Assembly: GCA_009192285.1 (NCBI GenBank)
Contig: CM018608.1
Location: 390,201-454,200 of the forward strand
Origin: Morchella semilibera
Lineage: Eukaryota > Ascomycota > Pezizomycetes > Pezizales > Morchellaceae
Direction of reading: 5' to 3'
Length of the DNA stretch: 64,000 nt
Every line of letters starts with the position of its first letter. The stretch's first letter is position 1. The notes under the pieces are model-generated. The model had not been told where the DNA came from. It made no database searches and saw only the letters and a program-made list of their open reading frames with translations. Positions 1-64,000 of the stretch are shown here, piece by piece. Both the position numbers and the translations under genes were made by a program.

Positions 1-1307
1 CTTCAGATGGAAAGGCAGAACGGTAGAGAAGGAGCGGAAAGGCAGAGTTAGGGATTAGGGATGTAGGCGATAAGTTGATTTTTTGTGGCTTTGGGAAAGG
101 CATATTGTGCGAAGTATACATGTATGTTTCGACCTCTGGATTGGAGCGCTAGCTGCTTTAGCAATGGAAGTCATCTAGCAAATGACGTCATAGTCTCTTT
201 ATGGTGCTCGTTGTTGAATATGACGTTGACTATAAGAACTAGAACTGCCTGGCGATCTACTCTACCGCGTGTGTTAATAAATCAACTACCACAATCAGAA
301 ATACCGCGTAAAAAATGTCCAATGCAGTGTGTATGCCGGTTGTCATTCTCACCCCATTTCTTGTGGATCTTCAATGCAAGTACATGTAATTTGCCAGGCA
401 CTACTCGATTACCACGAAAAGAACCAAGTGACTGAAACAGGGATGATTTGTAGGAGAGATCATCCTTGGTTCTTTTCGTGGTAAACGAGTAGATACTACT
501 TCACCGTGGCTGGATTTGTGTATAGCATCCGATATATTGCCGCAATATGCGCCTCGTCTCGATCTACTACATGTACTATATATATATTAGACCCTGGTGT
601 TAATCAAATATATAGGGGTGCCTAGATCTTGGTTAGCTTCAAGAACTTAATTTCAACGACTAGTTTAGGGTCTTTATTGGTTGCATTGGTGCTGCACCCT
701 GTTATTTGGGGGCCGGAGCTGGGAAATTTCGAAAGTGTCGATGCTCACACCTCTCCCGTGCCAATGAAACAAAGCTCAAGATACCCTCTGCTTAATAATG
801 ATGGGTTAATAGTTGATCCAGACGTGTAATTAATGAAGCCCATACAAGATCACGTGTGATCACTCAATTGAGTCATGCTGCCCCTCAGACAAGAATCGCT
901 CGCCACAGTTCATTGAGCGGCTTCAAACCAGCCGCGTGAGTATTTGACTGTTTTATCAGACACGTATATATGAAATTACGGTGAAATTTATACACCTCTA
1001 ATTATGTATGTGTGTTATGTACGGTCAAGTATTTGAGAATTTGGTACTAATATCATGTCACCAATTAAGGAAAAGAAGGCAGTGCATCACTAAATTCAGG
1101 ACCACCAACAATACAACTACATGTATTTCTCCCCAAAGATACATGTAGGGACTGACATTCACCTAATGTATATATGTAAACTATAACAAAGAAAAATTCA
1201 AAAAGAAAGATAAGTGCCAACTCCTGTTCTCACCCACCTCTAAAGTTGCGTAGTATTCTGTCTCGACCACCCACCCCGCAAACGAATGCATGATAAACTA
1301 TCATCGG
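1..1307. other. Non-coding, AT-rich left end
   Basis: No convincing gene is seen here. Short open frames start at non-ATG codons and match no family I recognise. The stretch holds a long hairpin (401-492), listed separately, and several copies of the palindromic octamer TACATGTA or close variants, which recur in intergenic DNA across the window. The end nearest 1308 is probably the 3' UTR of the dehydrogenase gene on the minus strand. Confidence 0.6.
401..492. repeat. Long near-perfect inverted repeat (hairpin)
   Basis: Two 28-nt arms (401-428 and 465-492) are reverse complements with a single mismatch at the eighth position. The 36-nt spacer holds a nested 6-bp inverted repeat (442-447 with 459-464), so the whole can fold into one extended hairpin. 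No open frame or target duplication is obvious around it. It could be a foldback or MITE relic, or the remains of an inverted duplication. Confidence 0.8.
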
Positions 1308-2543
1308 CTATAGATGGCCTTTTGTCCCCAGCCCTTCATAACTGCTTAAGATCTCTTTATTCTCATGTGAATCCTCTGCAAACCCGGTAACCTCCGCAAC
1401 AGCCGCTGCCAGTCCCTTCTCTTTAATAAGGGCCTTCAAGTCCTCGCTCTGCGAGTCCTCAGAATTCTCGTACCGGAAGGCTGCGCCGATCCCCTTAACT
1501 AAGTTGTCGTACTTCAATCCATATTCCTCTGCCATCTTCACCGGCCCAATCAGACGGTCATCTGGAGCAAGTTTTCGCATCGGCTCACGCCCAACACGAA
1601 CGACATCATCATGGATATACGGGTTGTGGAATCGACTTTGGACTTTGTCAACGTATTTTTCGTGCTCCTTCGGGTCAAAGCCATATTTCTTGCAAAGCGC
1701 GGCCCCGGATTCGAGCATAGCTCCTCTAACAATTTTTTCAATCTCCTTATCACCCAGAGCCTCATCAACGGTGGAATAACCCTTCAGAAAGCCTAGGTAT
1801 GCACATATCGCATGGCCAGTATTGAGAGTGAATAGTTTGCGTTGGACAAATGCGATAAGATTGTTGGTTAGCTGCATTCCTGGGATGTTGAGCTTAGGGC
1901 CCTTGATGGCAGTCTCGTCGACAATCCACTCATGAAAATTCTCGACACCGACTGCGAGAATGCCCTCGCCTTGCTCGTTGAATGGTGGAACGATGCGATC
2001 AACGGCACAGTTCGGAAATCCGATCTTTTCCGCAACATACTTCTTATCTTCTTCTGAAGTAAGGTGTTTTAGAACTTCGTCATGGAGTAGGGCGGATGCA
2101 CCAGTACGGTTTTCGCAGGCAATTATATTAAGCTCGGAGGTTACACCAGCAGCACGGCGTGCTTTTAGTCCAGTCGCAATATTAACTGCGACTTTTGGAA
2201 GCACATTGGGGCCAACGGCGGTAGTAATGATCGAAGCTTCGGTAATGACCTTTTTAACGTCTTCTTCGTTGGTTGTAAGGATTCCAGAAACATGATCGAC
2301 CGTATCTGTCTTTCCTTTGTGTTCCTGATCGAGTATATGGATTTTGTAGGAGTGATCTTTATTAAGGGCGTTGATAAGAGGTTCGGCGACATCGGCAAAA
2401 GTGACCTCATAGCCTGCATTTGCGAGGAGGTCGCCAATGAAGCCGCGGCCAATATTGCCTGCGCCGAAGTGGAGGGCTTTCTTATGTGGGGACATCGAGA
2501 AGGTTGAGGAGAGAAAGTGTCTTAAATGCTTTAAAAACTTCAT
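1308..2543 (-). CDS. Mannitol-1-phosphate 5-dehydrogenase
   Basis: Single-exon gene, 411 residues. It interconverts fructose-6-phosphate and mannitol-1-phosphate with NAD(H), the entry step to mannitol in fungi, in the cytosol. The N-terminal Rossmann fold shows the dinucleotide motif GAGNIGRGFIG at about residues 27-37. The rest aligns by eye with the MtlD/MPD family, including the region around IACENRTGAS and the helical C-terminal domain. Usual family length is near 390, so a second in-frame ATG at residue 17 (start of MSPHKK, genomic 2495) may be the real start. The 16-residue extension before it is basic and hydrophobic and could be UTR or a weak targeting signal. No breaks are seen. The gene name differs between species, so no symbol is given. 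Confidence 0.93.
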   Translation of the reverse strand: MKFLKHLRHFLSSTFSMSPHKKALHFGAGNIGRGFIGDLLANAGYEVTFADVAEPLINALNKDHSYKIHILDQEHKGKTDTVDHVSGILTTNEEDVKKVITEASIITTAVGPNVLPKVAVNIATGLKARRAAGVTSELNIIACENRTGASALLHDEVLKHLTSEEDKKYVAEKIGFPNCAVDRIVPPFNEQGEGILAVGVENFHEWIVDETAIKGPKLNIPGMQLTNNLIAFVQRKLFTLNTGHAICAYLGFLKGYSTVDEALGDKEIEKIVRGAMLESGAALCKKYGFDPKEHEKYVDKVQSRFHNPYIHDDVVRVGREPMRKLAPDDRLIGPVKMAEEYGLKYDNLVKGIGAAFRYENSEDSQSEDLKALIKEKGLAAAVAEVTGFAEDSHENKEILSSYEGLGTKGHL

Positions 2544-3414
2544 TTAAAGTGAGCGTTCTGACCAGATATGATATATATATTGTATCTGAGGGGTTATATA
2601 TTGTGTTTGGGGGGTTATGTCGGGCGGACTCTGCGAGAGTAACTGACTAGGTTTTATACAATATTATCAAGGCTAGCGAACCGATAACTTTCGAACAAAA
2701 ACCTAATAGATTAACCGTCGTCAGTGAAATGTTTTTCTTTTCTTCTTCGCGCCAAATTCACTCTTTGATACCTAATCACATCGCTGCACGCATGAAGGCT
2801 TAGAAGAAGAAAAAGAGAGGAGTTTTACCGATGAGTTTCTTCTAATTGGATAAACCAGAATTTCTCGGTGCTGTTGTCGAACGATTTTTATCTTTCGGGT
2901 CAAGTTTAGGCTGTCAGAGAGAGAGGCCTTAGCTAATAAATTCGATATGGTTTGATCTTTCGGATCTTTTCCACTTGATCGGGTCAAGATTGAAGTTTGG
3001 GAGCAGCAATAAAACAAACATCAAGGGACCGAGAGGCCCTTAATTAACCACGAGGCCATGGGCTGATTTTTCCTTTACCCCCCTCCCTTTGCTGGCGCAA
3101 GTAAGGTACCTTGGGTCTACGTCAAGAAGACCAAATCGTTTTTTTTTACTTTACCGCAACGTCATTGATATTGTAATCCGCGCCGGAAAGCCGTGAGAAA
3201 AACCAAGGCGCCTCCTACGTAGCTTTAACAATAGGCTTAATCTGCTGGTTTCTAGGCAGGCAAAGCAAAGCTCTTGTTATTACCTTTAGGTACCTTGTCA
3301 TCGCGTTAATCAAAAGTCTCAGCTTAGCGTCACGCTGTTGATCCGTTACATGGGTAATGACGACAACTTCTTTGATGACTTATTCGATCCAGGACCATTC
3401 CATGTAGACGAATA

Positions 3415-3575
3415 TAGTCTACCTCTGCTATACCGAATGCCAACAAAACCACAAATCTGCTATTACGAACAGGTTTGGTGATCAGAATTTCGGTTTCACA
3501 TAGAAAATGGTGGAATTTTTTCTGCTGTACCGAATAATCTGGAATATGCAGGTTCGTTATAGCGGAGGGAGACTG
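3415..3575. mobile_element. Pogo/Fot1-like MITE
   Basis: A 161-bp non-coding element. Its left end, read inward, and the reverse complement of its right end share the pattern AGTCT-n-CCTC-n-GCTATA-n-CGAA. This resembles pogo/Tigger/Fot1 terminal inverted repeats, which typically read CAGT followed by a CTCGCTATAACGAA-like block. Both sides are flanked by TA (3413-3414 and 3576-3577), the target duplication of Tc1/mariner-pogo elements. Degenerate inner copies of the GCTATA-n-CGAA block are visible near the middle. There is no coding capacity, so it would depend on a transposase elsewhere. The family assignment is inferred from terminal similarity only. Confidence 0.7.
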
Positions 3576-4751
3576 TACTGCAGCTTCTCAGGGACAAAGA
3601 TCTGCTACCATCATCGTTACTTCTTTGCCTAGGCCATTACAGGTAGGAGCTGACAGAGCACCACTATTTTGGAACTGGCCTGTGTAAAGTAGGGGGCCTT
3701 TGCCCTGGTCAAACTCATGTCGACGGGTTCGGAAAAGCCTGGATAGAGATAGAAGATAGGGACTACAAGAAATGTAATTATAGAGTTTGGGTCCAGTGAC
3801 GTCGATCTTGGCTGGTAATTCTCCAGTTGCCACGGAACGAACGGGAAACATGCAGCGGCACCCCCCCGCATAACAACGTCCCCTCACAAAATGCAGCTTC
3901 TCAATCATTACCCCGCAAATATTATAATTACATGTAGTAGGCCAGTTTTTGACTCTTTTCAAAGTGCTACTTTACATACCTGATCTTCCCTGACCAGATG
4001 TCTTAGTAGATAATACATGTAGCGCCCCCCCCCCCCCCCCCACCCCCCAAACCGTTTACTACACGGGCGATACCCGCCACTTAGGTACAGATCGGGGTGG
4101 GATACGTATACTTTTGGCCCATGGCCAGGTAGTTATCCCGGTATTTGACTAGGAAGGTGGAAAGATTACAGAGTCTGGTCTAGGTGTGTGTGTGGAGATC
4201 AAACCCACCCCATGCGCGGCTGGGGAAACCTCTCCTCCACGACCACCCCATATCCATCCCCCACACTCCTAGCCCACAGCCTCTCGGCGCATTGTGGTGA
4301 TAACCTTCTTTGCTCTTTTAAACCTGATTTTCATATATTTGGAAAAAAGACGACGGATTCAATCTGGTTCCCGAGAGTCCCCAGGCGATTAAGATTAACC
4401 CTTTATAAGTACAGGTAAAGTTTCGAGCAGATTGCCTAACCCAGGACCTCTTGCAGATATTTATAATACGATCGAGTGATGTCTCATGATGAAATCGACT
4501 GAACGTTTCAAGCTAATTGCCCTGAACGAAGTGAAGGGTAGGGGGTAAGAACTTATAGTGAGCTCTGATTGGTTCAAACCTTGTTGTGTTACCAAGGACT
4601 GATTAGTCAGCTCCTGAAGACTTCATCGTTCATCGAGCTTCCACAACCATTTCTCGTAAACAACGTTAACCAGTACAGTGCGATTCTCATTTTCGTGGCA
4701 ATACCATGCTTGATGTGAGATCACATTTTTATTTGAACTTCAACTTTAAAC

Positions 4752-4774
4752 TAAATTGATCTACTATCAATTTA
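4752..4774. repeat. Short palindrome, 9-bp stem and 5-nt loop
   Basis: TAAATTGAT (4752-4760), loop CTACT, then ATCAATTTA (4766-4774). It is a perfect AT-rich stem just before the 170-bp array. It could be part of the Helitron 3' region, where a hairpin precedes the CTRR end, but no clear CTRR terminus is seen at the expected distance. Confidence 0.45.
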
Positions 4775-4968
4775 ATCTTTTCTTCAATTGCATATTCCCT
4801 ACGGTCCTGCTTCTGCAAAAATTTCTTGCGGAAAGCAGTTGAACGCGACGCGACAAGATTCTGCTTAGTAATAAATTACAAATCACGGTATATTTAAAAA
4901 AATATTAATCAATTCATTTTGTATAGAAGCCTGCTAATAATCATTCTCCGATAATTTTAGACCCACCA

Positions 4969-5955
4969 GAAATTTATCACAATACATCGTGGAATATATA
5001 CTCTGGACCTACTTTTTCCGCTCTTTCATTTGGCAGTATTCACGACTCCATATCTCAAACGCCCACACCGTTACAACACATTCTTCCACAAACCCGGTAC
5101 TATTAGGACCAATACACTTGACAATTTCCTGAGCCTTAGAGAATTACCATATGATCCCATTGGATATACGTCCTAGACCCATTTTACCTGCTCTTTCATT
5201 TGGCAGTACCCACAATTCCATATCTCAAATATCCATACTGCTATAATCCATTCTTCCAGAGACCCGGCAGCACCAATATCAATATCTCTGGTAATTTCTT
5301 GAGTTTTGAGAAATCGTCACAGAATCCCGTGGAATATACGCCCTAGACCTATTTCACCCGCTCTTTCATTTGGCAGTATCCACGATTCCATATCTCAAAT
5401 ATCCACACTGCTACAACCTATTCTTCCAGAGACCCGGCAGCACCAATATCAATATCTTTGGTAATTTCTTGAGTTTTGAGAAATCGTCACAGAATCCCGT
5501 GGAATATACGCCCTAGACCTATTTCACCCGCTCTTTCATTTGGCAGTATCTACGATTCCATATCTCAAACGCTCACGCCGCTGCAACCTATTCTTCCAGA
5601 AACCCGCCAGCACCAAGATCAATATCTTTGGTAATTTCTTGAATTTTGGGGAGTTATCACAGGACCCCGTTGAATAGACGTTCTAGACCTATTTTTTCTG
5701 CTCTTTCATTTGGCGGTATTCACATCTCTATATCTCCAACGCTCACACCGCTGCAACCTATTCTTCCAGAGACCCGGCAGCATTAGGACCAATATCTTTG
5801 ATAATTTATTGAATTTTGGAGAATCACCACAGAACCCCGTAGGATAGGCGTTCTAGACCTATTTTCCCTGCTCTTTCATTTGACGGTATCCACGTTCCTA
5901 TATCCCTAACGCTCACGCCGCTGCAATCAATTCTGTTAGAGACCCGGCAGCAAAC
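4969..5955. repeat. Tandem array, six copies of a 170-bp unit
   Basis: The segment CTCTTTCATTTGgCgGTA, or close variants, starts at 5021, 5191, 5361, 5531, 5701 and 5871, exactly 170 bp apart each time. Neighbouring copies differ mainly by substitutions, so the period has been kept while the sequence drifted. Copies three and four are the most alike. The last unit ends about 9 bp before the oxygenase start codon at 5964, so the array forms that gene's whole upstream region. Possible roles are a repeated promoter or enhancer, a transcript leader, or a terminal-type Helitron repeat. The units contain no long open frame. Confidence 0.92.
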
Positions 5956-5963
5956 CCTTAGAT

Positions 5964-7176
5964 ATGAACGATGTGGTGGAAGGATTTGTGTTGGAGGACG
6001 AGATCGCAAGAGATACTGAAGAAGATTGGAATGATAGTGACGAGGAAATAGAGGTGGTAAATAAATCTGATTCAGAACTAGTTGATATTCCTAAACCACC
6101 CGCACGTCCCACACATTGGAAATGTGATCCATGTTGGCATTGGGATACTGCACCTTCACCCCCAGATCCTTCAGCACTCGGAAGTGATTATGATAGTGAG
6201 GAAGGATCTGTTGCTCCGCTATCAAAGAGTCAGAGAAGAAGGAGAAATAGAAATAAGAATAATAAAGGGAAGGAGCAAAAACTCAAAAGGATACATTCAG
6301 AGATTATGGAGACAGAAACACACTACCGAGTCAACATCCACAGCCTATACAAACGCACCCGGACAACCCAACCAAGTTCAATATATCAACTGACCCCTAT
6401 ACAACTCAATAATGCTCAAGGTATTCGGAAATACACTATATTGGAAGTTGCCAACGGGTTGCGAATCAAAGACATTAGAGGAAATATGCTTGTTCACCTG
6501 TATCCTTTAAACACAATCCCTCCGGAAATACTAGACCTTCTAGTAAAGTCATGGCAAAAGTATGACTCTACAGTACAATTCCCGATAGACAACTATACCA
6601 ATAAGAGAGGCAATTATATTGTTAGAGTATTGGGTTGTTGGTTCAAATCTGGCAGATTTCTGAATCCTTATATGACTCGGCACTATCGGGGACCAGATAC
6701 TGGTATCCATTATAAAAGGGTTGACAATCCCTATTATATGGCTGCGAAAGAATTTCAATCTTCTAACAGCCGATTGTGGGGTCTTGTTGAGGATTTAATC
6801 AAGACTGATTACCCTATCCTTTATGATATTTATAATCAAATCACAGTACCCGAAGGTTGTCATAAGTTTGCAGGATTGTTTGCTGCGGTTGTTGTTAATA
6901 AATTGGTTGAAACTAAAGCACATAAGGATTTGGGGGATATTAAAGGTGGTATTTGTGTCATTATCTGTTGGGGTGATTTTACTGGCGGTGAACTTGCCTT
7001 TTCTGAGCTTTGTTGTGTTGTTCCTTTCCTATCGGGTTCTATTATTATTTTTTCGTTCAGCTATAATAACTCACTATAACCTACCTGTAATTGGTGAGCG
7101 TTATAGTATGGTTTTGATGACTGATAAACGACTTCATAAATGGTCGAAGGCAAAAGAAATTGTTGTGGAAAATTAA
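5964..7176 (+). CDS. 2-oxoglutarate/Fe(II) dioxygenase-like protein, Helitron-associated (one frame break)
   Basis: About 403 residues over two frames. The N-terminal third is acidic and then lysine/arginine-rich, like a nuclear or DNA-contacting tail. The C-terminal part has the double-stranded beta-helix signature: H-x-D in HKDLGD (about residue 320), then a GDFTGGEL block, then a distal His in THYNLPV and an Arg in GERYSM, expected to bind iron and 2-oxoglutarate. The frame changes by one base at a T6 run near 7050; the text on both sides reads smoothly as one domain, so a homopolymer error or a young mutation is likely. The pattern recalls the TET/JBP-like oxygenases known from fungal DNA transposons, which oxidise 5-methylcytosine or thymine, but the substrate cannot be read from sequence. 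It is convergent with the transposase, 90 bp away. Confidence 0.72.
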
Positions 7177-7266
7177 ATTGATATTTGTATTCTTTATTTG
7201 TCTTGCCTCTAATTACCAATATTTCCGTTTGTCAATAATATCTGTTGTTTTTTCTTATTTCCTGTT

Positions 7267-10200
7267 TTACCATTTCCGATACCGCCTCCACTTCTCCAAA
7301 AATTTCTTTTCTAGCTCGTATAACCTTAACATTTCCGTCTCTAACTTTGGATCAGGTTTATATTTTAAGTCTGAACTAGCAAATGGTTTTAAAAGATATA
7401 GTCCATCAAGACTACGAACTCTTGATAACGCTACATACAACAACGCAAAATTATCATGTTCCGAACCATATGGTGGGGAGGTAGGCTTCGATATATCTAT
7501 TATAGCATTATCATATGTTTTACCTTGAGATTTATGAACAGTAATTGAATACGCTGGAGAACAAGGTAGTTGTAGCCTATTGATTAATTCTTTTTTCCTA
7601 ACATCGCGAGATTTTACCCCTGTTTTTGAGATATCAATTCTCATTCTAATAGGAAAAATTGGAACTAATGAAGGATCTAGTGACGAAAATGGAGTATGTT
7701 TAAGCGTAGATGATTTGTTGGTAATGCTCACAATTACGCAAAGTGGTGGCCGTGTATACCCTATCATGTTTGAATTTATTTGTATGCGGTTTGCTAATTA
7801 TAGTTATTAAAATAGTTTATTTTTACCGTGGTTTAAAGGGAATATACCTTGCATTTCGTTACTAACAACTACGTGTAGAGCAGTGCCAGTCATACCATTG
7901 ACAAATCCGGAGTCAGTATCAATATTTTTATTTAATACTAATGGCATTCCTTCTAGGAAGAAAAACAATCCAGGCCCCGAAGCATCTCCACTAGTTTCAT
8001 CTATCTTCAACAACTCTGCTCCAGTTGTTGTCCAACATCGATCATGTGTTGCAGGAAAAACAAGAATTGTTTTTCCATTTTTGTTAGAATTTGATATCAA
8101 TGATTGGATATTCATTTCCCGTCTTAAAAGATTGCGTTTAACAAGAATCTTTGTTTCGTTCTTTAATGGATTGACGAAACAACTATCTCCGGTAGGTATA
8201 CCGTTCAGATCTTGACTAATAATACGGGTTTTTAAGACATCTTCATCTTCTGATGTCAGACATCCTTTTCTTGCTCGAGTTATCAAAGATCTATAATTTA
8301 GATCTGCCGATTGCCGCATCTGTTGATCCAAAAATATCACGCATTCGAATAAATTCCATATCGATTTTCCAGATTGCTCTTCGACACTATCTGTTCTCGC
8401 TGGCCACCAAAAAGGCTTTGGTCCATTTTTTCCATAGGATACTGGTGGCAGTTGATAGAAATCACCAAAAAATAATACGGCTTCAAGATTTCCAAATGAA
8501 GATAATGAATCAGAATCAGGCTTTCTTGTTAACTTCGATAATCGGTTCTCAATGGTATATAGTTGAGCCAAATCTAACATACTTATTTCATCCACGATTA
8601 GGTACTTTTTATCCACCCAGAATCGAGCTTTTTTGTCAATCGTTCTTCCATTTATATGATTAGACCTCCGACTAAATGATAGATTTAATAGTGAGTGAAG
8701 TGTTTGTCCGTTAATATTATCTGCTGCAGTACCAGTTGGTGCGGCTAACACGAGTGAGTCTTTTATTCCTAGCTTTTCTGCTAACAAAACAATTGAATCA
8801 ATAACTCTTGACTTTCCGGTCCCTCCTTCCCCTCCCACATACATCCAAAGTGGTGGTCGATTTCTTTCAAGAAAACGTGTTCCAATAATATCTAAAACCA
8901 GGCTCTGTTTTTCATTCAAGTGCATTTCCATTTTAACAACTTCGACTAAATCTCTTCTGTCCAAATCGAAATCTTGAATGGTAGTGTGGCTACAATCTCT
9001 ACCTTGCGGTAAAGTTGTCTCGGGAGTTTTAACAAATTCTAATGTGCAAGTATCGATATCCATCTCCAATGTTCCGTATTCATTTTGCACACAGAAAGCG
9101 TTGTTCTTCCCCAAACAATCCCTTGACAATAAAGATGGTTCCTGTATAGTCCTTTTACATTCATTTTGGCTTTCAAAAGCCCAAGTTTCGATCAATTCAT
9201 AAGGTATATTTGGTTGTTTGGAGCTAATATTATTCATATCAAAAAAAGGTGAGTTCAAATTGGTGTTTATAGGTTGTGAAAATAGTTCTGATGTTTCGTT
9301 TGCTATTATGATACCATTCGTTGCCGTAGTCTCAACATCGACCGCAGCGCGCACACTATGATTAATACTTTTGTTGTAATCGGATGGTATTCCCCAGTCC
9401 TTTAATGCTGTTATCAATTCTGTCGCTAATTCCTTTGAACTTTTGATAGTTTGAACTTGTTGATTTCCGAAATCTTGTTCATTGCTGGTGTTGACTAATA
9501 CGTCTTCGTTTTGAAGTATATCTGATGATAGGTTTTGAAACAGTTGTGCATCTAGAACCGAGTCTTCTTTACTTTTTTTTAAAAGATTCCAATTATCTGC
9601 TATATTTCTAAGACGAGGGGATAGTATATTCTGATATACATATGACCACATTAAAATCGGTGTGTTTCCAATTCCGTCAAGAGTTCTGAGTTCGGTAATC
9701 ATTTCCCATGGTACAAAGAGACCAAGCAAAAGAATTGATTGCCTGAATAAGATCGTTATTAAATAATTTATAAAAACTGATTACATTCTAGAAAATTATA
9801 CATACCATTCATACTGATCTGAATAAACGAGGTTGTTAAACATTTTACCACTAAACTTAATGGTATATATATTTATTTCCTTCTCAACAAGTTTTTGGCT
9901 TACAGTTGTAAAGTTCGGATGATTTTCAGCAAAATCTATCCCTTTTCCACCTCCATTCTTTGAACGTATCTGTTTTTCGACACAGGATTTATAATCATAA
10001 AGGCAAAAATCCTTCAACAAATGTCCACGGTACCGGTAATCATCGAATGGACCTATACAAATATTTTTTTCTGGTTGAAATGTGAGATATTCTTCTGTAT
10101 CCTCCGAAGTACCAGTCATTAAAATAGTGTTATCCCATTGGCCAATATGTTTTACAATCATAACACCAAGACTTCCGAGATGTACTGATTTAAACTTTTC

Positions 10201-13200
10201 TGGTGTATAGTTTTCTGGATATCCCATTAATGTCGAAGCAACTTGAACTCCCGAGATTTCTCGATCAGTTGAGAGTTTATTAAAACATTTCAGTAGGAAC
10301 TTATCATGATTACAGTTTGGTAACTGTTCGATTTCCGCTGTCTCGATAGTACCTTTCGACTGTTTTGTACTATCACTGATTTTCTTTTGTACAGCTGCTG
10401 ATAAGGATAGAATATGATGAATTGGTGCGTCTTGCTTTGTTGCGTAATTGGTAACGTAATGAATTAATGACAACATTTTCGATCTAGTTACGATAAAAGA
10501 GATATCATGATTTGCTCTTAAACAACTTGCAATAGCAGGATTCCAACTATTAATCCATTGATTATTTCTCTGTAAGCTTACAACACCCTCATTTGATATA
10601 CTCGAAGTTGGTTTAATTGGTTCTGGTTTATTGAATCGACATTGTTGTTTTCCTCGATTATATTTGAAGCAGGTAGGCGTATGCATTTTATTATGCATCT
10701 GTTTAGAAAATGCAATAGCATTACTGTCTAAACTGAATATCTCCTGCCAAAGATCGTCATCGAGCAAAGGTGGTATCGTATTTTTACAATATTCTTGTAA
10801 CGTTTTAGGATCTAAATTTTGAGCTGATTCACTTATAATAGATTCAAGATAAGTAATTACTCTTTTCCCAAAGTTTTCATTATGGATAATCTTTTCACGC
10901 AGATTTTCAAATGCCAAATTTCCTTTCAGCCATATCAAACCATGAAGGTGCAGCATACCCCTTCCATTTGTTTCGACTGCAGCATAGTACGTTTCAGCAT
11001 TTCCAAATATCCCATGCTTTGAACGGTTAATTGCAACCAATTTCTCAAAGAAAGCAGTTACTATTTGATGAAAAAATGTAGCAACTGATGAAGGATTCAT
11101 TGTTGCCGTCACGGCGCAAAAGTTTGCTTTCATATCAGCAAGCAAAGAAGATGAACTCCCAATATCGCTTATGACACCAGAGAGTTTCAGCACTAAAGGG
11201 TTTCTCAAATCGCTTGGATTAAGAGTAAACCATATAGCTGGTACACCATACCGTACGACCATGGATTTCATTTCAACTCTCATACGAGTTCTTTGTTGAT
11301 AGGAATCGGGAACAAAAGCGCCAATTGATTGAATTGAATTTAGTAAAGTCTCGATATCTGGATTTTTAATTGCGTTTTTGTTTCGGATTGCATTGGCTGA
11401 TTCGAGTAGTTCGGTTTCAGTAAGTTTTGATAGAGATTCTTTTACTTTCGGCCAATTTGATTTCTTGACCAAAATTGAATGTCCAATAGCTGATTGTCTT
11501 CTAATCAAACAATCATAAACAAGATACATAAAAGTCAAATGTCTACTAAATCTTCCCAATTGATCTAAGATTAGTGTATGCTAATGTATAATAATTCGAT
11601 AGTATATTACCTTCGGCTATGATGGCCTATCAACCATCTTGCCCAAGAGACAAAGGATATTGGAGAATGTTTCTCAGTTGAATTCCAGAGATGACCTCCC
11701 TTTCCAGTCCAAAATAATGTTGGGAAGGTTGCCGTAAAGAATTCAGGGTCTGAATAATCATTTAACAGATTGGTAGAGTTTTGTTTGAACATCAAAACCT
11801 CTTCATTTGAACTATTTGTGGCGGCATTTTGCTTCGATGCTGTCGGTAAAAATTTGTTTTCGCCTGTTTTCGATTCATGATTGATTGTTCGAAACCGTTC
11901 TGATATCATTCGAAGTACCTCAGGTTCAAAAGCTGTTTCACCTCCATTTCCTTCTATATCCGTCAAAACTGAACCAGTGCATTCCTGCCCACTTGCGGGT
12001 ATGATACGATCTCCGAATTCAATTTGATCTTGAATCATATTTTCATATGCAATATGAAAGGAATCTTCTTCTGATTCTATAGACAATTCTCCCTCCTCTG
12101 AAATCTTATTTGAAGTCGTATCCTTAATATTGCCTGTTGAAAGTATACTATTGAAAATATTATCATTGACATAATTCGATCTAGCCTCGGCTTCAGTTTT
12201 TACATCATTTTCAAAAATGATTTTTTCCATCAGAATCGAAGGAACAGATTCTTCCGGCCATCGTTGAAGAAGAGCTTCATCAATCGTTAAGTTATAGTAT
12301 AGATGATTGTTTTTTGACAATCCTTTTAATGCCCGAATAACTTTTGACTTCCGAATTTGTAACCAAGGTTTCAATTCTATTTCGGATGGTGGGTTTTTTC
12401 CGAGCCATATAACCTTGATAATTGTACTGTCAATTTTTATTTTATCTTTATTGGGTAATTTACTAACCTGTATTCTGTCTTTTAAGTCGTTTATACTTAA
12501 TGGCAATACTTCAGACAATCGTTTCGGAGACAAAGGAACAACAACTATATGACCCTTAATCCGTCTATAACATACATTTGTAGAAATACTATGTGGCCTA
12601 AGCTTGATTATACTACCATATGATCTTCCACGTGAAATCACTATTTCCTCTAAATATGTAAGACCTTGAAGATAATCTGGTTTTTCTTGACAACACCCAA
12701 CTGATAATCCATTTGCAATACTTAAACGAGGAAGTTTCCCGTTTGTAAGAGATTTAGAACATAATGTACAAACGTTATAAATATTATCAGAAATAATTCC
12801 GCAAGCGTCTAATAAATGATTACTTGTTTTTGCTGATGCTTCAAATATAGGTAATAATCTTTTATCATCTTTTTGAAATTTTTGAAGCAGACCAGATTCA
12901 ACAAGTTGTGCACATACAGAACAGCATTCTGTAGGATGATTGTCTCCAACCATGAACTCTCGAAAAGATTGAATACTATAACGTATATTTTCTAACTCTA
13001 AATCTCTCGGCCATATCTCACTTTCTCTTCGTCGACCTTCAAATATATTTTCTAATAATGAAAGTGTTTCTTTCACTCTTATTTCATCTGAAAAGGTTTT
13101 TTTAGATGTAATGTGATCGATTTCATCTGGTTGTAGCTTTCGTTTACGTCGGATAGTTTTTGGGGGTAGATCTTTTCGAAGTTTTGATAGTATTGCCTCC

Positions 13201-13262
13201 TTTCTGTCCTTTTCTTGCTGACCTGTAATAATAGGTTGTGATGGCAGTATAAACTGAGGCAT
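7267..13262 (-). CDS. Helitron Rep-helicase transposase
   Basis: Four exons (11611-13262, 9806-11551, 7848-9742, 7267-7793) sum to 5,820 nt, an open frame of 1,939 residues; the introns are 59, 63 and 54 bp. The N-terminal part has paired cysteine motifs (CCSVC, CTLC), probably zinc-binding, and a region like the DUF6570 domain of fungal Helitrons. The Rep nuclease domain follows: WFTLNPSD, then HLHGLIW (HUH motif, near residue 760), then YVTNYATK (two catalytic tyrosines spaced YxxxY, near residue 915). The C-terminal Pif1-type helicase shows Walker A GGEGGTGKS, Walker B LIVDEISML and the late motif TVHKSQGKT. The protein nicks and replicates element DNA by rolling circle and unwinds it. No AP-endonuclease domain is present, so this is a canonical Helitron, not a Helentron. 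No breaks are seen. Confidence 0.93.
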
Positions 13263-13863
13263 TTCAAAAATGAATCTTAATTTTCTCGCATCTGTCCGTA
13301 CTATGCTACAAATAAGATAGCAGTAATATAATGATATTGCATTACTTCTTTATATCTAGCAAACTTTTGCTTAAACTCGGTTGTTATTATCGGTAAGTTG
13401 TTTTTTTCTTTTCTTAGATGAATCAAATATATATATGATATATATTGACGTAATAGATACTATAACCAAACTATAAATAATGTTATAAACACAGATGATG
13501 CCGATCATCCTGCCACAGCAGAAAAAAGAAATAATATTAATAACTAACTATATCAGAATAAGTATACGTCATAAATATTAATGAATCATAATAAGCTTTA
13601 CGTCTGTGCTTTTCAGTTATTGAAGTTGAGCTGTAACATTTGTTACAACATACAACATAATCTATTCATACACCAATATGTTTTTGCTAATTGTGATATA
13701 GTAAAGATCAAAAAGCTAAACCGTATCGAAAGAAAATAAAATGGTAAAATTTTAAGTTTAACAAACCGCTTTTGGTAATATATATATGGCAATCTCCTTC
13801 TTGTACTAAACTGATGCAACTAAACCTCAAGAATCAAAGTATTATCCGATTTCTGTTCAAGTT
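13263..13863. promoter_or_regulatory. Divergent promoter region inside the Helitron
   Basis: About 600 bp of AT-rich DNA between the transposase start (minus strand) and the first exon of the 501-residue gene (plus strand). TATATATA-like tracts occur near 13430 and 13780. No open frame is supported. The layout suggests a shared bidirectional promoter, which is inferred from gene order alone. Confidence 0.45.
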
Positions 13864-15528
13864 ATGACGGGGAAAAGACAGAATTTCAATAATAATTCCG
13901 GTAGAACATGTTGTATTCTCTATTTTCTAACTTCTATTTAATAACAATATAGTTAAAAGTGCTAATATTATTTAATTTTTTTCAAGTGCGGAACAAAGGC
14001 GATAAAAACTCGGTTCCTTCAGTTCGGGCTCAGGAGCTAGCCGGACCTAAAGTGTCAACTACCCCCGACCAAGCGGAACTACCAACAATATCTAAAGATA
14101 GTGAAACCAATACTATCATCTCAACAAATATGGAATTGAATTCATTTGAGCAACCTACGGTATTTACCCTAGAATACTTTGAAATATATTCAATAGATTA
14201 TTTAGTTATATTAATATTCATATAAAATTTAGACTGATAGTATTCTCTCTGAAACGATTATGAATTCTGTGGCTTCGGGTCCGAGTCTGGAGACACAGGC
14301 GCAGCACCGCCCACAACTAGCTCATTCATCTAAAAGTCGTAATCAATTATTGAGTACTCCGACAATCACTGCAAATATGGTATCGATTGATGACTCAAAT
14401 ACTATTATTTCGGATTCTGATTCGAGAACCTATTTCAATACCCTTATCACTAATTCTGCTGCAACAATCGAGAAAATACCCCCGAAATGCGAGATGAATG
14501 AAGCTGAGAAACGGGAAAGGAAGAAGAGTAAAGAGAGATTGGTTTTCGGGAGTGAATCAGAAAGAATTTTTCATGATTGTACCTCCAGCCTCCACAACTC
14601 ACTGAAATCTATTAATGGTGATGGAAATGACTGGATCGACATGGGAAGAGACGGAATTCACACCGGAATAATGCTAGTATCACGTGGATTATCTATGACA
14701 CCACAACCCAGATTGATTACCATCACTGGATCAGTCAATGCCAACTATCTTTCTAGACCTTCAGCTATTAACTCAGGTTCATCAACCTGGTCAGTAAACT
14801 TAACGATCAGTGAACAAACTTACTCAGATTTATATTCACTTGTAAACACAGGACCGAGAAAAATACAATCTGTTCAAGATGGTATCAGTTCGGTTTACAT
14901 TCCTTTTAGAAAAGTCGATGGTCGGTTTGAACTAAAGCTTAAAGCGAAAGTTCAATACTTTGAAGATTTAAGAGTTGCAACCTTTCAACATGAAATTATG
15001 GAAGAACGAAGAGCAATGAGACAAATCGCGTCAACGGTCGATCCCGCGAACGATGAAGACAATAACGTAACCGATACTAAACCTAGAAACGAAAACAACG
15101 ATGTTTCAAATATAGTTAGAGTTGATAACTATGAAGAGTTAGAAGATGACATTCCTAAAATTGAGGCTAAGGATTGGACGATTTCACCATTTCCTAATAT
15201 TTACGATTCTACATCTGTTCCTTCTCTTGATTCACCATTTATTCATACTTCTCATAATAATATTATTCCGAGATGTTTAGTTGCAGTTCGTTGTTTTACA
15301 ATGTTTTGGGATTTCAGTATTGATAGCAAGCAGAGAACAGGATATACCCTACAATTAGAATCTCTACATCTTATAAATTCCTCTAGTAATCACCGTATCG
15401 ATTTGATACCGAAAGCACCTATGAAACGAGTTGGCGGTAAAGATTTTGATTCAAGTATTGGAGGTAAAGGAAAACACCGCCGACTAATTCCCTTTTCTAC
15501 TAAAAAACCATCTTTTGCAGACCTTTGA
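13864..15528 (+). CDS. Unknown Helitron-associated protein, 501 residues
   Basis: Three exons (13864-13900, 13987-14159, 14233-15528) join with correct phases to 502 codons; introns are 86 and 73 bp with clear acceptors, and a GCTAAT branch-like site is visible in the first. I do not recognise the family. The first 140 residues are Ser/Thr/Asn/Gln-rich and low in complexity. Residues about 150-330 look beta-rich with alternating hydrophobic residues (LITITGSV, STWSVNLTI, SSVYIPF, FELKLKAKV). An acidic stretch follows, and another beta-rich block (LVAVRCFTMFWDF, YTLQLESLHLI) comes before a basic tail. Such a layout would suit a single-strand DNA-binding (OB-fold-like) partner, as plant Helitrons carry RPA, but that is a guess. 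It is divergent from the transposase and has no breaks. Confidence 0.72.
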
Positions 15529-16208
15529 AAACAGTATCTAAATTGTATGCTTACCTTATTTCATTAATATTTAATTATTTAAATCTTTGGGTAAATCCCT
15601 AAATTAATATATTTCTTTTTATTTATTTTATATATAAAAATCAAATTACATTTACATTTTTCCATGATTCGTTCAGGGCATACGACCGCCCCCATAAAGC
15701 AAGAGTCACCAGTTTGGGGCGGCGTGCCTAGTGGCCTAAGGTTCAAGATTAAACATGGACGCGAGATAGGTTAGTGGAGGGTAAGGTTAGTGGAGGGTAA
15801 GGTTAGTGGAGGGTAAGCTTAGGATGGCAGATTTAAACCCTTCACGTACATAAAAAGAAGCTTAGAAGCTTTTCTAGGGTAAACGAACTATGTGGGAAAG
15901 CCACTCCCTCGAGCTCTGAATCCTAAGCAGACACTTTCGTTTGGCTTTCATAGTATCTATAATTGCAATCGCGATGAAGAAGGGAGAGGGAGGTAGACTA
16001 CAAGACGCATAAAAGGTGCCGAATATAAGATTTTTCTGCCACAAGGTGCGTTCACTTAAGGGTAAGGTTATACAAGGCTCTAACACCGAGATCTTTACAA
16101 ATTAAGAAATATATGGGGCAAAGCATCTAGAAGATCTAGAAGGGCTGAGGTTCTTCAGTCCTCCGAGTATTTACCTGGCAGGGCCCAAGCATAGCGAATC
16201 GCTTATTC
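15529..16208. other. Intergenic; Helitron flank and short tandem repeat
   Basis: AT-rich DNA runs to about 15665, then becomes more GC-rich, possibly the Helitron boundary. A 16-bp tandem repeat lies at 15769-15816. No gene is supported; the part near 16208 is likely the 3' UTR of the XLF-like gene. Confidence 0.5.
15769..15816. repeat. 16-bp unit, three perfect tandem copies
   Basis: GGTTAGTGGAGGGTAA is repeated three times head to tail without change, beginning at 15769, 15785 and 15801. Perfect identity points to a recent slippage-type expansion. It lies just outside the presumed Helitron edge. Confidence 0.9.
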
Positions 16209-18142
16209 CTAAAATTTCCGCTTCTTCTTTGCAGGAGCCTTCTTTTTAGCCTCCAGCTCTTTCTCCAGCTCTCGTCGCTTTCTATCCGCTCTCTCATCTT
16301 CATTCTCCTCTGGCGTTGGGGTTCTCACAACCGGAGGAGGAGGGGAGATGGTGGTGGTGGTGTTGGTGGTTTAGCGATCGTCTGTGATTTACAAAATCAG
16401 GATATCCATGATAAACTAGTTTGACGTTCATTAAGACTTGTGAAACCAGATGAATAGCAAAACTTCATCCTCAACCCACAAATCAATATAAAGGCCAACC
16501 AGGAAACCTAATAAGGTTTATATAATCCTAATGCCCTCACTTTGAAATGCTCGCAGTTTTGGCGTTCGTCTGATTTCACGAGACCTTGATAAACACTCAA
16601 CTAAGGGGGGAGTATGGCTTACTGATGGGCCTCCTCTATCACTCTCGGTCTTGGGTTTACCGATTCTGCCGATTCTTCCAACCACCTTCTTAACCTCTTT
16701 GACGGGCTCTAACTCATCGTCCTCCGTGTCATCCGGGACCACCACGGGCTTCTTTTTCCCACCGATTACTATCTTCTGTTTCGGCTTTGAAACACTTGGG
16801 ACTACGACTGTGTCCGAGTCTTCCGTGTCCTCAGCCGCTGCTGCTGCCGATGCGGCGGGAGTATAACGAATTGGATTATCTGCACGGCTCCGGGGTATGG
16901 GGGGAGGACTGAGACTAGGCTTTTTGACGAATGTTCGCCGTGGAGGTAGATCGAGAGTGTCAGAATCGGACTGAGAGATTTAGCAAACAGGAAGTTAGGT
17001 GCGAGATGGGAGGGGGGATGACTTACTGTAGTATCACCGGGTTCGGGCGCGATAGATTTGGGTGGAGGGGAGGGCTTCTTAAGTGTGAAGGCGTGATAAG
17101 GTTTTGGTGGAGGTGTTTTTTGAACCTAGCAAGTATCAGCATCTAGTTCTTTCTGAGAAAACCGAGGCGTGTAAAATGGGGAATGGAGAATCCAATGTAC
17201 CTCAAAATCGTCGTCCTCGTCATCGGAGTCATTAAATCTGAACCTCTTTGATGACGCCATGCCTCCGTAGCTTGCTCTTTTTGGGGAAGCTGTTCTCCTT
17301 GGGGATATATCCCTCGTCAAGGATCTTATTCCGTCGTCTGCCCTTTCTGCTCTCTCGCTTGATTCCCTTTTTTCGGTCTTGGGTTTCCCTTCCTCCTCTT
17401 CAATGGATTTCCACCACCCTTCTACCATGCCTAAGCCTCTAACTCCCGGTGCCTCCCCACATTTCACACCCTCGCCAAATACTTCCTTGACAACTTCCCC
17501 CACTCGTTTCTCTCCTTCCTTGATATACTCATCTCTCCAGGCCTCAACTTCGAACCTCTCTAGCCCGCGTCTCCTCGCCCTACCTCCGCCCAGTAAGTTC
17601 TTCACATCGAGACCTTGCTCGGCGACTTGATCTGTAAGACGCTCTATTATTGCGTCTTTATCCCTTACCACCCTCACTAGACTCTCGACCTGGTCGGCAA
17701 GCGTCGACACAACACTCAGCACCGGTAATAGAAACAGGTTTGTAAACTCTGCGTCAGGAAGTCTGGTGAGAGTAAACACCCATTTGAGCTCTTTGAGTGG
17801 CCGAGGAAGTTCTGTGGATGTGTGGATTTGGAGGTCATTGGCGGAGGTGGATGTGAGAGTGATGTCTGTATGGGCAGACGCTGTCGATAGGGCGGATTCT
17901 AGCTTGGTGAGGAGGATCGTGAGTTGCGAGGTTTCGATGGGATCTATGGGGGATTGGAATGTCTCTGCAAGAGCAAGGATAGAGGGTTTAGTGGTGGTTA
18001 CGCTCCAGATATGCACAAGGTCCGTCAGGTGAATCGTGTAGGTAGAGGTGGTAAATGTAGACTGTAGAAGCAGTGGTGGGGCCCCGCGAATAGGCGTGGT
18101 GAGGGGTAGAGGGTGCCAGGGGGTTTTGTTGAGAGTTGGCAT
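16209..18142 (-). CDS. NEJ1: XLF/Nej1-like non-homologous end-joining factor (one frame break)
   Basis: Four exons: 17201-18142, 17027-17125, 16623-16970 and 16209-16381, about 520 residues. The N-terminal XLF head domain begins MPTLNKTPWHPLPL and has the family block YTIHLTDLVHIW, followed by a coiled-coil stalk (residues about 150-180). A long disordered, charged tail ends in KKKRKF, matching the basic C-terminal Ku-binding motif of fungal Nej1/XLF proteins. With Ku and ligase IV the protein aligns and bridges DNA ends in the nucleus. In the last exon the frame is off by one base at a C-run (plus-strand G4, 16342-16345); one more base would join the proline-rich stretch to the conserved tail. 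The third intron (about 241 bp) is longer than its neighbours, so its exact ends are less sure. Confidence 0.85.
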
Positions 18143-18643
18143 CCTGAAGCTGGAGGAACAGTATCACAGGGCACTATGGAATCTACAGTGACGGCGATGC
18201 AGACAAGAGTTGTAGGGAATTGTTGATATGCGGCTCGCGCGTGAGGTTTAGGCCCTGCAGAGTTAAGACTCATACAGAGCCGCAGCAAACGCCACAGCCG
18301 CACATTTCACTTCACAGGTGGTCGTTCGGTCGTTTCAAATCTTCAATCTCATAACACAAATCCATCTTGCAATTCAAATCCAAAATCCGAAGGGAAAAAT
18401 ATCATTTCGCCTATGCCCTTGATACCAGTTATATAAGAAAGAAAAACCAGAAAAGACAACTCCGCGAAAAAAAGCTTTTGTATTCCCGCTTTTTTTACTT
18501 TTTTTTTACATTTCTCCCCCCTCTTCCTCACCGTACATAGAAGGCACCTAAGAGGAGTTTTCACCAGCACTAAGATTGATGAGAAGATGGGAAGAACGAA
18601 AAAATATTTTTATTTAATTGGTCCCCCATTAATCCCGAGCCAT
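18143..18643. other. Intergenic, nothing recognised
   Basis: This stretch lies between the XLF-like start and the eL34 stop on the same strand. It should hold the XLF promoter and eL34 3' UTR. Homopolymer A/T runs occur near 18480-18510. No supported gene. Confidence 0.5.
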
Positions 18644-19547
18644 CTATTTCTTCTTGGCAGCGGCTTCCTTAAGGACCTGTATTGAGGTTTGTTTAGTCTT
18701 TCAGGCACACTCGAAGGATATTTGTATTTGCGGAAAAGGCTCGAATACTGACCTTCTTTACGATCTTCTGCTCCTCGATCAAGAACGCACGTACAACGCG
18801 GTCCTTGACACAGTTGGCGCAGCGAGAACCACCGTAAGCACGCTGGACGGTCTTCTGGGGCTTGGAGACCTGGGAGTACTCGCGGGGGCGGAGAGCAGGG
18901 ATCTATAGAAAGAGCTTTGTTAGTAATTATAACAGCAATATCTCTAGAGATATTGGCTCGTTCTCCTCCACTTTAACCGAATAGCAAGGTGGCTGGCTGG
19001 CTGGAGGCAGGCTCGAGATCGGCGCCGTAAATCTCCACTCTCCATTTCGTAACTCAATCCCCCACCGTGACCACATGCACTCTTCCCGTAATATCCCAAT
19101 CCAGTATTCAAAAGCTCGATCCAGCCAGAGCCGCCCATTTCATACACCCAACCAGCCAGCCAGCCAATCCAGTCGAACCAATCTCGTACTCCGAACCAAG
19201 GAATTCATAAACTCACTCCAGGAAGCTTGATGCCACAGTCACCACACTTAGGGGCAGTTCCCCTCTTCTTGATGTGGAGGTAACGAAGCTTTCCACCCGG
19301 GGTCTTGATGACGCGGACCTTGTTGGAGCGGGTGTTGTACCTGGACGTGGTCGACCGTTAAAATCATATCCTACGGGATAAAAACCGAAAACCCCGGTTC
19401 CTAATTCGACAAGCAAGAGTACTTACGGATTCCTCCGCCTCTATTGTCAAAAAGTCAGTAAAGTTTCAGTTTTCTCACCCCATTTCCTTCCATTGGCGAA
19501 AAAAAAAAAAAAAAAAAACTCACGTAGGTTAATCTAGAGCTGGCCAT
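18644..19547 (-). CDS. RPL34: 60S ribosomal protein eL34
   Basis: Five exons (19524-19547, 19427-19440, 19217-19340, 18753-18902, 18644-18676) sum to 345 nt, 114 residues. The joined protein has the eL34 landmarks: LTYRRRNPYNTRSNK at the N-terminus, a zinc-ribbon with CGDCG and later CANC cysteines, and a lysine/alanine-rich tail. It is a structural protein of the large ribosomal subunit. The second exon is only 14 nt and encodes the arginine-rich turn RRRNP; without it the reading would fail, so it is well supported. An A-run of about 20 lies in the first intron. The gene is divergent from PRP8. Confidence 0.93.
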
Positions 19548-20060
19548 TGGAAGAAATGTAAACTACTCCTCGGGGTGGGTGGATGGTTAGTTGGATTTTT
19601 CGTCGTTGGCGTCGAGGTTTGCCGGTGGAGGAGATGTGAATTTCGTGATAGTATCCAAGCAACTGCAGTGGGAGAACTTACGTTGTGGGGCGCCACACAA
19701 CGCGGATGAGGCAATAGCAGTCACGGCAAGTGGCGTAACATGTGGCAGAGAACTGTGTGGCTAATGATCCGATGACTGATGTGGCTGATCCTTGACCGTT
19801 TCAGCCTTAAAATTGATCTTGAGTTAAAATCGCGTAACGGGTAATTTCAGAAATATTAACTCCACTTTCCTCCTAATCCAGCAATCGTGTCAGACAGGCG
19901 CGACCTTCTGCTTCACATCGCGTTTTTCTCCCCAGTCGCCACATCGCACTGAACACCTCCCCTCAAAGGATCATCCACCGAAACCTAAACTCGCCCAATA
20001 CTTTAGATTAGCTTGTCTTTAAATCTTAATTCCGCAATCCCCTTCTTCCCGCCATTGACC
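19548..20060. promoter_or_regulatory. Divergent promoter region, RPL34 / PRP8
   Basis: About 510 bp separate the two start codons, which face away from each other. Pyrimidine-rich stretches lie just upstream of PRP8 (about 19860-20060). An open frame continues upstream of the PRP8 ATG, but only from a TTG codon. A short 5' UTR intron for RPL34 is possible near 19690 but not proven. Confidence 0.45.
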
Positions 20061-27435
<7,375 letters not shown>

Positions 27436-28229
27436 TTTAGGAAATAGAAGGAATATATATTTAGGTTTAAGGGATGAGGCTGGAGAAGAAAAGGGGGGGG
27501 GGGGGTGAAAAATAAATATATGCAATGCAGTTATGGGTTCTTTTTTTTAAAGCTATAAATCATGAATGGTGGGGTGGGATGGGTTGTATCATACGTACGA
27601 GCTGATGTGGTTTTCTCTTTTTTCTTCTTCTCGTTTTTGCTTTCTCTTTTTTGACTTTGTGGGTCGACTGCGAGCATGGTTTCTGGCTGTATTACTATCG
27701 ATTTGATATCTCTCGCGTTTCTCTTTCCTGTTGTTTCCATACCTATTTCCCATTTGCCCTGTCACAACGCGGATGTCCGTGAGAAAGAAATTGATAGTTA
27801 TGTCTCGTCTTTTTGGAATTCCGTCATCATGGGTGTTGTATTAGAGTATCGCGAATAAACGCAATGCACAGCCTGCGGGTTGACCAGAGGGCTTTGTTTA
27901 GTCTCGTATGTCAGCAAATAAAGTATTTGGAAGCAACAAGTACCTACATGTACCTACATGTACATACCTACATGTATGTACGTGGGTACATGTAAGCACG
28001 GATCCGCCTTGCGTCTTACCGCTACCCCGGAATTCCAAATCCCTGGCAAGGCCTCTGCCAAGCCCCCCGCCGACTGCGGCCGGCGGGGTGATCTTACCTT
28101 AGAGTATTTGTCATGACGCAGTTCAACACTCCAGTGATATAAAGTAAACCAGTCCCCGAATCCCTAAATTCTTAAAATCCACACCCGTCACGGCTACTCC
28201 TCTTCATCCTCCTCATCCTCCCACCAGTA
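27436..28229. other. Intergenic with microsatellite-like DNA
   Basis: It holds the PRP8 3' UTR, a poly-G run near 27494-27506 and a cluster of ACCTACATGT/TACATGTA repeats at about 27940-27995. Downstream of that is a GC-rich palindrome-like stretch near 28065-28090. No gene is supported. Confidence 0.5.
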
Positions 28230-29101
28230 ATGATGCCATCGCTTCTCCAGAAGCTTATGCGCCCCTTCTCCAGCGCCACAATGAGCGTTGCTGGTCCTAT
28301 CGGGACCGGCATCGGGAGTCTGCCCACTAAGACTGAGAAGATTACTGTCGCCGCCGGGTATGCTCCATACACCCCCCCCCCCCTTCTCAAATTTGCCAAG
28401 GGGGGAATGGAAAAATGTAGATAGCTAACGGCGATGGACAAAACAGGTGCTTCTGGGGCGTGGAGCACCTCTACCGACACCATTTCGGGGACGGAAAGGG
28501 TCTGCTGGACGCCCGTGTGGGCTATATCGGCGGCAACACAGATAACCCGAGCTACCGCGCTGTGTGCTCTGGGTCTACGGGGCGTTAGTTCTTCCCCCCC
28601 CCCCCCCTCCTTCTCTCTCTCTCCCCGTACCCCCCTCCCCCCCAAGTGGAAGCGACTGACTGACAAGCAACAGACGCCGAGGCCCTGCAGGTACTCTACG
28701 ACCCCTCCATCGTGACGTACGAGCGCCTGCTTGACTTCTTCTTCCGCATGCACGACCCGACCACGGCCAATCGGCAGGGGCCCGATGTGGGCTCGCAGTA
28801 CCGCAGCGGCATCTTCTACCACTCACCGGAGCAGGAGGCAGCGGCGAGGAAGATTCTAGGCGCAGTAGAGAAGGAGTGGTTTAAGGGGACGAAGGTGATG
28901 ACGGAGGTACTCCCCGCGGGACAGTGGTGGGATGCGGAGGATTACCACCAGTTATATCTGGTTAATAGTGAGTTCTTCTGTCCTAGATTGGAGGGTGGCT
29001 GGGTGGGCGGGGGCTAACATTGTCTGGTCGTGGTAGATCCTGGGGGTTATGAGTGCCCGTCGCATCATATTAGGAATTTCCCGCCGTTGTCGGTGTTGTA
29101 G
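28230..29101 (+). CDS. Peptide-methionine (S)-S-oxide reductase MsrA
   Basis: Four exons (28230-28357, 28447-28583, 28674-28967, 29037-29101) sum to 624 nt, 207 residues. The catalytic GCFWG motif spans the first splice junction, with the active cysteine at about residue 44. The family blocks VGYIGG, ANRQGPDVGSQYRSGIFY and EDYHQLYL follow. The enzyme reduces methionine-S-sulfoxide in proteins and repairs oxidative damage using thioredoxin. The start is uncertain: two adjacent ATGs open the frame, and further in-frame ATGs follow at about residues 10 and 18. The residues before the core (MPSLLQKLMRPFSSATM) are basic and lack acids, so a mitochondrial form from the first ATG is plausible. The second intron contains long C-runs. 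Confidence 0.93.
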
Positions 29102-30517
29102 TGGGGTTCAGCTTCTTTTTTTTTTTGTTGTTTTGGCTATTGTGGACAGAGGAGGTGTTTTTTTTTTTTGCATTAATTATTATTATCACCCATTCGAATT
29201 CGTTGAACTCTCTATATCGTGATTAACTGAAGCTCCTGCGACATGAAGACTGAGGGATCCTTACCTCCATCCCAGCCTTTCTCACGGGCTATGAAAATCT
29301 ATATCATCCAGCCTCAATAACAGGACCGAAACCATTTCCGGTTCCTTCTACTATTATTATGGCAGCAATGGAAGAGGCTATGCCGCTTCGAGCCCTTACT
29401 AACCCCGTAGAAAGATCAATTGGTTTTAATTGATAAGAAAGATAAGATCGCTCCCTCTTGGCACCCCCCCCCACCGGCTTAGGATCGATTCATGGACTAT
29501 CACTCGTATGTTTGAACTGCAGGATTACACATGCTGATTGATATATTGGTTGATTCAAGGGATACACATGTTCTGCTGGGTCAAGAGATTGGAGTGTATA
29601 TTGCAAGAAGTGAATTCGCGCGTGTGTTAGGCGGTTCAAAGGGCTTGCAAGCTTCCAGACTGTACCGAAACACATGGGTCTACATAGGGACAGCGCAGCT
29701 ACTTACATGTATAGCCGGCTCTTGTTAGTATCTGCCAAATCGTGCGAGCATGTGGATGCAACATGTAAGCCTTCTCGACCTCAACACTCTGGGGGTTTAA
29801 GCAGTAGTAGTAGGAAGAGGAAGGAGGGCCGGAGGGGGAATTCACAATGCCGTATCCGTTCCCCCACACAACCGCTTGTCACCACCAAGGGCTCCCAGTT
29901 ATAACTCTGAGTGGTAACACTCGGGCACGCCCCTCCTTCGCTATATTTGCAGCACAGAATACATTACCGCGAATTACATATGTCAAACCCAAGACATACA
30001 GTGCACATAGCACGGCAGATGGCACAGTTGAACCCGGTTCTAGCACGGCTGACCTGGCCGATCTTCGGAACCGTGGTAATCGGTATGGAAATATTGGAGG
30101 CATTCAGCCCTACCGCTACAATCCCACTCTTTTGGTAGATATTCAATATATAGCTCGAGCACTGAAAAGGCATATAACCCCCCCAATTTGATATGGACTA
30201 TCAATCAAATCAATGCCCCCAACTCGGTACTGCGTCATGAAATCTGACTCGGCGAACATTCCAGCTGATAACTACGCCACAAGTGGGTGTGCATGTGTGG
30301 CGCTACGGACAAGCGAGTGAGGCTGAACCCGTAAACAACACCAAACCACATTTGAGTTCTCGTCAGACGAAAGAGCCGTCGATCGATATAACAAATCCAT
30401 CCACATCTCCTGCATCTTCTACATCTACAGCAACTACTCCATCTTCTTGCATCTATCACCGCTCGTCAATTACATTCACTACTAGCTGCACCTCAAAGCT
30501 CAAGCTTCTCCTACGCA
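29102..30517. other. Intergenic, nothing recognised
   Basis: About 1.4 kb without a supported gene. Short frames on both strands show no family resemblance. Poly-T runs follow the MsrA stop, and a few TACATGTA-type octamers occur. The last few hundred bases should contain the CHS5 promoter and leader. Confidence 0.5.
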
Positions 30518-31737
30518 ATGCTCATATCCCTCACGGTTGGAAAGGTGGATGCAGGTCTCGCAATTCTCCTCACGGAGGAGAAGCGTATGGTACACATCCT
30601 CCTCCCTTACCTCAGATACCACCCCCTCCCCCCCCCCCCCCCTCTATGAGCGCTCTCGCCAGTCAATGGGAACTAACCTGTTCTCCCCCAGATCGAATTC
30701 CCCTCCGTACTCCTCCCCGCCGGCATCTCCAGTGGGTCCATAGTCGATATCCAAGTCTCACGCAACCACGCCGCCGAGGCCGCCCAGCGTGATGCCTTCG
30801 AAGCCCTCCAAGAAGAGATCTATACCCTATACGGCATTCACTCCCCCTCACGCCCTGTCCTGCGCGTTCGAAACGCTACTCAGACCTCTGTCGTCCTCGA
30901 ATGGGACCCTATCCAGCTTGCCACGGCCACCCTGCGCTCCCTCACCCTCTACCGTAACAACAGCAAGGCCGGATCCATCCCAAACCCAACCACCCACACC
31001 TCCACAAAGATCTCGGGCCTCGCCGTCGACACCGAGTACTCCTTCCACCTGGTTCTGCGCACCTCCGCCGGCACCTACTCCAGCGAGAAGCTCACCGTCC
31101 GCACCCACAAGATGACGGACCTCTCGGGAATCACCGTGTGCCCCGGCATCATGCCCGGCGAGATCCGGGAGGAGCTCGAAGTCGTCCTCGCGCGCATTGG
31201 CGCAAAGCCGCTCCAGGACCTGGTACGCATCGACACGACACACTTTGTGTGCACAGAGGGCCGCGGCCAGTCCTGGGAGCGCGCGGTGGAGATGAACATC
31301 CCAATCGTGAGGCCCGAGTGGCTGCTGGCCTGCGAGAGGGATGGGCGCATTGTCGGCGTTAGGCAGTTCTATCTTAGCGCAGACATATCGAAAATGCGAC
31401 AGGGCCTGCCGATGCGCGAGCGCGCGCAGACGGCGCGAGTGTGGCGTCGTCGGTGGGGCAGCAGGGACCGCATCATAGGCCGACGCAGTCGGTGAGTGAG
31501 ACGCGGTCATCGGAGACGGTGGTGAGCCCATCGCCGGTGGTGGAGACACCGGCAAAGTCGCCATCGCCGCCGGTTGCGGAGGCGCCGGTTGCAGAGCCGG
31601 AGGTGAAGGCGCAGGTGCCAGAACCGGAGGTGAAACAGGAGGCGAAGGGTCCGGAGCCGGAGAAGACGGCGACAGCGGTGGCGGGTGAGGAGGTGAAGGC
31701 GAAGGTGGAGGAGGGGTTCGAGGATGTTTCCCTATAG
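30518..31737 (+). CDS. CHS5: Chs5, exomer subunit (FN3-BRCT; one frame break)
   Basis: Exon 1 (30518-30589) encodes MLISLTVGKVDAGLAILLTEEKRM; a 102-bp intron follows, then exon 2 from 30692. The first residues form the Chs5 N-terminal dimerisation strand, followed by a fibronectin type III domain (about residues 75-165, with VLEWDPIQL) and a BRCT domain (about 165-265, THFVCTEG and VRPEWLLAC). Chs5 is the scaffold of exomer, which carries chitin synthase and other cargo from the trans-Golgi to the surface. After the BRCT domain the frame slips by one base between about 31425 and 31440. The next frame gives a Pro/Glu/Val-rich tail ending FEDVSL, like other Chs5 tails. Read literally, the protein would end at 31495 with a basic, unrelated tail. 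Confidence 0.88.
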
Positions 31738-32711
31738 AATAGAGCATAATGGATTGGTCAGCCATTATTAGGACCCGAGTTATTTTTTTATTTTATTTTT
31801 CCCCATCCCCCCCCGTGGTCTAGCTCTGGGCATCATCTTTTCTGTTGCGGCTGCAATTGAAATTAATTACTACCATTATTACTACGACGACTACTGTTAT
31901 TACAATTATGAGGTCTCTGAAAATACTTGTGAATGATTGGTCTTTGTCGTAGAGTTTGATATCTAATACTGTAATAGATCAATAGCTACACCGCAATTGT
32001 ACCGAGTATGTAAAGTACTTGTAGTGAAAAAAAAAAAAACGTTCCTTCATGGGGCGGTCACTCGGTTCTTGGGGTTTAGAGACCATACATTATAAATTCA
32101 TGGAGCTGAATTTAGTTACTATTGCATCTTCACTGTTCTAATCAGTTGGTGATGAGCTGAGAGCTAAAACAATTATGCATATAGGTCGTTGATGCGTGGG
32201 CTTGAGCCAAAGGCTCGGCCAGCAATGATTACTTCTACGAGGTTACATGTATGGACTGCTGGTAATGATAATATCGCATGTTTTGAGCTCCAAGCTCCAA
32301 GTACTAGTGCCACTAAACTCCGAGTATTTTGGATGGGTGGATATTATTTGCGCCTGCGTTTCAAGAGAATTCAACACTAATATTGTGATACCTTCACGTA
32401 GAAACAAGAACTCCGAGATAAAACAGGAAGAAAAAGAAAAAAACAAAAAACCAGTAGTGCGAGAACCCGTATATTCCAACCTGTATAGAGAATAATACTC
32501 ATCTCGCCTCAGGCCCTCTTCTTCTACCTTCAAGCTGCACGTAAGCACTTCCAGAAAAAAAAAATTTCCTTCTTTTTTTCGTATGTTTACAGGAAGGCAA
32601 AAAAAAAAAGAAAAAAAAAGCACACGCCCGGAGAAGAAGTAAAAAGAAGAAACCCCTCCCTTTTTATTTTTTTTTAATGACAGTTAGGAAGACCGGCGGA
32701 AAGAGGCACAC
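31738..32711. other. Intergenic between convergent genes
   Basis: Nearly 1 kb between the CHS5 and eL14 stops. It is AT-rich with several A- and T-runs (for example 32028-32039 and 32590-32620). No gene is supported; it presumably holds both 3' UTRs. Confidence 0.5.
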
Positions 32712-33396
32712 TTAGGCCTTGGCAGCAGCCTTCCTGACGGAGAACCTCCTCTGCTTCCTCAGCACCATGACGCGGAACCGCTCAAAGTCGGTCAGCTGTC
32801 GTCTCCTCTCCTTGGCAACAAGCTTCTGCGCCCAGGTGGACTTGTTCCACTGGTTGTCGACCTCCTCCTTCTCCCAGACCTTGGTGACCTTTCCTTGACG
32901 GGCCCCGCGGGGGAGGGACTTGCAGACGATGGGGGTGAGGATCAAGTGCGCAAGAGGGATGGAGTGGCGGACGAGTCCGGTGCAGCTGGGGGCATCGACA
33001 AGAACCTAGCGAGGGAGGTCAGAATGCTGTGTCTGGGAGATGGAAGCTCCAATGCGGAGTTTGGTCGGAGTATACGTACACGCTTGTGGTCAATGACCTC
33101 TACGATGATGGCGAGTTTGCCAACATAGGGACCCTCCTCGATACGGACGATACGACCGATCTGGACAAGACTATAGTTCGGAAGAGTCAGTATCATCTTC
33201 TACTTCGCAAAAAATGAAAATAATCCCCCCCTCCCCCTCCCCCTCCGCGTTTGGTCTAAAGACCGTATTTCTCCCCTCCCCTACACCTCTCTAAAACCGC
33301 CAGAACTTCCCCACCAAACCAGCAAGAAAACCATCAAAAAAAACGTAAAAAATCGGAGACATACCGCCAATTCGAGGTCTGAATTTCGGTGGACAT
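32712..33396 (-). CDS. RPL14: 60S ribosomal protein eL14
   Basis: Three exons (33365-33396, 33080-33170, 32712-33005) sum to 417 nt, 138 residues. The protein begins MSTEIQTSNWRLVQIGR, continues through the eL14 KOW-like fold with GPYVGKLAIIVEVIDHKRV, and ends in a basic helix RFSVRKAAAKA. It is a structural protein of the large ribosomal subunit. Length and exon phases are normal. A short 32-nt first coding exon followed by a C/T-rich intron is typical for fungal ribosomal genes. Confidence 0.93.
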
Positions 33397-33820
33397 AGTG
33401 GCTGTTAGGGGGATACCGGATAAGTCGATGGGCTCGGAGGGGAATGGTTGTTGTAATTGATGGGTCGTGATCGTAGGATTCGAAAAGAGCACACACTGGA
33501 AATTCGCCGGGGTTCTCCTCTGGTTGGCTTGGCGGGGGGATCACGTAGTTGTGGGTGTGTAGATACAGGGGATGTGACGGTGCTTGGAGAAGGGTTAGAC
33601 CTAGTGAAAGCTTGGCATAGCTTTAAATTGTAGGAAACCCGCTCGTTCAGGAAACCAAAAACATTATCAGTCCAGAGTCTTTTTCCGGTAATCTGATTGG
33701 CGCCGATCCCTCATCAGCCAATCATAGGAAAAAAGACTCTGGAGTCTTTCTCTTTTGCGCAAAGCCCCAACAACACGTCCTCCTCCTCCGGTCTCGTCTC
33801 GTCGCGTGAACTTGGTCGAG

Positions 33821-34151
33821 ATGCCCTTCTACGATGGGAGGGAGGAGGAGGTGGTTATTCGCTTCAAGGTATGTTCCCCCCCCCCCCCCATTCACAATTT
33901 CCCTGCTGCCCTGGATTTCATGTGATGAAATAATTTGCGATTGAGTGCCAACTCGGCGAGTTCTCGCCTGATCTCATATGTCGACTGGCACTTATGATAT
34001 TCATTCTTACATATTCTGATACCTCAATCCCTCCCCTCCATCTTCACACACACTTTTTCCCTCTCGTTGCCTGTCGATCAACGGCTAACAGTTAAAAAAA
34101 GATTCTAGAGACCAACAACATCAGGTCGAAATCTACCGCTCCGTTGACTGA
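33821..34151 (+). CDS. Possible short spliced ORF, 35 residues
   Basis: An ATG at 33821 opens 16 codons (MPFYDGREEEVVIRFK) up to a good donor GTATGT at 33869. Across a 223-bp intron with acceptor CTAACAG at 34091, 19 more codons run in phase to a TGA. I know no family for it. It could be a real micropeptide, a 5' leader exon pair, or chance. It is divergent from eL14, whose promoter region it would share. Confidence 0.25.
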
Positions 34152-35109
34152 CAAAAGGTTTGTATATCCCTCATTCTTCTCTGACTTTTTACCACCCGAT
34201 GCCCCACGCCTGTGATGATATCTATGCACATAGATAGTATGTGATCCTTCGGGAAATGCGCTCTCTCTTTACACCAAGATCACTGAGGAAATACCCTTTT
34301 CTACACGTTTTTTCAAGCCACGTTTTTTCCTGGGACATTGGCTAATTGAAAAATCAGGTGTTTAGGATTATTTTGTCGCTGGTCGACTCGAACCTGCTAG
34401 ACAGGAATTCTTAGGTTCGTGAGTTAATAACTCACTATATTTAGATTATTAAATATAATTTTCTTATCACATTGACTCGCTATAATTCGCAAAGGTTTCC
34501 TTCTTTTTCGCCTCGTCGTATGGTCCCGTATAAACGTAGCGGTAATTTGTAACAAGTTGGTATATAAAAGCTGAAATCTGTAGGACGGCTGTTGGTGCTG
34601 CGCTGTAGTATTGGTTCATGCCCTTACCAATAGATGAAGCTTTCTCTGGGGGTATAGTCTAGGGAATTTTTAATAGTCATCTGCCCCAAGTTTGACTCCC
34701 CTGCCGATAGAAGGAAGGCTCCCGCCTGCATTAGTTGGCGGGAATTCTCGTTTTCACAGGCTCGTCGCTCTGAAACCAACATCTATTCACGGAGTATCAT
34801 ATATCTAAATAAGTAGCCATCATGGCCCTAAGTACTCATATCGTAATTTCTTTGGGACGAAAGTAACTGTTAATTAACCAATTGGATTTTGCCTCTGTAA
34901 CAAGTGGAAAAGCCCATCCCAGAGGCCATGAACATAGAGCCCAAGCCAATCAATCCTATTGACCGTTACTGAAGCATTCTTGACACTACTCTTATTATGT
35001 CTCAGATGAGATGATATCATCCACGCGTTTCGTTACCCTGCCGTAACTATATAGTGTATTTTTGTAGGTCTCACATCCATGTCCAAATGACTCGAAGCTC
35101 AAGCTGCTC
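34152..35109. other. Intergenic, nothing recognised
   Basis: About 960 bp before RAD1 with no supported gene. A tRNA-like pair of motifs near 34650-34710 does not fold convincingly and was rejected. Confidence 0.5.
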
Positions 35110-38100
35110 ATGAAATTGAACAAACAAACAATGGCAACCACCGAGTCTTCTCAAAGTCAAGTCAAGCTCTCACTTCCTTTGGTAAGCCCTTGTAATTCTA
35201 GAAATAATACTTCAGTCATTAACGTAATAATTAGGAATATCAAAAAGACCTATTCCAAGAAATCAGCCAGGAGGATGAGCTTGTAATCTTAGCACGCGGA
35301 CTCGGCCTCCTCCGTATCATTACAAACTTTCTCCACGCGCACGATGCTGCGGGCGATAATCTTATCATGGTAATTGGCGCGGAAGATAGGGAAAACTGGT
35401 GGATTGGAGAGGGTAAGTTGGTTAATACTATAAGTTGTGAATATTATGTTGTATTTGCATAAATGTACTGATCGGTTTTTCCTAAAAAAAAAAATAGCAT
35501 TGGCAGAGCAGGCTGTTGTGTCCCAAGCCGTGAGAGCAAGGGGGCTAAGCATTGTTAATACAGAAAGTCAGACCGTTGCGGCGAGGTACTTATTCTGTAT
35601 ATTCTAAGCTGAATAGTGCTAATGGCTGCGACTAGGGAGAAGCTATATGCTCAAGGCGGAATATTCTCGGTAACATCGAGGATCTTTGTGGTCGATTTAC
35701 TATCGAGTATGCTATCAAGTTGCTAGACATGTAAATATGTTCTAACAATGGGCAGACCTGATTAAAGCCGAGACTATCACAGGCATCGTAGTGCTCCATG
35801 CAGATAGGTATGCCTATTAATACAGACTCCCTAGATCTGAAGAACCTGACGCTCACACAAGTAAATAGAGTGGTTGCGACCTCTCTTGAAGCATTCATCC
35901 TTCGTATTTTCCGCCAAAAGAATAGCAAAGGTTTCATAAAGGCCTTTTCAGATAAACCCGAACCATTTTGTACGGGGTTCGCCCCGCTTGCCACCATGAT
36001 GCGTAATCTCTTTCTTCGGAAGTCTTCGCTTTGGCCACGTTTCCACGTAACTGTTGCGAAATCACTGGAGGTGAAGAAAGCTGAGGTAGTTGAGCTTGAG
36101 GTGGCAATGACAGACTCCATGCGGGAGATTCAAACTGCTGTACTCGAATGCATCGAAGTTTCTATATCTGAGCTCAAGAAAGGCAATAGTGCGCTCGATA
36201 TGGAAGATTGGAATACGGACAGCGCTCTCCACAAGAACTTTGATATCATTATACGGCGACAGCTGGATCCTGTATGGCATAGGGTTAGCTGGAAAACAAG
36301 GCAGATTGTGAACGACTTAACAGTACTTAGGGGGATATTGCATTCTTTGCTGACTTGTGACTGCGTCACATTTTATCAACATCTTGAGACAATCCTTGCA
36401 ACGCACTCTCCGCCCCCAGGGACGACCAGGCAGTCACAATCTCCATGGCTTTTTCTGGATGCCGCCCATACCATCTTCAGCGTCGCAAAGGCGCGGGTGT
36501 ATACAGGTACTGCAAGTAAAGCTGTGATTAATAACAATCCAGTTGGGGAAATTCCGTCAACTCTCGCCCCCGTATTGGAGGAACAGCCAAAGTGGTCATT
36601 GCTGGCAGAGATACTCGAGGAAATTGAAAGGGAGGCTCATTTCAACCAAGTGCCCCAAGATTCAACGTATGGGACTACACTCATTATGTGCAGCGATGAA
36701 AAAACGTGCCGTCAGATACGCGAGTATCTTCAAACAATGAATGAGCGTCCCTTAGAAGATGCTGGGAGTAGTAATACCAATGAGCCTCTAAAGAAAGAAG
36801 CATCAGCATCATTCATGATGCGCCGACGGCTCCGGGGGTATCTTGCTTGGAAACATGATTTTAGTAAGATTAGTGCTTCTCTTTTCGCCGAGGATCAAAA
36901 GGCAAGACTCGGAGGCAACTCCTCTTCGGACGGATTCCGTCGACAACAAGATTCCTTTCGTGGTAAAGCACCACCTAACAAACGAAGACGAGTGCGAGGG
37001 GGGGCTAGTTCTGCATCTGGACCAGGGCGTGGTGCCACCGGGGTTATTACGATTTCGGAGGACCAGCCTGTGAATGTAGCGGAATTGTTGTCTGTGGTGA
37101 GACCAACAGACGAAGAGAAGGCTCTCAAGCAGGAAATTGGAGTAGACCCATTCGAAAATATGGAGAGTTATTTCCAGCCATATGAGATGGAAGACCTGAT
37201 CGTGGTACACCCATATGATGGGGATATGGATGAACGGGTACTTGAGGAGTTGAGGCCTAGGTACATAATCATGTATGAGCTAGACCCGGCGTTTATAAGA
37301 AGGGTAGAGGTAAGTGGTTCAGGGCTAATTCCTGCGTGAATTGGGGTGGCTAATACGTCCTCGATAAGGTGTACCGAAGTTCGCATAGAGACCGTAATAT
37401 CAGGGTCTATTTTATGTATTATGGGAACTCGGTAGAGGAGCAACGTTATCTGAGCACCGTACGGAAGGAGAAGGATTCGTTTGCAAAACTGATTCGTGAG
37501 AAGGGGGTCTGTTTTCCCGCAGAGCTCAGAGAGGGCAAGCAATCACTGATAAACTCAACAGAGCATGTCAATCACCCTTACACTAGATGCCAAGGGTGTA
37601 GAGGACCCGCAGGAGATGTTCCTTAGAACAGTCAACACTAGAATAGCGGGTGGAGGGCGCTTGGCCGCAACTGCAGAACCTCCACGGGTTATCGTTGATG
37701 TCCGTGAGTTTCGTAGTTCTCTCCCTTCACTTCTACACGCCCGCAACACTTTGATTGTACCGTGTACCCTAACAGTGGGCGATTATATCATCTCACCTGA
37801 TATATGTGTCGAAAGAAAATCAATTAAAGATTTGATTGGATCCTTTAAGGATGGAAGACTTTATAATCAGTGTGAGACAATGCTGCTGCATTACAAGTCT
37901 CCAATGCTTTTAATTGAATTCGACCAGAACAAATCCTTTAATCTAGAGGTATAGTCGATCACAATCACTCACTCGGAGTTAATATATAGTGGAAATGTAC
38001 TAATTAAAATGGTGGAGAAACGTAGCCGTTTGCAGATTTAACATCTACTATTGGTCAGCATGATCTGCAATCCAAGCTGGTTCTTCTGACAATCGCTTTT

Positions 38101-38561
38101 CCGGGGATCAAGATTATATGGTCATCTAGTCCCTATCAGACCGCGGAGATCTTTGAGGAGCTTAAGGTAATTTCCTACTATCAGTACCTTCCGTTGAACG
38201 AAACCTAATACGCCTGGGCGACCTTAGAAAGGCCGGCCAGAGCCCGACCCAATCGCGGCGGTCAAAATTGGTCTTGAGGACGGAGAGGACCCCACAAGTG
38301 CTCGTGCAAAAAATCAGGCGCCACAGGTGAGTAGTCCTTCTCAACCCTCTTGATTCAGGTCGTAATAGCCTTTAATTGTGTTTTTAGGATATGCTACGAG
38401 CAATTCCTGGAATAACATCCAAGAATTACAAGAATATTACGACGGATGTGGAGAATATCGTAGAACTTAGTAACATGGAAGAAAAGGAGATAGCTTCACT
38501 CATTGGTCCTGAAGCGGCCAGAAAGGTATATCGGTTTTTCAACAAATCTGTGTTTGGATAA
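35110..38561 (+). CDS. RAD1: Rad1/XPF structure-specific endonuclease
   Basis: Eleven exons (35110-35181, 35235-35412, 35498-35585, 35636-35706, 35756-35807, 35869-37309, 37369-37506, 37562-37948, 38026-38166, 38228-38326, 38388-38561) sum to 2,841 nt, 946 residues. With Rad10/ERCC1 the protein cuts the 5' side of DNA lesions in nucleotide excision repair and trims non-homologous flaps in recombination. The N-terminal half is the inactive SF2 helicase-like region (VVLHADRVVATSLEAF, RNLFLRKSSLWPRFH). The ERCC4 nuclease carries VDVREFRSSLP and the catalytic GD-x-ERK-x3-D pattern in GDYIISPDICVERKSIKDL. A C-terminal helix-hairpin-helix domain (AIPGITSKN) ends the protein. A second in-frame ATG at 35131 may be the true start. 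No breaks are seen. Confidence 0.95.
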
Positions 38562-39017
38562 AAAAAAAATATGTACGTATTGTACGTAAATTTCTTTATT
38601 CCTTTCTGCATTCTAGGGTTGGGTAATGTCTTGAATTTCCATACGAACAGCTAGGCTTTGTTTTCTGAGTGAACATGGTGCGGCGCTCCGGGAGGTGTTG
38701 GGATGGGTGGCGGGTGTTGCACCAAGATTTTGTAATTTGAGGACGCTGTCATCTCCTGGATTACTATTTCACTTCTTGAACCGTTTAAGTTCTTATCTTC
38801 CTCAAGTAGACTTCTGCCACAATTGTAGATGTCATGCATGCATAACGCAGTGTACCACAGAAAGTCACAGGTGTTCTATGCATCTGCTGGAGCCTTGGAG
38901 GTCTAGTCACAACTGCAACCCCGCATCATACACCAACGCTTCAAAACCCCAAAACAATTCTTACAAAACGCTAAGCGGAGCATTCAGAGGGTTTCGGATC
39001 TTCCTGATTTCAACATC
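38562..39017. other. Short intergenic gap
   Basis: About 450 bp between RAD1 and the NACHT gene, both on the plus strand. No gene is supported; it should hold the RAD1 terminator and NACHT promoter. Confidence 0.5.
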
Positions 39018-42000
39018 ATGGCTGAGGTGGTGGGTCTTACAGCGAGTATCCTTACCCTAGTTCAAGCCACAGCAACTGTAGCTTCGTTCAGCTACGATTA
39101 TATTGTCGGTATCAAAAAGGCCCCGGAAAGCATAAAAAGACTTTTTGACGAACTAAAATCGTTCGCCTCCGCACTTTCTATAATACAAATTGGCGTAAAG
39201 GACGATGCCTTCGAATCAAGCATAGAGTTACAAGCACAGGTCCGCGAGCCTTTGCAGAGATGTCTGATGGAAATGAAGAGATTGGAGGATAAGCTGGGTC
39301 CGAGGACAAAAAAAGGGGCAGGGTGGTGGAAGAACGCTGTTGTATGGGCTCAGTGGCCCTTTGAAGAGAAGAAAACCTTGGGATTTATAGAGAAGATCGA
39401 GAGGTATAAGACTTTATTCACACTACTTTTGGGAACATCTCAGTTGTAAGTTTGGGGATTCAGAGCTCGATATAATCGTCACTGTTATCTAACTTACACC
39501 TCTAAAATAGATGTCACACGACAGCTCTCGGGAAGACAATTACCGACTTAAACAAAGATGTTCAAGTACTCACACAAGCAGTCTCGGCGCTAACACCCCC
39601 ATCACAACTACTACATGTGTCACATAATTCGGACCCACTAAAACTAAAGGACAAAGAATGTATTAGTAAGTGGATGAAATCTAATATAGAAACGAGCCCT
39701 ATACTATGGGCTAATCTATACTATGGGCTAATCAGGGACTTAGAACAATGCATTGAAGTTCTCCAAGTACTACATCCTGGTAGTTTTGATGAACGACATG
39801 TAGAGGTTTCTCGGAGGCGAAAATTGAATACAGGAAAGTGGCTTTTAAATACACCAGAAATAAAGAGGTGGTATTCAAGCAAGGAAGGAAGCCGAAATTT
39901 GTTGTGGGGGTTCGGTATTCGTAGGTTCTACCTTTTACTTGTTACCAGCTTAATTCAATACTGATATATTTTTATCTCATGTGTAGCGGGGGCTGGGAAA
40001 ACATTCATAAGGTATGTATAGTGCTCTATGATACAGAATTACTCTAAGCTCACCAAGGGAACTGATGATACTATAGTTCATTTTTGATTGATCATCTAAA
40101 GGGCCAGCCAAAGGCCACCAACCACGGAGTAGCATATATCTACTTCAATTACAAGGAACAAGATCAACAATTATCCAAAGATGTTCTTGCCAGCTTAATC
40201 AAGCAACTTTCTTGCCGCTTACCACAGTCTGATCTCCCAACCGAGCTTAGCTATCTCTATCAAAGTCTAGTGACACAGAAAGAAACTCCTACATCTGAGG
40301 GCCTATATCCTGTTCTGCTAGCGCTTGCCAAAAAGTTTACGAGAACATTCATTATTTGCGACGCCCTAGACGAATGTGACCCGCAAATTCAAAGGAGGGA
40401 ACTATTGCCTCTGTTTCACAAAATGAGTAAGGACATGAATCTCTTCGTAACCAGTCGCGAATACCCAGAAGATATCCAGCATTCTTTTCGGGACTCACCC
40501 AAAATAGAACTCTCAGCAAAGGATGAAGATATTGCCAGATATATCGAACAAAAGATTGCCGATAATCCCAGAGCAGAACGTCTCGTTGGAGAAGAAGTTG
40601 ATTGCAGAAAGAAAATTATTGGTAGCCTCCAGAGTTGTTCTAAGGGAATGTAAGCATGCTATTCGTGATATTTTTTCCATCAAACGGCTAGATTATTGGC
40701 TACTAGATTCGCACTTGATGCTAAACTTGGAGTTTTAGGTTCCTGCTTGTTCATTTTCATATAGAATACCTGTGCAAGCAGACTACTAGGAGGCAGATCC
40801 TGGAGGAACTTGAACGGCTGGACAACTCATCCCATGAGTCTGAAGTTAATCCCATGGATCCTACCTACGACAGGGCTATGGAAATTCTCAAAGCGCAGCC
40901 GAAGAACTGTGTGGATCTTGCGCTTAAGATTTTTTCATGGCTTGTTAATTCTCGTCGGGTTCTAACTGTCCGCGAGCTTCAGTTAGCAGTGTCGACAAGG
41001 CGAGATAACACAGTTTTCGACGAATCGGATATACCCGACAGAAAGACGCTGCTTGATGTTTGTTCGAGCCTAGTAACGATAGACAAAAAACAAGACACTG
41101 TTAGGCTTGTCCATTATACTGCTCAGGAATATCTTTTGAGAAGATCACTACTGCCAAAAGATACAAACCTCGATCTTGCCGCGACATGTATATCATTCCT
41201 TTCCCTTGATATATTTGTCAATATTCCCTCTAGTAACTTTTACGAGTTATATCCTCTTGATATTTCGTATCCTTTTTTGAAATATTGCGCAGACTTCGCA
41301 GGTTATCATATCACCAATTGCGACGAACATTTGGTAGCGGATATGGTCCTTAGGTTCCTTAGGAGCTCAAGCCACTTATCCTATCTCTGGGTAAAATACG
41401 GTCAGACAGCGTGCATATATCCATCCCAAGGAGATGCATATGTGCTTCACGCAGCAGCTTCTCTGGGAAATCGAACAGCTGTTAAGATGTCTATAAAAGG
41501 GGATATAGATATCACAAACTCTCTAAATCACACCCCATTTTTCATAGCGGTGCATGAGGGCCATCTTTCAGTGGTTGAGCTTTTGCTGGATAGAGGTGCG
41601 GACATATCAGCAACAGATAAAGATGGGCAGACAGCACTTCTATGGGCATCCAGAGGGTATGAATCGACTGTCAGGCTTTTACTTGACAGAGGTGCGGACA
41701 CATCAGCCACAGATGAATATGGGTGGAAAGCACTTCTATGGGCATCCTATAGAGGGTGCGAATCGACTGTCAGGCTTTCACTTGACAGAGGTGCGGACAT
41801 ATCAGTCACAGATGAATATGGGTGGACAGCACTTCTATGGGCATCCTATGGAGGGTGCGAATCGACTGTCAGGCTTTTACTTGACAGAGGTGCCGACATA
41901 TCAGCCACAGATATAGATGGGCAGACAGCACTTCTACGGGCATCCGATGGAGGGCATGAATCGACTGTCAGGCTTTTACTTGACAGAGGTGCGGACATAT

Positions 42001-42209
42001 CAGCCACAGACAAAGATAGGTGGACAGCACTTCTATGGGCATCGAATAGAGGGCATGAATCGACTGTCAGGCTTTTACTTGACAGAGGTGCGGACATATC
42101 AGCCACAGATAAAAATGGGCGGACGGCGCTTCTGATGGCACTTCGGTCAGGGCACAGAGGGACCGCCAGGATATTACGTGAGAGGGGTGCGGACGAGTCA
42201 ACTAGATAG
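39018..42209 (+). CDS. HeLo-like-NACHT-ankyrin receptor (fungal NLR)
   Basis: Five exons (39018-39445, 39511-39920, 39987-40011, 40077-40649, 40739-42209) sum to 2,907 nt, 968 residues. The N-terminal part (MAEVVGLTASILTLVQ...) resembles the fungal STAND N-terminal or HeLo-like domain, a membrane-acting or signalling module. The NACHT NTPase shows the P-loop GIPGAGKT at about residue 280, split across a 25-nt exon, and Walker B TFIICDALDECD. The winged-helix region SRRVLTVRELQLAVS follows. From about residue 720 to the end there are ankyrin repeats, the last six 32-33 residues each and nearly identical. Such proteins act in non-self recognition and regulated cell death in fungi; the ligand here is unknown. 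A 17-bp duplication lies in exon 2. No breaks are seen. Confidence 0.92.
39699..39732 (+). repeat. 17-bp perfect tandem duplication in the NLR gene
   Basis: CTATACTATGGGCTAAT occurs twice in direct tandem inside exon 2. The unit is not a multiple of three, yet the present two-copy form is open. A single-copy form would read into a TGA about 25 bases later if the downstream frame were unchanged. Confidence 0.9.
41589..42176 (+). repeat. Ankyrin repeat DNA array, six units of about 99 bp
   Basis: Six head-to-tail units, the first 96 bp and the rest about 99 bp, each opening with codons for DRGADIS. The four middle units are almost identical at DNA level, including silent sites. Changes cluster at the residues after SATD and around WAS-x-G. 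This pattern of homogenisation plus clustered variation fits repeat shuffling in fungal NLR recognition domains. Confidence 0.9.
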
Positions 42210-44293
42210 GAGAGGGCCAGTTAGAACGTCGGGTTTATTGCACTGACAGAATACCTGTAAGTAAAATGCGACATACTTTGCCTTGAACTGTACTGCCCGT
42301 GGTGGTTTCTAACACATTAGTAGTGGGATGGTCTATATTATGTGAGCCTAAAATTCGTTTCTCATGCCGTGAGATTGATTCTTATAACCTACGGTCGGTG
42401 GTCGTGGGCACTTTAGAGATATAGCTAGCGTTTTCTTATTTTTCTTTTTGGTCTAAATCAAGAGGGATGTACCCAGAGGCACGGGGGCGAGGATTGAGCG
42501 GCGTAGAAAATGCTTACTATAAACATTTAATCGGCCCATATATTAGAAATTTCACATCTTGGGGTGCATGAAACTCAAAGCCATAGCGGAAAGTAAGACA
42601 TTGGCTAATAACATGTACCTACCTACATGTATTTCGGGGTAATATGCGCGAGACAAGCCGCAAAATTAACGGGGATGGGAGAGGGCGACTCGCCAAACGA
42701 TTTAGCCCTGTTTGACCCTAACTCTTTAAATTTTCCTCTCCGTGGCCCCTCTCGTGCTGGTTTCTCTGCCTGCATCTCTCGAACGGTCGGCACAAACGGC
42801 CAGGGGCGCTACTAGCTCAATTTTCCCCTCTCTCCCAGAGATGTGCGGAGCGCCGGTTTTTGAACAGATCACATCTCGCCTAACCGGGTTCGGGGTTGGT
42901 AAGGTTATAGGGAATGAGATGAAGCCGGTGTACTGGGTAGTTTCTGGCGGGAATATACGTATAATAGATACTACGATGGTGAAGTTAAGGATTTGGTGGG
43001 TGTCTGGTTATTATGTAACTAATTGCCCAAGACCCGAGTCACAGACTATCACTCGCAGAGATCGATCCCGGACACCCCCCTTCTTCCTCATACAGGGGCG
43101 TTGCTATCGAAGAAGCTTAGTATCAAAATTAAATATTACTGCATTTCTCTGCCTATAGGAGTAATAACAATAGTACTAGTAATTCTATATAGGGAAAGCA
43201 GGTCGACTGTAACTATATACTACATGTAGTATTAGTTTTTTGTTGCTCGTCTCTTTCTCGTATCTCCTGTAGAGCACATAATATGGCGCATTATAAGCCG
43301 GCATAAGTAAACAGTTAGCGGTGTCGAAAATAGTTGCACAATCGATCATTACCCCTTTATACCTCACGGTACTTTTGTGTGCAACCATATTAGAGCCTTT
43401 GGGCAGTAAAAATGTAGGCAGAGGCTAACTATAAAGTCCATAACCCTCGTGGCGGCAGTAAGTGGTATTTGTTATACATCTCCCTCCACCGAAAAGCGTG
43501 ACCATCTATCACCCCCTGTTTCAACCTTCACGTGACGAATTGTCACTCTTAGTATACCACGCCTTACGCCTCACTTGTATCTGCCTTAGAGGAGAGACTA
43601 CGGGACGGACGGTTTTCCAAATGTCGAGGGGGCATGATTGCCGCAAGTTCGTGACGGCAAGAATCAAGGGCCCCAAAACCCCAAATAGGTACATGACTGC
43701 CTTTCTTGATTAGAGATACAAGTAAATCCCCCGCTACAGCTCGTTAGAGGAGATTAATAAGGTCTAATGGATGCGTGAGTATTGTTAGCCGGTCATTCTC
43801 AACAATTTTGATAAACTAGAAACCGATGGTAATAACAATTTGGCGCTAATGCTATAGCTATAGATACATGTAACAATTTTATAGTAAGAAGTTGTGGAAA
43901 GGTTGATCCTAGCTACAAAACTCTGCAACTTCAAGTATATAGTCCCGCAGAAGCGTAAAGTCATCGGGGACTGGAAAGTATGCAAATCATTGAGGCAAGT
44001 TAAATTAACCTAGATGCTCGGAGATAACAATAAAAAGTACCCATTTCGCTAGCACTGTAACTAGCCTTTTCCATTGATAATTTGTTCTAAATGCTAAGAT
44101 TATACAGAAGCTTTACCCCTTGTACTGCTCAAAAGAGATACTACTGTGGATGGTTAAAGGAAAGGGGCTAAGGAAACCCAAAAGCCCAAAAAAAAAGGAA
44201 AACATGTAAGAAATTATCCGGAAATAGTCAATCATCTCTGTAAACCCAATTAGCAATTTAGGCTCCAAGATCTAGACTTACTGTCCTCCGTCG
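42210..44293. other. Intergenic, about 2 kb, nothing recognised
   Basis: This stretch has no supported gene on either strand. Short frames lack any family resemblance. Several TACATGTA-type octamers occur (near 42610-42632, 43225 and 43868). Composition varies between AT-rich and mixed. A decayed element is possible, but no termini are seen. Confidence 0.5.
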
Positions 44294-46397
44294 CTATGTA
44301 CTAGCACCTACGTAGTCGCCAAAGTTATGGATGCTAACATCCATCCGCTCCCTTACAGTCTCACTCACTGGTTCATCAAAGCTGTGGCCATTAACTTTAA
44401 CCCCGTTCATTTTCAGCACATCGGCGACATCACCCTCATTGGCAATACCGGCGGCAACAGCTTTGATAGCGGCCTCTTTTCTTTTGAGCTTTGAAGTCTC
44501 TCCACGGATGTTTTCGAGCTTTTTAAAGTAGGATGGATCCACGGGAGTGACATACTCTCCGCTAAAAACTCCGACTTCAAAGTTCTTGATGTGACCGGAG
44601 AGAGAAGAGCAGGATTCGACGAGATCTGGGAGAGTCTGATAAATAACAGCGTCTGCACCGATATGCACCGATATCTCTTCCTCCGTTCGACCGTATGCAA
44701 CCAACTCCTTGGTATCGGCAAGGTCGATTCCATAGATATGGGCATTCCTACACAAGACTGTTGATAAAGGTGTCCATTGATTTGGCAAAAATAAGGCCTT
44801 ACCTGATTGGGGGTGCACAGCTGGCAAAGTAAACTTTCCTTGCACAGGCTTCTCTGGCCATGTTAACAATCTCTCGGCTTGTCGTCCTCGCACGATGCTA
44901 TCGTCAACAAGTAAAACGTTTTTACCCTTGAACTCTTCCTTCATCGCGTTCAACTTCCTCCTAACAGACTTCTGCCTCTCTTTTTGGCCAGGCATAATGA
45001 AGGTCCTCCCGACATACCGATTCTTAACGAAAGCCTGGCAGTATGGAATCCCCAGCTTCTGGGAAAGACTAAGGGCTGAAACCTCTGACGTAGTAGGGAT
45101 AGGAATGACAACGTCAATCGTTTTGACAATTTCCGCGCCAAGCTTGGCTAAAACGGTATTTGCCAGGGCTAATCCCATATTCTGCCGGGATCTATAAACC
45201 GAAATACCATCGATGATGGTGTCCGGGCGAGCGAAGTAGACATACTCAAAAATGTCCGGAGCATGATTGAGTATAGGATGCACTTGTCTAAAGATAGGCT
45301 TACACCCTTTCTTAATGATTACGGCCTCGCCTGTTAGGACTTTGTTAGTATTGACCCCTGAGCCAATTTCCAAAGGAATTTAAATCACCTGGATTGATAT
45401 TACGGTGGTTGCTAAAACCGAGTTGATCCAATGCAACACTCTCGCTCGAAAACATATAATCCATCCCACCATTGGTACCATTTCGCTCTCCTAACACAAG
45501 AGGCCTGATGCCGTAAGGATCCCTAAACCCAATGATTCCAAAACCTATCAAAGTCCAATTCAACCAGGTTAATAATCACAATTACTTTAAGGGCATTTGA
45601 AAACATTACCTGCAAGCATAGCTATACAAGCGTAACCGCCCTGGCATCGCTGATAAATGGCCTTCAACGCAGTAAACAAATCTTCCTCGTTGACACGGAA
45701 CTTTCCAGTCTCTTGCAAGGCGCTGGCGAAAATGTTCAGTAGCGTCTCGCTATCGGAGTCAGTATTGATATGTCTATGCGCTTCGTGATCAAGGTAGTCG
45801 CGTAATTCGGATGCATTAATAAGGTTGCCATTCTGATAAGGTGTCAAAATATGTCGCCTTATAGTAAAGTAGTGCAAGGAGGGGTTTACATGGGCAAAGC
45901 AGATTCCATATGGCGAATTTACGTAGAATGGCTGGGCTTCGGCATTTGCGGAAGAGCCAGCAGTGGGGTAGCGCACTGCCAACACCCCATCATACAGTCA
46001 GATACCATCTCGTATAAGGATTATCTCAATTCCAAGGACATAAACTTGGGAAGTAGTGACGGTAAACATAAATCTAAGCAAGGGACTGAAACTTGGGCAA
46101 AAGCGATAGAGCATAAATCGCCGCGATACATCATTTCAAATACGGGGAACAAGGGAAGGGTGTCATACAGTGACCGAGCCCCATACTCCCTGGCAAATCC
46201 ATAAGCTGTTCAGGCGACCTAAAGACCTCGGAACAAAGACCATTGCCTTTACGTGTATAGATTCGGCCCCTCTGACCGCAGGTAGCAATCCCGCAGGCAT
46301 CCTGTCCTCTGTGTTGGAGAATTGGAAGGCCGTTGTGAATGTCGGTGACCGCAGATCCGTTAGGATCAGCAAGAATGATTGCGATAATTCCGCACAT
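44294..46397 (-). CDS. ADE4: Amidophosphoribosyltransferase (one frame break)
   Basis: Six exons (46169-46397, 45890-45975, 45610-45832, 45389-45544, 44803-45330, 44294-44747), about 558 residues. It catalyses the first committed step of purine synthesis, PRPP plus glutamine to phosphoribosylamine. The N-terminal nucleophile Cys2 (MCGIIAI) opens the glutamine-amidotransferase domain; [36 protein letters not shown] and [15 protein letters not shown] follow. The C-terminal phosphoribosyltransferase domain has the PRPP loop [11 protein letters not shown]. Just after that loop (44884-44885) one base is missing relative to the family's [11 protein letters not shown] text. The last intron (44748-44802, 55 bp) is supported by the joined [16 protein letters not shown]. 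Unspliced, the literal sequence happens to stay open through it. The first intron is 193 bp. Confidence 0.92.
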
Positions 46398-47346
46398 CTT
46401 GTATATCTTGCTTAAATTAGAGAAGTGTTAGTTAAGGATTGTGATTTAGAAGTGTTATTGGGGAGGAGGAAGGGTTTGTATAACTGTAAAATCAGGAAAG
46501 TGATGTCTGCAGAGTCCCTCAAGGAGACTTAGAAGTCTAACATCTTAAAGTATAAAACATTCATCATGGAGTACCAGGAAACAGTGTTTGGAACACCGAG
46601 CATAAGCGAAGCAAAAGGTCTAAGATTTTCAACATACCGGCCAATTGAACTCCAAAGGGGAAGACGGGTATTTCCCTAATTATATGACTTGCTATGTTGA
46701 GGGAGTAAGTGTTGTTTCCTAAACTCGAGGATTGGCCTGCGATTGCGTACTTGTGACGGAGATGGAGAGAAAAATCGCCAGCTGCAGATACAACCAGATG
46801 ACCTCAACCGGGAATTATTCTCAAGCTAGGGATCGGGAGGGTCAGGAGTGTAGGGGCAACGGACAGACTGGAACCCAGACTTGGTTGGCAAAGACGGAAG
46901 TAAGGTCACGGTGGTAAAAGGGTTCTCTCTCGCTGCCATCTTCCCCTCTCTGAGTGTTTGTAATTTCTTCGCTTCTGGGTGGAGTAAGAAATAGGGCATT
47001 GCGGCGCCGGGCAACGCGCAAAAAAAAAAAAATTTGTAAAAAATTCCGTTGCAAACTCTTATCCGCTAGCGTGCCAAGATCATCTGGACGGATCCGACGA
47101 GGGGTAGAGCCCTCCTAAACAAGGCCACAAACATCGTTGGAAACTGAAGAGCCAATCATGAAGATTAATAATTATGTAATTCATGTATTATACCCAAGAA
47201 TGCTTTATAACACAGCGCAACAGCTAGCTAAACTCAACAGTTCGCGTTCTGTATACAACTACACCAAAAAATAAACCGTCCAAGCCCAAATTCCTATCAT
47301 TGGGTACTTAGGCACTTGTTAGTTTTGGTCCACTGGAGGCCTTTTC
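46398..47346. other. Intergenic, nothing recognised
   Basis: About 950 bp holding the ADE4 promoter and the RFC1 3' UTR. An A-run of 12 lies near 47020. A TGACT-type Gcn4/Bas1-like site was looked for in the ADE4 promoter; nothing distinctive enough to call was found. Confidence 0.45.
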
Positions 47347-50300
47347 TTACTTCCGTGCCTTCCCACGGCCCTTGGTTGCGGCTCCGCTGCTGCTAGCCTT
47401 TGGCTTTGCTGTCTTGCCTTTAGTCACTTTAGGCTTCTCATCCTCCTCGGCAGGAGCCTTTCCCTTTCCCTTTCCCTTTCCCTTTCCTGTCGCTTTCTTC
47501 GGGACCTTTACATATTTGTCTTTGCTTATATCCATTGAATCTTCCTCAGCCTTCTTTTCGTCTTCCCCTTCTCCAGCCACACCTTCATCATCACTCTCTA
47601 TGATTGCATCCTCAATGTCGGGGACTTCTTTTTTGGTAGCTTTAGGTGCAAAGATATTGGTTGATTTCATGAAAGGCATGGGGTGGGACATTTGGTTATA
47701 TCTATGGATATGTCAGCACGAAGCTCCGGTAAGCTTTCCCGAGGGCCATACTGTCTAGTAAACGAGCTCCTAGTTTGAGACGGTATGTTTAACTCCTTAT
47801 CAGCCATCGGCCCAACACCAAGTTCCACGATAGCATCCCAATCCTCCTTTGTTAAGAAGTAATCGTCCATGAGTTGAATGATATCTGGAATGACATCTTT
47901 GCCCCCGGACTCAAGACGTTTAACAACCAAGTTGTGGAAGGTTGGTATGTAATTTTGCCGAACCTCGTGACGGTCTCCAGACGCGCGTAATCGAATGTGC
48001 GATTGAATTTCCTTAACATAACGTCCCAGTTTACCTAGCAGTCGCGCATTTCGGTCAATAACAACCAGATGTTGCTTGCAGGGTGGGCCTACCTTGTTTC
48101 GAGTTCATTCCCAGCCACTGCGTGAAAGAGTATTGAGAGCCGCCATACCCACCGTACATATAAGAGGATGGCTTCACAGTTGAAAAAATACCATGGACTG
48201 GCATTAGACTCCATTGTTGCTGTGGCCCATGAATAAGTGCGTCAACCAAATCACCATCCGAAATGCTTTCAGCAGCATTATCTGCTAACTCCAGCAGCCT
48301 AAAGGCTTTCTCTCTACCATTAAAGTTGTTAGACCTCGCGGGATTAGTTTTGAGGTAATTCTCCTGAATCATTAGATACGAAAACTCGTGATCATTAAAA
48401 TAAAGCTCGATCTTGTCGTTGATCGTCTTTTTGCTGTTAGGACTGAACATTTCAGTGCCTAAAAGTTTCTGCGCAATATCCCAGGGCTTGAGAATAACAT
48501 GTTTTTCCCACGATTTGGCTCTTTTTAGTGTCAGTTACCCCGGAAACAATATCATCACAGTTATAATCATAGGAGCTGCAAGCCAGGAGCTTCTTACAAA
48601 TCTTTACTCTCCTCAAAACTCATAGTTGATTTGGTTGTGCTGTATGTAGACAGCATATTGATGATCTGCCGAATATCCGAATGTGTTCCCTCAACAAGTT
48701 GATCAATAACATTTGCAGGAACCTTGATTCCTTCGCGATAAGCGATAGACATGATTCTAGAACGGACTTCGTTGACATTTGGTCGCCTAAATGCCATATC
48801 AAACGTTACATTATCGAATGGTTTCATTTTTTGAAGTTTCCGTTCATTGCAAATGCAAATTATGGGAATCTATGATAATTAGATATTAAAATATCTTATG
48901 TAACCAAGATTAAGGGCATACTTGTGTTTTTCTGCAAACACTCGCAAGCTGGCCTACACCACCGCGGTCACCGGCAGACATACCGTCCACCTCGTCCATA
49001 ATCAGGACAATTTTCTGCTTAGAGGCATCAACTTTCTGTTTATCCCCAGCAAAGTATCCCATGAGTGACTTGTTATCAAGAACCCCACGGAGAGTTTCCT
49101 ATTGTGGTGTCAATTTTCTAATCTGCCATAATATAGAAGATGGGATTATACCTCCATTAACTTTTTACTTCGAGTATCACTAGCATTGGATTCAACAATA
49201 TCATAACCTTCCAACTTCGCAATTAGATGCGCTGCGCTAGTCTTTCCAATACCAGGCGGACCATGAATCATGACCGCGCGAAAAATCCCGCTTCCATCTT
49301 CTCCCCTCTTTTCAAAGCCAGACTTCAGATTTTTTGGCCAATTTCTGAGCCACTTTTGAAGCCTTTCCACCTGACCTTTATTACCACAAATTTGAGTTAT
49401 TTGTGTAGGGGCGTATTTAACCGTCCAAAGCTGATCAGCCTCTTTTAGAACCGCCTCTTTACCCTTCACTCTTGCAGCTTTATCCATTTCTTTTGCCATT
49501 TCGCGAATCTTATTTTCTTCAATTGCTTTTTTGGCTTCGTTTGCTTTTGCCGCCGCGTGGTCGCCACCGTTAGCAGGAAGCGTACGAATCAAGTGGAATA
49601 AACCCTCCTCTCCGATTGTCTTCAAACTATGTTGTCGGATAGTTTCCAACTTCTTTGGACCGGCATCCTCACCTAGGACCACGTAGGACGTCTTTTTGGA
49701 CGGTGCTCCGGTGGTTTTACTATTCTCAAGTTAGATCATGTTTAGGAAAAATGTACTCAAGTATTACATACCCTCCGTACTTCTTGACAAGTTGCTGGCC
49801 ATCCTCCCTGGACAGGCTCCCTAAAACACCTGTAAATACAAATGTCAAGCCAGTCAAACAATTCTCCTGGCCCTCTGGCATTTCTACGGTTCCTTGTGAT
49901 ATTGGAGCAGCCCTTTGTTTGAAGTCTCTAAAGTTGAACTTCTTCTTCTCTTCTCCTAAACGTGGTGGGGGAGACGGTGCTCTAATGGTGGGGACACTAT
50001 CGAGTATTTTCTTGATTTCTTCGTCCTCAACATGTTCTTCCTTCTTCTTCTTGGGGGCGGGAGTCCGTGTCTTCTTAGAAACCGATTTCTTGGTTTTTGA
50101 CTTTGGTTCTTCATCATAATCGTCCTCCACCTCATGCTCTTCCTCGTCCTCGGAGGGTAAAGATCTTTTTTTTGCCCTATTTGTGGGCTTTCTTGTAGGC
50201 TTCACTGCAACCTCTTCATCATCATCAGAAGGAACTCTCCTCTGCCTACTACTTGATGCGGCGGTCTTCTTTTTTGGCCTTGTTAACTTCTCTTCCTCTT

Positions 50301-50898
50301 CTTCCTCCTCTTCATTCTTTTTTTTTACGACAGGGACAACATCTTTCATCTCCTCATCCCGTCCCTCTTCTTGGTAGTCATCCTCATGCTTCTTGAATTG
50401 ATCGGCAAAAATCCCAAGGTCGATATCGTCATCATCGTCAATGTAGTTTTCCTCGTCTTGATTTGGCTGTGGTTTTACTTTTTTCGGCCTAACTGGAGCA
50501 GTCCGTACAATTTTGTTTTACCGTTGCTTTTAAAATATTCAGAGGTAGTTGTGGGTTCTAGCTTCTCTTCCTTCTTTGCCGGTTTTGCTGTTGTTACCTT
50601 TTTGGGCGTTGTTTTCTTTGGGGGTTCCTCATCCTCTTCCTCATCAGAATCTAAGTATAAGGGTTAATTAGACCGAGCCCGCCAAAAACTGATGGGTTTA
50701 AACTGTACCGACGACCCTTCGCCTTCGGGTTGCAACTTTTTTCTAAAAAAAATAGGGTTGTAAGTGCCTTGAAAACAATTCTGAACCAATCCCGGAGGTG
50801 AGTGCTACCTTAGCAGGGGTAGATATAGGTTTGGCTTTACTATTGAGCGAAGCCTGGCTACCCCCTTTGGGCGTGAAAAAGCTTCTAATATCCGGCAT
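47347..50898 (-). CDS. RFC1: Replication factor C subunit 1 (one frame break)
   Basis: Nine exons (50809-50898, 50709-50742, 49772-50650, 49152-49719, 48922-49098, 48598-48869, 48093-48520, 47752-48034, 47347-47701), about 1,028 residues. Rfc1 is the large subunit of the clamp loader that places PCNA on primed DNA. The N-terminus MPDIRSFFTPK is a PIP-like motif. A charged linker leads to a BRCT domain (LTGLTFVFTGVLGSLSRED). The AAA+ module has Walker A HGPPGIGKTS, Walker B IVLIMDEVDGM and sensor-1 region IICICNERK; the C-terminal collar domain and a lysine-rich tail with (GK)n follow. In exon 3, at an A4 run (plus T4, 50511-50514), one base is missing; with it, KIVRTAPVRPKKVKP reads on. It is divergent from URB1. 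Confidence 0.94.
47457..47488. repeat. Hexanucleotide microsatellite inside RFC1
   Basis: About five copies of CCCTTT on the plus strand. On the coding strand they encode an alternating Gly-Lys run in the basic C-terminal tail of Rfc1. The repeat length is probably variable between strains. Confidence 0.85.
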
Positions 50899-51122
50899 CT
50901 TTTTCCTTTTCCTGGTGGGCTTTGGATCTTGCTTTTCGAAATTGTCAAAACTTTAGCAATCAGAGGCAAATGATAACAGACGCGTTGATTGAAAAGTGAC
51001 GCGTTCAACTTTTCTTAGCGAGTGCCAGTTTGCCAGACAGGCTAAGTGTGGTTACCCTGTCATTTCGTTTCACGTTTTCCCAGAAGAAAAAAAAATACCA
51101 TTTACGTACATTACCAACAATC
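50899..51122. promoter_or_regulatory. 224-bp shared divergent promoter, RFC1 / URB1
   Basis: The two start codons face away from each other with only 224 bp between them, so their promoters must overlap. The region contains ACGCGT (about 50980), identical to the core of the MCB element bound by MBF in G1/S genes of yeasts, and a second near-match GACGCG at about 50998-51003. RFC1 is a plausible G1/S gene. The regulatory reading is an inference. Confidence 0.55.
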
Positions 51123-54100
51123 ATGAGCAAAAGACCACCCCTAAATAGCACGTATGAGATGGATAGTTCCAAGAAACGAAAACGGCCGAGCACTGTCACT
51201 ACTACAGAATCTTCTGTTAATATTATTACTACAGCACAGCAATTGGAAAGTTTACTGGGGGACCTTTCAAGCCAGCAGGGCTTGGAAAAGGGTAAGAGGA
51301 ACCAATTAATCGTTTTGGGATACTTGATTGACATACAAAAAGATTGACATACAAAAATTAGGTGTTCATCAGTTTCATTCATTTGTTTTAGAATGCTCTA
51401 GAATACACAAATGCTCTGAGGAAACTTTGCAGCAAAATCTGAAGATTTTGAAGCAATGGCTAGAGTCCCAAAGCAAGAGCTCAGGTGATGAAGATGAGGG
51501 AGGTCAATCAAACGCATTCCGAAATATCCTGCAGGTTTGGAGTTTTGCTGCTCAGGTACTTGCAAATTACCTCTCACCGATTTCTTAAACTAAATCTCAA
51601 CTTAGAAACCCTACCCCACGGCAATGATGTCGATCACGTTATCCCTAAGTAGTCTTGTGCGCACGTGCTCACAAAACGATGAATTAAAGGCGTACGGGGC
51701 GGTGTTGTGCAAGGCTATTATTCAACCAACCTACTTGAAAATCGTGTACCAAAACTTGAGGGCCAGCAGTGAGCGTGTCTCTGCGCCAACGCTTAAGTTA
51801 CTCACTGAAATCAACAAATTCGGTTTCGGGAGCATCTGTGGGCTGCTGCATTCAGCATTTGACTTTACAACTAAAGACATTACTAAGAATTTTGGAGTAC
51901 GAGGAGGGAAGGAGGAAGCCACAATAACCACGGAAAACATCAAGAGGCCTACCATAAGAACAGCATTTGTGAGGTTCCTTCTTTCATTTTTCCAATATGG
52001 AAGCTCGTCTGTGAAAAACGAGGTGCTTCAACAACGGTTGTGGATTATAACGCTATTCAAAAATCTCAGATATGATGCACCTTTCGTTGTGCAAGAAGTC
52101 TTGGAAGCAATTAACAACAAGGTATTGGAGGACCGTAGCATTCCTCGGGCTACCAAGACAAGCATCTTCCATGAAGGAACTCTCGCCTCTATTCTTACTC
52201 TATATGACCGTACTGATGTCGTGAATATCGAGAGGGCGGGGAAGTCTGAAGAGAAGGAAGTTAGGGAGATATCGCACGAGTTTCTGATGAAAATATGTAC
52301 CATACCTGGCAATGGTGTTTGTTTCCAGGATTCTGGATGGTATCCAATGAAGCATGGCGAAAACGAGGAAAGACGTGCTGGCCCACTCAACGTCTACAAC
52401 CGTGCCCTAGCATCGTTTGTCGTAAAAGTCCGTCCATATTCCGACATCCTACAACAAGACCTTTTGTTGGGTATATTCAAGGCATGTCCAGAGCTGGTTG
52501 CGAGCTATTTCCAAAGCAACCCTCCCTTCAGCTTTGATCCAAAACTCACATCGACATGGATTGGATATTGCGCGTTTCTCACATCCACTATACAACTACC
52601 GGTACCAAAGAACTTTGGTATGAGTGAACTGTCCGCCGTTCCCCCACCAATTAATATTGCCATTGAGAATATAGTTCCAAAACCTCTCAACAAGGCTACG
52701 TTAACAAAATGCTTACAAGAAAACTCTCTTATAAAATTCTTTGTTACTCGTCTTCTCATATTTTCGTTTCAAAAACTCCGGATTGTACTTCGTGTAATCG
52801 ACGACGCCTCAAAGTCAATGGTTGACCCTTCATTGAATTGGGCTCGAGCCCGATCTGAGCTTGTTGAAGAGTTTTGTAAGCGCGTACCGGATATGAACCT
52901 TCTTGTGGGCTTGGTCAACTCTTCTTCTAAAGGAAAGAACCAAGCCCAAGGGAAATTGCAAAAAGAGGCTTCCAGCAGACTACTTGCAGATTATTTTGAA
53001 TTATTACCAGAGGTTGCAACAGCCGGGAACCTTGATATATCCACTTCCCTAGGAAGCTTTTTCGCAAATATAGATAATGTGGAAGAGGGGGACAGAGGGC
53101 TCAAAGTCTTAGAGATGGGCCATTTACTAAGAGTTGCAGAGGATGTTTCTGACATCAAGTGGTGGAATAAAGGTTCGTTTGAAAACTGCATTTGGGACCG
53201 GCCTAGCTCTAATTAAGTACTAGGCTCGAGGCAGTTTTCGCCCTTCGTTTCTATCCTCAATATATGCTGTGGCCCTACGTCAAAAATGCCTTTAAAACAG
53301 ATCAGGAAGCTCCTCCGTTCTTTTATAACCTCGAGCAATCTTTTTCAGAGAGACACTATAGCATCGCCGCTCGAGGCCCTGTTGGAAAGTCTTTCGTGCA
53401 TACAAGATTCACAAGCGCTTAATCCTATCCTTTTATTTATCGATGAATCTTCTATACGTTGTATACGTACTCCCTTCAAATACACCGATGACTACGCTGA
53501 GCTCGCCTTGGAAACAATGAAATCGAAAACACTGACTGAGAAGCTCCCAGCCGTCAGCCCTCTGATTATGGCGTTAGTGGAGCAATGGAAATTCCTCATA
53601 AAGTCAGGCTCTAGTTCTGCTATAAAGAACACCGCTTCAATCTGGCTTGTAAGATTCATTGAGTCAATTGTGATGTTGGGGGAGAATAAATATGTTCTTG
53701 CCGTACTATGTGGACGTCTTGCTACTACTTGTGAGGAGTCGGACCACTTAGACGGCAAGTCGATATTCTCAGCACTAAAATTTCAGCTGGAAAACGAAAG
53801 GCATCTAGAGCTCGACCATGGGCCATCGGATGATCTCACACCCAATCCTATTAACTACTCATTGTCGACTAGATGGCTATTCAAAGACATGTCTCATTTC
53901 AACATAGCCAGCATTGGGGCAGTAACAAAGTCTATTACAGAAAGAGAGATTGACGTGTCCCTATTGGATATTGCAGTCGTCCAAAAGGCCGTTGTAGATG
54001 TTCTATGCTCTCAGAAAATAAACCCTGATGATTCTTGCTCGGCATTATTGAAGTTAACGGATCTTTTGGGGGCCACTCTGCTACGAATGAAGGAAGGGGA

Positions 54101-57037
54101 GGATACTGGAACTTGGGACGATGCCAAAAGAATGATTGCTACTGACGAAGATTGGGTGAAATTGTTCCTTTGGCTACCTGGAGAGCCAAGTGAGACTTTA
54201 ACAAAAATCCGGGATTTCTCAAAATACGCTTGCTTTTCAGAAAGTAAGTTGCTCTGATCCCTGGCTATATTCGGTAAATACTGACCTCACTCAAGGATAT
54301 TCAAATCTCCTTAAAACCAGCTTTAGAGGCTACGAACCAATACTGAAGGACATTTGCGTTCAAGCAAAATCTTCCATCGAAAAAATAGGCCGCTATCTTG
54401 AGAGCAATCCGGAAGATCACTTTACTGAGGTATTTTGACACACGAGTTTAGTCTACGATATGGTGTTAATTTTTTCCCAGATTCTTTCTACATATAAGTG
54501 TACCATCACACAGCTTTTTTCTTATGAGCATATGTTAGATTCTATCAAAACTTTCACACTCGTTGAGGGTAAACCAAGTGAGCTTAAGTTCGAGGTTCTA
54601 GCATTAGTCCTTCAACAGTTATCTTCAAAGGGACAATACCTGCCCCTTGAGGATTTGGAAACTCTTCTGGCGATAAGTGATGCGCCCAGGACATTTTATG
54701 AGGCTCTTACGGAATACATACTCTCTGTTCCAAACGAAGAGATTAAAGATCTTGATATCGGGTCTTATAATATGGACTTTGAAGCTGAGTTACACGAATG
54801 GATGGTCTCACTTGACTGTGCCTTAATACGACAGGTCAAGTCTGTGCGTGAAACGGCCCTATCTACCTTAGACACTAATTTACACGGTGGAAAAAATATC
54901 CCACATTTAGAAAGGTATTTCTCGACATTTCTCTCAAGTTTTGCGGTGCCCAAGAAAGACGCTGCCGGATTTGAATGGGAGAAATCAGCGGGTTTGGAGA
55001 CCAGGCAAACAATGGAGAGGCTTTTCTCTGTTGTTCAAGACAAGATGTTCGAAAGCACTCCTGATACTTCTCAAATTGAGGCTTTCCTGATGGCGGCATC
55101 GCTATTGAGCGCGTTGGACCGAAATCGGCTCCTTAAATTTATCACTACCGATAACAGAAGAAGCATATTGACAGCAAATACAGCATCACTACTTAACGTT
55201 TTGGTTCAAGATATGAACTCAGGGGAAGCAGAGCCTGTTGAACTGCGAAACTGGTTGTTAATGGTGTTTGATTACATTACAAGGCGCTTTGCTGAGGACA
55301 AGACGCTCTCCGATAAGACTTTAGACTTCACCAAGCAGCTAGGTATATTCTTCCCAAATATTTTACTTGGGGAAAGCTCTAATGTTTCAGGGCAATTAAT
55401 TAACCTGGGAACAATTCGCCTCAATTTATGTATACCAAGAGCCACGCTAAACGCCGTGCTCGAGGTTGGTCTAGAGAAGCACATCCACGTACCCGAAGTG
55501 GTTTATTTTGCCGCGGTGATAATTTCTCAATTGCCGGCAAATGTAAGTCAAATATTACCCCACGATACTTAAATAAGTGCTAACACTCCAAAGATTTTGG
55601 AGGTTGCAAAACTATTGCAGATTGTTCTTGGACATACCCAAAATCCCCTCCTTCTACGTGATAATTACTTTAATACCCAAGAAATCTCATACTATACGGG
55701 GTTCCTTATCTACAAGCTATTCTTCATGGCAAGCTCTAAACAATCCAATGTCACTACTCTAGATGGGGTTCTGCCTCTTTATAGAGGTTCAAATGATATC
55801 ATTGACACTGCCTTGAATGAGATCATCCAACATATCGAAGCGCATCTGGCACGCAGTATTGGGGGCCGAATCGCCTCCTGGACAGTTGTTGAAAGTTCAA
55901 ACATGCCATTGATCTCGCGAGCACGAGGGCGTCTTACTGTCACAATTGATGGGAGAACAGTTGCAAGAAGCATCTTCCAATCTTCCCCCAATTGGCCAAT
56001 AATCCCCAAGGAAAAACTAGAAAAGCTAGAGTCCTTCATGGCCATATCAAAAAATGAGTACCAGCATTACTCCAAGACTTACGACCTTGGGTTTATTCTA
56101 CCCGCTCTCGCATTCTGTCTCAATCTAGAAGGGCAGGATGTCGAGATCACGACCATTATTGAGAGGCACTGTTTAGGATTGGCCGTAACAGGTCTTTGCT
56201 CCGACCGCAACATTGTGCGCAAGATGGCTATTTCATTTATTGGTGCTATAGCTACAAAGCTAGAGGTAAAAAAAATGATCCCTCTGTTCCTCCCAAATAA
56301 ATCACTATATCTAACCCCACTAGAAATCATCACACCGTGAAAAGAAACAACTTGTTCAATTACTCTATACGCTATTCGCCTCCATCAGCGATAAAGAAAG
56401 AGAGCAGGGCGAGCCAGGCCTGAAATATCCTATGCCAACCGTTATCGGTGTCTTTATTGCCCAATGTGTTCAAGTCGTTGCAAATCCTACGCATTACCTC
56501 TACGAAAAGATCATGACACTGCTTCAACTAGCACCTATTCTGGACCTTTACGATCTACCTTATATCCTACAAGTGGCGAGCATAGAGAGGGGGGAAGAGT
56601 ATCACAAGGAGATCTCGTGGGTCCTGGGAGTACTGGTCGCAGGGTTAAGAACAACCCAAGTATAAACCCTAAACCCGCCATATAATAGCGACAAGACTAA
56701 CCAGAGCATATAGGACTTGAAAATATACCACAACCGCAAGGTCTTTGGTGGATGTCTCAACCTTTATGTCGCGCCCCATTGCAGCGAGAGAGCCAAGGAA
56801 AGAATTCTTGAGCTCCTTTGGAACGCCGCCGCCGTGGAGGGAGGGGCAACCACACTCATTACCCGTAACGCCATCACGTCATTCATCGAGACCCAGGCAT
56901 CCAGCGCCAACAAGAAGGACTTGATCCAACTTAAGAGGCTTTCGGCCAGGCTGTACGAGGGTTCGTTGAAGGAACATGTGAAGGATTGGGCGAAGGGTAA
57001 TCTGGAGGCTCACCTGGAGTATATCTTTGGGAGATGA
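51123..57037 (+). CDS. URB1: Urb1/Npa1-like ribosome biogenesis protein
   Basis: Nine exons (51123-51291, 51362-51555, 51606-53172, 53224-54243, 54296-54429, 54481-55542, 55594-56265, 56345-56659, 56714-57037) sum to 5,457 nt, 1,818 residues. Urb1/Npa1 is a large nucleolar helical-repeat protein of early pre-60S particles, acting with Npa2, Rsa3, Nop8 and Dbp6. Recognisable blocks are LRYDAPFVVQEVLEAINNKVLEDRSIPRATKTSIF in the N-terminal domain and the C-terminal NLYVAPHCSERAKERILELLWNAA. The rest is alpha-helical with no catalytic motif. In-frame stops near 51348 and 53215 fall inside introns 51292-51361 and 53173-53223. No breaks are seen. Family assignment rests on remembered block similarity. 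Confidence 0.87.
51326..51357 (+). repeat. 16-bp perfect tandem duplication in the first URB1 intron
   Basis: GATTGACATACAAAAA is repeated twice, head to tail, between the donor GTAAGA at 51292 and the acceptor at 51361. It doubles a GATTGAC branch-point-like sequence. The intron is 70 bp and would be 54 bp without the duplication. Confidence 0.88.
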
Positions 57038-58144
57038 ATAGTTTAGCGTACATATACAAAAGTTTGCTGGACAATGTGGGGGTGAAAATAATATGGGAAT
57101 TGGGTGCTTTTTTTTTTCTTTGCTTCTTTTCTTGACACTTCAATCATTGCCATGTGTTTTGATCATGCTGCATCACTCGGATCCTAATTACGACTACATG
57201 TAAGTGTTGTTTCACTGCGCTGTGCATTGATTCTATGAGTCATTCCTGTGGGCCAGTCGTGAAGCTGTAAAGAATCCTCACCCGATCAGCAAGGCTCGAT
57301 CGGGCCCGCAATGACTCTAATTAATTTAAAGTACCGGGTGTTGAGGGTAAGTGATCAGAACTGCTCCTGGTTGGTCTGGTTGGCCTGGAGTGCCAAGTTG
57401 GCCCCACCCTGGGCTTATATCAACCGTGTGCCCCAGGAAACTTCAGAGCCCAGAACTTGGTCCTCAATTTTACTGCTGCCTCCTGAAAGTTTTCTCTACA
57501 CAGCCAAATTTGTATCCAAATAGCATATAGAGAAGGTACTGATAGATACAATATTTTAAATATATTTTTGGATTTTTTTTGGATTTTTTGATGAGGATCT
57601 TGGAAAAGTTCTGATGACTTTTTTCCCCCATTCAAGATAAGAATTCTTGGCAGGTCTTATTGGCCCCAGCCTGTCGCACCCACATATTCTCAACCAATTG
57701 TCGTAGAGTTCTGATCACTTTGGTTCACACCCGAGTACATGTACCTACAAACCATAGAAATGCGGCTTAGGGTTGTTGTGTGAATTGAAGAGCTGAGGGT
57801 CAGACAAAGGCACACAGACTTGAGTCATAACCAGTGCCCAACACGAGTTCGTGTAACTTCAAACTTCTCTACTACGCGAATATCTCCGAACCAACAGCAG
57901 CAGCACACCACACGTGATAGCGCAACGCGGTCCCCAATTAACGCGTCTCCCCGAGTTCCCCCTCCGATCATCGCGCACTATCATGAACTTGCAGCTCCAC
58001 GCCGGCACCGCAGTGCGCTTCTATAAGAGCTGCTCCATTTCTATCTCACGTTCATTTTCACCTTCATACTCATACTCATACTCATATTCTTACACTTACA
58101 CATACACACTTCCCAACCTTGCACAGCTGGTCCTTGCCCGCAGA
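57038..58144. other. Intergenic and 5' leader of the polynucleotide kinase gene
   Basis: No independent gene is supported. T-runs occur near 57110 and 57570-57590. The last part (57983-58144) is an open in-frame extension of the next gene, described there, and contains a CATACT-type microsatellite at about 58065-58105. Confidence 0.5.
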
Positions 58145-59637
58145 ATGTCTTCTTCTTCCAACCCCACATCAAAGAAACGCAAAGCCGAGGCCACCAGTGC
58201 CTCCACTGCCGTTAGCACAAAGAAGAAAACTGCCTCGACTACGACTGCCACGGCAGTGTCCAACTTCTTCACGCCAACGTCGCAGAAGGAGCCGGAACCG
58301 ACGACGTGGAGGTTGGTATCGAAGACGCTGCTGGTGGGAAAGTATCAGCCCAAGGGTATGGCCGAGATTGATCTGAATGCGCCGGGGGAAGGTGAAGATT
58401 GCTGGGTTTGACCTGGTGAGTTTCTGCCTAAAGTCTTACTCTATTGACAATGACTGCGGAAGGCTAATCAACAGCGACCAACAGGACTCAACCCTCATCT
58501 CCACACTCTCAGGAAACAGGTTCGCCAAAGATGCTGCCGACTGGAGATGGTGGAACCCGTGCGTGACTGCGCGGCTCAAGTCGCTGCAAGCCGACGGCTA
58601 TCGCCTCGTCATCTTCACGAACCAGAACGGCATTCCTGACCCGGCGAAGGAGTCTGTGCGTCTGACGGCGTTCAAGACGAAGCTCGCGGCAATCTTCAAG
58701 GCGCTGGATGTACCGGGGGCGCTAGTATATGCGGCGACGGGGAACGATCGCTTCCGGAAGCCGAGGCCCGGGATGTGGGAGGAGCTCTTGGACGACCTGG
58801 ATTGCGATGGCGCGGTGTCGGGGAGGAGTGTGGACTTGGAGGGGAGCTATCTGGTTGGCGATGCGGCGGGGAGGGAAGGTGACTTTTCTGATACGGACCG
58901 GTATGTGTGCCTGTTCATCTCCCCCGATTGTGCATATGTATGCGCCCATAGCTAACGGCCGGCCGAAGGAACTGGGCGATGAATCTCAAAATTGGCTTCC
59001 ACACCCCCGAGGAATACTTCCTCTCCCAGGCGCCTAGACCCATGTCCCACAGGTTCGACCCGTCACTCTACCTAACCCCACAACCACCACCACCACCGAC
59101 GGCAGCAGCAACAGCAGCACTCAGCCCACATTCACCCCCGGCCTCGCAACACAGGAGGTGATTCTCCTCTGCGGCTCCCCCGGTAGCGGTAAATCCACCT
59201 TCTACCGGCGACACCTCCTCCCCCACGGCTACGTACACATCAACCAAGACACCCTCAAGACAAAACCACGCTGCCTCAAAGCGGCACGCGAGCACCTCTC
59301 CGCCGGTAAGAGTATCGCCGTTGATAACACCAACGCCGACCCTGCCACGCGCAAGCTGTGGATCGAGCTCGCGGCCACGGCCAAAGCGCCCATCAGATGC
59401 GTGTACCTTACGACCGACGAGGCGCTATGTATGCATAACGCGGCGGTGAGGGCGTTTGGCGGGGAGCTGGTCAACCCAGAGGGGAGGGAGATGTTGCCAA
59501 AGATTGCGTTTGTAGGGTTTAAAGGTAGGTTTGTGGAGCCTACGGTAGGGGAGGGGTTTGTGGAGGTTTTTAAGGTGGGCTTTAAGTGGGAGGGGGAGGA
59601 GGAGGAGAGGGCCGTGTGGGCGAGGTTCTGGAATTAG
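58145..59637 (+). CDS. Polynucleotide 3'-phosphatase/5'-kinase (two frame breaks)
   Basis: Three exons (58145-58415, 58485-58900, 58969-59637), about 451 residues. The protein repairs broken DNA ends: the HAD phosphatase removes 3'-phosphates and the P-loop kinase phosphorylates 5'-OH ends, making ends ligatable in single- and double-strand break repair. The phosphatase motif FDLDSTLIS (DxDxT) spans the first intron; FTNQNGIPDP, GNDRFRKPRPGMW and GDAAGREGDFSDTD follow. The kinase has Walker A GSPGSGKSTF and INQDTLKT. The frame slips twice, at G5 (58384-58388, one base extra) and within a CCA-rich linker near 59085-59100 (one base missing); conserved text resumes after each. An in-frame ATG at 57983 would add 54 residues rich in Arg, Ser and Tyr with no acids, a possible mitochondrial leader. 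Confidence 0.88.
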
Positions 59638-60795
59638 GGACCGAGCGTTTTTTTTTTCTTTTTCGAAAGACTTTCTAGGCTGTTTTTTTCTCTTTCTTTC
59701 CTTTGTATGTAGTTGGTGATACGATATACCATTGTGCATTCGTTTATGTTTTTTTGTGGCTGTGGACTTCAAGTAGAGTGCATAGCGAGTCTGCCATGTA
59801 GTGAGTGAGACTGGTATAACACACATCTGGCCATCATCACTTCAGCACTGAGAGCAGGACTTCATCTATGTAGTAGGTTCTACCGTTCCCGGAGATAGGA
59901 CCAAGTTCAACTCGAGGACTGGTGATGGGTTATGTAAATACATAAGTGATAGGTTCGCATTCCAATACGGCTCTGTGAGATTTGGGGGGTTAGACTACAT
60001 GTAGCTGTGGTAGGCTGATGGTTATAATTGGAGCTGTATGTGGAGTCGTGATACATGTACCTTCAGAAGGCTGCACGCATGTATCAATCGATCAACTTGA
60101 CGAGTTGAGTTGGGATTATTGGTGCGAGCCGGGGAAAATATATCCTACCTGTAGACCACTCTTATATTATGTCATTACTGTTGTTTGCCTCATTACTGTT
60201 GTTTGCTAAGGCTATTATTGTTATAAAAGGGCTATTAAATTCCCTCCTATACTACTAAAAGAATATCTATTCGCTGCCAAAGTCATTATTTCTGACAAGT
60301 TGATCAAATCAATCACCGAGTGATGTTCTGTGAGGACATGTAGTAATATGAGTAATCACAGAGAGCGCTTGCTTATCAAAGGTTGGGGGAAGCACGAAAA
60401 AAAAAAAGGTTTATTTGCATGTATGACGGATATAATTCTCGTGTCACTTCTGAGATCTTTAAAGGCTGGTACCGATTAATTGATTGGAATCTGATCAATT
60501 GCAGACATGCAGAGTCCGGGCGTCCGTGAATCTCGCTGAGTAGGGATCGAGGTTTCCCAGAGATAAACGCGCCCTTGGCGCGCTAGCTCCATCTCCTTAT
60601 CTAAAGTGAAAACACAACTCGGCGCGTTGAACCCCAAGATACCGAGAGAGAGATCTTGAAAGTACCGTTTTTCCTCGAGCTCCATCCCCCCCCCCCCTCT
60701 CCCACCCACAAAGGTTTTATTTGTTTATATTTATTTATTTATTCACTATCGCCTTCCTCACTCCTCTGGTAATATTAGCAGTAACTACCGGCGCC
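59638..60795. other. Intergenic with an 18-bp tandem duplication
   Basis: About 1.15 kb without a supported gene. An 18-bp unit beginning TCATTACTGTTG is repeated in tandem at 60172-60207 with one change. TACATGTA-type octamers occur at about 59997 and 60052. A C-run at 60687-60697 precedes the EXO1 leader. Confidence 0.5.
60172..60207. repeat. 18-bp tandem duplication
   Basis: TCATTACTGTTGTTTGCC at 60172-60189 is followed directly by the same sequence ending in T at 60190-60207. It is a single duplication with one substitution. Confidence 0.88.
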
Positions 60796-62957
60796 ATGGG
60801 CATCACAGGTAAAAAAAAAAAATACCCCTCCCTCATCTTCAGTATATGTACTTACCCCTATCTATAGGGCTCTACAAATGGCTCGACTCCATAAAACGTG
60901 TGGAACACGTCAAGAAATATAACGGCCTCACCCTCGGCATCGACACCTACAGCTGGCTCCACAAAGGCGCCTTCGCCTGCGCCCTCGAGCTTGTCCAGGG
61001 CACGCCCACAACCCGTTACGTCGACTTCTGTGTCGAACGCATCAAGATGCTGCAGTACCATGGCGTTACGCCGTACCTCGTCTTCGACGGCGACTATCTC
61101 CCCTCAAAAGCTGGTACCGAGGCCGACCGTGAGGAGCGCCGCGAGGAGAGCAAGAAGAGGGGCCTCGAGCTGCTAAAGACGAACCGGAAGGAGGCGATGG
61201 ATATCCTGCAGAAGGCGGTGGATGTGACGCCGGCCATGGCCCGCGCGGTCATAGAGGCGTGTAAGAGCCTCGGTGTCCAGTATGTCGTCGCGCCGTACGA
61301 GGCAGATGCGCAGCTGTACTATCTGGAGAAGATTGGTGTTATTGACGGCGTCATCTCCGAGGACTCGGATCTGCTGGTGTTTGGTGTGAAGATGCTGGTG
61401 ACAAAGATGGATCGCTTTGGGGACTGCGTAGAGGTCAACCGGGCGGATTTCACGAAGAATAAGGATATTACTCTGGCGGGGTGGACGGATGCAGAGTTTC
61501 GAATGATGGCGATACTGTCAGGGTGTGATTATCTGCCGAGTATTAAGGGGATTGGGCTCAAGAAGGCACATGGATATGTGCGCACTCATAAAGCGGTGGA
61601 TCGCATTGTGCGTGCCATCAGGATGGAGGGGAGGATGACTGTGCCGCCAGACTACCTTGAAAAGTTTAAGCAGGCGGAGCTGACATTTCTCCATCAGCGG
61701 GTGTGGTGCCCAAAGACTCAAATGGTGGTGATGTGTAACGAGCCCGAGGAACCACTTACCGGGGAAGCTCTTGTGTTCATCGGCGGGTATGTTATCCCTC
61801 CTGCTTTATTTATTTTAGCTCGCTTTAACAGTGTCAAACAGAGTAGTAGAACCTGATATCGCTCGAGGAATTGCCTTGGGCGAGCTCGACCCAATAACTA
61901 AACTCCCCCTTGACCCTATCCCAACTCCTGTGACAGTAGGGGGCACAGCAAAGGCCTACCCGTCACAGCCATGCATAACCGTAGATTACCCCCTCACGTT
62001 ACGCTTACCTGCTTCTAACCCGCATACCCCAGTGCTAACCCCCCAAACCGCAGTCCCGGCCCTACCGCCCACCCCCCGCAAAGCCCGTCAGCATCACAGC
62101 GTTCTTCCCCAAAACCTCAACCCCAAGAACACCCCTCACCGCAAAATCATCAAATATACAAGCCATTCGCAAGGCATTCACCGCGCCGAAACCCTCATCA
62201 GCTTCTTCGTCATCATCAGCATCGTCGTCGTCATCGTCGTCGTTTTCGTGCCCGCCCAAGAAGCGCAGCGCAGAGGAGGTACCAAAAATAGACACTCCAA
62301 TCAAGAAGTCGCGGACCTTTGCTGCGGACGAGAATGTGAGGGTTACGGGCGAGCGCAGCACCTTTTTCAATACCCCCAAACACCTGCAGTCACGTCGTCC
62401 ACTTGCTGTAGCGGCGGCGATGGAGACACCCACGGCCAAAAAGGTAGTTGCGCAAAGCGCCCCGATGTCCTCAGCAGCGGCAGCGACAGCGGTGGACTCT
62501 GATTTGGAAAAGGCGATACAGGCGTCGATGCAGCCGGAATACCCTCCCTGAGCCGGAGGTTGAAACGGGTGCTCAGAAGGTTGCGCGCTCACTCAAGGCC
62601 GACTTTTCAAAGAGCGGGAGTGCGAAGCTGGCAAAGTTTGTCGAGAAGCAACGGGTCGGGGCGGCGAAGGCACGGCTGAGCGAGAGTGCGGCGGGTGTAA
62701 GGAAGGGTAGTGGTAGCAACAGGTTTATGCAGCAGTTCAAGAGGAATGCGGGGGCAAAGATGCAGATATCACATACGGTCGGTGTGGGTGAAGAGAGCCA
62801 GGACAGTGCTACTGGCGGCGATAGTCAGAGTTTTGCTGCTGGCTCTTCTGGGCTCGGCGTTGATGGTGGGGTGGAGGAGGGGGAGAGTCAGGATAGTGAA
62901 AATGAGGGCCGGCTGGGGTTTGGGCGCGGTTTGGAGGCGTTTAGGTTGAAGCGGTAA
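60796..62957 (+). CDS. EXO1: Exonuclease 1 (two frame breaks)
   Basis: Three exons (60796-60808, 60868-61786, 61842-62957), about 681 residues; the first coding exon is only 13 nt (MGIT plus one base). Exo1 is a 5'-3' exonuclease of the XPG/FEN1 family used in mismatch repair and resection of double-strand breaks. The N and I nuclease domains are intact with metal-binding acids in GIDTYSW, LVFDGDYLP, APYEADAQ, SEDSDLLVFG and LSGCDYLPSIKGIG. The C-terminal tail is low complexity and contains ITAFFPK, a PIP-like or MLH-interacting-type region. The tail slips frame at C6 (62072-62077) and at CCC (62546-62548), one extra base each; SITAFFPKTSTPRTP and later PEPEVETGAQKVARSLK resume plausibly. The nuclease core is unaffected. 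Confidence 0.92.
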
Positions 62958-63476
62958 AGGGTTTTTTTTTTACTTTCTTTCTTTTTTTCCTGGTTCCAGC
63001 GATTTTCTTGAAGACTAGTTTTGTGCCTTTTTTGTTGTCGGTCTGTAAACTCAATTGGCGTTAGTCTTTTAGATTATTCTATGTGTTGGTTTAAATTCTC
63101 TTTTCTGGTGCGGGAACGTTATTATTCTTGTCTTTTTTTTTTTTTTTTTTTTTTTTTTATTTTTATTCTCTCTTTGGACTGGTCTAAAGAGAGGGGTACA
63201 TTACATATAAAACACACACACAAACACAGGTGTAATATCTCAATGAATTATAGCGACATCACAAGCCTCTGCCTGTGTTTGTTGTTTCAACTCCAAGGAA
63301 GGATCAATGATATTTCTACCCTTTTTTCCCCCACTTCACCCTGGGCCTCGGCAGTTTGGCCGGCGCGGGTAAATGACGTAATTCCACTTCTTCATAGACC
63401 GATACGAGATATGCTCGCCCCCTGCGATGACAACTTGACTACCGCCCAAAATCCAATTCTCTTCAGTAGCTATTAA
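62958..63476. other. Intergenic with long T-run
   Basis: Holds the EXO1 3' UTR and a T-run of about 22 at 63137-63158, followed by a short CA-rich stretch. No gene is supported. Confidence 0.5.
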
Positions 63477-64000
63477 ATGCTTCTCTCGAGAGGCTCTTTT
63501 CAGACCAGTATTCTCAAACGCCGTTTATCACTCCAGCCTCTAAAATTCGCGCAACAACAGCAATCAAGAGCTATGCAGATTAAGTCGATTCCTATGTGTA
63601 TGTTGCCGCCCGCCCTCCCGACGGGCAAGTGCAGTTGTGCTAGCTTGAAACTACATACATATAAATACAGTAAATTGACCTTGCATACTCTATACATATA
63701 CAGGGACCGGGAGCCACGATAACTATGCGTATCTGGTGGTCGACGATAAGACGAAAGATGCAATGATCGTGGACCCCGCGAACCCGCCAGAGTAAGTATG
63801 CTTGTGGTAATATTCTGCCCCAAGAGAGGGGGGGGGGGCTGTATTGTCTAACGGTGGGGCGTTGTTGTAGGGTGCTGCCGTACTTGGAGGGGACACTGGC
63901 GGCGGAGGGAATCACGCTCAAGGGCATAATCAATACGCACCAGTAAGTTACGCGCGCGGAGTGAGTGGGCGGGGAATGATGGTGATCTAGCTAACTGACC
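63477..64000 (+). CDS. GLO2: Hydroxyacylglutathione hydrolase (glyoxalase II), 5' part
   Basis: The gene runs off the window. Three exons are visible (63477-63597, 63704-63791, 63871-63942) and a donor at 63943. The joined protein reads MQIKSIPMW, then NYAYLVVDDKTKDAMIVDPANPPE and GIINTH, the start of the metallo-beta-lactamase fold; the THHHWDH metal motif should lie in the next exon. The enzyme hydrolyses S-lactoylglutathione to lactate and glutathione, completing methylglyoxal detoxification. Two in-frame starts exist: the ATG at 63573 gives the usual cytosolic N-terminus, while 63477 adds 32 residues with Arg/Lys/Ser and no acids, a likely mitochondrial presequence. One gene making both forms would parallel the two separate GLO2 and GLO4 genes of budding yeast. 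Confidence 0.88.

Follow-up and report, generated by a model that had tools for sequence, protein, structure and literature searches.

A Rep-Hel transposase gene of the kind found in Helitrons lies in the Morchella semilibera genome between two further genes, an oxygenase gene that converges on it and a partner gene that diverges from it. This arrangement raises the question of whether all three genes are parts of one mobile element and, if so, what the outer genes would do for it. We examined the 64,000 nucleotides of contig C6 in which the genes reside (the window) along with the rest of the same assembly (56.7 Mb in 23 contigs). The genome was searched at the family, protein and DNA levels, and the resulting counts are lower bounds; the flanks of the element were searched in this assembly only.

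Our results make it likely that positions 4518 to approximately 15720 constitute one autonomous-type Helitron, with asymmetric ends like those of the FoHeli3-5 elements discussed below and with both outer genes inside (Table 1). The element is of the rolling-circle type and spans about 11 kb. Its G+C content is 30-40% per kilobase from 6 to 16 kb, compared with 41-58% per kilobase elsewhere in the window. The boundaries of 4960 and 15665 proposed in a first-pass annotation were too short, since the left end maps to 4518 and the right end lies beyond 15680.

Table 1. Coordinates of the element and its parts in the window
Feature	Position	Strand	Details and evidence
Left terminus, 13 bp, TGCCCTGAACGAA	4518-4530	+	C17 homology starts at exactly 4518; 5′ end by Helitron2 convention
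Left terminal region	4518-4578	+	Common to C17 copy, C22 mini-element and C7:901453 relative
Tandem array, 170-bp unit, 5.7 copies, upstream of oxygenase	4988-5952	+	Also matched in C17 copy
TET/JBP-like 2OG-Fe(II) oxygenase ORF, 371 aa, HKD motif	5964-7079	+	PF12851
Oxygenase C-terminal segment, distal His and Arg, different frame	7054-7173	+	Translation; in frame in C5 and C9/C10 paralogues
Rep-Hel transposase gene, four exons, 1,939 aa	7267-13262	-	Pfam, splice models, motifs
Transposase intron 3 (model)	7794-7847	-	GT-AG
Transposase intron 2 (model)	9743-9805	-	GT-AG
Transposase intron 1 (model)	11552-11610	-	GT-AG
Divergent partner gene, 501 aa	13864-15528	+	Exons 13864-13900, 13987-14159, 14233-15528; introns 13901-13986, 14160-14232
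13-bp repeat, inverted copy, TTCGTTCAGGGCA	15668-15680	+	Exact 13-mer search
Probable 3′ terminal segment, G+C-rich hairpin	15681-15720	+	Likeness to C22 mini-element

Termini and layout of the element

The left end was located with the help of a second copy on contig C17, which matches window positions 4518 to 8987 in pieces that are 86-94% identical, running through the oxygenase gene and the tandem array. This copy has fewer array units and approximately 400 bp of different sequence near 4846. It starts at the same base as 4518, beyond the oxygenase gene, and its terminal 13-mer carries one mismatch. The exact 13-mer occurs three times in the genome, twice as the ends of the window element and once as a third start at C7:901453. 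The relative beginning there aligns with a mini-element on contig C22 over most of its length, and its likeness to window bases 4531-4590 was matched by 4 of 2000 random windows. With at most one mismatch permitted, the genome holds 80 matches to the 13-mer versus 38 for a reversed control. Three other candidates for further ends (C3:2001886, C3:2004064 and C18:395240) proved unsupported.

The mini-element (C22:1944591-1944857) is 267 bp long and carries both 13-bp repeats plus a stretch beyond the right one. The right end of the window element therefore probably lies about 40 bp past 15680, near 15720 (± about 15 bp), a placement for which this one mini-element is the witness. The pattern of resemblance to the C22 mini-element differs at the two repeats. 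Bases 4531-4578, inside the left repeat, gave a score that none of 20,000 random windows equaled, and outside this repeat there was no resemblance (17,372 of 20,000 random windows as good). At the right repeat, it is the 60 bp on the outside that match (0 of 20,000 random windows as good, or 18 of 20,000 in an earlier version of the test), and the next 60 bp farther right do not (10,100 of 20,000). Inside the right repeat, a few adjoining bases are alike and the rest are not (7010 of 20,000). Thus, the left repeat appears to be terminal and the right repeat subterminal. With one copy at an end and the other 20-40 bp inside the opposite end, as placed by the one mini-element, the inverted repeats look like the asymmetric layout of Helitron2. 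On this basis the element resembles the Helitron2 class, a likeness judged by end layout rather than by a transposase tree.

Two other classes of element were considered. The first-pass annotation had expected the canonical Helitron1 termini (5′ TC and 3′ CTRR), and we found instead asymmetric terminal inverted repeats with TGCCCTGAACGAA at the mapped left end. The endonuclease domain of Helentrons gave no Pfam match in the four transposase exon frames. We also rejected the C7 relative as a second witness for the right end, which looks to be missing from it: the window right end is not found there (950 of 1000 random stretches scored as well), and that of the C22 mini-element has a weak match (33 of 1000).

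The sequences adjoining the ends were inspected for traces of insertion. The 60-bp left flanks of the C6, C17 and C22 copies showed no similarity outside the 13-bp repeat, and the base immediately outside the left end is T in C6 and A in C17, C22 and C7. No target-site duplication was seen by eye beside the window and C22 copies. Within the assembly, no empty allele was found among the 40 candidates scored, of 192, for the left flank, and a 401-bp piece of the right flank matched itself alone, with no empty allele. The predicted hairpin potential of the left terminal region is no better than that of shuffled sequences (z of -0.29 for the window and 0.04 for C22). At the right end of the window element, z is -2.69 (15681-15725) or -1.70 (15668-15725), and the C22 values are 0.57 and -0.31. 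Farther along the window, a Prp8 exon on the plus strand (21858-24683) has as its best match PRP8 of structure 9L5R, at 1966 bits versus at most 1797 for the other 14 sequences; according to PMC11958768, this structure is from Chaetomium thermophilum. The match makes a filamentous ascomycete the most likely host.

Both outer genes can be regarded as cargo, as had been proposed, because the mapped ends lie outside them, and no termini were found between the transposase and either of these genes. The genome contains at least one other copy of the transposase, that on C17, and one full-length copy was found. The C17 copy bears on whether the transposase ever travels without the outer genes: it carries the oxygenase and has the same left end, and it is uninformative about the partner since its match to the window breaks off at the equivalent of 8987, short of that gene. 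For the partner gene, the genome search gave no second copy, and for this reason its cargo status follows solely from the mapped ends.

The transposase and the partner gene

As the first-pass annotation stated, the transposase frame is open for 1,939 codons once three introns are removed. The three GT-AG introns give exactly this length as one of the 48 splice combinations that stay open (1,910-1,946 residues), and the exact splice sites are therefore provisional. Pfam matches to the exons include DUF6570 (1.6e-24), Helitron_like_N (1.2e-31) and PIF1 (1.9e-17). All three motif sets named earlier were recovered, namely HLH (HUH) at residue 752, YVTNY (YxxxY) at residue 916 and Pif1-type helicase motifs that begin between residues 1436 and 1884. 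Thus a HUH/two-tyrosine Rep domain and a Pif1-type helicase are fused in one protein, as is diagnostic of Helitrons. In each of three regions of the block, the longest open stretch exceeded those of all 200 dinucleotide shuffles (431 versus a maximum of 144, 379 versus 247 and 657 versus 164). By analogy with its family, the Rep-Hel protein, encoded on the minus strand, would make a nick in one strand at a terminus, its Pif1-type helicase would unwind the DNA, and reinsertion would proceed by a rolling circle.

A tblastn comparison of the transposase with 11 other Helitron stretches of the genome (2.3-3.5 kb) yielded, besides C17, one match at E ≤ 1e-3, to the helicase part of a C11 stretch (30%), and the other Helitrons were accordingly set aside as close relatives. 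No Helitron transposase was among the PDB matches, and viral contigs held no relatives of the partner exon, the oxygenase or the Rep exon.

The partner gene likewise conforms to its earlier description as a divergent protein of 501 residues with introns: nine models are open (497-514 residues), two of which have 501. Its large exon has no Pfam match at E up to 1 and no meaningful PDB match, and its middle exon has one Pfam match, at E 0.07, to an unrelated family. Structure prediction without an alignment was unusable for the partner exon and for the oxygenase (mean pLDDT 32 and 37, respectively). Judging from its position, the partner probably assists transposition.

A TET/JBP-like oxygenase and its relatives

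The convergent gene had been described as a 2OG-Fe(II) oxygenase, and its family is upheld in the sense that it is a relative of TET/JBP enzymes. The Tet_JBP model (PF12851) matches at E 1.3e-5 and 25 bits, or 26.6 bits in a second search, which does not reach the gathering cut-off of 34.9; a PDB search returned no meaningful match. The frame is not intact as the assembly stands. It ends at 7079, before the distal iron-binding histidine, such that the HKD motif is present in the window copy and an HxD motif, distal histidine and arginine do not occur together in one frame. The C17 oxygenase is unbroken at the site of the window break and has three in-frame stops at other points of the aligned stretch. 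Because the oxygenase gene is damaged in the window and C17 copies alike, the description of the element as complete in coding capacity fits the transposase and the partner only. Nowhere in the assembly did we see a Helitron with an intact oxygenase. The window break sits in a T run. Assembly errors are common in T runs, and such an error is a possible source of the break. An intron at this place was rejected, given that the sole GT-AG candidate seen would remove a stretch conserved in paralogues.

Paralogues of the oxygenase at C5 and C9/C10 are open and 52-53% identical, with the distal histidine and arginine segment in frame. They adjoin rva_4 integrase genes (E 7.9e-18 on C10; 8.3e-4 and 2.5e-7 for two pieces on C5), and these neighbors may represent IS3EU-like elements, a label borrowed from a published association. 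The HKD motif is common to the window, C5 and C9/C10 oxygenases, and the HxE of the PE type was not found in them. At least 11 TET/JBP matches occur in the genome at E ≤ 1e-3, four of them above the cut-off, and HxD was seen by eye in all six of the other TET-family loci inspected.

The integrase neighbors indicate that the oxygenase gene can move between elements. They consequently lend some weight to an arrangement in which the Helitron comprises the transposase with the partner, or the transposase alone, and the oxygenase is a host gene or belongs to a separate transposon alongside. We regard this as very improbable, however, because the window and C17 copies are both continuous, each linking the helicase, the oxygenase, the tandem array and the same terminal repeat, and because the C22 mini-element joins the left terminus to the right-hand one. 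The single Helitron with the oxygenase inside it thus remains the preferred reading.

Constraint on the oxygenase lineage looks strong from sequence comparison. Values of dN/dS are 0.25 for C6-C9 and 0.09 for C5-C9, with synonymous sites near saturation, and C6-C5 is saturated and not computable. One could propose that the element is a dead relic in which the oxygenase has no function, and that the signal of constraint derives exclusively from the integrase-type elements. The broken window frame, the stops in C17 and the recovery of one full-length copy in the genome agree with such a relic. Nevertheless, the transposase (1,939 codons) and the partner (501 codons) are open, comparison of C6 with the decayed C17 copy gives a dN/dS of 0.39 in the oxygenase and 0.59 in the helicase exon, and the oxygenase break occurs in an assembly-error-prone place. 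We therefore find the relic doubtful, and favor an autonomous-type Helitron whose oxygenase lineage has been under selection.

Cytosine methylation and comparison with known elements

The suggestion that the element carries a DNA-base-modifying enzyme is fair, since the oxygenase is of the TET/JBP type, and it holds for the family rather than for the frame-broken window copy. From family membership, the putative substrate is 5-methylcytosine, which the dioxygenase would oxidize on the element, weakening silencing by methylation. Most likely, the TET gene has been kept by selection in its lineage to counter cytosine methylation. Three loci in the genome encode cytosine methyltransferase domains, with the contig pair C12/C13 treated as one.

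The decayed C17 copy offers a modest further clue. C17 has T opposite a window C at 25 of 158 CpG sites, compared with 87 of 937 other C positions (Fisher p 0.016), a comparison that is unpolarised as there is no outgroup; in the reverse direction the counts are 7 of 114 CpG and 44 of 909 other sites. An excess at CpG without one at CpA weakly favors methylation over RIP. RIP was rejected as the cause of the C17 decay, as there is no CpA excess (34 of 366 CpA versus 25 of 158 CpG) and the RIP indices of the element and of C17 differ little from the flank values. Counting against the methylation reading, CpG observed/expected is 0.91 in the element and 0.82-0.88 in the flanks, and so CpG is not depleted.

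The enzyme might instead act on another base or on RNA, for example on thymine or adenine in element DNA. According to Kojima 2025 (PMC12730594), 6-methyladenine is a further substrate of one fungal TET, and cytosine or thymine modification is not excludable; moreover, the Tet_JBP family score of the window oxygenase is weak. Set against these points are the cytosine methyltransferase domains of the genome and the CpG-transition excess of C17, and we judge another target unlikely relative to 5-methylcytosine.

In Kojima 2025 (PMC12730594), TET-bearing Helitrons are described from Puccinia graminis, Agaricus bisporus and five species of Pezizales that belong to four families, and a TET-bearing IS3EU is described from Tuber indicum; the paper proposes that the Helitrons thereby escape silencing by methylation. 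Since both the TET-Helitron association and the anti-silencing idea are in print there, the window element is a further example. A search by title and abstract opening, with coverage that leaves out most subscription journals, returned no second publication on TET-bearing Helitrons. The likeness to Kojima's elements lies in a TET/JBP dioxygenase gene inside the element, and it extends to the carriers: that paper names Helitron and IS3EU for Ascomycota, and M. semilibera has a Helitron and integrase-type elements. There are also differences, in that Kojima's PE type, the published ascomycete form, has HxE whereas the window oxygenase has HKD (HxD), and the published pezizalean TET-bearing Helitrons are described as Helitron1 whereas the window element has Helitron2-like ends, a distinction drawn from descriptions, not sequences. 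Tentatively, and with somewhat less than even confidence, we propose that a separate HxD-type TET-like lineage has moved between a Helitron2-type element and integrase-type (IS3EU-like) elements of the cut-and-paste kind in one filamentous ascomycete, joined on the Helitron by a Helitron-specific divergent partner. This would be a capture independent of the published PE-type TET-bearing Helitrons.

In its ends, the element resembles FoHeli3-5, which are non-canonical Helitrons from Fusarium oxysporum (Chellapan 2016, PMC5148889). As characterized there, these are 9-11 kb long, start with TGCCT and have a 13-16 bp inverted repeat whose 3′ copy lies ~20-40 bp inside the end, and upstream of its transposase FoHeli3 bears an additional, divergent ORF in which no known domain occurs (ORF orientation is inverted in some subgroups). 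The window element is alike in its TGCC start, repeat length and size, and FoHeli3 resembles it also in the divergent extra ORF. It differs in carrying an oxygenase, which the descriptions of FoHeli3-5 in PMC5148889 do not mention, and their 3′ end, CTCCTGT, was not found by eye in window positions 15681-15740. Among other systems, KDZ transposons (Iyer 2014, as cited in Kojima 2025, PMC12730594) bear TET/JBP oxygenase genes as here but have a DDE-type transposase, not Rep-Hel. Plant Helitrons are reported to carry RPA-like proteins (PMC5148889, PMC4289320) and so also have an accessory gene beside the transposase, whereas the exons of the M. semilibera partner match no relevant Pfam family.

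With the M. semilibera element, the few transposons that bear an enzyme of the DNA-demethylation type gain a member whose ends are mapped. Since its host genome further encodes cytosine methyltransferase domains, and TET-like genes adjoin transposons of a second type there, the anti-silencing idea is testable in one organism. The mapped ends in turn allow copies to be collected and insertion sites to be tested.

CpG content and repeats of the Helitron

The open reading frame for the TET/JBP-like 2OG-Fe(II) oxygenase within the Helitron (window 5964-7079) has a CpG observed/expected ratio of 0.58, as compared with values of 0.93 for the transposase gene and 1.04 for the divergent partner gene. 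Repeats near the ends of the element are listed in the table, along with a mini-element located on another contig (C22) of the same assembly. When this mini-element and its flanks were used as the query, no second copy was found in the assembly.

Farther along the window, a coding region that we take to be ankyrin-like, and that adjoins an ORF presumed to be NACHT-like, contains direct repeats, each approximately 99 bp long, at positions 41579-42194.

Features of the Helitron surroundings and of related loci in the assembly
Feature	Location	Remarks
Two short dispersed repeats	window 3412-3579 and 4192-4350	near Helitron left end; many copies genome-wide
Tandem repeat	window 15768-15822	16-bp unit, 3.4 copies; just outside Helitron right end
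Mini-element, 267 bp	L061:342-608 (C22:1944591-1944857)	Helitron's 13-bp inverted repeats at both ends
HxD-type TET-like gene and rva_4 integrase genes	L021:4118-7431 (C5:72.6-75.9 kb)	open TET-like frame, 400 codons
HxD-type TET-like gene and rva_4 integrase gene	L022:2826-5973 (C10; same on C9)	open TET-like frame, 455 codons

TET-like genes at other loci

The assembly seems to be partly present in duplicate, because search matches occupy matching positions in the contig pairs C9/C10, C12/C13, and C21/C22, and because C9 and C10 are 100% identical across the 9,901-bp stretch compared.

A further group of TET-like genes, similar to one another by eye, comprises L063 (C7), L064 (C6:1734168), L065 (C21), and L067 (C14). 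These genes carry an HMD or HRD motif and are located more than 300 kb from the Helitron_like_N matches listed on the same contigs.

The loci on C5 and C9/C10, where TET-like genes adjoin integrase genes, are probably TET-carrying IS3EU-like elements that reside in the same genome as the Helitron.
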